Positions 1 to 64,000 of a stretch of DNA of 64,000 bases are shown piece after piece (positions within the stretch are counted from its first letter, which is position 1; every line of letters starts with the position of its first letter). The DNA lies in contig OX336354.1 of the NCBI GenBank assembly GCA_946902875.1, positions 10,761,247 through 10,825,246 on the forward strand. Direction: 5' to 3'. The stretch comes from Nematopogon swammerdamellus. Lineage: Eukaryota; Arthropoda; Insecta; Lepidoptera; Adelidae. The notes under the pieces were generated by a model that saw only the letters and a program-made list of their open reading frames with translations, searched no databases and had not been told where the DNA came from. The position numbers were made by a program, and so were the translations under genes.

Positions 1-169
1 TAGCTGACAAGTATTATGCTAAATATCACTATCTTGATTATTTTAACTTTTACAGCACAGAGATTTAAAACCAAATGTTAAAATTAACGTTTTTATAGAA
101 ATCGATATAGATTTATATCGAGATCAAAGAGTTCCAAAGTACCTTCATACGTAAAATGTACTTACAATT

Positions 170-304
170 TTTAAATACCTATTCTCAAATATGGAGAAAC
201 ACTTTTTTTTGTTTAAAATAAAGAGTCGTAGAACAAAAGTTGTTCTATTTCATGTACAGAATCATCCCTTTTCGGGTTTTGTGGTTGAGGTTGCAACACT
301 GTCT
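170..304 (-). mobile_element. Fragment of the GTTGCAAC-ended MITE
   Basis: Read on the minus strand, this stretch matches the left two thirds of the TIR element at 4392-4667: the GTGTTGCAAC end, the AAAACCCGAAA motif, the AGAACAACTTTTGTT motif and the TTTGAGAATAGG motif occur in the same order. The second terminus is absent, so this is a truncated copy. The remaining bases from 1 to about 580 are AT-rich, with a short CAGT-type microsatellite at 441-463, and show no gene. Confidence 0.6.
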
Positions 305-579
305 ATAATCGGGACTACAATAATAAAATACATTTTTAGACATTTTACATTATAATCTTTAAAATCAACACAATAGTATAGGCAACATGGATGATATACA
401 AATTCAAGAATAGAAAATATTTTTGATTGAGTATTTACACAGTCAGTCAGTCCGTCAGTCAGTCAAATCAAAACCTACCTATTTGATTTGGTGACATACT
501 TGTGCTTGCATAAATAATGTATGTAAATGTCTTAATTATATGTGTATGTATATGACGGGGCGGAGGAGCCACAACGCGG

Positions 580-1200
580 CGCGCGGGCTGTTACGATTCT
601 TCCGTCCCCGCCCCGCGCGTGCACCGGAGAAACGGAATGTCTACCTACCCGCATATTCGGATGGAGTCGTGTCGTCGGAGTAACAGAGAACGTGTGCTTT
701 GAGTGAACGAGACAGCACAGCGCACACAGTGAGCAGCCATTCTGGATCGGCGCGAGGCTCGAGCTGTTCTACACTCACGAGACACGAAACCGTCGACGTT
801 TTTCCGTGCCTGCCTGCAAGATGGAACCCGCAGACGACGCCCGCAAGGAGTAACCTACTTCCCCTTCAACCTTGACTCCGACATCAGACAGTGGGATCGG
901 AATACATGCCCGCACAGGAGAAAATGTCGTCACTCCGTGAAATGTTTCGATTGCGGTGCGATCGGACACAAAGGAGCTGAGGGTATAAACGTCTGCGAAC
1001 CAGGATGCATCAACTATCGAAGCTGCAATGAAGAAGACTACGGTGATTTGTATAAACTGCGGTGATCCACGTCACTTCGCGCCGCGATGCACCAAGTCGG
1101 ATCGGGTGGCCGGTGGCAATAGTGGCGAGAGCGCGGCAGCGTCGTTGTCGGGACTTCACGAGATACGAAACCGTCGACATTTTCCTGGCCTTTAGCGGTA
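580..1200 (+). pseudogene. Decayed gag-like remnant with CCHC zinc knuckle
   Basis: A short open frame (ATG 1028, stop 1193-1195, 55 codons) contains a perfect retroelement-type zinc knuckle at 1049-1090: C-x2-C-x4-H-x4-C, reading CINCGDPRHFAPRC. A second, broken knuckle lies just upstream in another frame (943-969, CFDCGAIGH) and lacks its last cysteine, so a frameshift and decay separate the two. Such paired knuckles are typical of gag nucleocapsids of LTR retrotransposons and also occur in ORF1 of some LINEs; which parent applies cannot be decided. A roughly 30-bp motif near 776-808 recurs near 1156-1190 (ACGAAACCGTCGAC in both). The GC-rich leader from 555 may be part of an LTR or 5' UTR. 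No protease or reverse transcriptase follows. Confidence 0.45.
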
Positions 1201-1255
1201 CGGAACCACTGTTTTCCGCCTACGTACTTGATGTCGTCGTTTTACAGATTTACAA

Positions 1256-3162
1256 CTATAAGTTATTGAGGGTATCAATGTCATCCTGTGACAAAGAATT
1301 ATTTACGGAATTTAACTCAGGAGACGCACACGCAATTGATTCCATGTCACTGTCACTTAAATTAAAACTTTCATTGTGACGTTGTTCCGGCAGTTGTTCG
1401 GGATTTTCCAGCTCCGAAAATTTCCCTTCTGTGTATTGTAAATTTGAGCGAATATATATTAGCTTATCAAGCCGGTCGTCCTTCAGTCGATTGCGCCTTA
1501 CCGTCTGAGTGGCTCCAAATATGCTCCAATTTCGCTCACTCGCCGCTGATGATGGCGGTACGCTCAATAATCTGATAGCTATCGGCGCTAACACCTCTTT
1601 CTCTGCAAATGTGCGCCACCACAAATTGGGTGGAACATTATTTACCGCTGTCCATATAGTGTCGGATATGCCAAAGTATCCGGTTTTATTTTTGAAATGA
1701 ACTATGTTAGTCATGTATTTTGGATAATTCTCATAAAAATCTGGGAGTAGCATGCTAGCAAATTTTGCTATAAAGTCGGTAGCGACAGGGGTTTCCGACT
1801 CTAAATGTTCACCCCTATATCGAGGATCTAGCAAATTTGCAGCCATATGTATTGGTTGAATGCAAAATGCTTTTCTCTTGCTTATGGCATTTGTTATTGT
1901 AACTTTTTCATCGGCAGTGCAAATATTTAAAGTTTCCATGGCCTGGGCGACAGAAGTAGAAAGTTTACTGAAAACGGCGGGGAGATCTGACATTGCTGCA
2001 TTATTTGATTCTAATTGTTTCAAAGCGTCCGCAATCGGTAGCAGAATGCTTAATACGTCGTCAACCCGTACCCACAATTCTTCATTTAGTATATCAGCTT
2101 TTTTAGCTCGATCTAGGAGATTTGAAATTGCAAGTGTTTCCAGTGCTTCCTTGTTGGTTTTATAGGAAAGCAGTGTTATAACAGCACTGTTCCACCGGGT
2201 CTTACAGAATAACTTTAAAGTGCATTTAATTTGGCCATATATCTGTACTTGAATTTTCTCGAACGTGGCTAAGTTGACTCTTACATGTTTTATATCTTTT
2301 ATAATATTGCAAACCGTTTTCAGAGTGTTCCAAAAAATTGGAATTTTCATTAAGTCATTACATAGCAAATTCATACCGTGAGATGCACAACCTACGCATG
2401 AAATGTGTGGATATTTATCAGTGACTATTCTCCATGCGGATTTCATGTTAGCAGCATTATCTGTAATTACAGCAACAAACTTTCTACTGCCAACTTCATC
2501 TATGACTTTCAGCATTTCTTGTCCAAGGTATTCTCCAGTTTCTCTGTCACATTCAGGATATACCGACTTAAAATAAATTGGATCTGGAGTTGTTAAAATG
2601 AAGTTCACTACTCCCTTTCCATTGATGTTGGTCCATCCGTCTGAGATTAACCCTAGTGCGTTGGAATTATGCAATTTGCATTTCATATTTTCTCTTACTC
2701 TGCTGTACTCCGCCTCCAGCAGAGGATTACTGATTGCATGCCTCGATGGTATGTGAATGTTTCCTTCTTCCAGTGCAGCTTGCCAATATTTGGATTCCAA
2801 CAAAGACAGCGGGACACCTGTTGCATAAATAGCTCTTGCTAATGCAGCATCTATGTTGATAGGGGTTGATGATGTGAATGAAGGTTGGTCGCTGCCAACG
2901 GCACCTCTGGGTCGAGCGGCCATTGAAGTGGATGCATCGTAGATGGGTATCGTGGTGTTCATTTGAGAAGTGTCAATATGAAAGTCAATATTATCAGTAC
3001 TACGAGTAGGTAACGCTATTTCCGGAATCTCCGTCGTCCTTGTTATGGGATCACGTTCTCTTATGGCCTCTACCTCCCGAGTTGGCTTTTCAAATAGTCT
3101 CTTTATCTCTTCTGGACAAGATTTACATTTCAAGAGATGCATCTTCATCCTAGTGGCCATAC
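1256..3162 (-). CDS. hAT transposase, main exon (DUF659-like and hATC domains)
   Basis: This is the large second exon of a DNA-transposon transposase: 1907 nt, open from the acceptor at 3163-3164 to the TAG at 1256-1258. It begins with the last part of a BED zinc finger (HLLKCKSC). Then come an SDGWTN motif holding the likely first catalytic Asp, ITDNAANM with the likely second Asp, CASHGMNLL, and RWNS. It ends in the hATC dimerisation block PPSSAASERNWSIFG, whose Glu is the likely third catalytic residue; the acidic tail follows. This order matches hAT transposases of the DUF659 type. Joined to the small exon at 5965-6070 it gives 670 residues with no internal stop, the usual size for the family. 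The intact frame means either recent activity or a domesticated gene; the first is the simpler reading, as the surroundings are transposon-rich. The 3' end lies about 60 bp from the gag remnant, with no clear terminal repeat seen there. Confidence 0.85.
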
Positions 3163-3605
3163 CTGTGTACAATCAATTACATAATATATGTATGTATTGT
3201 TTTTAATACGATAAAATGCGGCAATTATTGTAAGGTAGATTTAGAGAAAAATGCGTTTAATGATTTTTTTGGATGACGATTACGATTTTTTGCCTAGATC
3301 CAATACGCCACACTCGAAGTTGTAGCTGAGTTTAACATTGTTGAAGGCCGATGACAGTTTCTTTTTATGTATTATTGCTACAAAACGTTGTACACAGCCC
3401 CACCATATTTTAGAATAATAACTAATAAAATATATATAAGCAATAAAATATACTTAGTAAAGGCAACTTCGTTACTTTTTTTAACGTGTTCTTGGCGGTT
3501 TAAGAACAAACGTTCTTCCACGTATTCCCCGTGGACCAACTGATTTGGTACAACTAGTTGTGCAAAATCAGTTGATTCAGAAAACTGGTCCGCGTAGCAC
3601 AACTT

Positions 3606-3786
3606 TGTTTTTTTTTATGTAATCCGGTATGGGTGGCTGAGTTGGACGGGCCAAAGCGCATGCTCCGACCAGCCAATATCACCTCCGAGTAGGTAGATGC
3701 CATACCGGAGACTTCCCTGGATTGCTGGCTATACTGGACTAGAGGAGAACACAACCGAGGCTGCTATGCGGCCATCTTACATCCAG
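3606..3786 (-). mobile_element. SINE family A, 3' part
   Basis: Minus-oriented copy with its poly-A tail seen as a T run at 3606-3617, followed by ATCCGGTATGGGTGGCTGAG and the block running to the CATCTTACATCCAGTA motif. The same body occurs at 14768, 37850, 50063 and 60797. It lies inside the transposase intron. Confidence 0.8.
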
Positions 3787-3879
3787 TAGTTAGTAAATGT
3801 TAGTTAGTAAAATCTTACATCCAGTAGTAGTAACTAAATAGTTGTGCTACGGGGAACTAAATATCTATTTATAAAGTAA

Positions 3880-4040
3880 AAACTGTAGGTACCTTACCTA
3901 GGAGGGAAGGGACCTACAAGGGAAGGAATCTTACTTGGTGGTAGGGTTTAACCCGCCCGGGTTGGTACCTCCGCACTGAATGAAACGTCGGTTGAAACGG
4001 CTATGTAAATAGTTTGTGTTTTCCGTCCAGTTCCCGTATT
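3880..4040 (+). mobile_element. SINE family B, internal fragment
   Basis: Contains the family B core (GGTAGGGTTTAACCCGCCCG, then GGCTATGTAAATAGTTTGTG and TTTTCCGTCCAGTTC). It is truncated at both ends, and the start looks rearranged because the GGGAAGG motif occurs twice. Inside the transposase intron. Confidence 0.75.
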
Positions 4041-4391
4041 ACTAAGTAAGTACCCTTATTCATACGCTGTGAGTAGGTACTGTACAGACGACAGCACTCA
4101 TTTCTCACACTTCAGGAACCCTGTCAAAATAAAATATTTGATTATTTGTATAATTTTGTAGAGTTAGTGAGTGAATGTTAATTTGACAAGGTTCCTAAAG
4201 TGTGAGAAATGAGAGCAGTCTTGAAAGTACTTACTTATACTTACTAGTGTTGTTAATTAATGCGAAAAAGCATTAATTTAATTCACTTGCGAATCGTACG
4301 CCATTAACATGCTAACGTTAAATGCTAAATGCGAATGCGAAAAATATCGCTCGACAGTTCATGATGGAATGAACACACACAATGAATGTCT

Positions 4392-4667
4392 TATACACGG
4401 TGTTGCAACCCCAACCGTAAAACCCGAAAGGGGGTGATTCTTTACGTGAAATAGAACAACTTTTGTTGTACGACTTTTTAATTTGAAGAAAAAAATTTTT
4501 TTTTCTCCATACATTTTGAGAATAGGCATTTAAAATTTGTATGGAAAAAATCTTTTTTTTTGTTAAAAAAAACTGTTTTCGCCACCTAAGTTGTTTAGTT
4601 TCACATATAGAATAACCCCCTTATGTCAGTTAGAAATATTACGGGGCCAACTGCAACACCGTGTATA
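4392..4667. mobile_element. MITE with TATACACGGTGTTGCAAC ends
   Basis: Terminal inverted repeats: TATACACGGTGTTGCAAC at the left and its near complement ending CAACACCGTGTATA at the right. It is 276 bp, non-coding and AT-rich inside. Nested in the hAT-type element, and related to the fragment at 170-304. Confidence 0.75.
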
Positions 4668-4700
4668 TGAAGTGCGAATTCACTCAAGCGTGTGAATAAA

Positions 4701-5625
4701 CCAAAACAAAAGTTCATGTGACAGATGGATAGATCTCACCGAGAACTGAAGTTTGAGTACCAACACGATGGGTCTAGCACCAGTGGTTCTCGAATTATGA
4801 CCAAAACAAAAGTTCATGTGACAGATGGATAGACTTCACCGAGACCTGAAGTTTGAGTACCAACACGATGGGTCTAGCACCAGTGGTTCTCGAGTTATGA
4901 CCAAAACAAAAGTTCTGTGACAGATGGATAGATCTCACCGAGACCTGAAGTTTGAGTACCAACACGATGGGTCTAAGACCAGTGGTTCTCGAGTTATGAC
5001 CAAAACAAAAGTTCATGTGACAGATGGATAGATCTCACCGAGACCTGAAGTTTGAGTACCAACACGATGGGTCTAGCACCAGTGGTTCTCGAGTTATGAC
5101 CAAAACAAAATTAAATGTGACAGATGGATAGATCTCACCGAGACCTGAAGTTTGAGTACCAACACGATGGGTCTAGCACCAGTGGTTCTCGAGTTATGAC
5201 CAAAACAAAAGTTCATGTGACAGATGGATAGATCTCACCGAGACCTGAAGTTTGAGTACCAACACGATGGGTCTAGCACCAGTGGTTCTCGAGTTATGAC
5301 CAAAACAAAAGTTAATGTGACAGATGGATAGATCTCATCGAGACGTTCAGATTGAGTACCAACACGATGGGTCTAAGTCCATTGGTTCTCGAGATATGAC
5401 CAAAACAAATTATCACGTGATGGATGGGTAGATCTCATTGAGACGTTCAGTTTGAGTACCAACACGATGGGTCTAAGTTCAGTGGTTCTCGAGATATGAC
5501 CAAAACAAATGATCACGTGACAGATGGGTAGATCTCACCGAGACGTTCAGTTTGAGTATGTACCAACACGATGGGTCTAAGTCCAGTGGTTCTGTAGATA
5601 TGACCAAAACTAATGATCACGTGAC
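4701..5625. repeat. Minisatellite, 100-bp unit, about nine copies
   Basis: Units start with CCAAAACAAA at 4701, 4801, 4901, 5000, 5100, 5200, 5300, 5400 and 5500, with a partial tenth near 5603. Each contains GACAGATGGATAGATCTCAC, CAACACGATGGGTCTA and GTGGTTCTCGAGTTATGA. One unit has lost a base (period 99) and one has a 4-bp insertion near 5559. The last three units share variants (GACGTTCAG, GATCACGTGA), so the array is older on its right side and more homogeneous on its left. Confidence 0.95.
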
Positions 5626-5964
5626 ATGATAATTCCGATCCCTCACTCGCATGATCGCATCGCATTTCGCGTTTAGATGCTAGCTAGCTAGCTAGCAGCG
5701 GAGCGCAGGCGCTATATAGCATTTAGCACTTAGCAGTACCACAGATAAATAGCACATACTTCATTGCTTTGTGCGTTCCAAAACAAACGAACCAACAAAG
5801 TTTTACGAACGATACAGCAATGCTAACTAAAATGAAATGCGATTATTGCTTAGCATTTAGCATTAATTTTTATTCATCAGGGCGCTTAGCAGTGCTAAAT
5901 GCTAACGGGGTATTCATTATGAATTAATTTTGTTAATGCTAAGCATAACAAGACTAATACTTAC

Positions 5965-6070
5965 CCACTTTGTAGTCAGTGCTGCAATATATACACGCAA
6001 CATGTTTCTTCCCATTTGTAGTGTTTAAGACTTGAAAATGTTCCCAAACCTCGCACGCAGTGCGCGGCAT
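5965..6070 (-). CDS. hAT transposase, first exon (BED zinc finger)
   Basis: Minus-strand exon starting at ATG 6068-6070 (MPRTACEVWEHFQVLN...) and ending GTG-G before a consensus GTAAGT donor at 5959-5964. It encodes the first half of a BED finger: the aromatic WEHF pair and the first zinc pair CIYC. Splicing to 3162 completes a glycine codon and brings in MATRMKMHLLKC, which supplies the missing His and Cys of the C-x2-C...H-x3-C finger. The split finger therefore confirms both splice sites independently. BED fingers bind DNA, here presumably the transposon's own ends. A frame-extending ATG lies at 6200-6202, but nothing supports its use. The GC-rich sequence upstream (6240-6420) may be leader or promoter. 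Confidence 0.8.
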
Positions 6071-6329
6071 TTTGATTTTCGCGGGGATGTGTCGCGCGCG
6101 TGGCGTATGTATTGCTTCACGGAATGACAGAATCAGACTGACAGACTGGTGGCAGTGGCAACAAAAAAATTTATGTGATGTGGATGTCGCCCAGAGCGGC
6201 AAACAACAAAGGGAAATAAAAAATCAAAGCACAACCGCTCACGCCGCAAGTCCATCTATAAAGAGAAAGACCGAATGCACAAAGCTACTGCACTGCACCG
6301 CGCCGCTAGCGCCGACAAAGGGCTGCGTA

Positions 6330-6516
6330 CGTAGGCACGCGGAGCGCTGGCGCGGTGCGGCGCGTGCGCTCTTTGGCGGTGCGGGCGGGCGGTCTCTTTG
6401 ATTCGGTCGGACGCAGCGCAGGTGTTCGATGTATGTATATGTATGTATGTGCTCACCAGCAAACTAAAAATCAACCGTAATGCGGCGTACTAAATATACT
6501 TTTTTGAATAGCACTG
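6330..6516 (-). other. Possible 5' end of the hAT transposon
   Basis: GC-rich leader upstream of the BED exon, ending at CACTG (6512-6516); read on the minus strand this is a CAGTG start of the kind hAT termini use. Pieces of it (GCGCTCTTTGGCG, AATCAACC, GTACTAAA followed by CTTTTTT) recur in order at 7525-7625, as expected for a second broken copy of the same end. No matching left terminus or target duplication was found, so this boundary is tentative. Confidence 0.3.
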
Positions 6517-6626
6517 TAGGTTAAGGCTAATTTACATTGAGGCATTTACGTGGCGTGGCATAAATACAAAACATATAAATTGCACCCTGAATTGTATAGT
6601 ATTAATTAAATTGCATATTTTTTTCG

Positions 6627-6961
6627 TACCGTGTGGGGCCGGTACTTAAAAAGAATAACCCCACTGCATCTCTCCCCGTGCATGTCGTAAAAGGCGACTA
6701 AGGGATAAGGACAAGATGCCGTGCTAAAGGGCGACAGGCTCGCCACCTCTCACCTTGGCACGGTACTTCCACCGAGTCATGCAGCAGGTAAACTTCGTGC
6801 ATTACTTGCTGCTTCATCGACTGAATCTTGTTCGAATACTTTGCGAAACGTGGTGGTCGGTGTTGTGCTGTAATTTACCAGAGTTCTTGCAGCACAACAT
6901 CGATTACTCTGCTTACCCCGATTGTCGGGATTCAGCGTGTGTGATATGTATGTATGTATTT
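6627..6961 (+). mobile_element. Retroposon family C, full-length type copy
   Basis: Begins TACCGTGTGGGGCCGGTACT, continues through CCCCGTGCATGTCGTAAAAG and GCGACTAAGGGATAAGGA, and ends CAGCGTGTGTGATATG followed by a TATG microsatellite tail. The same body occurs at 8841, 13266, 41205 (minus), 46315, 48117 and 55472. The microsatellite tail suggests a non-LTR-driven retroposon. No coding frame is kept. Confidence 0.8.
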
Positions 6962-7136
6962 TTTTCGTTTGAACACACCATTAACAAAAATCCCATTTAA
7001 TTCTAACCTAGGTAGGTACCTACTTCTCTCTAGAGATGCCGCACGTCACATGGTGATCAAACCGTCCCATTCCCATACACACGTGCGGCGCGGCGTGCGT
7101 GCTTCGATATGCTTGTATTTAGTCGAACGTTGTCGC

Positions 7137-7372
7137 CAAGAACGTTAGAAGAGGTAGGAACGTCGGACTGTCCAATGTTTATATGAGAACCAGCGTCGCC
7201 GAGCTCCGCGGGTAGCGGAGGGGACGGCGCGCGCTCTGATTGGGCGGTATCGGGTGGGGGAAGGCTATGTGGCCTGCGAGCGACCGACGAATGTTATCGG
7301 TACGTTTTTACTAATATCGTGTAACGCTGGCGCGGGGAAGGTCCGACGTCCCTACCTCTTCTAACGTTCTTG
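7137..7372. mobile_element. hAT-like MITE with 8-bp TSD GTTGTCGC
   Basis: TIRs CAAGAACGTTAGAAGAGGTA at the left and TACCTCTTCTAACGTTCTTG at the right are exact complements. Both ends are flanked by GTTGTCGC (7129-7136 and 7373-7380). It is 236 bp, with a GC-rich interior and no frame. The 8-bp duplication and CAAG start fit a hAT-mobilised MITE. Confidence 0.88.
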
Positions 7373-7380
7373 GTTGTCGC

Positions 7381-8206
7381 TTTGTAGCGTGTGCAACATC
7401 GACCAACATTGTTGCATGCGACAGTGTAGCATGCCACAATGTCGGCCGTTGTTGCCTCAGTGTAAATTAGCCGTTAGTCACCAAAGCAACGGTGACTTAT
7501 CCGTTTTATACCGACCTATGTGCACGCGCTCTTTGGCGTTACGGGCGGCCTCGCGGGGGGATACTACCTACCTACTAAACCAAGAATCAACCTTATGCGG
7601 GAGTACTAAACGTCCTTTTTTAATGTTATTTATACGCTAATGATTTTTTTACGTTAGTCACCAAAGCAACGGTGATCTATCGGTATTATACCGGTTTTAT
7701 ACCAAATTTTTGGTATTATTCAGTGTGCAACTTATTGTATTTAAACCGATCGGCATCTCTACGACTAATGGCCTGTTGCTATGCGAATGCACGCTCGGTG
7801 CATTTTGAATTTGGAACAATACAACAGCGCGTTGTTTATAGCAAAACTGTCCGTTAGCATGAGCTCACGCTATATAAAAATTAAGTTAATTTTCTTCGCA
7901 TTTGGTAATCGAATGTGGATGGATATTAGTAATATTTTTCGAAATCTAGATTATGTGATTACAAAACATGAGTGTTAACGAGGTGTGTCAGGCAGGACGC
8001 CGCCGGCTTAACGTTGTCATACTAAATAAATAAATACTATTAAAATGTAGTAAGTATATTTTTAGTTAAAGATTGTTAGTTTAATATAGATAATAGGTAA
8101 GTATATTATATCAAATTTAAATTCATTATATTATATTTTACATTTCCGCATTCAAATTATTTTTTGCTACTACATACTTATATTTCACAACATACCTACA
8201 ACTCTC
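7381..8206. repeat. Intergenic stretch with a direct repeat
   Basis: CGTTAGTCACCAAAGCAACG occurs at about 7470 and again at about 7653, in each case followed by a similar TTATACCG motif. A partial match to 6340-6510 lies at 7525-7625. The remainder is AT-rich, with no convincing gene. Confidence 0.45.
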
Positions 8207-8345
8207 AAACATCCAAAGGTTGAATAGAAGAAATCTCTGTAAGGGATAAGTCCGTCTTTGCCCCTCATGTAAATTTTATATCGAGCTTGTTTCTGTAAAA
8301 CTTTTTGGAGCAATAAAGTATTTTCTATATACCTACCTATCTATC
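8207..8345 (+). mobile_element. LINE 3' tail (family D)
   Basis: Shares CTCTCAAACATCCAAA, AGAAATCTCTGTAAGGGATA and GGAGCAATAAAGTATTTTCT with 53065-53190, ending in a CTAT-type microsatellite. This looks like the 3' terminus of a non-LTR element with its own AATAAA signal. Confidence 0.65.
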
Positions 8346-8840
8346 AATATTATGCCTTGATTAATGTCCCTTCTGTAGGTAGGTAGGTATGTGCCGGTAA
8401 AAGGACTATGGAAGGCAAGGATCCTTTAATCTATACGTACAACGTCTGTCCGTTCGCAATGTGCAACCAACATGAAATGAAGTTAACTCATAGTGGCGCA
8501 AATTAAATTCACCTCCAATAGCGAAATCACTCTCGCGCTATGCCGGCAATGTCGCTAAGTTCGCACCGGCTACCTACATATTATACACCCGAGGCCTGAA
8601 ATTATCAAATGGCCAAAAAGCCTGCATTTTGACCCACATGCATGCATACTTACGTCACAACTGTCAGACGCACGCTGCGGTTACTGCGCATGCGACACGC
8701 TCCTGGGATGTAAACACCTGGAAGGGGCATCTACTAGATTCTACCACTAGAGAGACTTGACCAGGTCGGGCATGTGTTCCAAAAGGGTCCAGTGCAACCT
8801 TACTAAGCATAATATGAGAGTAGATGAAGCGTTGTAGCGG

Positions 8841-9176
8841 TATCGTGTGGGGCCGGTAGGTACTTAAATAGAATAGCCTCACTGCATCTCTCCCCGTGCA
8901 TGTCGGCGGCTAAGAGACAAGGACAAGATGCAGTGCTAGAGGTCGACAGGCAAACCGCCTCTCACCTTACCACGGTCCTTCCACCGAGCATGCAGAAGGT
9001 AGGTCTTCGTGTCTTACTTGCTGCTTGATATTTATCTCTTCCGTGTAGGTACTTTGCAAAACGACCACCACGCCACTGGTCGGTGTTGTGCTCTAATTTA
9101 CCAGGATCTTTGCAGTACAACACCGATTACTCTGCTTACCCCGTTTGTTTGGATACAGCGTGTGGTATAAATGGAT
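8841..9176 (+). mobile_element. Retroposon family C, diverged copy
   Basis: Recognisable GTGTGGGGCCGGTA start, CTCTCCCCGTGCATGTCG core and TCTGCTTACCCCG end. It has lost a few short blocks relative to 6627-6961. Between 8346 and 8840 I see no gene. Confidence 0.7.
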
Positions 9177-9312
9177 GGATGAAGCGTCAGAGATGTGTCA
9201 GGCAGGATCGAGATCCGTGGTCTCTGTCTACCCCATTAAGAAACGGGCGTGACGTATGTATTTACATATAATGTCAATTTGTCGAGAAAGTGTAATAAAA
9301 GTGCACTTAATC

Positions 9313-9742
9313 TACAGGGTGTTGTCAATCCTCATTTTTTTCCGAGACAAAAAGTGAGCAAAGTTTTTCTCTGAAGTGTCTAGTTTACGAGATATAAATT
9401 TTTGAAATTTATATTTTCGTCAAGTATATTATGACGCTCGCAGGGGGAGGGTGCTAGCGCGGGAACGGTAGGGGTCCAAAACTCACGGCGCGCCGCCGCC
9501 GCGCATCTCCTCTCTCCGCGCACTCGTCCCTGCTCGCTCCCTCACCGCGAACCTTTCACTCCCACGTTCGTGCGGAACATTAGATCCTTTTTACACTAAA
9601 TAAATCAATTAGTTTGTATGAAAACTGTAACTTTTTATTTAAAGGGAATTCAGAAAAAAGTTATTTTAATTTTTGTTACTATATTGATCCCAATAATCAT
9701 TTCCTAAATTTAATGTACTGGCTGTTACAACAACCTGTATAT
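9313..9742. mobile_element. Terminal-repeat element with CpG-rich core
   Basis: Left end ACAGGGTGTTGT and right end ACAACCTGTAT are imperfect inverted repeats. The centre (9440-9560) is very CpG-rich, while the flanks are AT-rich. The same element lies in opposite orientation at 60335-60775, sharing AACATTAGATCCTTTTTACA and AATTAGTTTGTATGAAAACT. No transposase. Confidence 0.7.
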
Positions 9743-11158
9743 TACAAATTCTTTGTCACACTTGTTCGCTCACGTGTCTTCTGTCTGCTCCAAATGATGT
9801 GCATGCCGACCAAATGTAGCTATCGAGACAACATGTATGCAATGCATGGCAATGACTTTTCTGAATATATGTTTCCATGGACACGTTGAACAAGTGGAGA
9901 GTGACTTACTTCGTAACTTCGGCCTTGCGACAACTATCACTGGGTCAGACAGATGCCGTTCCTACTTGTTCTGTAGCCGTCAGAATCATTCGGTGATTTC
10001 GATAAAATTAAAACATGAATTATTATTGTACCTTACACAAGGTAAGGATTGGCATACCACCTAGTTTTGACTGGAACATAGAATGGGCTAACAGCATGAA
10101 GTTAGCAGGTGCTGTAGCCAGAGTAAAAAAATTGATTTTTTGCAGGCAAGTTTTTATTGTTGGTACCAGAGGGGGACAAGTTGAAAGTAGGTATAATATT
10201 TACTATAATATTTACTACTCCTTCGGAATCGAAAGTACGAGTATCTCAAACTGCCTTTTGAGTTGTGAAATACTATGATATGAACGCACAAAAACACCAC
10301 CGTGGGGAAACCGTAGTAAACCAACCAATTGCTAGGGGTGTTGTGCGCAAGGTCGATTGGAAGAAACTGCACTCCGCAATGAGTTCGCCTTCTTCTACTT
10401 TCTACATCACATACAAGTACCTACATTACAATACAATTTACCCTGACTAAGTTCTGATTGCAGACATTTTTTATTTCACATTCTGAAGGCCTATATTTAT
10501 TTAATTTTAATAACATTTCGTTACTAAACTTCAGATAGGTATTTAGAAAGTTCGTTGAACTCGAAATGACCTCGGAAATAACAGAATCTTCCGTAGAACC
10601 TCTAGCTACAACGGAACATAATAATATGGCTACAACACTAACTACCCACCATACATTAGAATTGCCTAATTTACTTCTAATAATACTGGCGGAGTAGAAA
10701 TAAAATAGTGCTAGCTCAGTAAAAAAGTGATATTATTTAAAGACGAATTTACATTTTGCAAAATAAGTTGTAAGAATTTCGTCGCGTCGCGACGCTGTTT
10801 TCGTCTATTTTCGTAATTTTCGCGATGCCAAATAGGTTCCTATATAAGTTACGCGACGACGTTTAAAAAATCTTATAGCGATTTTAAATTCGGAACTCTT
10901 CGTCGATGAATGTGTTTCGTGTGATTTTGACTTTCATTTTATATTATTTCAGTGTAAATCATCGTTGCAGAGTCGTTTTCTTTTCAACATTAATGTTTTC
11001 GATAAGTAAACGCTCAACACACATATTGTACCGCTTAACCAACATAACAAATCATATTTTTTATTACAGAAAGTTATATACACTTCCACAAAACTCCGTA
11101 GTAACATTACTGCAAGTACAACAAGTTCCACTCATGTTTGCACGACGCTGTGAAGTCA
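9743..11158. other. Stretch without a recognised gene
   Basis: Several short open frames (up to about 90 codons) lie between 9743 and 10450, for example one starting MNYYCTLHKVRIGIPPSFDW at 10015, but I recognise no family in them and the frames do not join through good splice sites. They could be a decayed gene or chance. From 10450 to 11158 the sequence is AT-rich and shows nothing. Confidence 0.4.
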
Positions 11159-11345
11159 CTTTTTTTTTTTTTTATGGAAACTAACACCGGGTGAACTAGG
11201 TGCAATGTCAGTGCTTCCCTTCATTTCATGTCGGCTACACTGAACTGTACGGAAAACACGAACTATTTAAATAGCCGTTTCGAGCGCCGTTTCACTCAGT
11301 GCGGTGGTACCAACCCGACCGGGATAAACCCTACCACCTAGTAAA
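11159..11345 (-). mobile_element. SINE family B, truncated copy
   Basis: T run at 11160-11173 (poly-A tail on the minus strand), then the family core including CTAGGTGCAATGTCAGTGCT and CAGTGCGGTGGTACCAACCC, ending at CCTACCACCTAGTA. The tRNA/5S-like head is missing. Confidence 0.8.
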
Positions 11346-11756
11346 AATGGCGGTATCGTGAAATTGCATTGCACGGACCGGCAATCTTGAATGGGACGTG
11401 TTGTACATATCACTGCAGCCAGTGCCATTGTTACACCATCGACTGAACTATTGGGACCTTGAAACAAAACCATCAAAGTCAGTCGACCGATATCTAGGGC
11501 ACAAAGTCGGATGGCTCAAGGTATTCACGGTCGCTCAGTGTTGTGGCCAGACCAATAATAAATCAATTAAATATATTTACTAAATAGTTTAGTGTCTAGA
11601 TTGATTGTTACTAATTTGTGAATCGGCAGTGACTCAACGACCTCATAATTAATTAACATTTACAACAATTGATTGCTTGATTTATTTATTTATTTATTTT
11701 GTAAAAGAAATCAACAGCAACATGTATCTAATTTAGTACTATGGAACATTACATTG

Positions 11757-11855
11757 GATGAGAAGAGCGGAAGACCGCGTATGGTGGCGTGCCTTGGGAG
11801 AGGCCTATGTCCAGCAGTGGACCGATACAGGCTGATGATGATGATGAACATTGTC
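11757..11855 (+). pseudogene. LINE ORF2 C-terminal stub (WWRALGEAYVQQWTDTG)
   Basis: In one frame the sequence reads RVWWRALGEAYVQQWTDTG followed by TGA repeats, which I recognise as the end of ORF2 of an insect non-LTR retrotransposon, with its characteristic GAT-repeat tail. Only the last hundred bases are present, a typical 5'-truncated insertion. The same terminus in the other orientation lies at 26289-26345. Confidence 0.65.
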
Positions 11856-12019
11856 ATATCAAATTAGCTAATAATAGATTCCATAGATATAATTTTCAAA
11901 AAGAAAAAAAAATACATTTTCTTTCGACTAGGTACCATTGATACTGATTTTACCATTGACCGAGGAATGCTTACTGAGCTGTGCAGTGTAGGCCAAAGAA
12001 CAATGAAAGCATATACGTG

Positions 12020-12935
12020 GGGCACACTAAAAGTTTCCGGAATTAATAAGAATAAAATACTATTAAAGGTCAAAAATGAATTTATTGTTTCTCAAAATAT
12101 TCTCCCATTGCGTAAATGCACTTTTTCATACGATTAAACCAATTTTGAAAACTTTTGTGCCACTCCTCCGTGGTGACCTCAGAAACGTGTTTTTCATATT
12201 CTTCGACAGCCTCTTCTGGTGATGAAAATCGTTGATCGCGTAATTGGTTCTTAATTTTTGGGAACAGAAAAAAGTCACAAGGTGCCGTCACCTGTTACTA
12301 TGTCCCACACCAAATTTGAAGCGCCTTTGTTGAATCTGGTAAGCATGGCATTGCACCAAGTGACGCGGTGCGTTTTTTGAGCCTCGGTCAAATTGTGTGG
12401 GATCCACCGCGAGCACAGCTTTCTCACACCCAAATGTTTGTGTAGGATTGATTGTATTTGACTCATGCCTATGTCAAAGGATGCCCGAATCTCATGGTAG
12501 GTCACATGACTGTCTGTTTCGATCATACGGCGCACAGCATCGATGTTTTTGTTGGTCACAGCGGTGAACGGGCGACCATCGCGAGATTCGTCACTGAGAT
12601 TGACACGACCGCGCTTGAATTCTGCAAACCAGCAATAAATAGTCGTCTTGCATGGTGCTTCATCGCCAAAAGCAGATTGAAGCCGAGCGAGGCTCTGATG
12701 AGCTGTCAAATTACACTTAAAATCGTAGAAAATCATACTACGAAAATTTTCCCGGGTTAAATTTATGTTAATGTAGACAGGCAATTTTTAAAATGGCGCC
12801 ACAATGGAAAAACAAGTGACAGTCAGATGAAACAAAGTGCATTCTACAGCCAAAGAGTTCCATTTTCAAATGTTGTAATTACTTTTTAAATATTGTTTAT
12901 GTAAGTGGCCAATTCCGGAAACTTTTAGTGTGCCC
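12020..12935 (-). mobile_element. Mariner element, internally deleted
   Basis: The TIRs are GGGCACACTAAAAGTTTCCG at the left and its complement ending at 12935. TA follows on the right, but the left TA has changed. The whole element is 916 bp, against about 1.3 kb for a full mariner. Inside are the two ends of a transposase frame (12082-12291 and 12275-12784) joined across a deletion. A non-autonomous derivative. Confidence 0.9.
12082..12784 (-). pseudogene. Mariner transposase, broken by internal deletion
   Basis: The N-terminal part (12275-12784) carries the paired helix-turn-helix region (FGDEAPCKTTIYCWFAEFKRG, here given in part) and runs to VTGDG, where the first catalytic Asp of the TGDE motif sits. 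The C-terminal part (12082-12291) restarts in another frame at TAPCDFFLFPK, which contains the third Asp of the D,D34D triad, and ends at EYFEKQ. The middle, with the second Asp (HDN motif), is missing. The joint lies within the shared GTGAC, so the deletion removed catalytic sequence and shifted the frame. No active enzyme can come from this copy. Confidence 0.88.
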
Positions 12936-13265
12936 TATGTATAAAACATTAGGATTTCAACACGTTTGGAAATGTTGAACACATTGTTTTATACATACAT
13001 ATAAGTAGGTGAGGTGAGGTGAGAGTGAATACGATAAAAATGTTTTATCGTCTGTACTTTTCAGATTTTTTCACTTAATCTATACCCACAGAATATTGTA
13101 TTATCTAGCTAGAATATAGATATTGGGAAATTCGAAAAAAGTCTTTAAATCTCGATGAGCTAGAAAGGTAATTAAATTATAAAACCGTTTAATAAGGAAT
13201 GGGACGAGAAGAATAAAATAACAATAAAAACATATTTTTAAAAATTATAAAAAAATATTTCTGAT

Positions 13266-13345
13266 ACGTACTTGCAGCACAACCCGGACTTCTCTGCTTA
13301 CCCCAATTGTCGGGATACAGCGTGTGGTATTTATTTATTTATTTA
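13266..13345 (+). mobile_element. Retroposon family C, 3' fragment
   Basis: Only the last 80 bp: CTTGCAGCACAACCCGGACT to CAGCGTGTGGTATTTATTTA, with an ATTT tail in place of TATG. Confidence 0.7.
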
Positions 13346-13609
13346 TATTTCTGATAATATTCTCCTAAGTGAACCTCTTTTTAGGTAGTAAAAATTAAAA
13401 AGTATTTTATTTAACTAGGGTTCAGGGTTCCAATATTGGTTGAACGAAACATCTTTCTCTTGATTTAGGTGATATTTGTGCATACGTACATACGACACAC
13501 AGATTATAGATAATGTGCCTGTGCCCAAACGACAAAAAAAAACCTGTTGCCTTCGACGACAGGAAGTTCACGGCAGCGGTAGAGCAGAAGTAGTTTATCC
13601 ATTACAAGC

Positions 13610-13830
13610 TGTGCCCGCGGCTCCGCCCGCTCTCATATTTGACTTCTCTGCTAACCTCATAAGCCATTTAACGTGATATAATTGATGGGAAGAACCAAGC
13701 TATCCGTAGAAGCAAGCTGTATTAAAATCGGTTCAGTGGTTCTCGAGTTATAAGCGGACAGACAGACATACATACATACAGACAGAAAGCAGACGTTGGA
13801 TTTTATTAAAGGTAAGGAAGGAAAGGATAA
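13610..13830 (+). mobile_element. Retroposon tail (family E)
   Basis: Shares TTTGACTTCTCTGCTAACCT, GAACCAAGCTATCCGTAGA, GGTTCAGTGGTTCTC and CAGACGTTGGATTTTAT with 49730-49920. Contains a GACA/CATA microsatellite. Between 12936 and 13600 I see no gene. Confidence 0.65.
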
Positions 13831-14197
13831 GGATATTATATGTATACTTAGCCATTTTCTAACCTGTCACCATGCCGTATTCTAACTAAATCACAAGACA
13901 GCAGCTATCCCGTCGTCACTTAAAATGAAAACCCATTGTTATATTATAACAAATTAGCATAAAGGCAAGGTCACACTAAACGTTTTAAAACGTCGAAGAC
14001 AAGAGTCATTATGTCAAGAACGAATATTAAGTTGAACATGAACATCTCGTCCAAAGGAACCGGTTAGATGTGTGTAGGTAGTTATCCACATACCTGTCTG
14101 GCTGTATTCTGTTTAATGTTAAACGTCGATCTAGTATAGGTCAACAATTTAGAGATTGTCTTAGAAATGTATCAGCTTCCCTTTTACTTTCATATGG

Positions 14198-14542
14198 AGG
14201 GGTATAGAATCAAAGACAGCTCTATCAACTTTTGCAAATTTTTGGTAAACCAAAAAATTTTTTTTCAGATCCAGTTTATTCTAAATGGCCCGTTACTTCG
14301 TTAGGATTAATGGAGCTATCCTATTGGACAGTTTTGCTTAGTGTTAGTTTTTAAACATACGTATGGATAGTGCTGTTTTTTATTGTTACTGTTAATTTCT
14401 GAACTATGTTTTTAATGGAAAGAGCTGCTTTTGAAGCAGTTTTTTATGACAATTCAATAGCCAATTATATGAAGAAAAATTGTGCATTCATATGCCGTTT
14501 CGCCAAAAAGTTGTAAAGAGCTACCTTTGATTCTATACCCCT
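14198..14542. mobile_element. MITE, 345 bp
   Basis: Ends AGGGGTATAGAATCAAA and TTTGATTCTATACCCCT are exact complements. The arms continue imperfectly for about 40 bp (AGCTCTATCAACTTTT / AAAAAGTTGTAAAGAGCT). AT-rich interior without a frame. Confidence 0.85.
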
Positions 14543-14767
14543 TTGAAACGGGTTTCCGCTATTGCGTATAGGGTGTGTGGGAAAGGTGTATAGGTGAACA
14601 TATAATATAAAGGTCAATAAAGTATTATCTGAGAAAGGTTACAGCTACGTTTCAGTGACTTACCGTAGCGCTAGTAACGCGCTCTATCAACCGTGTCTTT
14701 TTCATCTGAAATCTGCGAAGGAAAAATGTAGGTATTTGTCGGAAGACTTTCATACTGCAACCGGTCT

Positions 14768-15110
14768 TTTTTATTTTTTATTTAATCCGGTATGGGTGGC
14801 TGAGTCGGAAGGAATAAAGCGCATGCTCCGACCAGCCAATATCACCTCCGAGAAGGTAGGTGCCATACCGGAGACTTCCCTGGATTGCTGGCTATACTGG
14901 ACTAGAGGAGAACACAGCCGAGGCTGCTATGCGGCCATCTTACATCCAGTACGGTGGTACCAACCCAGTCGGTTACAATTTTAGCCTACCACCTAGTAAG
15001 GGCAAGGGAAGGGACCTACAGTTTTACAGCGGTTCTGAACGGTGAAGCAGCAGGTCTAGGTATGCACGCAAAATTTTTCGTCAGAAAAAAGTCATTGGTA
15101 CATGCCGGCC
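14768..15110 (-). mobile_element. SINE family A, nearly full-length
   Basis: Minus-oriented, T-rich tail at 14768-14786. The body runs to the GAAGCAGCAGGT and GAAAAAAGTCATTGGTACAT motifs that lie next to the tRNA-like head in the copy at 50063. The head itself is diverged or lost. Confidence 0.8.
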
Positions 15111-15423
15111 GGCTTTTGCGCGGCTTCCGCGGCCGAGGCCTGCCGTTACTTTGTCCGTCCTATATATAATAGGGTAGTCGCCGCCGTGGCCGGCTGGCTG
15201 GCGGCGAAGAACGGTCACTTTGTCCGCCCTAGCTAGGCTAGGGCGGTCGCAGTGACCAACTGCTGGCTAGGTGGTCTTTTTCATATTAACAGACTGACAG
15301 ATTTTACGGTTTTCAACCAGTGCATTCGCCGCGCTCAAAGGTGTGTGACAGAGGCAAGAGGATGTGAGTGGGGTAAAGGATATGACAGGGACAAGGGGGT
15401 TTTCGGTAAACCGCAATAGAATT

Positions 15424-15966
15424 AAACTATTTTTTTTATTGAAACTGACACGGTTGGCTACATCACCTACTACATCCGTGATGTCAGCCCATAACACCTT
15501 GGTGAACGAGGTGGCATGTCAGTGTTTCTCGTCGGTCGTGCCGGCTGCACTGACCTAGACGAAAAACACGAATTATTAAAATAGCCTTTCAAACGAGTTT
15601 TTATTCAGTGCGGTGGTATCAATCCGGGCGGGTTAAACCCTACCACCTAGTGAGGTAAGGAGGGAAGGGGCCTACGGTTTTACGTGGAATCCGAACCACG
15701 TTCAGCCTCCAACGGTCGAGCGGTCACCCATCCATCCACTGACTGCGCCCAGCCCATGTACCAGCGTTACTCACTCCCCAATGTGAGTATGAGAAACGAT
15801 CTCACTCAACCAATCAGAAGGCGTTTGGTGAGGCATACGACCCGGCTATTGGTTGAAATATTCGAGTAGTTAGCCGTTGAGTTAACGCCGGTAGACTCTC
15901 TGGTGAACTTAAATGATCCGACCGACAGTCGACCGGCCGCACCACTGAGCTATCGAGGCTGGTCTC
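15424..15966 (-). mobile_element. SINE family B with extra sequence in the head
   Basis: Minus-oriented. The tail lies at 15429-15436, the body continues to TCCGAACCACGTTCAGCCTC, then the 5S-like block (GCGGTCACCCATCCATCCAC) and the tRNA-like start (CACCACTGAGCTATCGAGGC, complement). About 120 bp of other sequence sits between the 5S-like block and the start, so the head has been split by an insertion. Confidence 0.75.
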
Positions 15967-16191
15967 AATAATCGATCTTGCCTATGGATCCCGCCTCGTT
16001 CCCTCGCAAACACGATGCGCATGGAGCGCATCGAGCGTCGCGTAATGGTCATCATAACACGCATCAAATGATCGCTGACACCGACGCGATGGACGAGCCG
16101 AGCCCACCACATGGGCTGACGACCGACCCCCTCCGCCGCGCCTCCGCCCCGCCGCCGCTCCGCGCCGATGCAGTAACAGTGAACATGAAAT

Positions 16192-16800
16192 GAGGAGGTT
16201 AAGAACAAAAGGGCACCCATCCACTTTAGACAGTTTTCATTTTTTTTTTTTACTTAAAATGCTGAATTGCATCGATTCCACACCTTGTAATTATCAAAAT
16301 GTACTCAAATTAGGTTTATTTTAGCTACCAAAAAGTGACATTTGGTTCAAAAGGTAACAAATCCCAAAAAAATCGACATTAAATTATTCCTCTTCGATCA
16401 CTTTACATCAAAAGGGCAACAAATCCAAACCAATTTCGGTGCATAATGTCGCCCTGTGGTTCTAAAAGTAACATTTTAAATTATTTGTAACTTTGTGGGG
16501 CACATATCCGTATACTTGTGGAACAAAAAGTAACAAATCCATGTACAAATTGTTACTCCAGTACAAAAAGGCCAAATCCAAAATTCTAATCCATGTTCCT
16601 TGTTCTACTGCACAATTTTTTTAAATCTTTGTATGATACGAATGACCTCTACTGGTAGTATTTTTATACTAAATTAAAATAAATTTTTATATTAAATTAA
16701 AATAAATATTTCTGTAATGGCTTAGGGACCATTATGTTTTTTTGTTTTCTGAAAAAAAAAACCTAAAGTGGATTTGTGCCCTTTTGTTCTTAACCTCCTC
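16192..16800. mobile_element. TIR element, 609 bp, non-coding
   Basis: Left arm GAGGAGGTTAAGAACAAAAG then GGCACCCATCCACTTTAG; right arm CTAAAGTGGATTTGTGCC then CTTTTGTTCTTAACCTCCTC. Arms of about 38 bp with few mismatches. The interior repeats an AAAAGGnAACAAATCC motif several times. No transposase frame and no clear target duplication. It splits a GC-rich host segment (16000-16190 and 16801-16830). Confidence 0.85.
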
Positions 16801-17541
16801 GAATGTATCACGGGGCGGCGGAAGGCGGCGGAGGCAGCATGAGTGCAATTACAAACGCATTGTTGTTATCATTAAATCGTTCCTTGATATGTATGTATGT
16901 AATGCAAACCTTTTTGTCTGCCTTATAGCCGGCATGACGCTTTGCCGAGAGCGTGGTCGCGCAAAGAATCGTGCTATTGGATGTGTCTGCTGAACATCCG
17001 ACGAAATTTTGGGCACAGCGACCCGTGCTAGCTGATTATAAAAGAATTATAATAATAACCATTCATATCTATTATCGTGGTAGATAAATTAGCCTTTGTT
17101 AAACGAGTTATGATTGAAAAGTAATGTATGAGTAGTTAGGTAGTTTATAATTTGTAGAGATGAAGAATAGATTCGCTAAAACTGACGATATTCATCTGTA
17201 ACTGCATAGCGAGCGAATGAATAAAGACGAAGAAAATTCAGGATAATAAGTTGTATTCATAATTTTTTGTTTTATTTTTAATCTCATATTATTATAAGTA
17301 TTTAATATGATTAAATATTATTGAAGAATATGGATATAGGTAGGTATTTAATAATCAAATTCTTTGGCGTTTGCCGAAAATTTTATAGCAGGATTTTTTC
17401 AGAAAGTTTTATTCATAATTGTTTTTATTTTAATTAAAATGTAATATTATTATATTTAGGTTAGTTTAGTTTTGTTTTAAGTTAGATGTAGTTTTAATTT
17501 TATAGTTCTTGTAAGTTCTTTCTGTTTATTTAGTTTTTATG

Positions 17542-17826
17542 TTTTTTTTTTTATGGAAACTGACACGGTTGGCTACATCACCTACAACGTCCGTGATGTC
17601 AGCCCATAGCACCGGGTGAACTAGGTGCCATGTCAGTGCTTCCCCCTTTGATCGTGCCGGCTACACTGAACTGGTCGGAAAACACAAACTATTTACATAG
17701 CAGTTTTGACCGACGTTTCATTCAGTGCGGTGGTACCAACCCGGGCGGGTTAAACTCTGCCACCAAGTAAGATTAAGAGGGAAGGGACCTACAGTTTTAC
17801 GAGGAATCCGAACCTCGGTCAGCCTC
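17542..17826 (-). mobile_element. SINE family B, headless copy
   Basis: T run at 17542-17552, then the complete family body up to GAGGAATCCGAACCTCGGTC (the B-box region on the minus strand). The 5S-like head is missing. The flanks 16830-17540 and 17830-18350 are AT-rich, with no gene. Confidence 0.85.
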
Positions 17827-18349
17827 TCTTTCTCACTCATGTGTAAATTAATTTTCATATACCTAAAACAAATTATTCTATTGTAAGTATTTAATATTAT
17901 TAAATATTATATAGCACAATCGTATGCTTATATCCCTCCGTTGTTTCCCTTCGTCATATAAATGAATTTATTTTTCTCCGCTTACTTACCTTCAAGTATG
18001 TTTTATTAGTTTTTGAGATTTTACGCAAAATCGAAACCAGTTATCAACCGGTTTATAGAATTTGCTCAAGTTCATTGTAACAAGCGTTATAAATAGGTAG
18101 CGCTTGGCGCTTGATCATAATTTCAAAGAGGATAATAAAAAGTTGGAACTAGCCGTTCGGTCGCAACAGTCTTGTTGTAAAAAGTTGTTGCATTGTATCG
18201 TGTAACAGCGTAGAGTCGGTGGTCGCACAATCGAAGTAGATACTTACAACCTACACACAGCGATCGTTTTCAAGATTTGTTAGTATAAAAGTGATAACCT
18301 GGGAATGAAAACACAATACGACCACGAAATGAGTAAGAATATAACATAC

Positions 18350-18905
18350 TAGCTTTTGCCGGCGGCTTCGCTCACGTAACTTTATTTCGGCGCGCGGAAC
18401 AATTCGGTTTGTATGTGAGCCACATCTTAGCGTAATCGGAACGGACATAATCATAGAGTCTACAAACGCAGTATTTCATAAAACAAAGTAACTTACTCCA
18501 TGACCATCCCTTACAGATTTATTATTAATATTGATTTACACAACTACCTACTCACTCTACTACTACATCTACTCATCAATCAATATATCAATGCTAATAA
18601 TACATCTGTAAGGGATGGTCACGGAGTAAGTTACTTTGTTACTGAGTTTGTAGACTCTATGTATGATACTAAAACTAAATTGACGATTTTTAGAAATCTT
18701 TTCTGTATGTATGTATGTATGTGTGTTCCTCCATAACTCTTAAAACGATCATCCGAATTCTATGAAACTTAGTACAAGCACATTTAACTATACGGGACAC
18801 AGGATAGGCTACACAAATAAAATTCAATTCCGGTTACGCTAAGATTTGGCTCTCATACAAACCGAATTGTTCCGCGCGCCGAAATAAAGTTACGGCAGCG
18901 GGCTT
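18350..18905. repeat. Inverted-repeat element (family F)
   Basis: The left arm contains CTTTATTTCGGCGCGCGGAA, CAATTCGGTTTGTATG, TAGAGTCTACAAACGCAGTA and GTAACTTACTCCATGACC. The right arm contains the complements in reverse order, ending CGCGCCGAAATAAAGTTACG. The right arm has an extra block (about 18660-18830) that reappears at 34830-35060. Confidence 0.75.
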
Positions 18906-19019
18906 ACTTGCTTTCTTTTTTTTAAATACGAATTTCAAGCGAGCGAAGCCACAGGCAAAAGCTTGTACATAATAACAACATATTGCATTTCCACGTCTCC
19001 CGTTGCGTTGTATTATTTT

Positions 19020-19815
19020 TTTAAAGAGTAACTGTGCCGAGAGACCAAAGGCTCTCGACACAGCTAATTTCTACTCTCCTTGCGAAACCACGTTCGGTGA
19101 AATGCCATAGACTTGCGGACTATTGTAGGGCTGTTCAGTTCAGCCTGTTGTTGATACGAGTCTGGGCCTCGCCGGCAGACCATTCCGCATCCTAGCGGTG
19201 CGGAGGCGCGACCTTCCCAGAAGCCCAATGTCAACAACAAGACGATTCTAAGTTTATCTGCATGCGAAGTGTGCTACGGAATAAGGCACGAATAAGGGAT
19301 GCATGTTCCTCCGAGCAAGGTCCATGGTCCATCGTAGAACAGACTGAGTGAACCTACAAAAACCGGCCAAGTGCGAGTCAAACTCGCGCACCGAGGGTTC
19401 CGTATCGCCATGTCACGGTCAGCGCCACTCACGCCATCTATGTATTAGTTAAAATGGTTTATACTCTTTTCGGTAGATGGTGCGCATACACTTTTTAGTT
19501 TCTTGTGTGGGGGAACCCCGAGATTTTTTAACTTTTCCTTATTTTTATTATTAAATCATATTTATTTATTTGTTACATTTTATTTATTATATATATATTA
19601 TACTTATTTTGTTGTTACATCGGCCACAATAACACATATTCTGTGAAAATTTCAACGGGCTACCTATACGGTTCAAGCGATACAGCCCTCGGACAGATGG
19701 ACAGACAGACAGACAGACAGACGGCGTAGGCTTAGTAATACAACAGATACGGAACCCTAAAAAGTCTGTAATTCAGAGACTCTAGCTGGACTAGCGGACC
19801 ATCAGTGAGTTTCGG
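19020..19815 (-). pseudogene. CR1/Jockey-like LINE 3' fragment, split by an insertion
   Basis: The two halves (19020-19360 and 19764-19815) match, in the same order, the LINE at 36884-37790: CTTGCGAAACCACG, CCCAATGTCAACAACAA, GAACAGACTGAGTGAACC, then GTCTGTAATTCAGAGACTC. Between them lies a different repeat. In the intact relative these motifs are adjacent. Stops and small indels show that the coding frame is long dead. Confidence 0.7.
19361..19763 (+). mobile_element. Family G repeat inserted in the LINE fragment
   Basis: Starts CCGGCCAAGTGCGAGTCAAA, passes a GACA microsatellite and ends CGGAACCCTAAAAA. Family G copies (starting GGCCAAGTGCG, ending GGAACCCTAAAAA) also lie at 20135, 20833, 27409 (minus), 41721 (minus) and 47270. 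The class is unclear; the A-rich end suggests retroposition. Confidence 0.65.
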
Positions 19816-20134
19816 TTTCATTATTTTTCACCCCAGCGATATTTCATAAAATCCTCTACAGGTATGATTTTACTTTAAAATTGTTTTAATATATAATTAG
19901 CGTTCATTCAGAGAAGACGGAACTTCCGATATCTAATATCCTCGCATAGGTTATAATAATTATCGCTTATTGCCATCTTATTGCGCAATCTAACCTTCTA
20001 TTACAATGAATGACACATGGAAGGTTTATTTAATTTCAACCGTCGCGATGAAAGCGCCTACCGAAGAAGTAATCAAAGTGTGTGTTTGTCTTGTACAATG
20101 TTTCAGATCCGTTTGATATTATTAAATAATAAAA

Positions 20135-20437
20135 AGCGGCCAAGTGCGTGTCGGGCCACGCGCAGTGTAGGGTTCCGTAGTTGCGGAACCCTATCGAAAT
20201 AAATTATTTGATTATTTGTATAATTTTGTAGGGGAAATAAATGAATGTTAATTTGAAAAAGTTCTTCAACAGTGAAATGTTGGCTGTCGTCCGTACATTT
20301 TATAAGTTGGTCGACCATTACTCGTCAACCTGTACAGCCTACTTAGCTGTGATAGTTTTCCTTTTAATTTCGACATATATACTACTGCTGTGAATTTTTT
20401 CACATATCTAATAACATAATAACAACCGTTTGACTGG

Positions 20438-20473
<36 letters not shown>

Positions 20474-20832
20474 ACTTGACCCTAACAAAAATTAGCACTA
20501 AAAAGCTTAATAATTCGCAAACGGATCCCTAAATCAAAAAATGCTTTTCACAAACCTGCCAATGGACCTATCCAATGACACCCCACGCGATGGGGTAGAC
20601 GTGAAAAAAAAATTCATCCTCATTTTTTGTGTAGGGGAGGTACCCTAAAAAAATAATTTCAAAATTTTTATTTTACCACTTTGTCAGCGTTATTAATATG
20701 TATATCCATACCAACTTACAACTTTCTAGTACTAAGGGTCTCTGAACTAAGCCGCGGACAGACAGACAGACGGACGGACAACTATAAGGGTGTAACTATA
20801 AGGGTTCCTTGTTGACTACGGAACCCTAAAAA
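20135..20832 (+). mobile_element. Long family G repeat with poly-G tract
   Basis: A 0.7-kb repeat from AGCGGCCAAGTGCGTGTCGG to ACGGAACCCTAAAAA, matched almost end to end by 41721-42405 in the other orientation. The GGGTTCCGTAGTTGCGGAAC motif near the start can form a hairpin. A run of 33 G lies at 20439-20471; the partner has only about ten C there. Confidence 0.8.
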
Positions 20833-21071
20833 CAGGCCAAGTGAGAGTCAATCTCCTGCACCGAGGTTTCCATACCACGTTTCTTGTATAGGGCCCCCCT
20901 TAATTTTTTTATTTTCCGTTTTTGTAATTTGTTTTATCCTCCATAATAAATAACACATATTCTGTGACAATTTCATCTGCTAGCTATTACGGTTCAAAAG
21001 ATACAGCCCTCGGACAGACGGACGGAGGCGTAGGCTTAGTAATATACTTCTGTACTGGTACGGAAACCTAA
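20833..21071 (+). mobile_element. Short family G repeat
   Basis: Starts CAGGCCAAGTGAGAGTCAAT directly where the previous copy ends, and ends TACGGAAACCTAATA after a GACGGAGGCG block. The two copies are head to tail. Confidence 0.65.
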
Positions 21072-22024
21072 TATAATTTTTTTTTTATATTTTCCCTAAA
21101 TATTATTTTATTTAAACGCACTCCTATACAAAATTACCAACCATTAGGTGACGTCATCACCAAAATACCTGTATAATCCACTAATCAAAATGTTAAATCG
21201 GCTATCGCTTTTTTGTCGGACAGATTAATAATTTCCTTTCCGTTTTTAACGGAAGCAAAAATAATTTTCTTCTTTGTTGTAATGGTCTGTTTTGAGTGTG
21301 CCTAATAGATTTTCTAACCTTAAATTAGGTATATAATCATAATATATTAAAGGTATTATAATATATAATAGTATATAAAGTACACGTATGTACGTCTCCG
21401 TTTTCCGTAATGTATCTTATTCATAACGGTCTATTAAATATAAACACATCAATCTAAATCAAATGCGATCAATTTAAAACGATGCAGGAGGTCTTCTAAC
21501 GGTATTTATTATATGTAGGTACTTACTTATGTTCCAATCTAACTTATGATGCCAATTAACTATTTATGTCGTGAGGCAAGGACTGTCACAAAAATACGCC
21601 ATTCAATATCGATGCATTCAATACTAATATTTGAGTTCTCAATTTGTATCATGAACGAACAATATTATTTCATAACATAGATTTATGTGTTTTGCAATCC
21701 GAACTTAACCTTTAATCTCGCCTTTAATTTCAGATACATAGTGTAAAAAAAACTTGGAGAGGTTCAGGACAAATACAAATCATTTATTGCAAATTTGTAG
21801 AGTAGTTGAAAAGTAATCGCCTGCCTGGGTCTGGTTGTAGTTATTGCAGAGATATAGTTATTTATTATAGAGTGCTACCAATACTACTCCCTCGAAAGAG
21901 TTGCGCAATGCTGAATAAGTATACAATTGACATATTATTAATAATTTTTATTCCTTTATTAACACATATATTTACAATAATTTTACATATAATAAACTAT
22001 ACCTAAAATATACAAAAATTATAT
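21072..22024. other. AT-rich stretch, no gene seen
   Basis: Only a 55-bp motif stands out (21138-21190, containing TAGGTGACGTCATCACCA), which is repeated with changes at 22605-22660. Confidence 0.4.
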
Positions 22025-22510
22025 ATAAAATTATTATAAAATAAATGGAGTTTCCACCACCGGCGGCGGGGCGAGCCCAAGCTACCGATGGTCGGGTCCC
22101 AAAGAGAGGAACCTCCGGGCGATATTATTAATAATATTATGTTCTTTATTTCACATTTTCAAAATTTTCTATTAATTTTACATATATTATACAAGTATTA
22201 AAAATACAAAGTAATAAAAATACACAAAATTAATAAAAAAATTACAAACGGTAATACCGCCGGCGGCGGGAGACAAGCCTCCAAGCACGCCGGCGGGTGC
22301 AGGCCGTGGCTACGGAGTTCTCCGAGACGACGCGAGGCAAGCTACGAGCGATAGGTGGTGGTACTAGACACGTAGGCCACCACCACCCCCATCTCGGAGA
22401 GCTCCGTATCCACCGGACTGCACGGCGACGTCGTCGCGCAGCTCTTTGAAGTCTTAATCTTCGCGCGCGCGTCGCCTCATGGTCGCACGCACCACCGGTA
22501 GCGGGGGCAC
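22025..22510 (-). pseudogene. LINE 3'-end fragments, GC-rich
   Basis: On the minus strand 22045-22124 reads ARRFLSLGPD, which matches the end of the LINE ORF2 at 38140-38450 (VRRFLSLGPD). Next to it, 22140-22510 is a second GC-rich piece ending in an AT-rich tail with AATAAAG, as retroposon 3' ends do; no confident frame could be assigned. The long arginine-rich frame here is a composition effect. Confidence 0.4.
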
Positions 22511-23589
22511 TAATAATTATTATTATATTATTGACCACTCCATGCAGACAGAAGTGAGATAGTTTCTTTACCTCGTTCTTTACTCGGGTTACAAAATTAT
22601 TTAAAATGACCAAGCATTCGGTGACATCATCGCCAGAATACCTGTAGGTATATTCCACTATGCTAATGTAATTATAATTAATACTCAACAAATTATATAA
22701 AATCATTAAAAAAATTGTTTTTTAACAAAAATGTTAATAAAACGTGTTATGTTCGTGTCCACCAAAAACCAAAGTTAACTAGTAATTTGACGGCCAATTT
22801 TAATGCATTGACTTGACATTGACATTTGACTACCAAATTACATCCAAGCTCTAATACCACTCTATACACTGATACAACATTGATGAGACTAACCATCTAT
22901 AACGCTGCTGCGATTACAAAATAATCTGTTTGGATAAAAATATCTAATTCCACCATGTCAAGGTTTTCGTTGACGTGGGGTCATTATGGTTTTTGTACGG
23001 GCGATGGCTCGCGGTGGGTTGAGTTAGGGATCTAACAGTAGAAATTGCATTGCCATCGCATACTAAAGTTTTACTTACGTAAATATTTATAGCATAAACA
23101 ATGTACCTACGTAAGTACATTGTTCGCCTATATGTATTTCGAGAATCACTCAATTTTCTTGCGGTTTCCCCAATGCATTTTATCTCCTGAATTATATGCT
23201 TTTAACGTCAAAATATATTTAACGCGAGCTACTTGATTAATTAGATTATTTATTTATTGATTTATTTACTTTATTTCAAATAATAATCCTGTGCGCAAAA
23301 TTATCTTCATGATTAGCCATCTCTTGATTTGCTCTATATTTGCTACAAATTGAATTCTCATAACTGGTAGGTAGGTTAGGTTCATACGAAATTTGTCCCA
23401 CAATTAAATTACATGACTTTGCTGAATTAGCCGCGTTGATTCCATGTAAACTTGGGGACCTATCGTCAGTATTCGAAGTATTCCGTCTTGATTGATCATC
23501 AAATTGTAAATTGCATCGCGTGTCTTTTCGATCCTCAGTCGTTGGTTGTAGCGATAAAACTATGTTCAAAGAGATCTATATATAATCGG

Positions 23590-23875
23590 TTTGGAGGCTG
23601 ACCGTGGTTCGAATCCACGTAATACTGTAGGTCCATTCCCTTCTTACCTTACTAGGTAGGTGGTAGGGTTTAACCCGCCCGGGTTGATACCACTGCACTG
23701 AATGAAAGGTCGGTTGAAACGGCTATGTAAATAGTTCGTGTTTTCCGTCCAGTTCTGTGTATAGACGGCACGACCGAAGGGAAGCACTGACATGGCACCT
23801 AGTTCACCAAGGTGTTATGGGCTGCATCGCGTATGTAGTGGGTGACGTGGTCAATCGTGTCTGTTTCCATTAAAA
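23590..23875 (+). mobile_element. SINE family B copy
   Basis: Starts at GGAGGCTGACCGTGGTTCGA (B-box side of the head), full body, and ends TGTCTGTTTCCATTAAAAA. The tRNA/5S-like part upstream is absent. The stretch 22510-23590 shows no gene. Confidence 0.85.
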
Positions 23876-24057
23876 ATTTCAAAAAATATATTACAGTGGG
23901 CATTGGGAACATTTTCATACAAAAACTTTGATCTCGAACGTCATTAACGCCATCTACAACCTCACATACGGGCGTATCAAACTCATGTCACACTAGTATC
24001 AGGCCTCACGCACTCTATGTACTTGCGCGCACTAACTAGAACTACCTACCTCCCGAC

Positions 24058-24112
24058 GGGCCGCCGCCGCGCGCCGGCGGCGGCGGCCGCCGGCGCGCGG
24101 CCGCCGGCAGTG
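24058..24112. repeat. Extreme GC palindromic block
   Basis: A stretch of G and C only, built from CGCCGCCG and GGCGGCGG runs that pair with each other (GCCGCCGCGCGCCGGCGGCG then GGCCGCCGGCGCGCGGCCGC). It sits in ordinary AT-rich DNA. It could be a CpG island core or a strong hairpin. No frame or promoter can be supported. From 24113 to 25261 I see no gene. Confidence 0.5.
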
Positions 24113-25261
24113 GAATTTCAGTGGAAATTCGTCAACCGCGCGAAGTATACATAGACGCTCGCCCACGCAACTGCGCGCAGCTGCAAAGAAATAACCACTT
24201 TACACTCGATCGTTAAGGTACATTTTCGCACGCAGCGATTGGCAACGTGAATGAAGATAGGAACATTTTCTACGGATTGATTTATCTGTTACGAAGTAAC
24301 TATTAAATTACCTAGGTAACAATTACATAGTAGGATCACAATTTTGTTCCTGTTGTCCGGTCTAGTGTGTAGTTTGAATGTCTTTGTCTATGGTAATCCT
24401 AAGCGACTCGAAGTTAAATTTAAATCGTTGCGCGCAGACGATAAAACGTTGTTATTTCTATTATTTAAGCTTCGTGAGACTAACAATGCTTACCTTGCTA
24501 TGGAGTCCTCGGCTGGCGTCGCGGCAGTCGGGTAATTAACATAATGGCATGTTTGCTTGTTGCCTGACTGACACAAGTAAACGAAACATCCATAGCTTGA
24601 CGATTCGTTTTGTCGTGCAAAATACACAGCTAAACATTCTAAAGGAATGAGGGGTATCATAATTGGCATCCTCAAAATGAGGGCTTCCCAACCGCATGCC
24701 ATAATAATATCATCAATCATCAAATATATATCTACATACATACAGCGATATGCTAAATATATAAGTCAATGTACATAAATAATATCCTATAATAGGACGA
24801 ACTATATTTATCTCTATCTCGATCTCTTGTAGATTTTATATAATCTAAGGTTAATTAAGTAGGTAATAATTAATCTAAACTTTAATTAATGTACAACATA
24901 TAATAAAATTGGGAAATTGGCGCGTCTGTCTGTACCTACATTTAAGTAATAGAATGCATTGAGATAATTTTTGAAATTTATGTCTGTGTGTTTGTCTTTT
25001 TGTATGTTCGTTTGTGCACGCATCACGTAAAAACTAATGAATCAATTCGAACGGAGCTTTCACTAAAATAGTTATATGTAAAGCTTATAGTCTTTTTGGC
25101 AAACGCGTAGTTTGGGACTGGCGTTTTTGACATAGCAGTGTTCTGACAACCGCGCGTCCGACCGCAGTCAGGCAGGCACTCGCCCAAAAACCATAATACG
25201 AGTATTAACATTATATGGTAGACTAAAATTGTTCATATCGTAACATCGTAACACCAAATCC

Positions 25262-25524
25262 TAGAGAGCGTTTCAATTAAATCTTCCCTTCGCCGTTATG
25301 TTGGATCCACTGTTAGTGTCACTGTCAATGCTTAAATTTGTGTTGCCAGATTGTGAAGATTATATTACCTAATAATGAATTCGGTATTTACCGAATAATA
25401 AATACGGTACATACGGATAATTACGGGTAAATCTGTACACATAGCAACCCTCAAAGCTGTTTTGACAGATAGACAGTGGAGCCAACATAACGGCGAAGGG
25501 AAGATTTAGTTGAAACGCTCTCTA
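25262..25524. mobile_element. MITE with TA target site
   Basis: TAGAGAGCGTTTCAATTAAA at the left, the complement TTTAGTTGAAACGCTCTCTA at the right (one mismatch), arms about 50 bp including CTTCCCTTCGCCGTTATGTT. TA at both ends fits a Tc1/mariner-type MITE. Confidence 0.85.
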
Positions 25525-26288
25525 TCAATATAATACCTAGAACGGCCTGGAATCCAAGGCACATTCATAATGACAGCTGTCACTTACAAATAACATTTTC
25601 GAAAAACAAATGAAATGTGTCTAGTTTCGTTTCGACGACCGATTCGATTAGAATATGAAATAGGCGCGTTGGCCGTTCTAAAAAATTAGGTATTACGTCA
25701 CTCATTCCTAGCCTAGACTAGAATGCCGCATAACTGATTCGATGCATGACTGCACTCAATGTCCACTCGCCGCGCAATCTGTTAATGTTTGCCTTGTTAT
25801 AATTATCTGCAATAATATTTCACTTCATAGATAGTATTAGATTTATCTTCCAGCGCAGCGGTGGCATGGCGCATGTGAAGGCTGATAGATAACGGTGCGC
25901 TTCTGTGACAACAAGAAAGCCTCGTAACGTATTGTAGGCACAGAAGCAAAGTCCCGAATAATTAGCAACTCGCTAGATATGAATCCATGTTCATGTGTAG
26001 TTCGCTATTAACGTGAAAAATACTGTTTAAAAATATGCATATGTGTACCTACAAGCTGTTTACGGTTTTACATTGAATAATTATTTTTTTGAGAAACCTC
26101 CTAATCCTCTGAATACAGAAGAAAATATTGTATGTCTGTAACATGTGGACCAATTGATTCATTTTGTTTATTTAAAGGAGAATGCCTTTTTCGAAACCGT
26201 TAAAAAAGTAAAAGTAGAAGGGTAGGTAGTTGAAGGCGATGAACACAACAATCAAGAGAATGACATAATACAAATTCTTTTTTCAAGA

Positions 26289-26345
26289 AAATATCATCAT
26301 CATCACCATCATCAGCCAGTATCGGTCCACTGCTGGACATAGGCC
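26289..26345 (-). mobile_element. LINE 3' terminus
   Basis: ATCATCATCACCATCATCAG then TATCGGTCCACTGCTGGACA is the complement of the ORF2 end and GAT tail seen at 11757-11855. Only about 57 bp remain. Confidence 0.6.
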
Positions 26346-26632
26346 TCTCCCAAATACAAAATATAAAAAAGTAATACAAATAACGAAATAATTAAAACCT
26401 ACCTAAGAAATATTAAAATAACTAACAGAAGGGGCTTTTTCACAAGTTCCCGGAACACTTCCATTACCCCATTTATTATAATTTTTCCATTTAGGTAGGT
26501 ATTTAAAAAAAAGAAACCATTTTTTTTTTTTCATTTTGACTACGCTGTACTTTTCTCTAAATTAAGTATTGGACAAACGTTTTGCGTATTTTGTCGTCAG
26601 TTTTATCAAAATCGGTTCAGTAGATCCGGAGG

Positions 26633-26965
26633 TACCGTAAACGGTGGCTACTTTCTACAGGTTTTGGAAGTTTTTTGTGTCTAAAAACTTGGGACATCAT
26701 CGATAGTTGGGAAATTTTCTTGGCTTGCTACAGACATGTGTGTTCCTGGTTTGGGAACGACTTTCTTTCCTCTTCTGTGTCGAATCCTTCCAGAGTTGTA
26801 ACCTCTAGTCTCTTTTAAAAACTCCAGTAGACTGTTATCGAGGACACGTCCAGTTACTTCTGAGCCATCTGATAGAAGTGTTTTCGTTGTTTTGGCGCGC
26901 TGACAAAGTAGCCCCCAGAACTGTCCAAGAAACCCGTAATGTCAATTTAGCCCCGTTTTACGGTA
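26633..26965 (-). mobile_element. Deleted DNA transposon with TACCGTAAA ends
   Basis: TACCGTAAA at the left and TTTACGGTA at the right, with TA at each border, suggest a Tc1/mariner/pogo-type element. An open minus-strand frame from about 26905 to the stop at 26691 reads, in part, LLSDGSEVTGRVLDNSLLEF and ends in a basic patch RIRHRRGKK and IDDVPSF. This looks like the C-terminal tail of a transposase, but I cannot name the family. The catalytic part is missing. Confidence 0.55.
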
Positions 26966-27408
26966 CCTATCTCTAACAATATTCCCCAGTAAGAACTTGA
27001 GTATACCACCAGGTGGCTAGATTCACTTAGCGTTCCTTAATTTTATTTCCTCGAACACCTATTTTGATTTCTGCGGTCATGTCATTCTAATACAACCTGA
27101 TAATAAAACAAGTGAACTTTAGAAATGACATGAGCGCGCCTTTTCCGGAAATATGACAAATGGCTAATGGCTGTGCAATATCAAAGCACCTGTATGCATG
27201 ACAATGTTGCGATGAATCACATTATATATAATCGCAGTTAATGATACAAAGTAAGTATATAAAATATGTACCTCCGATGATGTCGCACAATGAGAACACT
27301 CCAATATGCTTCACACATGCTTGTCATAAATTGTATTATAAAATATATTATTATCTACAATGTAAAATACAATGAATCGTGAAAAATCATTAGTAGGTCT
27401 TAAAATCT

Positions 27409-27645
27409 TTTTTTTTAGGGCTCCGTATCCGTCCTACGGGACAAGGGAATCTGTTTTTTAGGGTTCCGTATCCGTCCTACGGGACCCTATTACTACGCCT
27501 ACGTCGCGTCGTCTGTCTGTCTGTCTGTCCGTCGGTCCGTCCGAGTGCTGTATATTTTGAATCGCAATAGGTAGCCGGTTGAAATTTTCACAGTAGATGT
27601 ATTTATTATGGCGGATGTGCCAACATACAGGTAATAAAAAAGCTA
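27409..27645 (-). mobile_element. Family G repeat, with a duplicated end
   Basis: The TTAGGGnTCCGTATCCGTCC motif appears twice (27416 and 27459), followed by a GTCT microsatellite and the family body. The duplicated end suggests two truncated copies or a local tandem duplication. Confidence 0.6.
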
Positions 27646-27744
27646 AACTACCGCGACGAACCAATCGTAGGTATATGTAGGTATCGTGATATATCTATCG
27701 CATGCATGCGCGCGCCTTGTTTAGAGTTACACTACACATATATG

Positions 27745-28003
27745 GAGGTTACACGCTAGGTTTTCCATCAGTTCAGTCCGTGACCTTGGTCACGACCAGA
27801 TTGACGCCAGACTGACGCCAGACGTAAAATGCATTCACACTATCAGTCTGCCATCAGTCTAGTATCAAAATATTTTAAAATCCATCAGTCTGGTCCATCA
27901 GTCCAAACCATCCATCCATCAAAGTAGATTAAACGGTCAGTCTGGACCATGGTTTAACCAGACTGATGGACTGAACTGATGCCAAACCTAGCGTGTAACC
28001 TCC
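27745..28003. mobile_element. MITE, first of a tandem pair
   Basis: TIRs GGAGGTTACACGCTAGGTTT and CCTAGCGTGTAACCTCC. The interior is rich in CAGTCTG/CAGACTG motifs in both directions, so the element can fold along much of its length. 259 bp, no frame. Confidence 0.9.
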
Positions 28004-28012
28004 GTCATATAC

Positions 28013-28272
28013 GGAGGTTACACGCTAGGTTTTCCATCAGTTCAGTCCGTGACCTTGGTCACGACCAGATTGACGCCAGACTGACGCCAGACGTAAAATG
28101 CATTCGCACTATCAGTCTGCCATCAGTCTAGTATCAAAATATTTTAAAATCCATCAGTCTGGTCCATCAGTCCAAATCATCCTTCCATCAAAGTAGATTA
28201 AACGGTCAGTCTGGACCATGGTTTAACCAGACTGATGGACTGAACTGATGCCTAACCTAGCGTGTAACCTCC
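28013..28272. mobile_element. MITE, second of a tandem pair
   Basis: Same element as 27745-28003, same orientation, only a handful of differences and 9 bp between the two (GTCATATAC). Confidence 0.9.
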
Positions 28273-28834
28273 GTCTTACACCGGAGAGCTTATCAAGTTA
28301 TCAGCGATTATCGCAGAAACAGCGGTAGCCGCAGCTCTGTCTCACTAGACGCAATGAGAAGGCCGTTGGAGCGTGTGAGAAGGGTCATAAAAAATTGCTA
28401 GTAGCGATAAATAGCCTCGCTGATCTAGTCGTCTGTACCATGCAGTGGCCATGAAAACAAGTTTGATTTAATGCGGAATTTTTTTATTTTTTCTTTAAAT
28501 ATTCTAGACTAACCGAAGATATATGATTTTCCTGTTAGAATCAAATTAGGCATGCTATTAAGTTAAAGAGTATCAGCCGGTTGATATGTACGTATATCAT
28601 ATTTACATCCGCATAATAAACGTCTTCTATTACGAGGATTGTTTATTAAAGATTTATATTATGAATGGTTGAATTTGCACTAATTGGAACAATAGGCAAA
28701 CTAATGTCTAGTCCACCAGTAACATGTAAATCGAAAAATGTTTAAAGTATATACTTAGAATTTTATAAAAAAAAGATGGTGATCGATTGTTTAAGTCAAA
28801 ATGAACAAGGATCTGGCATACACATTTTACTAGT

Positions 28835-28918
28835 GCACCCGGTGTTATGGGCTGACATCACGGATGTTGTACATAGGTGATGAAGCCAACCGTATCAATT
28901 TCCATAGAAAAAAAAAAA
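28835..28918 (+). mobile_element. SINE family B, 3' tail only
   Basis: From ACCCGGTGTTATGGGCTGAC to the A run at 28907-28918. Strongly 5'-truncated. 28919-29796 holds no gene. Confidence 0.8.
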
Positions 28919-29796
28919 ATGCCCCTATGTAGATGTTTTAATTGCAAAAATTATGTGGTACATTTTTTAGATTACGAAAAACGTTAGTCAGAAAATGTCT
29001 TAAATATTATCTCCAAAATCACTCCTTTAATCTGGGTCCTACCTACCTAAGTGAGGGAAGATGAGTACCTACTATGTGGCTGATATTAACAAATCATTGT
29101 TAAAGCCCTAAAAACATATCTCCAAAATCACTCCTTTTCATTAAATACAACCAAGAAGTTATATTTTTTTTAGTATTAATTTATATTAGTTTGGTTTTAT
29201 GTATTTTATTCATATTGTAAATTCTAAATATACAAAAAATAGTTAAACAAAAATACTAAATGTAGTTATACTACTTATTACTGAGCACGAGGCGAAAATG
29301 TCCTTCTCATTCTGAATTTAATGTTTTATTATATCAGAAATAAAATCAATGCACATTTAAAACTATCTTAAAATAAATAAAGAAATAACTTCATGTTTTA
29401 TTCTTAGTTCTTCCGCATATTGAACAAACATTAAACTTGTGTCATTTCATTCGTCACAATAGTTTACACTTTAACCTATATCGTTTAACCCCACTATCGT
29501 AAGTTATCTTAGCACAGCAGTAGTGCCAAATCGCAAATACTTACTGTAGCCAGCAATACCGATTGATGCCATCGTCCATTCACACGTCGAGATAATATCT
29601 ATTGAGAACAACTGAATTATCAGGCGTTAAGTAGGTGGCATCCGGCTTTCGAGGAGACGTTCTTATCTCAAGATGTACAGGAAATGTTTTATTCTTTGCT
29701 TCTTCCGCATCCTTTACACTCTGTGATAATATGTGCTCACGCGTGTTTTTGTTGTGTACAGCATTAGGTAGGTATGAATGTGTATATTTAGGTACA

Positions 29797-29908
29797 GTAC
29801 CCGGCAGCAAATAATGTCTGTCGGGCTTTAGAAATAGACAATCCGCTTGTAGAGCGTCGTCCCTGTCGCAGAGGGGCGTGCGAGTTCGCGCGCTCTACAA
29901 CCAGATGG
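29797..29908. mobile_element. Fold-back MITE (family H), truncated
   Basis: Starts GTACCCGGCAGCAAATAATG, with the GTAGAGCGTCGTCCCTGTCG core. The right terminus is missing. Complete relatives lie at 44356, 57979 and 63535. Confidence 0.75.
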
Positions 29909-30017
29909 TTGTTTTAGTTACAAATAAAGTAAGTACCTACTTGTAAAGTATGTACATGGGGAGCGTGTGAGAGTGTAATAGTGTGCGGTAGTGTTTGAGA
30001 GGAATTTATGAATATTA

Positions 30018-33000
30018 CTAGCTGAGCCCGCGGCTCCGCTCGCGTGAAATTCGTATTTCAAAGAAGACAGTAAGTAACTATGGGCGAGGCCGAAGGCCGA
30101 GCTGCGTTCAGGAAGTCGATAAACCATATCTAAGAAAGTAAGTACGAGTAAGGGCGAGGCCGAAGGCAAGCTGCGTTAAAGTAAACGATAAACCTTGTCA
30201 AATAAAGTAAGTAACTAACGGCGAGGCTTCAGGCTGAACTGTATTCTAGAAAGAAAATAAACCTTCTCGAAGAAAGTAAGTAACTGAGGGCGAGGCCGAA
30301 GGCCGAGCTGCGTTCAGGAAGACTATAAACCTTATCGAAGAAAGTAAGTAACTAAGGGCGAGGCCGAAGGCCGAGCTGCGTTCAGAAAGACCATGAACCT
30401 TCACGAAGACAGTAAGTAACTGAGGGCGAGGCCGAAGGTCGAGCTTCGTTCAGGAAGACTATAAACCTTATCGAAGAAAGTAAGTAACTAAGGGCGAGGC
30501 CGAAGGCCGAGCTGCGTTCAGAAAGACCATGAACCTTCACGAAGACAGTAAGTAACTGAGGGCGAGGCCAAAGGCCGAGCTGCGTTCAGAAATACCATGA
30601 ACCTTCACGAAGACAGTAAGTAACTGAGGGCGAGGCCGAAGGCCGAGCTGCGTTCAGGAAGACTATAAACCTTATCGAAGAAAGTAAGTAACTAAGGGCG
30701 AGGCCGAAGGCCGAGCTGCGTTCAGAAAGACAATGAACCTTCACGAAGACAGTAAGTAACTGAGGGCGAGGCCAAAGGCCGAGCTGCGTTCAGGAAGGCG
30801 ATAAACCTTATCTAAGAAAGTATGTAACTAAGGGCGAGGCCGAAGGCCGAGCTGCGTTCAGAAAAACTATAAACCTTCTCGAAGAAAGTAAGTAACTGAA
30901 AGCGAGGCCGAAGGCAGAGCTACGTTCAGGAATACCATAAACCTTCTCAAAGAAAGTAAGTAACTAAGGGCAAGACCGAAGGCCGAGCTGCGTTCAGGAA
31001 GACTATAAACTTTCTCAAAGAAAGTAAGTAATTAAGGGCGAGGCCGAAGGCCGAGCTGCGTTCAGGAAGACTATAAACCTTATCGAAGAAAGTATGTAAC
31101 TAAGGGCGAGGCCGAAGGCCGAGTTGCATTCAGAATGACTATAAACCTCGAACAAAGTAAGTAACTGAAAGCGAGGCCGAAGGCCGAGCTACGTGCGTTC
31201 AGGAAGTCGATAAACCATATCTAAGAAAGTAAGTACGAGTAAGGGCGAGGCCGAAGGCAAGCTGCGTTAAAGTAAACGATAAACCTTGTCAAATAAAGTA
31301 AGTAACTAACGGCGAGGCTTCAGGCTGAACTGTATTCTAGAAAGAAAATAAACCTTCTCGAAGAAAGTAAGTAACTGAGGGCGAGGCCGAAGGCCGAGCT
31401 GCGTTCAGGAAGACTATAAACCTTATCGAAGAAAGTAAGTAACTAAGGGCGAGGCCGAAGGCCGAGCTGCGTTCAGAAAGACCATGAACCTTCACGAAGA
31501 CAGTAAGTAACTGAGGGCGAGGCCAAAGGCCGAGCTGCGTTCAGAAATACCATGAACCTTCACGAAGACAGTAAGTAACTGAGGGCGAGGCCAAAGGCCG
31601 AGCTGCGTTCAGGAAGACTATAAACCTTATCGAAGAAAGTAAGTAACTAAGGGCGAGGCCGAAGGCCGAGCTGCGTTCAGAAAGACAATGAACCTTCACG
31701 AAGACAGTAAGTAACTGAGGGCGAGGCCAAAGGCCGAGCTGCGTTCAGGAAGGCGATAAACCTTATCTAAGAAAGTATGTAACTAAGGGCGAGGCCGAAG
31801 GCCGAGCTGCGTTCAGAAAAACTATAAACCTTCTCGAAGAAAGTAAGTAACTGAAAGCGAGGCCGAAGGCAGAGCTACGTTCAGGAATACCATAAACCTT
31901 CTCAAAGAAAGTAAGTAACTAAGGGCAAGACCGAAGGCCGAGCTGCGTTCAGGAAGACTATAAACTTTCTCAAAGAAAGTAAGTAATTAAAGGCGAGGCC
32001 GAAGGCCGAGCTGCGTTCAGGAAGACTATAAACCTTATCGAAGAAAGTATGTAACTAAGGGCGAGGCCGAAGGCCGAGTTGCATTCAGAATGACTATAAA
32101 CCTCGAACAAAGTAAGTAACTGAAAGCGAGGCCGAAGGCCGAGCTACGTTCAGGAAGACCATAAACCTTCTCAAAGAAAGTAAGTAACAAAGGGCGAGGC
32201 CGAAGGTCGAGCTGCGTTCAGGAAGACGATAAACCTTATCTAAGAAAGTAAGTAATTAAGGGCGAGGCCGAAGGCCGAGCTACGTTCAGGAAGACCATAA
32301 ACTTTCTCGAAGAAAGTAAGTAACTGAGGGCGAGGCCGAAGGCCTAGCTGCGTTCAGGAAGACTATAAACCTTCTCGAAGAAAGTAAGTAATTAAGGGCG
32401 AGGCCGAAGGCCGAGCTGCGTTCAGGAAGGCGATAAATCTTATCTAAGAAAGTATGTAACTAAGGGCGAGGCCGAAGGCCGAGCTGCGTTCAGAAAAACT
32501 ATACACCTTCTCGAAGAAAGTAAGTAACTGAAAGCGAGGCCGAAGGCCGAGCTACGTTCAGGAATACCATAAACCTTCTCAAAGAAAGTAAGTAACTAAG
32601 GGCAAGGCCGAAGGCCGAGCTGCGTTCAGAAAGACTATAAACTTTCTCAAAGAAAGTAAGTAATTAAGGGCGAGGCCGAAGGCCGAGCTGCGTTCAGGAA
32701 GGCGATAAACCTTATCTAAGAAAGTATGTAACTAAGGGCGAGGCCGAAGGCCGAGCTGCGTTCAGAAAAACTATAAACCTTCTCGAAGAAAGTAAGTAAC
32801 TGAAAGCGAGGCCGAAGGCCGAGCTACGTTCAGGAATACCATAAACCTTCTCAAAGAAAGTAAGTAACTAAGGGCAAGGCCGAAGGCCGAGCTGCGTTCA
32901 GAAAGACTATAAACTTTCTCAAAGAAAGTAAGTCATTAAGGGCGAGGCCGAAGGCCGAGCTGCATTCAGAAAGACTATAAACCTTCTCGAAGAAAGTAAG

Positions 33001-33745
33001 TAACTGAAAGCGAGGCCGAAGGCCGAGCTACGTTCAGGAATACCATAAACCTTCTCAAAGAAAGTAAGTAACAAAGGGCGAGGCCGAAGGCCGAGCTGCG
33101 GTCAGGAAGACGATAAACCTTATCTAAGAAAGTAAGTAATTAAGGGCGAGGCCGAAGGCCGAGCTACGTTCAGGAAGACCATAAACCTTCTCGAAGAAAG
33201 TAAGTAACTGAGGGCGAGGCCGAAGGCCGTGCTGCGTTCAGGAAGACTATAAACCTTCTCGAATAAAGTAAGTAACTGAGGGCGAGGCCGAAGGCCGAGC
33301 GGCGTTCAGGAAGACTATAAACGTTCTCGAGGAAAGTAAGTAATTAAGGGCGAGACCGAAGGCCGAGCTGCATTCAGAAAGACCATGAACCTTCTCGAAG
33401 ACAGTAAGTAACTGAGGGCGAGGCCGAAGGCCGAGCTGCGTTCAGGAAGGCGATAAACCTTATCTAAGAATGTAAGTAATTAAGGGCGAGGCCGAAGGCC
33501 GAGCTACGTTCAGGAAGACCATAAGACCATAATATTACATAAAAAAAAAACAAAAACTTTCATACAAAGTCGTCGTCCCCATTTCCCCCCTTAAAGTTGT
33601 AATTTCCAAAAAATCCTTAACGGATTCTTACGTTATGAAATAAACCTATGTTCCAAATTTCAGCTTTCTAGACTTAGTAGTTTCGGCTGTGCGTTAATAG
33701 ATCAGTCAGTCAGGACAAACAATTTTATAAGTATAGATATCTACT
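30018..33745 (+). repeat. 68-bp satellite array inside a retroposon
   Basis: About 50 tandem units (30069-33524) of GTAAGTAACTGAGGGCGAGG then CCGAAGGCCGAGCTGCGTTC then a variable AGGAAGACTATAAACC block. The array begins just after CTAGCTGAGCCCGCGGCTCC (30018) and ends near a retroposon-type tail with TAATAGATCAGTCAGTCAGG (33695-33716). The segment from 30111 is repeated from 31202, offset 1091 bp, with two units missing in the second copy. The same unit occurs in short arrays at 38551 and 39455. Confidence 0.95.
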
Positions 33746-34109
33746 CTTATTCTACTCGTATCTTCTACCAAAAGCATCTATCTACACTACTCCAACGCAA
33801 CGCAACAGAACTGCTAACGCCATATATTACGACCATTCGACACTAAATTCCGTTTTCTTTGATACTGCTCAACCCTAAGGCTATTTAACTTTATGGTATA
33901 TAGCCTACTATAGTGAGCCTGAAGAACTACTCTTTACATTGGTGTAAACCGCATAAAAATCTGTTAAGTGGTTCCGAGTTTACCTCAAACATACATACAT
34001 ACATGCAAACAGACGTTTCCTTTTATAAGAAGTAGAGATAGAGAAAAGAAGATAGAGATTAAATTATCCTCCCTTCCCCTCTCCCCGCGGACTCCTCCCC
34101 CGTACCTAA

Positions 34110-34699
34110 ACCCCACTCTTCAACACCACCCCCAGTATGGATAAAATTATTTAAAATCCTAAAACCTAATTTTGAAATCACCCCTATTTTAATTTAAGGG
34201 TTGATTTAGCAAAAACGCTGAAACACGTAATTCTTTATTTTATACCAAAAGCCTAAATATGAATTTTCATATCCCTAACTTGAGAAATGATGGGTTCCCC
34301 ATACATTCTTACATCCCCTATTTCACCGCGTTAAGGGTTGTTTTTTTGAGACAAAAGGTAGCCTATGATCTTCCTCAGGATGCAATTCAGCTCCGTACAA
34401 AATTTCATAAAATCCTAAAATCTAATTTTGAAATCAACCCCTATTTTAATTTAAGGGTTGATTTAGCAAAAACGCTGAAACACGTATTTCTTTATTTCAT
34501 ACCAAAAGCCCAAATATAAATTGTCATATCCCTAACTTAAGAAATGCTGAGTTCCCCATACAAACTTTCATCCCCTATTTCACCCCCTTAAGGGTTGTTT
34601 TTTGAGACAAAAAGTAGCCTATGTCCGTCCTCGGGATGCAATTCATCTCCGTGCAATATTTTATCGAAATCTGTTCAGCGGTTTAGGCGTGAAAAGGTA

Positions 34700-34735
<36 letters not shown>

Positions 34736-34775
34736 CAGAGTTACTTTCGAATTTATAATATTAGTATGGAGTATG
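34110..34775 (+). repeat. LINE 3' UTR with internal duplication
   Basis: A block of about 256 bp (AATTTAAGGGTTGATTTAGC, AAAACGCTGAAACACGTA, GAGACAAAAnGTAGCCTATG) occurs twice, at about 34154 and 34410. It is followed by TCTGTTCAGCGGTTTAGGCG and a GACA microsatellite at 34702-34733, a typical LINE end. Confidence 0.75.
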
Positions 34776-34784
34776 GATTATGAA

Positions 34785-35150
34785 GCCCGCGGCTTCGCTC
34801 GCGTGAAATTCGTATTAAAAAAGAAGAAAGTAAGTAAGCCCGCTACCATAGCTTTATTTCCGCGCGTGAAATAATTCGGTTTGTATGAGAGACACATCTT
34901 GGCGTAAGCGAAACAGAATTTTACTGCCTATCCTGTGTCCCGTATAGTAAAATGTGCTTGTACTAAGTTTCATCGAATTCGGATGATCGGTTTAAGAGTT
35001 ATGGAGGAACATACATACATACAGAAAAGATTTCTAAAAATCATCAATTTAGTTTTAGTATCATACATAGAGTCTACAAACGCAGTATCTCATAAAACAA
35101 AGTAACTATTACTCCATGGCCATCCCTTACAGATTTATTATTAGTAGTAT
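34785..35150 (+). mobile_element. Family F repeat copy
   Basis: GCCCGCGGCTTCGCTCGCGT start, then AATTCGGTTTGTATGAGAG, CCTATCCTGTGTCCCGTATA and TAGAGTCTACAAACGCAGTA, the same blocks as at 18350-18905 but without the second arm. Confidence 0.65.
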
Positions 35151-35162
35151 TAGTAGTATAGT

Positions 35163-35450
35163 ATATAAGGTGGTTCGTTAGTCATGTCATTAACTTCGGG
35201 AGGGTTACATACACACTCAAATAAACACGTTACGCAAAAAAAATATATATGTTTATAGTGTTACTTTTCGAGAAATTTAACAAAACATGTTTGCTACCTA
35301 AACATTAACCTGTGTGTATGTAACTTGCATTGTACGGGGTCAATGACCGTACTATGTTCAAACGCAGAACACCTGTTTGTTGTAAGTAAGTCGCAAGGTC
35401 ACTATGATTAGTTTTTACAGCTACCTAAATAGGTAGCTGTACTATGTAAC
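35163..35450. mobile_element. Family I DNA element, left half
   Basis: TATATAAGGTGGTTCGTTAG end, then CATGTCATTAACTTCGGGAG. It runs to CAGCTACCTAAATAGGTAGC and lacks the right terminus. It preserves the uninterrupted sequence TTTGTTGTAAGTAAGTCGC that carries a SINE insertion in the neighbouring copy. Confidence 0.75.
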
Positions 35451-36148
35451 TAGAACAATTCATATTTATAAGAAATTGCATAAATGTTATTAATATTTAA
35501 AATGAATTCATGTAAATCAATCATCAATATCATCAATACTACACTATATAAGGTGTTTCGTTAGTCATGTCATTAACTTCGGGAGGCTTACATACACACT
35601 CAAATAAACACGTTACGCAAAAAAAAATTATATGTTTATAGTGTTACTTTTCGAGAAATTTAACAAAACATGTTTGCTACCTAAACATTAACCTGTGTGT
35701 ATGTAACCATAGGTAACTTGCATTGTACGGGGTCAATGGCCGTACTATGTTCAAACGCAGAACACCTGTTTGTTGTCAGCCTCGTTAGCTCAGTGGTGCA
35801 GACAGTCAACTGTCGCTATTGAATGTTAAGCAACGCTGGGTGCGGTCAGTACTTGGATGGGTGACCGCTGACCGTTGGAGGCTGACCGAGGTTCGGATTC
35901 CTCGTAAAACTGTAGGTCCCTTCCCTCCTAATATTACTTGGTGGTAGGGTTTAACCCGCCCGGGCAGGTACCACCGCACTGAATGAAACGTCGGTCTAAA
36001 CGGCTATGTAAATAGTTTGTGTTTTCCGACCAGTTCAGTGTAGCCGGCACGATCAAAGGGGGAAGCGCTGACATGGCACCTAGTTCACCCGGTGTTATGG
36101 GCTGACATCACGGACGTTGTAGGTGATGTAGCCAACCGTGTCAGTTTC

Positions 36149-36183
<35 letters not shown>

Positions 36184-36449
36184 GTCGCAAGGTCACTATG
36201 ATTAGTTTTTACAGCTACCTATTTGATTTTATTTTTTGTTAGGAGAAAAAATGCTCCTATAAACATATGTTTTTTTTCTTACGTAAAGTGTTTATTTGAG
36301 TGTGTATGTAAGCCCCCCGAAGTTAATGACATGACTTACGAAACACCTTATAATAGTGTAGTATTGATGATATTGATGATTGATTTACATGAATTCATTT
36401 TAAATATTAATAACATTTATGCAATTTCTTATAAATATGAATTGTTCTA
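35451..36449. mobile_element. Family I element in a 1-kb palindrome
   Basis: The inner element (35547-36352) has TIRs ATAAGGTGTTTCGTTAGTCA and TGACTTACGAAACACCTTAT. Outside these, about 95 bp on each side are also nearly perfect inverted copies: left from TAGAACAATTCATATTTATA, right ending TATAAATATGAATTGTTCTA. A SINE of family B is inserted at 35777-36179. A cleaner relative without the outer arms is at 51664-52068. Confidence 0.85.
35777..36179 (+). mobile_element. SINE family B, full length, tRNA/5S-like head
   Basis: The only unbroken full-length copy on the plus strand. The head has a tRNA A-box-like TAGCTCAGTGG (35786-35796). Next comes a 46-bp block resembling the 3' part of 5S rRNA, including GTTAAGCAACGCTGGG and GTCAGTACTTGGATGGGTGA (35825-35870). 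A B-box-like GGTTCGGATTCC follows near 35890. The body follows, then an A run to 36179. Transcription by RNA polymerase III from these internal boxes is the family expectation. Confidence 0.85.
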
Positions 36450-36883
36450 GTTTAGTAATGATCCTATTAGTCAAGCCGAATCAAACTCACAGAGATCTAA
36501 CCAACATGAATGAACCGATCATCGCTTCCTGCGCACGCAAATTCTTACCTTTTTATTTTCGTCTGAGCGGAGACAATCGCTCCATATAAATCAGCTCGTT
36601 TAGCCGTCTGGCTGTCTGCCCGTTGCGTGTTGAGTGAGGCGGGTCGACGAACCGATACAATGCCCTCTGATTACTGATATCCGATTGTCTAACCAGATTC
36701 AGCCCCTTCTATAGAGACACCTTATTTACATTTTGATACGCGTTCATATGGAGGAATCTCAATGCGTCTTATTTACATACGTAGTAGGTATCAAACACGA
36801 AGGAACCTATCAATCTACTATAACCATGGACATAGAAAGTTTGTCAAACATTTTTCGATGAATGCAACACCTGAACAAACGCG

Positions 36884-37790
36884 TTTTTTTTTTTTTTATT
36901 TGAACCGGCATGGGTGGCTGTGCCGAGGGACCAATGGTGCAGTCGACAGAGCCAAAATCACCTCTCCTCGCGAAACCACGCTCAGTTAGGTGCCATGCCA
37001 GCAGATTTGCGGACTGTTGCTAGGCTGTCTAGCCCGTTAATACGACGCTTGAAGACACCCAGGTTAAAGGATTCAGGAAATACACTCGCCGGAAGACAGT
37101 TCCACACTCTAGCGGTGCGACAAAGAAACGATTTAGAGGACCGATAGGTTCTCAAAAGCCCAATGTCAACAACAAAAGGGTGCTGAGTCTCTCTGCGACG
37201 AGTCATGCGGAGATAGGACGGGTGGCAGGGAATAAGGGATGCTAGTTCCGCAGAGCAGCGTCCGTGATAGTATCTGTAAAACAGACTAAGCGAACCCACA
37301 AATCGTCTGTGACTCAGGGACTCCAGCCCATCTGTAAGTTTCGGGTCACCAACAAGACGGATGGCTCGGCGCTGTATCGAGTCCAAGGATGCTAGCAGAT
37401 AATGGGGACTACCCTCCCAGATGTGACTGCAGTACTCCATCACCGGCCTAATCTGTGTTTTGTACAACAGGAATAGTTGAGCCGGTGAGAAGAACCGCCG
37501 ATTGCGGAAAAGTATTCCCAATTTTCTGGATGCAGTTTTGGCCTTAGACTCGATTAGTTGCCGGAAACCCACGTCTTTGGAAATAGTGGTGCCCAGGAGG
37601 TCCAGGTGTTCCGAGACAGGTACGACGCTGCCTTGGAAAGGAAAGGGATCGACCTTAGCAGATAATGCGCAGCACTGAGTCTTGCTAACGTTGAAGGCGA
37701 CAAGGTTCTCCTGGCCCCATATAGCTACTTTTCCGAGAATGTTATCGACCTTATCAACAACTGAACGTTGAGCCTCCCTGTGCCGCGTAT
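36884..37790 (-). pseudogene. CR1/Jockey-like LINE, ORF2 C-terminus
   Basis: An open minus-strand frame from about 37790 to the stop near 36982 is the C-terminal part of a non-LTR reverse transcriptase ORF. Recognisable pieces are FNVSKTQCCALSAK, LDLLGTTISKDVGFRQLI, LYKTQIRPVMEYCSHIWEGS, SIQRRAIRLVGD and the terminal ARVWNCLPASVFPESFNLGV. The catalytic reverse transcriptase core and the endonuclease are upstream of the truncation and absent. A short 3' UTR and T run (A tail, 36885-36898) follow. The frame is intact, so the copy is fairly young, but it is 5'-truncated and cannot move alone. A far more decayed relative lies at 19020-19815. Confidence 0.85.
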
Positions 37791-37849
37791 CCTACATATT
37801 AATTTTATATTATTATATTATATCTTTATTCACACGTTTTCTTCTCATA

Positions 37850-38098
37850 ACTTCCCTTCGCTTGCCCCTTACTAGGTGGTAGGCTCAAATTGTAGCCGAC
37901 TGGGTTGGTACCACCGTACTGGATGTAAGATGGCCGCAAGCAACCTCGGCTGTGTTCTCCTCTAGTCCAATATAGCCAGCAATCCAGGGAAGTCTCCGGT
38001 ATGGCACCTACCTTCTCGGAGGTGATATTGGCTGGTTAGAGCATGTGCTTTGGCCACTCCGACTCAGCCACCCATAACGGATTACATAAAAAAAAAAT
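37850..38098 (+). mobile_element. SINE family A, headless copy
   Basis: From TTCCCTTCGCTTGCCCCTTA through the shared body to ACGGATTACATAAAAAAAAA. The tRNA-like head is absent. Confidence 0.85.
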
Positions 38099-38139
38099 AA
38101 CAATTTTAAATTTTTATAAACTAAAAATGTAAATCTTAA

Positions 38140-38450
38140 ATTGATATAAAAAAACAAATGGAGTTTCCACAACACGGGTCGGGTCCCAAAGAGAGAAACC
38201 TCCGGACGATGCGTGCAGTATCGAGCAGGGCTGCCTTCTGGATCTGGCCCTTGACTCAACCACTCAGCGAGAGCCTCTCAAGGTGGTCGTGGAGGCTCTT
38301 CGCTATCAGCCCATGCGCTGACACGACTATGGGCACAACGATCGTCGAGTCGACGGGCCATATTTTGGTAACCTCGTGCTGCAGATCCAGATACTTCAAC
38401 ATCTTCTCTGCTTCCTTACTGATTACCATCGTGCGGCACGGCGATATATT
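38140..38450 (-). pseudogene. LINE ORF2 C-terminus with an in-frame stop
   Basis: Read on the minus strand: EAEKMLKYLDLQHEVTKIWP, STIVVPIVVSAHGLIAKSL, then a stop after LERLSLSG, and further on IQKAALLDTARIVRRFLSLG. This matches the conserved tail of ORF2 in a widespread group of invertebrate non-LTR elements (the VVPIVVSAxG and LLDTARIVRRFL blocks). The stop near 38262 marks it as dead. Confidence 0.6.
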
Positions 38451-38550
38451 ATATTATTATAGGATAACAGCTATTAGCTGATGCGCCTATAACGCAACCA
38501 TGGATGAATCAGAAGTCTGATTGATCCATGATCACAACACTTATTTAGTA

Positions 38551-40031
38551 CTAGCTGAGCCCGCGGCTCCGCTCGCGTGAAATTCGTATTCCAAAGAAGA
38601 ATGTAAGTAACTAAGGGCGAGGCCGAAGGCCGAGCTGCGTTCAGGTAATCGAAAAACCTTTCTCAAATAAAGGAAGTAAGTAAGGGCGAGGCCGAAGGCC
38701 GAGCTGCGTTCAGGAAGACGATAAACCTTCTGGAAGAAAGGAAGGAACTAAGTGCGAGGCCGAAGGCCGAGCTTCGTTCAGGTAAACCAAAAACCCTCTT
38801 CCGCCTTCGGGCCTCGCCCTTAAAGACTTCCTTTCTTCGATAGAATATAATATCGTTTACTCAATCTATTTATTTCATAAAAATAAAAAAGTAATATTAA
38901 TAACCTCAGTTAATAACTAAAGAATTAAACCTACCTAACAAACATTAAAATAACTATCAAAACGGGCATTTTCAATTGTTCTTAGAGATGTACTTGCGGC
39001 ATTACCCCGCTGGATGGCAAGGCTTACCCTTTGAATGAAGTACATAAGCCCTTGATGGCGGGACATCAGTTGCGTCAACCAGCTCAAGCCTCTTTTGGCT
39101 GCTCTGCTCCACGGACCGAGGGTTTCTACCGCAAACGCAACAAATTCGACATCTTGAATTATATTTCTATATTTGCTGCGTTTGAGGCTCTCCGCCCCAG
39201 CCTCGGCCGCGCCAGCCGCTCTTGAAGATGTCCTAACGTGACTTGGAGCCAATATGAGAACAAAAGTGGCGTCCCACATCAAAGAACTACCCTTAGTCCA
39301 TGGCACTAAGGTGATAGCATCGGGCCTCTTGCCATCCAGCCGGGAATAACCGCGAGGTTCTAGGATGCACGGTATATTTGCCGTTAGAAGCGTGGACTTT
39401 ATAATAAAATTTAAATTAAATTAACTCAATCTTAATATTAATTAACTTTATTCGAGATGGTTTAGCTTCTTCCTGAACGCAGCTCGGCCTTCGGCCTCGC
39501 CCTTAGTTACTTGCTTTCTTCGAGATGGTTTATCATTTGTCAGAATGTAGCTCGGCCTTCGGCCTCGCCTTAGTTGCTTACTTTCTTCAAGATGGTTTAG
39601 CTTCTTCCTGAACGCAGCTCGGCCTTCGGCCTCGCCCTTAGTTACTTGCTTTCTTCTAGATGGTTTTTCAATTATCCGAACGTAGCTCGGCCTTCGGCCT
39701 CACCTTAGTTACTTACTTTCTTGAAGATGGTTTAGCTTCTTCCTGAACGCAGCTCGGCCTGCGGCCTCGCCCATAGTTACTTACTTTCTTCGAGAAGGTT
39801 TATTGTCTTCCAGAATAGAGCTCGGCCTTCGGCCTCGCCCTTAGTTACTTACTTTCTTCAAGAATGTTTTTCTTCTTCCTGAACTCAGCTCCGCCTTCCG
39901 CCTCGCCCTTAGTTACTTTCATCGAGAAAGAATATCGTTTACGTGAGCGCAGATCCGCCTTCGGGCCCGCCTTTAGTTACTTACTTTCTTTTTTTTAAAT
40001 ACGAATTTCACGCGAGCGAAGCCGCGGGCAA
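38551..40031. repeat. Two facing satellite arrays around a LINE remnant
   Basis: Left: CTAGCTGAGCCCGCGGCTCC then about four units of the 68-bp satellite in plus orientation (to about 38835). Right: about eight units in minus orientation (39455-39985), ending at CACGCGAGCGAAGCCGCGGG. The pair forms a large imperfect inverted repeat with the LINE fragment 38935-39410 in its centre. Confidence 0.8.
38935..39410 (-). pseudogene. LINE ORF2 C-terminal domain remnant
   Basis: An open minus-strand frame with ILEPRGYSRLDGKRPDAITL, VPWTKGSSLMWDATFVLILA, EFVAFAVETLGPWSRAAKRG and IQRVSLAIQRGNAAS. I recognise this as the conserved C-terminal region found downstream of the reverse transcriptase in some invertebrate retroelements (RPD-x(3)-PW...G-x(3)-WD, ETLGPW and RGNAA blocks). 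The N-terminal part is missing, and no catalytic motif remains. Family placement is uncertain. Confidence 0.5.
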
Positions 40032-40194
40032 CAGATATATAAATTGTATTGCACCAATGACAGCGACATAACTTCGACTTTCAATTATTATTTTTATTTA
40101 TCAAACAATTTGTCACCGGCCAGCTCATGTCGAGATGACAGTTCTCCGTTGTCAACATGACATTTAAAATAGTTTTTTACCTTTACTTTGGATT

Positions 40195-40700
40195 ACGTTA
40201 TTTTTATTATATTTTTTTATTATTATGTTCATCCGGGATATACACTGTCACTATAAAAAGTTTCGTCAAATTCCGTTTAGTGGTTTTTGCGAGATGCGCG
40301 TACAAATAGACATTTTTGCATTTACGATTTTATGATATGTATAGAAAGAATAGATATGTATAGACTATTGTGTTCAAGTTATAAAAAAAAAGAAGAACTG
40401 TCACTTTCGTTGTATCTACTTATTTTTAAATTTCGAATGAATATTTTATTCAAATTGTATTTGCTGACAGTTCTCAAGATATAATTATGTACTTTGGACT
40501 ACGTGATTTTAAACGCGCAATAATGTTTATAATTTGTTAATTTTTTTTTATTTTTGTTATTTTTTTTTTACGTATTATGTTAACCCGGCATATAAACTGC
40601 CACTATACAAAGTTTCGTCTAATTCCGTTCAGTGGTTTTTGCGTGATGCGCGTACAGACAAACAAACAAACAAACAAACAAAAATTTTAAAAACTGTTCT
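40195..40700 (+). repeat. Two retroposon tails with AAAC microsatellite
   Basis: ACTATAnAAAGTTTCGTC then AATTCCGTTnAGTGGTTTTT and GAnATGCGCGTACA occur at about 40250 and again at about 40600. The second ends in CAAA repeats (40655-40684). They are related tandem copies of a LINE 3' end. 40700-41200 shows no gene. Confidence 0.6.
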
Positions 40701-41204
40701 AACATGTTCAGTATCTCATTTTAAGCCACCCTGGTTAGTTTTTTTCCGAATACATTCAATGTACAGACTTTCTTACCTCTACGATTTTATTATATGTATA
40801 GACTATTATTGTATTTCCTACTATTTTTGTATTTATAATTTCTTTTTTATATATAATTGTCCAGTTTGTTTTTATTAAAAGTATTCACGGAGACAACCAT
40901 TTGGTGGTGTAAATCTTTATTAGACAAAGAAAAATTAAATTTTAGACAACCATTTTATGTACTCGTAATGATTCGACATCCCGAACCGGCCGCGATTTTG
41001 TGATGATTCGAAAAAAAACCTGCATGCGGCTGGCCTAAAACCGGTCAAATTAAATCAATCGGAAAACCGATTCGAAAATCGAACTGGATGTGACCGACCT
41101 CGAAACATGCGGAAATTCCAAACGAGTCGCGTACGTGTGTGTTCTGTTCTGCATTTAATTTTTTTCCGAAACTATGAGAGCTAATAATGACCAACCACCT
41201 ACAG

Positions 41205-41525
41205 ATACATACATACTACATACCACACGCTGTATCCCGACAATAGGGGCTATGATAGGGGTAAGCAGAGTAATCGGAGTTGTGCTGCAGTGCAGGTACT
41301 TTTGTAAATTACACCACAACACCCACCACCACGTTTAGCAAAGTATTCGGACAAGATAACTATCAAGCAGCAAGTAAGGCACGAACACTCACCTGCTGCA
41401 TGACTCTGTGGAAGGACCGTTCCAAGGTGAGAGGTGGCTATCCTGTCGCTCTTTAGCACAGCATCTTGACCTTATAGGTACCTTAGTCGCCTTTTACGAC
41501 ATGCACGGGGAGAGATGCAGATACT
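41205..41525 (-). mobile_element. Retroposon family C copy
   Basis: The minus-strand copy begins near CTCTCCCCGTGCATGTCGTA (complement at 41495-41514) and ends at the CATACATAC tail near 41205. Confidence 0.75.
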
Positions 41526-41720
41526 ACCTACAGATTGTAATAGAAAGAGAGTAAAAATAAATATTTGTACGTTTGTTTCTCAAATGACTCATATTTCTTA
41601 CTAGGTTCTAGCGTAGATTTAATATTCCCACTGTCTCTCACGCTTAGTTTGGATAGGATAGCATATTGACTTCCCGTGTTATGAGTTTAATTGCGGGGCA
41701 GGTAAGAAAGGAGGTAACCA

Positions 41721-42405
41721 TTTTTAGGGTTCCGTAGTCAACAAGGAACCCTTATAGTTTCGCCATGTCCGTCCGTCTGTCCGTCCGTCTGTCTGTCCGC
41801 GGCTTAGCTCAGAGACCCTTAGTATTAGAAAGTTGTAAGTTGGTATGGGTATTAATATTAATAACGCCAACAAAGTGGTAAAATAAAAAAATTTAAATAT
41901 ATTTTTTTTAGGGTACCTCCTCTACACGAAAAGTGGGGATGAATTTTTTTTTTCACGTCTACCCCATCGTGTGGAATATCGTTGGATAGGTCTTTGGAAA
42001 ATATTGCGAGTTTGTGAAAAGCATTTTTCGATTTAGGGGTCCGTTTGCGAATTATTAAGCTTTTAAGTGCAAATTTTTGTTAGAGTCAAGTGTGTCCCCC
42101 CCCCTACCAGCTAAACGGTTGTTATTAGAAATGTGAAAAAATTCACCGCAGTAGTATATATATCGAAATTAAAAGGAAAACTATCACAGCTAAGTAGGCT
42201 GTACAGGTTGACCAGTAATAGTCGACCAACTTAAAAAATGTACGGACGACAGCCATCATTTCACTGTTGAAGAACTTTTTCAAATTAACATTCATTTGTT
42301 TCCCCTACAAAATTATACAAATAAACAAATAATGTATTTTGATAGGGTTCCGCAACTACGGAACCCTACACTGCGCGTGGCCCGACACGCACTTGGCCGC
42401 TTTTT
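41721..42405 (-). mobile_element. Long family G repeat
   Basis: A nearly complete inverse copy of 20135-20832, from TTTTTAGGGTTCCGTAGTCA to GACACGCACTTGGCCGCTTT. It has about ten C where the partner has 33 G. Confidence 0.85.
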
Positions 42406-42462
42406 GATAAAAAAAATATATAAAAATTCGTGAAACTTGTGACAGAAATATACATAATTAAT

Positions 42463-42898
42463 ATACAGGGTGTCCCAGAAACCGACGATAATCCTTTGAC
42501 AGGAGATAGGGCTGCCTATTTCCTCTCAGAATATCTAATTTTAGGTTTAGTAAAAATGGCTTAGTTTTTGAGATATTGTCATTTTTGTAAAAATCCAAAA
42601 TTTTCTCCCTCAGCAAATTTTTTTAAATGCCACAAGTACAAATGTAAGGTTTTCTTAAATCTAGTTTTTGTCAAATATTCCTGAAAAGTAAAGCTTTCAC
42701 ACGGTATAATTTATTTTTTCATGTTTAGTGGCATTTAAAAAAATGAGCTGAGGGAGACAATTTTGGATTTTTACAAAAATGACAATAACTCAAAAACTAA
42801 GCCATTTTTACTAAACCTAAAATTAGATATTCTGAGAGGTAATTAGCAGCCCTATCTCCTGTCAAAGGATTATCGTCGGTTTTTGGGACAACCTGTAT
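42463..42898. mobile_element. MITE with long arms (about 190 bp)
   Basis: Ends TACAGGGTGTCCCAGAAACC and GGTTTTTGGGACAACCTGTA. The arms continue through CGACGATAATCCTTTGACAG and TTTAGTAAAAATGGCTTAGT with their complements. No frame. Confidence 0.88.
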
Positions 42899-43527
42899 AT
42901 ACCTACATAAATGTCAGATAATTTTTGACTTCATATCCTCGACAAGTCGAGATACTAATTCTATCCTTCCTTATTACGCATTCTTTGCACTTATCTTAAT
43001 CCGGAATTGAATGTAGGACCATTAACTGAATGGCAATATCACTCGACCTCAAAATGAGGTCAAGCATCGTCGAAGTGATCCAAATTTGGCCAAACTATCG
43101 AGTACATCGATGATCGAGAATGTATGCCGAATGCGTTTCCGATGTTGCAACTTGCATGCAACTTGCCCGCTGCGCCTGTGTTCGCATTTTAATGCATGCG
43201 CGCGCGCATCTCAAGTGGAACTTTAATTACTTTGCTAATGGAAATTTTGATATAATGACACCTTAAGTGCTTACTTCTGATTTCCACTTTAATCTACAGT
43301 AAATCTGTCTACATAAATATTGAGTATTTTGTATTGTTTTAAGGTGAGATACGAAGAAAATTAATTACGATGGCATTGTAGGTATTCCAGAAAAGAAAAA
43401 CAACTAGTAGGTGTATGTATGTACTAACTTATAATAACATTACGCGTTTACTGTCTCTATTGTTCAAGGAATGTGCTAGTATGTTAAATTTTGGGGCTTA
43501 CCCACACACAGGCTTACCTGTACCACA

Positions 43528-43818
43528 GACCTTACCACAGAGCATGAAATGCGCGCGCCCGCCCCTACTAGAGGCGCCGTGAGCGCGATTTCTCTACAAC
43601 GCCGTTGAAGCCTGTGGGCGTGGCCTATGACTTATATATGTGTGTTGTGCGTGTGCCTAACTTGCTCCTCTTTGTGTGTAGTGTCGATACTAGCACACAC
43701 ACACACATACGAAGCGCTAGCAGCTCAGCGTACGGTTATTGGGTTTCAAATATCATCGCTTAGGGCGCATCTAGTAGGGGGCGCGGGCGGTAGGTATTTG
43801 ATGCTCTGTGGACCTTAC
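43528..43818. mobile_element. MITE with CpG-rich arms
   Basis: Left arm CTTACCACAGAGCATGAAAT, then CGCCCGCCCCTACTAGAGGC; the right arm holds the complements, ending ATGCTCTGTGGACCTTAC. Arms of about 55 bp. CA microsatellite at about 43694-43705. Confidence 0.75.
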
Positions 43819-43901
43819 TAATAATGTAATATATATATGAATAAATAAATTAGCTACCCCCGCAAACGGCTGAATTTCCATGGGCGTTGTTAGACACCTT
43901 A

Positions 43902-44316
43902 AGACGAGACGGAAGCTAACTTTCTCCATACAAAATCGCTTTTCGGCATTTATGTTTTCTAACCCCCTAAACCTTATCCGACTTTTACAATTTTTTTTTC
44001 TTGTCTTAAGGATAGTCCAATCTACTTTCCTGTCATTATTTTGTTTAGATGAAATATACCTACAACACCGGAGCCCAAAATTTGTATTTCGATCGAAAAA
44101 AAAATTATTTTTATTTTTTTATATCATGAAGTTTATTAAGCTTTATTGAGTCATCACATCACTATAGATATTTAAAAAAGAAAAAGACAGAAACGTGGAT
44201 TCGACTGTCCTTATAACAACAAAAAAATAATTTAAAAAATCGGATAAAGTTTAGGGGGGTAAAAACATAAATGCCGAAAGACGATTTTACATAGAGAAAG
44301 TATCTTCCGTCTCGTC
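43902..44316. mobile_element. MITE with about 85-bp arms
   Basis: AGACGAGACGGAAGCTAACT at the left, with GGCATTTATGTTTTCTAACC further in; complements at the right ending ATCTTCCGTCTCGTC. Inserted in a CCATGGGCGTTGTTAGACACC repeat whose uninterrupted form is at about 45675 and whose relative is at about 59515. Confidence 0.82.
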
Positions 44317-44355
44317 ATATGGGTGACTCGGCGCTATATTATTCAGAAACACTTC

Positions 44356-44509
44356 GTACGCAACGGTAAATAATGCGGGTCGGACTTTGGAGAGAGACAG
44401 TGCGGTTGTAGAGTGACGTCCCCTACAGATCTCTGTGCGACAGGGACGACGCTCTACAACCGGACTGTCTCTCTCCAATGCCCGACGCGCATTCTTTACC
44501 GCCGCGTAC
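44356..44509. mobile_element. Fold-back MITE (family H)
   Basis: GTACGCAACGGTAAATAATG and the matching GCATTCTTTACCGCCGCGTAC end. Arms include GTTGTAGAGTGACGTC and GACGACGCTCTACAACCGG. 44510-45420 is AT-rich, with no gene. Confidence 0.85.
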
Positions 44510-45423
44510 TGTACTTGGGCATGGCGAGGCGAGATGTATCTATAATATAATAGTATATATTATAGTATTATTATAATATAGTAGACATCACGAAGACGAT
44601 AATTTAGTCAATGTCGGATACCATAAAAAGAAGGTCATGGATGACTGAAAAATATATGAAGGTAATATTATTGTCTCCACAAGCGAGATAACACTTTGTC
44701 ACACTAACTAGTCTGCAGTCCATTAGCTTTGGCAACGTGTTAGAACCCATTACGTGACGGTCCTCCAACTCACTTTGACAAGGTTCTAATAGAGCGCATT
44801 CTTAACTTATAGAGCCGAATGTATGGTTAATTGAGTGACGATGCGTTTAAGCTATGACAATTATTTAAAATTAAAATTGACACCTACTCAACTGATGTTA
44901 GTTTATTTATTGTATTTGACTCGTTAGGCAATTGGGAGCGAGGATATTGATTCGACAAACATTACACCTCTAAAATGCCATTATTATGTGAATTTGTCGT
45001 TGTCTGCCAATAAACGTGCGGAAGATTTTAAATTCTCGCGTTTTATGTCTAGTCGTATCGCACCTATTTACATATTCAGCACAAATTATAAGGTTTATTC
45101 GGACAATGATTCGGTCGAAGGAATTCTAAAACCGAGGAGATATTTTATAAATATTATATGTAAATATTCTTTATAGTATATGTAAATACTCTTTATTGAA
45201 CACCAATTTATACAAATTAGGCACAACGGGTGAGCTTAATGCCGTGAGGCATTTTATTCTAGCTAACATTTGGGATGTGGGAGAAGTATAAGCAGGCGAA
45301 CAAGAATAGTTTGTGGCAATGTATTAAGTAGGTACTTAAGGAGTAAAGCAATATGATAAACTACAAACTAATACTACATAAATACTTTAATACGCATATA
45401 TATGTATATAATATACTTACATA

Positions 45424-45730
45424 TTATGTACATTGATCGGTGGTACTGTTGTTCAACCCCATCAACTGAATGACAAGAGAGAGAAGTACATTAGGTATAT
45501 TAGTAAGTAAATTACCTATGTCGAAATCGCAAGTGTTGCACCAAAGAGCTCTGGATGCTCGCCCTGACCATATACTTATTTCCCTCAAGTAAGTCTCGGG
45601 TCCTTCAAGACGGACATGGGCACGGGCACTTGTCAGGCCGACATGGCATTCGCAACCCCCGCATACGAACGAATGTCCATGGGCGTCGTTAGACACCTTA
45701 TGGGTGGCTAGCTAGGCGCCATATGTCGCG
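45424..45730 (-). other. Open frame of unknown origin in a repeat
   Basis: A 90-codon minus-strand frame (start near 45696) has a cysteine-rich beginning, CGGCECHVGLTSARAHVRLE. It overlaps the ATGGGCGTCGTTAGACACCT repeat that also lies at 43880 and 59515, so it is probably part of a retroposon. No family recognised. Confidence 0.3.
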
Positions 45731-46071
45731 AAAGAGAATCTTTTATATATTTAAACGTTAAATTATCTTTGTTTTGCACAAACGGGTCAGAATTTTATTC
45801 ACTTTTCAGTTTTGTTGTGTCTTTCTTCAAAATATTTATTATTTAGTAGTTTTTCTTTTCAATATTGTTTTGTATTTTTTCGTATTATGGTATATGGTAT
45901 AATGGAAGGCTGAGAAGCTTACTATGATTATAATTAAAAAAATAGAGACACATAACCCCATCTATCCACAAAATTCAGAACTAAGGCAGCGCCATCTATC
46001 CGTAGAATTGAAATACTTTATCGCATAGTGTACGAAGAAGCGCTATGTTGATTTCGTCCACGCTTGTAATT

Positions 46072-46186
46072 GTCAGGATGGCCGAGCGGTCTAAGGCGCC
46101 AGACTCAAGGTTACCCTTGCTCGCGCAGCGAGTATGAGTGTTTCTGGTCCTCTCTGAGGGCGTGGGTTCGAATCCCACTTCTGACA
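46072..46186 (+). tRNA. tRNA-Leu (anticodon CAA) with intron
   Basis: A complete leucine tRNA. The acceptor stem GTCAGGA pairs with TTCTGAC plus discriminator A. The A box is TGGCCGAGCGG, the anticodon stem CCAGA/TCTGG with loop CTCAAG...T, and the anticodon CAA at 46106-46108. A long variable arm (CCTCTCTGAGGG) and B box GGTTCGAATCC follow. A 32-nt intron (46110-46141) interrupts the anticodon loop one base after the anticodon, the usual eukaryotic tRNA intron position. Introns in tRNA-Leu(CAA) are known in other insects. It decodes UUG codons. Confidence 0.95.
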
Positions 46187-46190
46187 TACT

Positions 46191-46196
46191 GTTTTT
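46191..46196 (+). terminator. RNA polymerase III terminator
   Basis: TTTTTT five bases downstream of the tRNA-Leu discriminator base, the standard Pol III stop. Confidence 0.85.
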
Positions 46197-46314
46197 TAAT
46201 TTTATTTTTCTTTGATCTAGGTGCCTAGTATTTTATTTATGATTATATTTATTGCGAATGCATTTCTTCATACTTAAAAATTGCTGTTGGTATGAAAATT
46301 TTAATATTTTCGTA

Positions 46315-46591
46315 ATAGGCGACTAAGGGATAAGGACAACATGCCGCGCTAAAGGGCGACAGGCTCGCCACCTCTCACTTGGCACGGTACTTCCACCGAG
46401 TCATGCAGCAGGTGGGTCTTCGTGCCTTACTTGCTGCTTGATCGATTGAATCTTGTTCGAATACTTTGCGAAACGTGGTGGTCGGTGTTGTGCTGTAATT
46501 TACCCGAGTTCTTGCAGCACAACATCGATTACTCTGCTTACCCCTATTGTCGGGATTCAGCGTGTGTGATATGTATGTATGTATGTATTTT
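46315..46591 (+). mobile_element. Retroposon family C, 5'-truncated
   Basis: Starts within AGGCGACTAAGGGATAAGGA and is complete to the TATG tail at about 46575-46591. 46592-47269 contains a family G-like fragment (46825-46910, GTAGCCGGTTGAAATTTTCA) and an A run at 47011-47030. Confidence 0.8.
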
Positions 46592-47269
46592 CTAGTACAA
46601 TTTATTACTTACCTACCCTAAATACTCGTTATGTCCTTATTAACGCCTGCCGTCTTCAGTGTGTATGTATCATAAAAATATGTATGTATGTTCGCTCATA
46701 CATAACTCAATAACGTCTGGACCTATTTACTTGCGGTTTTTGCCTGTGTAATAATAAAAATTCTTGCCCTAGGCTTATAATAGCTTTTTGTGGACATCTG
46801 CCGAACATGGAATCAAAATATACGCCGTCGTCGCGTCGGCCTGTCTCTCTTGAACCGTAATACTTAGGTAGCCGGTTGAAATTTTCACGAAATATGTGTT
46901 ATTTATTATAAGTATGTACCTACTAACAAATAATAAAATAAAAAACACGACCCCTCGACTCTTCTCCCGCCTCAAAGGAAGTACCTCAAACGCGCCTAAG
47001 CAAGCTGCCAAAAAAAAAAAAAAAAAAAAATTAAAACTTTGACGACTCATCCATCAATCTTATAATAATTGTCGCAATGTTATTTCAAGCATACTCCTCG
47101 CTATTATAGGCACTTTCCGAGATATACAAATTTCCTAGAACACGTTTGTGGTCTTTTTTTTGTGCTCGTTTTTGCGTTACTCTCAATTTCCGTGAATACC
47201 TCACCATATTTTACATGCGGGAAAGATAATATAATATTATGTCATTTGGTTACGTGTCAAAAAAAAAAA

Positions 47270-47727
47270 TCTGTCAAGTGCGAGTTTCACTCGCGCACGG
47301 AGGTTTCCGTATGTATCCGCTATCAATAATATCCGCCTATCCGCTCAGGTGGCATGGTCTTCGAATTTTAATTTCGAAGATATGTAGGACGATCGGAGAG
47401 AAGCCTCAATGAGGTCGATGGCAATTGAGCGGCTATCTTTTGTCTTTCAACAATGCAATGTGTAAAAGCCTGTGGCGCTATCTATTATTCAATAGTGTGA
47501 GTAATTTATTTTTCGGACGTTTATTGTATGGGAGCTCCCCTTAATTTTTAACATTTTTTTTTTTTATTATTTGTTGTTATATCCGCCATAGTAACACATA
47601 TTCTGTGAAAATTTCAACGGGCTACCTATTCCGGTTCAAGAGATACCTACAGCCCTCGGACAGACGGGTGGACGGCGGATGGCGGATTAGTAATAGGCTT
47701 TCCGTACGGCATACGGAAAACTAAAAA
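47270..47727 (+). mobile_element. Family G repeat upstream of torso-like
   Basis: Starts CTGTCAAGTGCGAGTTTCAC and ends TACGGAAAACTAAAAAG, about 15 bp before the apparent splice acceptor of the first torso-like coding exon. Confidence 0.7.
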
Positions 47728-47744
47728 GTGCTGAATGTTTGCAG

Positions 47745-47931
47745 GCAGCAAGTGTGGCGCGGCGCGCGGCTGCGGTGCGGGTGTGATGGTGCGGCCGGCG
47801 GGGCTGGCGACGACGACGCTCGCGCTGCTGCCGCTGCTGCTGTGTCGCGCGGGCCGCTCCGCGTCACCGACGACCTCGCAGGACATCGACTCCGAGCTCG
47901 GTGTCGGCAAGGCGATCAACATCTTCATGAG
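47745..47931 (+). CDS. tsl: torso-like exon 1 (signal peptide)
   Basis: The coding part starts at ATG 47786 (MVRPAGLATTTLALLPLLLC...). The reason for this start is that TTTGCAG at 47738-47744 looks like a splice acceptor, so the upstream in-frame ATG at 47735 would be intronic and 47745-47785 would be 5' UTR joined to an unseen upstream exon. If no splice occurs there, the protein could gain 17 residues. The exon ends GKAINIFM-R in phase 2 before a GTCAGC donor. It is GC-rich, unlike its surroundings. Confidence 0.85.
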
Positions 47932-50900
47932 GTCAGCAGATGTCTGTCTACCGAACTTTGCTAACTCAAATATGAAATTCGGCGGCGGGTGGCCGAGTGG
48001 TTTGGGCTTCGGCTTCTCTTGCGAGAGATCCGACCGAGGTTCGAATCCAACCGGCGCGTGTACCAAAGAGTTTTGTCTTATTTGAAAAAAAAATACGTGC
48101 ATACCTTCATCCTTTGTACCGTGTGGGGCCGGTACTTTAAAATAATAGCCCCACTGCATCTCTCCCCGTGTATGTCGTAAAAGGCGACTAAGGGATATGA
48201 CTGCTTTCTTATATTACTAGGTGGTAGGGTGGTAGGGTTTAACCCGCCCGGGCTGATTGAAAGTTCGGTCGAAACGGCTATGTAAATAGTTTGTGTTTTC
48301 CGTCCAGTTCAGTGTAGCCGGCACGACCTAAGGGAAGTACTGATGTGGCACCAAGTTCACCCGGTGTTATGGGCTGACATCACGGATGTTGTAGATGATG
48401 TAGCCAACCGTGTCAGTTTCCATAAAAAAAATCCACTGCTCCATGGTTCGGATTCCATGTAAAAATGTAAGTACATCGACTTGACTGGAGGAAATAGCCT
48501 AAGGCAATAATAAGCCCGCCCTTGCCACGCATTAAGTGTGTATTATTATTATAATATAAATGCGACAACAACCTAAAATATGGACGACTGACTGGATTTG
48601 AATAAATGTGTTGTCAATATCAAATATTGGTGACTGATGTGTAGTGTGCGGCTGGAGTTGTCAAATAATATATTGCGAGCGAGAGTAAAGAAAGGGCGGG
48701 AATGTAAAAGTATCGGTTGTAAATACTTGGAATATCCTATTAAATCAGTACAGTATTACGGTTGATGTTGCAGATATGGCTACCTCAGTATCTGCATGCG
48801 CGTGGTGCCGCGCAACGACACGGAGGGCTGGGTGTTCCGCGAGCCGACCGTCAACGTGTTTCGAGACGTGGGCCGATTCTCACTGCAGCCGCGCACACGC
48901 AAACCAAAGACCGCCACGTTCGACGGAGACTTCCACATGGAGTTCTGCGATAACCTGAAGCAACTGCTGCAAGCTTACTTCAGGGACTTTAGCTTTGAGA
49001 GGTGCGTGTCTGTGCTTTATAAAGTGAAAGGTTATGATTTCACTTGCAAAGATTTCTATCTTTAAAACATAGTAGGTAAGTACTAGAAGATAGATGTGAT
49101 GACGGGATTTTTTCCAACTTACTTGACATTATCGTTATATTTTGGCAAATTTACACAATATCTTTATAAATTATAGCCTATGTGCTATTCTGATGTATAA
49201 GTGTATAAGCTATAGTACTGTAAAGTCTCATCAAAATCCGTTCAGTAGTTTTTGCGTGAGAGGAACAAAGATCCATACATACATCCATCCATACATCCAT
49301 ACATCCATCCATCCTCACAAACTTTACCGTTTATAATATCAGTAGGATTAATTTATGTTCAGCTCTAACTATTCAGAAAGTAAAATGCGGCTGCACCCTT
49401 TTGTGCAAATTTCAGATTGGAACGTCCGTGGCGCGCATTCACGGCCGGTTGGCCGACCGACATAATGGCGCGCAACCTCGGCATCAACTCGTCCTTCATC
49501 ACCGGCGACCACTGCTACGTGCTGATCAGGGTCTCCCGCTTCCGGGACTCGGGGCGACTGAGGGACCTGCCGCCCAACATCGCCGTCGAGGATGTCGTCT
49601 TCGATGCCATTCAACAGTCGGACATTGGCGACACAGTGGGCATAGCCGATTTTATAAGGAAATACGGATCGCACTATATAGCGTCCTACATTACCGGTAA
49701 CTCTCTTTATCAGGTGAGATTCTTTTGTGTTTGATTTGACTTCTCTGCTAACCTCATATGCCATTTAGCGTGATAGTGAGTAGCCTGTAGTTGATGGAAA
49801 GAATCAAGCTATCCGTAGATTATTTTTTTATTAAAATTGGTTCAGTGGTTCTCCAGTTGTAAGCGGACAGACAGACAGACAGACAGAAATCAGACGTTGG
49901 ATTTTATGGTAAGGAAAGGATTAATGAGCAATTTTATTCATATTTAGAGAAACAACAGTCTTGCCACTGAGATTTTAACTAAATTTTTAGCTACCAAATA
50001 ATAAGCTAAAAATTACCCAAATCTCTAGTTGCATTTTTCACAGTAAGAGGTAAAAGTTTTAAGCGGCGGGTGGCCGAGTGGTCTGGGCGTATCGGCTTCT
50101 CTTGCGAGAGGTCCGAGGTTCGAATCCGGTCGGAGTGTACCAATGAGTTTTTTCTGACACCTGCTGCTTCAACGTTCGGAACCGGTGTAAAACTGTAGGT
50201 ACCTTCCCTTGCCCCCTTACTACGTGGTAGGCTCAAATTGTAGCCGACAGGGTTGGTACCACCGTACTGGATGTATGATGGCCGCATAGCAGTCTCGGCT
50301 GTGTTCTCTAGTCCAGTATATCCAGCAATTCAAATGGGAGTCTCCGGTACGGCACCTACCTTCTGATATTGGCTAGTCGGAGCATGTGCTTTGGCCCCTC
50401 TGATTCAGTCACCCATACCGGATTACATAAAAAAAACTGGCCAATGGAAAAGAAGTAAATCGATTGAATGACTCTGACACTGAGGTGAGTGTAGGTACCT
50501 AAAATCTGGAAAAAATTCCTCTTCAATCCATAAAATACAAGAAAGAAGTGTGTCACTCCTCCAGTGGTCTGAGCAACCTGCTCTCGTAGTCCCATCCATT
50601 ATTTCAGTGCAATTATTTCTCTTGAGGCCTTTGCAAAGGCTATTGAATGTTAGTGTAAACATCATTCAACTCGTGCATATTTTGTAAATATTTCAGTTAC
50701 GTGCGATTTATTCTCTTCCAACCTCAACAGTATAGCAATGTGACACAGAAAGCATATTAATTGTGAAAACAGTTCAAGAATTATTTTGTTCCGGCTTTAG
50801 CCGATATTTATTAATTTATGCCCTTGCTCGCAATATTTCTATGGTATAGTGACGTCAGTATTCAAATCCTAAAGTCCCTTTAGCTCTAGTTCCGAACATG

Positions 50901-53900
50901 CATTATCGGGAAGTTGGTTGCTGATTCTCCACTTCAGTAAATAATGCCCGGTGGGGGTTTTTTTTTTTTATGGAAACTGACACGGTTGGCTGCATCACCT
51001 ACTACATCCGCGATATCAGTCCATAACTAACACCTTGGTGAATTAGAGGTGCCGTGTCAGTGCTTCCCTTCGGTCGTGCCGGCTACACTGAACTGAAAAC
51101 ACCAACTATTTAAATAGCCGCTTCAACCGATCTTTCATTCAGTGCAGTGGTCCAGCCCGGGCGGTTTGAACCCTATACCACCTAGTGTTGAGATAAGAAC
51201 GGAAGGAACCTACAGTTTTAGGTAGAATCCGAACCACGGTCAGCCTCCAACGGTCGAGCGGACACCGATCCAAGTACTGATCACGCCCAGGTGTGCTTAT
51301 GATCACGGCCGACCTCACCACTGAGCTAACAAGGCTGATTCCACTTTTCTTATGAGGTGCAGTACAATGGATGATGTGCCAAACGTGATGGTTGTCATCT
51401 CGCGGACTGTCGAAACGAGGTTCAATAGCAGGGGCGGCGCAAGGCGTGGGCGATAGCCCACGGCCTCGCGGCCCGAAGGGCCTCGGGCCTCGAAAGTTCA
51501 TGCAACTTTGATTAATGAAAAACATTCAGCAAGATCTATTAAAAGAGATCCCGAGTAAACATGTTTAAACTTAATCAAAGGCAAACTAAACCTTCCTATA
51601 AAGCCTTTATCCGACACAAGATGGGAAAGCATGACAGAGGCAGTGAATATTGCAATAATTCAGTATATAAAGTGTTTCGTTAGTCATGTCATTAACTTCA
51701 GGAGGGTTACATACACACTCAAATAAACACTTTACGTAAGAAAAAAAACATATGTTTATAGGAGGATTTTTTCTCCTAACAAAAAAATAAAAATAAAATC
51801 AAATAAGTAGCTGTAAAAACCAATCATAGTGACCTTGTGACTTACTTACAAAAAACATCTGTTCTGCGTTTGAACATAGTACGGTCATTGACCCCGTACA
51901 ATGCAAGTTACCTAAACATTAACACATGTTTTGTTAAATTTCTCGAAAAGTAGATAATACTATAAATATATAATATTTTTTTTTTGCGTAACATGTTTAT
52001 TTGAGTGTGTATGTAACCCTCCCGAAGTTAATGACATGACTAACGAAACACCTTATATTGCTGTAATATTGCGATTTGATGATGTTGTTGAATGTATTGA
52101 ATATTGGCAAAATTTATAGGGCCTCGCAAAATTTATCTTGCCCACATCAAATTAAGTTCATGCCCCGCCACTGTTCAATAGAGCATGATATGAATACATT
52201 GCAGGCAATGATATTATAAGTTAAAAGGAGGTAGATAGGTTATCTGAGCTCCCAAGCGGCACATTAAACTCAAGACCACAGTCCTGTCTGAAGTTAGTCG
52301 CCCAACTACGCACGCGTTCGGACCGCTAACCACGAGCCGCTAACACATCGAAAATGCCGTCGTGTGTAATGAGATTCTGCACTAATTCTAATACTAATTG
52401 GAATAAGACTATTCGAGTCGGCGCATCACTTATAGTTCTTCCTCTCAACTTTTCAAGGACGTGCCATGTGTGAGCACTGAATGTCATATAGATAACCTAT
52501 CTTTCCTCAAATATCATTGATTGCAGGTATTTGTGTTCTCGCGTGCTGTCTACTCCAGACTGAAGGAGCGCATGAAGAGCCAGGGTGTCTCGGACTGGAC
52601 CGCGAGCGAGTTAAACAATTTCTTTTCACCGCTCGCCGCCGAGCACATCGGACAAGTAAAGGTTAGACGCTGCCTCGCACTTGTGCAGTGCTAGTCGTTC
52701 TTTATCAACAATGTGGTACACGCTCTATTTCAATATGAAATACAAAATAAATAGACCTAGACATTTTATATAAAATAAACCTAAAATACTTATTACATTT
52801 ATGAAACTATATCTATTTTAAGTACCTACTTAAAATATTCCCAAAAAAGTACAACATCCAATCTATCATCCATCCTTTTGTTTCATAACTGGATGGACAA
52901 GTATGTATGTATGTATATTTATTTGTATATTATATTCTATATTTTAGTATTTTATAATATGTATTAACACAAGTATGGCTTTGTATTCTTATTAAGTATT
53001 ATTTTATCTTCAATTCTCACGCTCAACTCTTTAATACCTACTTGCATTCCACTGTATTAATTGAATCTCAAACATCCAAATGTTGACTGTAAGAAATCTC
53101 TGTAAGGGATAAGTCCGCCCTTGCACTTTATGTAAATTTTCTAATGTTCCTTGGAACAATAAAGCATTTTCTATCTATTTCTATCTATGAGACGCAACGA
53201 TCCAATTATTTAAAAGGGACATGCACCAAGAGTCAAATTGGCATGGCATTCAGAAACCCACAAAACCACAAAAGTTCATGCGTGATGTTAAAGTTAATCT
53301 ATAATTGTGTGCCAACCATGTCTCATGTATTTCCTTCCTATAAAAGTGCGACCGCACTATGCGACGCACAAAATTGTTCATCTGCCGCGCAGTGCGGTTG
53401 TTGTTTTTGTTGTTGTCAATGAAAATATTGACGGCCCGTGAGGCGCCGCGGCCACTCCGCTGTAATGCAGTTGCAGCCTAGTGCCGGTGCACTCTAAAAC
53501 AACATATAAACATGAAAACATTTCACATTGTTGAATAAAGAATTACATTCAAGCACTCTACAGCTGAATCCACTTTAAACATTGAATACAATACAATATT
53601 ATGTACTTTCTAATCTTTTCATAAATAGACAGTGTTTCAAAAATGATGGTAACTCTACCACCATAAATGAACCACTGTAACTATACAAATTGCTAGCAAA
53701 ATGCCAAAGAGCTTACTACTCTACCTAAAGTGGATGAGGCAGAAACATTTTCTCAGTGTGCATGCGTAAGTAGAAGTGTCGATCATCCTTAACCACTAAA
53801 TTAAGCACCTTGAAAATTTTGGCACCGTTACTTACTCTTAAAAATCTACGGACGACCTTATATTCATATCGGTATGATCTGATTAATGGGCTAGACTTTA

Positions 53901-56900
53901 CAACCAAGGTAGGCGTGTAGTGTGTACCAATCGGATGACGGGACGGTTCAAAAAGCAATGTGCGGTGTGTTGCACAGTGTTGTCGCCCTCCTTGCTAAGT
54001 TAAGAGTCTATACTACCTCACATTGCTTCGCAAGTTGAACAGTTAGGTACTAACTAATGCTAGGTATTTTATTTAGGGAAACATAATTATTCTTGATCGA
54101 AAAAAATTGCAGTTACCTCCGAACCGTCAATGAGACCGCTAGTATTTAATAAATACTTACTTTATTTTAGATCAGGCAACTTTGCATAATATAATAACTA
54201 ATCTCAATATAATGAAGGTCCTATGCGTTTTACATTTTAAAAATTAACCATTATTTTAATTCAAAACACCGAAAAAACTACAAAATTTAGACTTACGATT
54301 AAACCATTGAGTGCTTCTGTCCCTTTCGTTCTCTCACCGATTCTCTATCGCCCAATGTTAAGTTAAGAGTCTATATAATTAGTGTTATATAGACTCTTAA
54401 CTTAAATGGTCCTGGTTTTAATAATGAATGGTGTGTATGGAACTTACTAAGACTGGGACTACATGTGGTGGGCGGTTCCGAACCGAACCTGAGCCGATTT
54501 GGTGATGGAACCGGCCACATGTGGTCCCAGCATAAATGATTGTGGTATTTGGTGTCCATGCGGTGTGGTAATACTTAAGTTTCATTAGATTTCATTGAGT
54601 GGTTTTCTAACAACCGTCCGACAAACACTTATAGACCGGACCATGTATAAAAGGAACCTTAACAGTGTAGCCATAATACGTAGGTACCATAGAGAAATAA
54701 TATACGTCTATGGTAGGTACACTTTATAGCACTGTAGGGAGGTTAGGTATTGATAATAATTTTATTACACATATTTTAAATTAAGTAGGTATGCTAAGTA
54801 TTTGCTTGAATAATTTGTGTCATTGTAAAATATTATATGTAGTGAAATGTATTAAAATGAACACTGAGAAAATACGTGCGGGCAGCGTCTTTCATTTGCG
54901 AAAAGCGAAATTTAATTCAACAGACTGGAGAAGACACAACTTCGCTTTAATTTTACTTGATCCTAAAATGTATTTTGGACCCACTGATAGACCTCAATTA
55001 ATAAACTGCAATTTATGAAAAAAAAAATGTGTACAACTTCAACTTTAATGTGTGACTTCTAGGCAATTACTTAAATTTTTCATCGAGGGTTTATTTTATT
55101 TATTTGGAAAATACTAAGTAAATAGATTACTTACATATCAATAGAAAAGTATATAAAAGGTAATAAATATACACAAAAAATTCTATGTGCTTTGTTTATT
55201 ATTGCCAAAAAATCAATTAGTGGGTTCAAAATTTCAAGTCTCTTTCACACTGAACAAAGAAAAGTATATCAAAATAAATGTATTTTAGGTATTTGTCTTC
55301 TCTAGAATGGCTTACAGTCTGATAAAAGAGCGTTTAAAGGCCAAAGGTGTCACCGATATCTCACCAAAGGAGTTGGAATCCTACTTCAGTCCGTGGCATA
55401 CTAGACATATCGGACAAGTGAAGGTAAAAGACAATATTTTGATATGATAGCAAATAAATGTACCGGCCCCACTGTACCGTGTGGGGCCGGTACTTAAAAA
55501 GAATAGCCTCACTGCATCTCTCCCCGTGCATGTCGTAAAAGGCGACTAAGGGATAAGAACAAGATGCCGTGCTAAAGGGCGACAGGCTCGCAACCTCTCA
55601 CCTTGGCATGGTACTTCCACCGAGTCATGCAGCAGGTGCGTGCCTTACTTGCTGCTTGATCGATTGAATCTTGTTCGAATAATTTGCGAAACGTGGTGGT
55701 CGGTGTTGTGCTGTAATTTACCAGAGTTCTTGCAGCACAACACCGATTACTCTGCTTACCCCGATGGTCGGGATTCAGCGTGTGTGATATGTATGTATGT
55801 AAATGTAACTTTTTATTTTATTGGAAAATTTATTGTAGTCAATTGGAAATGATTCGGTATACAATGCTTCTTAGGCCAATTATTGTATTTTTAGAAATGT
55901 TACCTAGGCACTTTATGAAATTCTGAAAATTTTATGGGTTAGTAGAAATAATAATATATCTTTGATTCACACAAAAAAATATAAGGTACAAGAAAAGTCG
56001 AGGTTAGTTTAATTAAAGTATAATAATAATCTAACCTTTTACAAAAGGACCAAATTAAAAATTATATTGATGCAGTCACTTTTAAAGCCAAAATTTACAA
56101 TCAGCTGCTGACATTTAGGTATAAAAGACTATTCGCTTACCTATGAAATGTAATAAAATTTGATGATTTTGCAGCAGAAAAAAAATTATTTTATTTTGTG
56201 AAAGAAACTTGTGAGAAACTGGGTTTGATTCTTATAATTTCAAGGGCATACTTTTTAAATGATTAACATTCATTATTTTCATGTGTCATTTACTAATATT
56301 ATTAAAAATAATTAATATATGTAGAAAACATTATTTTCTTTTTTTTATTTACCAAATTTTTCTTTTTCTTTCTCCATCTAGGCCCATACCTAACAACCAT
56401 TCAAGAATGTATTTACTATTTTCGTCCTTTGCAAACTAAAACCCCCGTACTTCAACGTAACCACTTACAATCTTTTTCACTCTAGGGTTAACAAAATAAA
56501 GTCTGTAAAGTAATTTTTTAGTTATTTTCAACCCTCAACCCTGTTTTTAAAACTATCTGTCACTGCTACCTATCTCCTGATATTCCTAAATTTTTTTTAA
56601 AAATACCATAGGTAGTTGAATGTCTACCTACCTACCTACCCCATTAAGCACACTTAGCTAATTTTAGCAGATTCTCTCTCTCACACGATGTAATGTCACC
56701 AGGTGGCCAGCGGCAACAAGACCGTGGAGGCCTGGGCAGCCAAGCGGCTCCGAACCCAGTACTACATCTTCACCTACCCGAGCCTGCTCAAGCTTCACAG
56801 CGAGCCCGCGATGCTGCGCAGTCTCAACACGTTGCTAGGCAACGAAGCGCTCCTCCAACTGGAACTCAAGACCCTCTCACCCGCTTTCAAGGACGAGAAG

Positions 56901-56963
56901 AAGAAGCAGTGGTTCGAAGAAGTCATAGACAATTATTTGAAGCTTTGGGAGAGCAACATGTGA
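47786..56963 (+). CDS. tsl: Torso-like, MACPF-domain secreted protein (whole gene)
   Basis: Coding exons: 47786-47931, 48774-49001, 49416-49713, 52527-52661 (4a) or 55289-55423 (4b), and 56703-56963. Phases are 2, 2, 0 and 0; every intron begins GT and ends AG. The product is 355 residues, close to the family's usual size. Residues 1 to about 25 form a signal peptide (LATTTLALLPLLLC core). The MACPF fold covers most of the rest, with its signature at 208-212 (YGSHY). NxS/T sequons lie at N63, N149 and N274. The block RVVPRNDTEGWVFREPTVNV and the whole order of motifs match insect Torso-like. From family knowledge it is a secreted protein needed for activation of the Torso receptor at the embryo poles, with further roles in growth and developmental timing; no membrane pore activity is established. 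Two exon 4 versions make this copy unusual. The introns carry SINEs and MITEs. Confidence 0.93.
47981..48093 (+). mobile_element. SINE head only, tRNA-derived (family A)
   Basis: A box TGGCCGAGTGG, B box GGTTCGAATCC and an A run at 48085-48093 directly after the head; the family A body is missing. It lies in torso-like intron 1, 50 bp after the donor. The acceptor ends do not pair, so it is not a tRNA gene. Confidence 0.8.
48117..48196 (+). mobile_element. Retroposon family C, 5' fragment
   Basis: TACCGTGTGGGGCCGGTACT to GGCGACTAAGGGATA, cut off there and followed by unrelated sequence. In torso-like intron 1. Confidence 0.75.
48209..48431 (+). mobile_element. SINE family B, headless copy
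   Basis: GGTAGGGTTTAACCCGCCCG to the A run at 48423-48431. A short block is duplicated at its start (GGTGGTAGGGT). Third retroposon in torso-like intron 1. Confidence 0.85.
48774..49001 (+). CDS. tsl: torso-like exon 2
   Basis: Acceptor GTTGCAG, then A completing an Arg codon, YGYLSICMRVVPRNDTEGWV..., through KTATFDGDFHMEFCDN to FRDFSFE-R in phase 2 before GTGCGT. Residues 50-124. Contains the N63 sequon. Confidence 0.93.
49135..49345 (+). repeat. Retroposon tail with ATCC microsatellite
   Basis: AAAATCCGTTCAGTAGTTTT then TGCGTGAGAG and CATC/CATA repeats at 49270-49316. In torso-like intron 2. Confidence 0.6.
49416..49713 (+). CDS. tsl: torso-like exon 3 (MACPF signature)
   Basis: Acceptor ATTTCAG, then R/LERPWRAFTAGWPTDIM..., DHCYVLIRVSRFRDSG, and IADFIRKYGSHYIASYITG with the MACPF signature Y-G-[ST]-H-Y. 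It ends SLYQ in phase 0 before GTGAGA. Residues 126-224. The exon is followed almost at once by a retroposon tail (49730). Confidence 0.93.
49730..49920 (+). mobile_element. Retroposon tail (family E)
   Basis: Same blocks as 13610-13830, with GACA repeats at 49868-49886. Starts 17 bp after the exon 3 donor of torso-like. Confidence 0.65.
50063..50436 (+). mobile_element. SINE family A, full length
   Basis: The most complete copy. The tRNA-derived head has A box TGGCCGAGTGG (50071-50081) and B box GGTTCGAATCC (50117-50127). The linker GAGTTTTTTCTGACACCTGC follows, then the family body, ending in an A run at 50436. The head resembles a class II (Leu/Ser-like) tRNA. In torso-like intron 3. Confidence 0.88.
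50956..51342 (-). mobile_element. SINE family B, near full length
   Basis: T run at 50958-50969, complete body, then the 5S-like block (complement, ATCCAAGTACTGATCACGCC) and tRNA-like start (complement, ACCACTGAGCTAACAAGGCTG, cut to the A-box region). Confirms the composite head seen at 35777. In torso-like intron 3. Confidence 0.85.
51429..52173. mobile_element. hAT-type MITE with TSD TTCAATAG
   Basis: Left end CAGGGGCGGC, right end GCCCCGCCACTG, flanked by TTCAATAG at 51421-51428 and 52174-52181. The 8-bp duplication and CAGGGGCG end are typical of hAT elements. 745 bp including a nested family I element. In torso-like intron 3. Confidence 0.9.
51664..52068. mobile_element. Family I DNA element, nested
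   Basis: ATAAAGTGTTTCGTTAGTCA and TGACTAACGAAACACCTTAT ends, arms over 60 bp. It carries the same internal blocks as 35163 and 35547 and sits inside the hAT-type MITE. Confidence 0.85.
52527..52661 (+). CDS. tsl: torso-like exon 4a
   Basis: 135 nt, 45 codons, phase 0 at both ends: VFVFSRAVYSRLKERMKSQG...HIGQVK. Acceptor GATTGCAG, donor GTTAGA. It encodes residues 225-269, directly after the signature, a region that in MACPF folds leads into the second helical cluster. GC content resembles exons 2, 3 and 5. Competes with, or adds to, exon 4b. Confidence 0.9.
53065..53190 (+). mobile_element. LINE 3' tail (family D)
   Basis: Relative of 8207-8345, ending GGAACAATAAAGCATTTTCT with CTAT repeats. 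In the intron between exons 4a and 4b. The rest of that intron (52662-55288) is AT-rich with short frames only. Confidence 0.65.
54453..54531. repeat. Short inverted repeat (possible small MITE)
   Basis: CTGGGACTACATGTGG, then GCGGTTCCGAACCG, against GGAACCGGCCACATGTGGTC then CCAG. Arms of about 27 bp. Between torso-like exons 4a and 4b. Confidence 0.6.
55289..55423 (+). CDS. tsl: torso-like exon 4b (alternative to 4a)
   Basis: 135 nt, 45 codons, phase 0 at both ends: VFVFSRMAYSLIKERLKAKG...HIGQVK. Acceptor TATTTTAG, donor GTAAAA. Aligned without gaps to exon 4a, 26 of 45 residues are identical, with both ends (VFVFSR and HIGQVK) fully kept and most change in the middle (WTASELNNFF against ISPKELESYF). 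There is no stop, and both splice sites are good, so it is unlikely to be a dead copy. It is more AT-rich than 4a. Use of 4b in place of 4a keeps the frame; use of both would add 45 residues and also keep it. Confidence 0.82.
55472..55803 (+). mobile_element. Retroposon family C, full-length type copy
   Basis: TACCGTGTGGGGCCGGTACT to GTGATATGTATGTATGTAA. It starts about 50 bp after the exon 4b donor of torso-like. A short duplication of the start (ACCGGCCCCAC) precedes it. Confidence 0.85.
56703..56963 (+). CDS. tsl: torso-like last coding exon
   Basis: Acceptor TGTCACCAG, then VASGNKTVEAWAAKRLRTQY..., TLSPAFKDEKKKQWFEEVID and the end NYLKLWESNM, stop TGA 56961-56963. Residues 270-355, with the N274 sequon. 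C-terminal helical part of the protein. Confidence 0.93.
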   Translation: MASGNKTVEAWAAKRLRTQYYIFTYPSLLKLHSEPAMLRSLNTLLGNEALLQLELKTLSPAFKDEKKKQWFEEVIDNYLKLWESNM

Positions 56964-57978
56964 TATATAATATATATATATCTAAATATAATGGGTTTAA
57001 ATTGGGGACAATTCATTACTTGCAAGGCTTCGACATAGCTTACAACGCATGTTTTAGGTTATGTCGATGATACAAGGCGATACCTGTGACAGACGTCAGA
57101 GTTAAGGCCCTGCCAACCCGTATTCACCCGTACTCCTCTTTCAAGACGCCGCTTTCGCTGGTTGGAGTAGGATGCAACACAATCAATAAAAAATTTGGTT
57201 TTTATTTTGTTATTCTAAAACTAAAGATCGAAACAAAAGAGTAAAAAGATACGCATTTAGATATATATTCAACAAATAAAATATATTTTTTCCAAAGCCC
57301 TGATTTCGTCACGTTGCCTTAAATACGTTTTTATCATCGATGCCCTTTATAACTAAATTCAGAGGCACGTTCATGATTTTTTCTATCGAGCGAAGTTAAT
57401 CAAATTGTGTTTTCAAAAAGCTATCGATCTGCGCTGATAGATGAAGTAGGTAGATATATTAAAACTGAATCTGTAAGGTGAGTAATATTTGTGGTAAACT
57501 TCTTGAAATTCGTGTCAGACGCAGCCTCACGCCACCATAATAGATTTTGCCCGCGGGCAATTTGGAAAACCAATTCGTTGTCGTAAAATGAACCACTTGC
57601 AAAACCTTAAGTTCAACATGGCCTGGGTGTGGTGCTTCACAGAACGACAAACGATGTGAACTATTTTAATGTTATTATACCTAATGGGTTTTTCATGAAT
57701 AAACTGCTGTCACGGGTATCATATCTCGGTGGACAAAGTATAGTGGGTGGGTACCCATACTCTGTGTGCCTGGAATCAATCCTGTGAAAGAACAAAACAT
57801 CTGTCACCGTAGCATATATATTGCGTCCATTTTAACCAGTAGAACTGACAAAATGGTGGACTATCAGAAGAGCAAAGTAATAAAAACGGAAAAAATTATA
57901 GCTTTCCCAAATTGTGTCATAGAATTGTATTAAATAATGTAACATACATATATCCTGTTCAGATTGTGTACAATTTTA
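56964..57978 (+). other. torso-like 3' UTR and flank
   Basis: The 3' UTR runs to about 57210. Beyond that I see no gene. Confidence 0.5.
57185..57190 (+). other. Polyadenylation signal of torso-like
   Basis: AATAAA 222 bp after the stop codon, followed by a T-rich region. It is the first such signal downstream, so it is the likely 3' end signal. Confidence 0.6.
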
Positions 57979-58150
57979 TTTCCCGGCAGCAGATAATGCG
58001 TGTCTGCGATCTTTAGAAAGATACAATCCGGTCGTAGAGCGTCGTCCCTGTCACGCAGAGTCGCACAGAGTCGTGCGAGTTCGTGCGACAGGGACGACGA
58101 CAGGTGGTCTCTTTCTAAAGCTTGACACGCATTATTTGCTGCCGGGAAAT
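57979..58150. mobile_element. Fold-back MITE (family H)
   Basis: ATTTCCCGGCAGCAGATAATG and the complementary end TATTTGCTGCCGGGAAAT (each cut short here). Arms include CTTTAGAAAGATACAATCC and AGAGCGTCGTCCCTGTC. Confidence 0.85.
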
Positions 58151-58617
58151 GTATTTGAGGCTATTCTACGCTTTGTAACAAACATAATTAGTAAAAGCGG
58201 TAGGGTTCTAGGTACGCCTGTTGCGGAGATATACATTTTTAAAGTTATTAATTTAGTGTAATGTTGTAATTAGCATGAATCACGAAGATGCGAAGATTAG
58301 CCAAATCGGGCGCGCGCGGGGCGCGGGGCAGCAGGCAGCGGGAATACGGACGGGACGCGACGCGAGTAAACGCAAACAGATAGTCCGCCCCGCCCGCGTA
58401 CCGACCGCGCCCCGCCGCGCCGCCGCCGGCTGCTCCGCCCGCGTACCGCCCGCCGCTAAAGACGTTCACACATTGTAGTACGCATTTAGTTTGTTAGGAA
58501 ATTCTAAAATTTTAATGAAAGCACATATTTAAAAAATTCTTTCACCAGTGCTTTTGTTACAAGGCGTAGAACAGCCTCCATAAAGGAACAACACCAGTCC
58601 TAGGACACCCTGTATAT
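58151..58617. mobile_element. Fold-back element with CpG-rich core
   Basis: GAGGCTATTCTACGCTTTGT at the left and its complement ACAAGGCGTAGAACAGCCTC at the right; the right outer end is ACACCCTGTATA, as in other elements of this type. The centre (58305-58455) is almost pure G/C. Long frames on both strands there are composition effects. Confidence 0.55.
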
Positions 58618-59807
58618 CGAATGATACGTAGGTAGTCAAATAACTTGGTTAATAATGGGGTTATGTTGGCAGCTGTGCGTTACAGAGCAAACATGGTTGC
58701 CAACATAACCTGTGTGTATTCCGATTTCCGACAGGCCAAAAGACAAATACAATTTTTGCCTCTACTGTAACAAGGTAACCAGCTCGTTAAATATAAGTTC
58801 ACCAGATAAAAACAAACTGCAGGATGTTCGATATAGTAGTGATATTGTGTATTCCTATGAGTATGTAGATAAGTGTAAAAAATAAGTGAGAAAAGTTCAC
58901 ATACCTACCATTTTGTCAGTAAGAATTTAGCGCAGATTTAGATAGGATAATTTAAAACAAAATGTGATTTGTAGTAAATTATCTAGAAACAAAATTGTCA
59001 ACTTGTTATTTAATTATAAATGTTGTTGTTCAGTGAATGTGTTCTACTTACACCTTTGTGCAATACAACTAGGAATTAAACTGAACCACATCTGGGGATA
59101 AGAATTAATTTTACTAGGTAACAGCTGATTCAATAGGAGCAACGTTGGAGATATTGCATTTATATGTTAAATGTGCATTGTATATTTAAGAATTTAGGCA
59201 TCACCTTTAGTGCCTATGAATTGTTGTAAATACTTTAGATTTTTGTAATTTATGGTTTAATAAATTAAAATTAAAAACATGTTGTAGTTTATTTTTTTAA
59301 AGTATCTAGGGGTATACTAAAGTGTCCCAAGTCGACAGTCGACAAATCCTGCATGTCGACAGTAGGCTGTGAAGCGGCCTAACAATGAAGGCATAATCCT
59401 CAAAGAAAGAATGTCCTTTGATTGATAAAGCACAGGCTGATCACACGACGAACAAAACATTAAATAAACAAATTTTAAATCATATGCCGACATTCGGCCG
59501 AGTACGACCGAATGCCCATGGGTGTCGTTTTAGACACCGTATGGGTTGGGCGAGGGCCACAGGTCGCGCTTTCAATAAAAAAAAAATTAAGCTAAACTCA
59601 GACGCCGTCACAAAGTTTCACAATCGCAAATTATTCAGCTCGAGATAAGCGGAAGGATTTTCCAAGTCAAACAGAGTAATATTATCTTTAAGGCCACGCG
59701 TGTCAACTCAGGGTTATCGTACTATCTATCCAGCTCCGGGCGAAAATTGCGTTCAGCTGGAGCTATTACTATGAATATATATTTAGTACTTTGTCATATT
59801 CACTACT
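58618..59807. other. Stretch without a recognised gene
   Basis: AT-rich. A repeat-type motif, GAATGCCCATGGGTGTCG, lies at about 59510 and is shared with 43880 and 45675. No coding region recognised. Confidence 0.4.
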
Positions 59808-59926
59808 CTCAAATCAAAACAAACGTGCAACTCGCACAACAAAATTTTATGGCTTGGTGAAGGGAGATTCCCTTCACTAAGCCATAAAACTTTATTATGC
59901 GAACTTCACGTTTGTTTTGATTTGAG
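59808..59926. repeat. Long hairpin, 119 nt
   Basis: The arms pair over about 58 positions with about seven mismatches: CTCAAATCAAAACAAACGTG at the left, CACGTTTGTTTTGATTTGAG at the right, loop next to AAGGGAGATTCCCTTC. It could be a small fold-back MITE or a source of small RNA. Confidence 0.85.
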
Positions 59927-59994
59927 AATAACTGCCTGCGAGCCCTCTGAAAACAAAATACGGACTAGGTGTTTGCAGGAAGGTTTTACATTTA

Positions 59995-60330
59995 GATATG
60001 ACGGGTACTCTGGCACTGAAACTCGTAGATCTTATTGACTGGACTGTTTGGACACACTCCAAATGCCTCTGGTTCAGTACTAATGGCACACGTTAGTATA
60101 GCTAGGATGGAAGACACTGGGAAAGGACCACAACGGTGAGGAAGAAGTTCGAGGGTTCGACTGGAAGAAAATATTGAGTGTGCAGCGAATCCGGGCAGAC
60201 TGGACCACCATGAGCAGGGAGTAGACGGCAGCAGGGAATTTCCCCAACCCCTCCGGGGTAGGCGATATAGTCCCAACCTGCGAACCTGATCGCCGGACTG
60301 ACCCCGTCAGTCAGTCCTCTTACCAAGAAC
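59995..60330 (-). other. Open frames in an unassigned repeat-like stretch
   Basis: Two overlapping minus-strand frames (94 and 74 codons) lie here. The base composition differs from the surroundings and resembles a retroelement 3' coding end, but I recognise no domain. Confidence 0.25.
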
Positions 60331-60334
60331 TATA

Positions 60335-60775
60335 TATACATGGTGTTGTAACGGCCACTACATTAAAAAATAAAACAAAAAAGGCAAATAATTTTTTTCT
60401 GAATTCCCTTTAAATAAAAAGTTGCAGTTTTCATACAAACTAATTGATTTATTTAGTGTAAAAGGATCTAATGTTCCGCACGAACGTGGGAATGAAAGGC
60501 GCGCGGTGAGTGAGCGAGTAGGGACGAGTGCGCGGAGTGAGGAGATGCACCGCGGCGGCGCGGCGTAAGTTTTTCGACCCCGACCGTTCCCGCGCCAGCA
60601 CCCTCCCACCGCGCGCGTCAAATTACACTAGACGAAAACATACATTTGAAAAATTTATATCTCCAAAACTAGACACTTTAGAGAAAAACTTCATTTACTT
60701 TTTTGTCTCGGAAAAACATGAGGATTGCGCTTCCCAAATTAATGTACTGGCCGTTACAACATCCTGTATAGTATA
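60335..60775. mobile_element. Terminal-repeat element with CpG-rich core
   Basis: GGTGTTGTAACGGCCACTAC at the left and TACTGGCCGTTACAACATCC at the right. The core at 60480-60620 is CpG-rich. Inverse copy of 9313-9742. Confidence 0.8.
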
Positions 60776-60796
60776 GCTAGGTAAAATGCTAGGTAC

Positions 60797-61092
60797 ACCT
60801 ACTGCTTCGCCGTTTCGGAACCGGTGTAAAACTGTAGGTCCCTTCCCTTGCCCCTTACTAGGTGGTAGGCACAAATTGTAGCCGACGGGGTTGGTATCAC
60901 CATACTGTATGTAAGATGGCCGCATAGCAGCCTCGGTTGTGTTCTCCTCTAGTCCAGTATAGCCAGCAAACCAGGGAAGTCTCCGGTATGGCATGGCACC
61001 TACCTACCTTCTCGGAGGTTATATTGGCTGGTAGGACCATGTGCTTTGGCCCCTCCGACTCAGCCACCCATACCGGATTATATAAAAAAAAA
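60797..61092 (+). mobile_element. SINE family A, headless copy
   Basis: Starts CTACTGCTTCGCCGTTTCGG, full body, A run at 61084-61092. 61093-61945 shows no further gene and is the likely upstream region of the torso-like paralog. Confidence 0.85.
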
Positions 61093-61945
61093 GTAATTAG
61101 AGTGAGTGTGTCTAGGAAACCAAGCCATGAATGATTATGTTATACCTATGTGTGCTGTGGTAATGTATTATCATTATCGCAGATGCATTACACATAACAT
61201 TTCCCATTATGAAGTCATCTCCAGTACCTAACACGCTTCATTTTCCTGTTTTTTTTACCGACTCCGTCAATGGCAAAAAAGAAGAGTCACGACTTTTGAC
61301 ATTGGATTAAATAGTTATATTTTATAAGGCTTTTTAATTCTTCACACTTCCAAGTATTGGATTAAATTACATTTAAATTCAGAGAGCTCCCTCACGAGTT
61401 CACGACCACAAACTACCTTCGTCACTTGTCAAGAGTTGAAAATTAATATTTTGCCGTTCGTGGGCCCTTCGCTTTACAGGTATAAGTGGCCGTTTAGCCA
61501 GACATTATCTGGACCGGCATCATGATCTCAAGAGATTGACTTACAAACATTTATCACTGAGCAAACTGTTAAAGCATGTCAGCAAGGCGGCATATTTCTG
61601 TGCCGGCCGAGTAAAAATGATTCATTTTGTCATTAATTTTCAACTCATTCACACTGGTTTTTCATCTAACGATATGTGTCACTACTGATGTCGCACGTCT
61701 CAATAATATTCATTCTCGAGCGCGTCTAATCTGCTAAGGTCAAGTTCACATCACAACCTTTGCATTTCGCACGCGGACAAAAAATGTTTTGTTTGAAAAA
61801 ACACTCACATTATTCGTGTATATCTCGTTGACTGGACCCGCTGGTGGACTTTAGTTTACATTTTAAAACAATTCATTGTAGTGTGATGCTCATAGAACAA
61901 TAATAATTTCTATTAAATAATAAATAGTATTTTGATCTCAGTGTC

Positions 61946-62088
61946 ATGGTGATAGTAAAACGTATGTACGCATTAGTGCAGTTATGGATATTGTGTGCAC
62001 CGTTTGGGCTTGCTACGAGAACGGATTACGAGAACGAGGCCGACACTCTTCTGCCCACTATTGGTAATGCAATAGATATTTTTGCAAA
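61946..62088 (+). CDS. First coding exon of a tandem torso-like paralog (partial)
   Basis: ATG 61946 opens MVIVKRMYALVQLWILCAPF..., a clear signal peptide, followed by an acidic linker (DYENEADTLLP) and TIGNAIDIFA-K. The exon stops in phase 2 before a GTGAGT donor, the same phase as torso-like exon 1. The end G-N-A-I-D-I-F-x-K matches G-K-A-I-N-I-F-x-R of that exon, at the same distance from the splice site. Exon length (143 nt against 146 nt) and layout agree. I infer a second torso-like gene, same strand, starting about 5 kb after the first; the remaining exons would lie beyond 64000. The other possibility is an orphan exon from a partial duplication. Confidence 0.75.
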
Positions 62089-63167
62089 GTGAGTATTTTT
62101 ATGAATATATTTTTTTATTTTAATTATGTACCTACGATTTATAGTAACTACCTACATTCTTTAAATTTTTGGATGAGGTCTGTTCAAATGCAATAAACTA
62201 AAAAAAAAAACTAAAATATAAAAATATTATTTCCATATTTTGAATTGTCATTCTTCTCAGGTATAAAAAATAATGTATATCATATTATATTATTATTTTC
62301 TCACAAAAATGAAACACATTGAAGTGTATAAACATTAAGTATGCATAGATAAAAAACATATCACGTTAGGTATAAAAATGTTTTCAAGTTTAAATAATTT
62401 TACACTGTTGCATTTTGCAACACCTTTTTCATCCGTTGTGTCAGCCCACCGCACAATGTTCCTCACGAAACTAGGTGCCGTGGCAGTGCTTCCCTTGTGT
62501 CGCGTCGGCTACACTATTTGATTTCTAAGATTCTTTAGTATTTCACATATTATTTGTTAGTTTAATATAATAGGTTTACATTTCATCTTATTTAATATAG
62601 GTTTTATTTTTATTTTTGTGATAATTGTACAATTTATCAAAATGTCATAAAAATACTGCATACCTACATGTAAATTTAAGTCTACAAATATCTAGTGTCA
62701 TTGAACCCAAATTATCTTTAAGTCGTAATTGTTTACATACTACAAATTACGCACATCAAAATCATTGTACTATACCAGAAATAACTAGACACTTTACGAT
62801 ATAGAAAAATCTCTCGCATTTCTTGAAGGTAATATTTTCGCATGAATTAAAAACTAGGTACAATTAATTACAGAGAAGGCTATTTCCTAGGATGCCTTGT
62901 TACAACGATGGTTAAAATATGAGTTGCATTTTTGTTGTGTTGTTCAGCATTTTATAGTAATGTAATTTTACATAATATACTATCCAATCCAATCATATCA
63001 ATAAAATTTCTAAATCAAATAATTGGTGCCAAATATTTACACTTATGTAATTCTTACTTTAAAATAATCTCGTCTAGCAATTATTGTGTTTTACTTACTA
63101 CTAATTGATATAAAAGCATCTGTTCTATATGTGAAAAAAACTCCCCGACCCTATAAAGTCAAAAATA
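62089..63167 (+). other. Probable intron 1 of the paralog
   Basis: AT-rich. Contains only a short piece of SINE family B (62440-62520, CTAGGTGCCGTGGCAGTGCT, minus orientation). No exon resembling torso-like exon 2 was found before the window ends. Confidence 0.5.
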
Positions 63168-63455
63168 ATTTCCGTTTACTTACTTACTTAAAGAAGTTGA
63201 GGGACCGCTAAGTTAATTTCCGCGCAGCTGTTGAGTTTTTACTTTTTATTTTCTTATCGGTCCCCCGACTTCTTTAAGTAAGTAAACGGAAATGATTTTA
63301 GATTTTTTAAGGGTGGTTTTTTTTTTGTAATTTAACTTTTATTTCAAGCTTTAAAAAAAAACGCATCCAAATTAGTCCATCCGTTAGGAGCTACAATGCC
63401 ACAGACACACCTCATACACACACACACACCCCATACACACACACACACACACTCA
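63168..63455. repeat. Hairpin followed by CA microsatellite
   Basis: TTTCCGTTTACTTACTTACT then TAAAGAAGTTGAGGGACCG, with the complement CGGTCCCCCGACTTCTTTAA and GTAAGTAAACGGAAA at 63258-63295. A retroposon-like segment with GTCCATCCGTTAGGAGCTAC and CA repeats (63417-63452) follows. Confidence 0.75.
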
Positions 63456-63534
63456 CGTTAAACTTATAACACCCCTCCGTTTGCATCGGGGGTTAAAAAC
63501 AAGGCATAATATGTAGCGTATCTGTATCTGTACA

Positions 63535-63714
63535 GTACGCGGCAGTAAATAATGTAGATGGAGCTTTAGAAAGAGACAATCCGGTTGTAGAGCGTCGTCT
63601 CTGTCTCATTAATTCCCACGTCTCTGCGCGACAGGGACGACGCGCTACAACCGGATTGTCTTTTTCTAAAGCCCGGCGCGTATTATTATTATACTGCCGC
63701 GTACTTTACGTTCA
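63535..63714. mobile_element. Fold-back MITE (family H)
   Basis: GTACGCGGCAGTAAATAATG and the matching ACTGCCGCGTAC end. Arms include GAAAGAGACAATCCGGTTGT and AGAGCGTCGTCTCTGTC. The best-preserved of the four copies. Confidence 0.88.
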
Positions 63715-63724
63715 TCTGCAATCT

Positions 63725-63907
63725 GTACCCTAATCACGAGATTTAACCTACTACGCTACGCCGTGTTCTCCGCATCATGTTGTATGGAGAAACGGAGCAG
63801 CGCCTCTAGTGATAGATTTGCGACCTTCATTTCTCCATACAAAATGATGCGGAGAACACGGCGTAGCGTAGCGTAACATAGTAGGTTAAATCTCGTGATA
63901 GGGGTAC
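63725..63907. mobile_element. MITE with long arms
   Basis: GTACCCTAATCACGAGATTT, then AACCTACTACGCTACGCCGT and GTTCTCCGCATCATGTTGTA; the complements end CTCGTGATAGGGGTAC. Arms of about 70 bp, with one 10-bp length difference (a repeated ACGCT motif). 63908-64000 shows nothing more. Confidence 0.85.
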
Positions 63908-64000
63908 TGGTTCAGCGATCCGAAACGTAACGCATGCTGGAGAACTAGACAGAGTGGCCACTCGCTAGTTCCGACCTCGATTGACCCCCTACTCTACTGC

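Follow-up and report, generated by a model that had tools for sequence, protein, structure and literature searches.

We asked whether the torso-like (tsl) gene of the moth Nematopogon swammerdamellus carries two interchangeable versions of its fourth exon and, if so, whether splicing must choose between them. The preliminary description of the locus had proposed that it does, as a pair of mutually exclusive exons. The window, a 64-kb stretch of genomic DNA, contains a complete tsl coding gene on the + strand (see the table). The two versions of exon 4, 4a and 4b, lie in tandem between exons 3 and 5, and both start and end in phase 0 with GT-AG borders, so that the placement, lengths, phases and splice sites given in the preliminary description all held on re-examination. 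The predicted Tsl protein has 355 residues with either version, and the reading frame is kept in all four combinations (4a, 4b, both or neither).

Features of the Nematopogon swammerdamellus tsl gene (positions in the window)
Feature	Position	Strand	Description
tsl exon 1	47786..47931	+	Signal-peptide-like start and beginning of mature protein; window-built gene model
tsl exon 2	48774..49001	+	Gene model; butterfly Tsl match in own genome, 83% identity
tsl exon 3	49416..49713	+	3' end is the MACPF signature stretch YGSHYIASYITGNSLYQ; butterfly Tsl match
tsl exon 4a	52527..52661	+	135 nt, phase 0; putative TMH2-region segment, the fast-evolving version
4a-4b intron	52662..55288	+	2,627 nt; too long for steric exclusion
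tsl exon 4b	55289..55423	+	135 nt, phase 0; slow-evolving, retains the FSPW tryptophan of other insects
tsl exon 5	56703..56963	+	Stop codon included; first residues VASGNKTVEAW; butterfly Tsl match

A search of a large protein database returned 296 proteins, with lepidopteran Tsl on top, and the best 120 of these 296 were examined. Among the matches listed, the best full-length ones were lepidopteran Torso-like proteins (68-83% identity; best E, 8.9e-200); the named lepidopteran matches were mostly annotated as torso-like, the remainder being unnamed products or hypothetical proteins. A second search, targeted at the exon 4 region, returned 89 proteins.

Aligned without gaps, 4a and 4b agree at 26 of 45 residues, as the preliminary description had counted, and at 74 of 135 nucleotides, with 26, 32 and 16 matches in 45 at the first, second and third codon positions. 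When codon order was shuffled, the mean numbers of matches at these positions were 11.6, 11.9 and 11.2, and amino-acid identity averaged 3 of 45, with a maximum of 10 in 500 shuffles; the 16 third-position matches were equalled or exceeded in 6% of shuffles. The shuffle test and the alignment together rule out chance similarity. The pair has a pS of 0.84 and a dN of 0.46, with synonymous sites near saturation and dS not estimable. Near-saturated synonymous sites combined with an intact reading frame indicate that 4a and 4b are homologous, old and under purifying selection. Between the introns that flank the two exons we found no similarity upstream (175 of 200 shuffles scored as high) and weak similarity downstream (7 of 200).

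To place the duplication in time, we inferred a maximum-likelihood phylogeny from 61 unique exon 4 sequences; it uses only 45 columns and includes 19 hand-picked outgroups. The 4a sequences formed one clade (UFBoot 85) and the 4b sequences another (UFBoot 99), and the window copies were split between them, each falling with its namesakes. It follows that the duplication predates the separation of this lineage from the other sampled moths and butterflies. None of the matches listed could be recognised as coming from a caddisfly, so this dating covers the sampled Lepidoptera. The window 4a was less cleanly placed than the window 4b, with a distance of 0.346 to the 4a and 0.356 to the 4b of nine double records.

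The two copies have evolved at different rates. Across the 12 species with both, 4a differed more than 4b in 66 of 66 species pairs, which are not independent of one another, and the same held for all six pairs of a hand-chosen, non-overlapping set. The mean per-residue difference over the 66 pairs was 0.297 for 4a and 0.095 for 4b, about threefold less; residues 1 to 60 of constitutive exon 5 gave the same value as 4b (0.095), and exon 3 a higher one (0.136, 45 pairs). A tryptophan at position 36 is present in 89 of 90 records from other insects, in 20 of 20 4b sequences and in none of 35 4a sequences, in a comparison that used 90 of the 92 non-lepidopteran records (two were off-pattern) and left out P0136. 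The 4b exon has derived states of its own, Lys39 and Glu30, so both copies have moved. Mean identity to the outgroups was 24.2 of 45 for 4b and 22.4 of 45 for 4a; in the window species the copies stood at 22.3 and 22.6 of 45 relative to other orders, neither being clearly closer, and 4b was the closer copy for only 38 of 90 outgroup records. With the window copies almost equally close to the outgroups, the polarity rests mainly on Trp36. On these comparisons, 4b is the more conserved and probably more ancestral version, and 4a the faster-changing one that lost a near-invariant tryptophan.

These data also bear on whether one of the exons is a relic, rarely or never used and kept by chance. Such a reading would fit the acceptor tract of 4b, which has 9 pyrimidines in 20 positions compared to 10 to 13 at the other four tsl acceptors, and the divergence of the window 4b from the nine complete double records (of 11), which at 0.244 exceeds that of exons 3 and 5 (0.154 and 0.158), although it stays below that of the window 4a (0.346). 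Against it, 4a and 4b are both intact and recognisable here and in other two-copy Lepidoptera, synonymous saturation coexists with 58% amino-acid identity, and 4b is nearly invariant among other Lepidoptera, with a mean p-distance of 0.066. We regard a relic as highly improbable. For the lineage overall, the two clades, the low 4b divergence and Trp36 lead us to reject a recent duplicate or a decaying copy. The preliminary description had argued for a selected pair, and the intact copies, saturated synonymous sites and old clades uphold that view; its implied doubt about 4b is reversed, since 4b is the slow, conserved copy.

Both window copies end in HIGQVK, while in other Lepidoptera 4a mostly ends in HVGAVK and 4b in HIGQIK. 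This qualifies the earlier statement that both ends of the segment are fully conserved: the identity of the 3' ends is partly peculiar to N. swammerdamellus. The shared ending could reflect local conversion or convergence. Gene conversion between the window copies is not favoured, as each copy sits in its own clade.

We then read exon 4 content in 44 lepidopteran records (P0001-P0040, P0068, P0121, P0122 and P0136). Most of the named records are predicted gene models, and a further six are unnamed, lgn-tagged records assigned to Lepidoptera by sequence. Among the matches listed, 24 records contained 4a only, eight 4b only, 11 both and one neither. Two of the 4a-only records end early; P0136, a truncated 4a record, was tallied as 4a, and P0121 (two genes fused in one gene model) and P0122 (partial) were tallied as containing both. 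Since the database was collapsed at 90% identity and the best 120 of 296 matches were examined, this tally of forms gives no frequencies. In the double records 4a precedes 4b in frame, and the difference between several of the records amounts to precisely this 45-residue block. Entries for Euphydryas editha and for Epargyreus clarus include 4a, 4b and both; those for Bombyx mandarina, 4a and both; and those for Battus philenor, 4a and neither.

Two records from the lgn-tagged source, P0006 (both copies) and P0033 (4a only), are identical except for 4b. Their contigs measure 2,352 bases and at most 1,356 bases, respectively, and the same exons occupy 9.2 kb in the window. A whole reading frame on such short contigs is most simply explained if both records derive from spliced RNA of one species; an intronless copy would be the alternative. 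Among the matches listed, five of the six unnamed Lepidoptera-like lgn records are 4a only and none is 4b only, so that RNA-like contigs were seen for the 4a-only form and none for the 4b-only form. We infer that 4a and 4b are both used in N. swammerdamellus.

Outside Lepidoptera, the distance from the signature strand to the next SG motif is exactly 45 residues in 90 of 92 insect records; of the other two, one has 46 and one was unreadable. The Drosophila bipectinata record (P0128), for example, has one 45-residue segment at the place of exon 4 and no second segment. Torso-like of Drosophila is the orthologous secreted protein of MACPF kind (PMC6303783).

How the two exons are chosen is a point on which the preliminary description found no support. 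Its proposal of mutual exclusion, taken strictly to mean exactly one of 4a and 4b per mRNA with enforcement by competing RNA pairings or repressors, draws on real features of the locus: the exons are adjacent, internal and homologous, equal in length, in the same phase and similar without gaps. Relatives, too, provide single forms, in 32 of the 44 records and as both single forms in each of Epargyreus and Euphydryas, and such 4a-only and 4b-only proteins would imply junctions that bridge the other exon. By the criteria of a human exon atlas, however, mutual exclusion of two candidate exons is rejected by a read that joins them, unless the frame shifts (PMC5740500), and in relatives the two exons follow one another in frame in 11 of 44 records, P0006 on its 2,352-base contig among them, while one record has neither exon. 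Because in-frame 4a+4b records exist, one of them RNA-like, strict exclusion is unsupported. Nor did we find a device that would enforce it. Devices named in two sources are an intron of less than 50 nt, U2/U12 mismatch, a frameshift and competing RNA pairing (PMC5740500, PMC6071210). The intron between 4a and 4b is 2,627 nt long, double inclusion adds 135 nt and is therefore in frame, and by their terminal dinucleotides all tsl splice sites are GT-AG. Paired intronic sequences, which the preliminary description had suggested as an enforcing mechanism, gave no signal beyond shuffles in 15 pairings of the flanks of exons 3, 4a, 4b and 5, a crude test on one genome (regions of 300 nt; 40 shuffles per pair; lowest z, -1.69, with 3 of 40 shuffles as low). 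We therefore consider strict exclusion unlikely, and on the evidence of the relatives' records 4a and 4b are better named differentially included tandem exons.

Another arrangement, in which both exons are constitutively included here to give a main form with two TMH2-like segments and minor single forms, would account for the double records and for the one on an RNA-like contig. It sits poorly with the single-copy content of most lepidopteran records and with the 4a-only content of five of the six lgn records (each among the matches listed), and the 45-residue spacing in other insects implies that a doubled segment is unnecessary for the fold. We give it hardly any credence. The reading that we prefer, and hold to be likely, is that the fourth coding exon of tsl was duplicated in tandem long ago, that 4a, 4b or sometimes both are included, and that each encodes a TMH2-region segment.

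The assignment of this segment depends on the MACPF fold. The MACPF signature is given as Y(F)-G-T(S)-H-x7-G-G in PMC5483515; the window protein has YGSH-x7-GN, in which the second glycine is replaced by asparagine. Its matches to the Pfam MACPF model (PF01823) scored 16.0 and 13.7 bits, under the gathering cut-off of 21.5 bits, and PF01823 was matched at E values up to 0.1 in 31 of 39 homologues. The alignment used for structures and invariant columns comprised 39 hand-picked proteins. A PDB sequence search with a single protein gave only one match, unrelated-looking, at an E value of 0.25. The predicted fold of the E. editha Tsl isoforms matched MACPF structures (mean pLDDT, 72 and 66). As the preliminary description had noted, the segment directly follows the signature, with which exon 3 ends. 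By topology, exon 4 would correspond to the end of the signature strand and the next helix cluster, which is TMH2, a placement based on topology, with a weak match in sequence (E, 0.21), rather than on residue-level superposition.

In pore-forming relatives, two hairpins unfold and enter the membrane; TMH2 is the second of them. In pleurotolysin, the TMH2 helix cluster controls sheet opening (PMC4318580). The exon 4 segment resembles TMH2 of pleurotolysin B in being a helix cluster between the signature strand and a glycine-motif stretch; in Tsl, unlike pleurotolysin B, the cluster would be exchangeable by splicing, and Tsl is not a proven pore-former. Splicing would thus swap, double or delete TMH2 while the remainder of Tsl stays constant, and inclusion of 4a or 4b may tune it. 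The swap might alter how Tsl docks on, or inserts into, membranes or eggshell.

Tandem exons that swap one segment of a protein are a known device, found in the insect genes Mhc, Dscam1, N-cadherin and nAChR alpha6. The tsl pair shares their arrangement and differs from what is described for them in its records of double inclusion and double skipping and in the lack of an exclusion device among those sought. In agreement with the preliminary description, which knew of no account of such isoforms, our searches of the open-access full-text literature gave no published description of the tsl exon 4 pair. Going by record names, the 4a, 4b and 4a+4b forms already stand in public databases as predicted isoforms X1-X3 of lepidopteran torso-like; the sequences are therefore public and the interpretation is new.

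The mode of action of Tsl is itself open, with a pore, an aid to secretion or another function under discussion (PMC6303783, PMC5483515). In flies, Tsl localises Torso activation, and it has also been proposed to act on timing and body size independently of Torso (PMC6303783). The embryonic role of Torso in Lepidoptera is uncertain: during oogenesis in Pararge aegeria, tsl is expressed with no clear tor or trk (PMC3654919), which suggests that the isoforms may act in processes other than terminal patterning. We tentatively raise the possibility that splicing exchanges, doubles or removes a membrane-inserting TMH2, with 4b (Trp36) membrane-competent and 4a retuned for another partner or compartment, and that this divides eggshell and embryonic roles from hormonal and growth roles. 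In effect, Lepidoptera have kept a natural segment swap running in the region that, in one studied perforin relative, controls how the sheet opens. The natural 4a, 4b, 4a+4b and exon-less forms would allow a direct test of whether TMH2 matters for Tsl, and their comparison would also show which of them serve the egg, the embryo, the prothoracic gland and the blood.

We also searched the N. swammerdamellus genome (699 Mb in 39 contigs, including the window) for further copies. Neither tblastn on the window nor a six-frame genome search with exon 4a (E ≤ 0.001) gave a third exon 4 copy of tsl, the genome search being too insensitive for the diverged exon 4 of a downstream paralogue, which paralogue queries revealed. 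A butterfly Tsl query gave seven matches in this genome, in tsl and in a second gene 3' of it and nowhere else. This second, divergent tsl gene starts at 61946 in the window and runs past its end, with exon matches to window-frame position 68440. Between tsl and its paralogue, the exon 4 pair was seen in tsl only. The AG and GT that flank the paralogue's one exon 4 match imply that this exon, too, is 135 nt long and in phase 0, so the exon borders probably predate the gene duplication.

A second, divergent torso-like gene lies in tandem with tsl, on its 3' side, and its exons continue beyond the window end into the same contig (locus L003). A protein search found this paralogue to be common across Lepidoptera, with 40 proteins recovered, every named one of which was lepidopteran (two were unnamed). 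In several species, for example Euphydryas, Bombyx mandarina, and Plutella, the paralogue resides on a contig equal in size to that carrying the species' own tsl. The Spodoptera exigua paralogue shares ~31% identity with the window Tsl. A predicted S. exigua protein of 630 residues (database record P0121) joins tsl to the paralogue that follows it, and the signature segment is missing from it; this fusion is probably a gene-model error.

Features of the torso-like region, in window numbering (extended along the contig past the window end).
Feature	Position	Strand	Remarks
Divergent torso-like gene, exon 1	61946-62088	+	gene extends beyond window to 68440
Further exon matches of paralogue	near 64242, 65189, 66127, 68186		past window end
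Near-perfect inverted repeat, TTAAGTTAAGAGTCTATAT...ATATAGACTCTTAACTTAA	about 54355-54405		intron between 4a and 4b; by eye
Partial copy of this inverted repeat	near 54000		by eye
Two similar repeats, tRNA-like in appearance, GGTGGCCGAGTGG...	about 50060-50140 and 47980-48060		by eye

Within tsl, both versions of exon 4 end in HIGQVK in the window species (4a, 52644-52661; 4b, 55406-55423). The 4a end is mostly HVGAVK and the 4b end HIGQIK in other Lepidoptera, and local conversion or convergence is a possible source of the common ending. The inverted repeat between the two exons is possibly a small mobile element, and the GGTGGCCGAGTGG... repeats may represent tRNA-derived SINEs.

Exon 5 of tsl (56703 onward, VASGNKTVEAW) carries an S-G-N-x5-W motif that was invariant in all 39 of the 39 aligned Tsl proteins. 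This invariance contrasts with the statement in the review PMC5483515 that the GGXnW tryptophan is missing from Tsl. The tryptophan may be present, with Ser in place of the first Gly.
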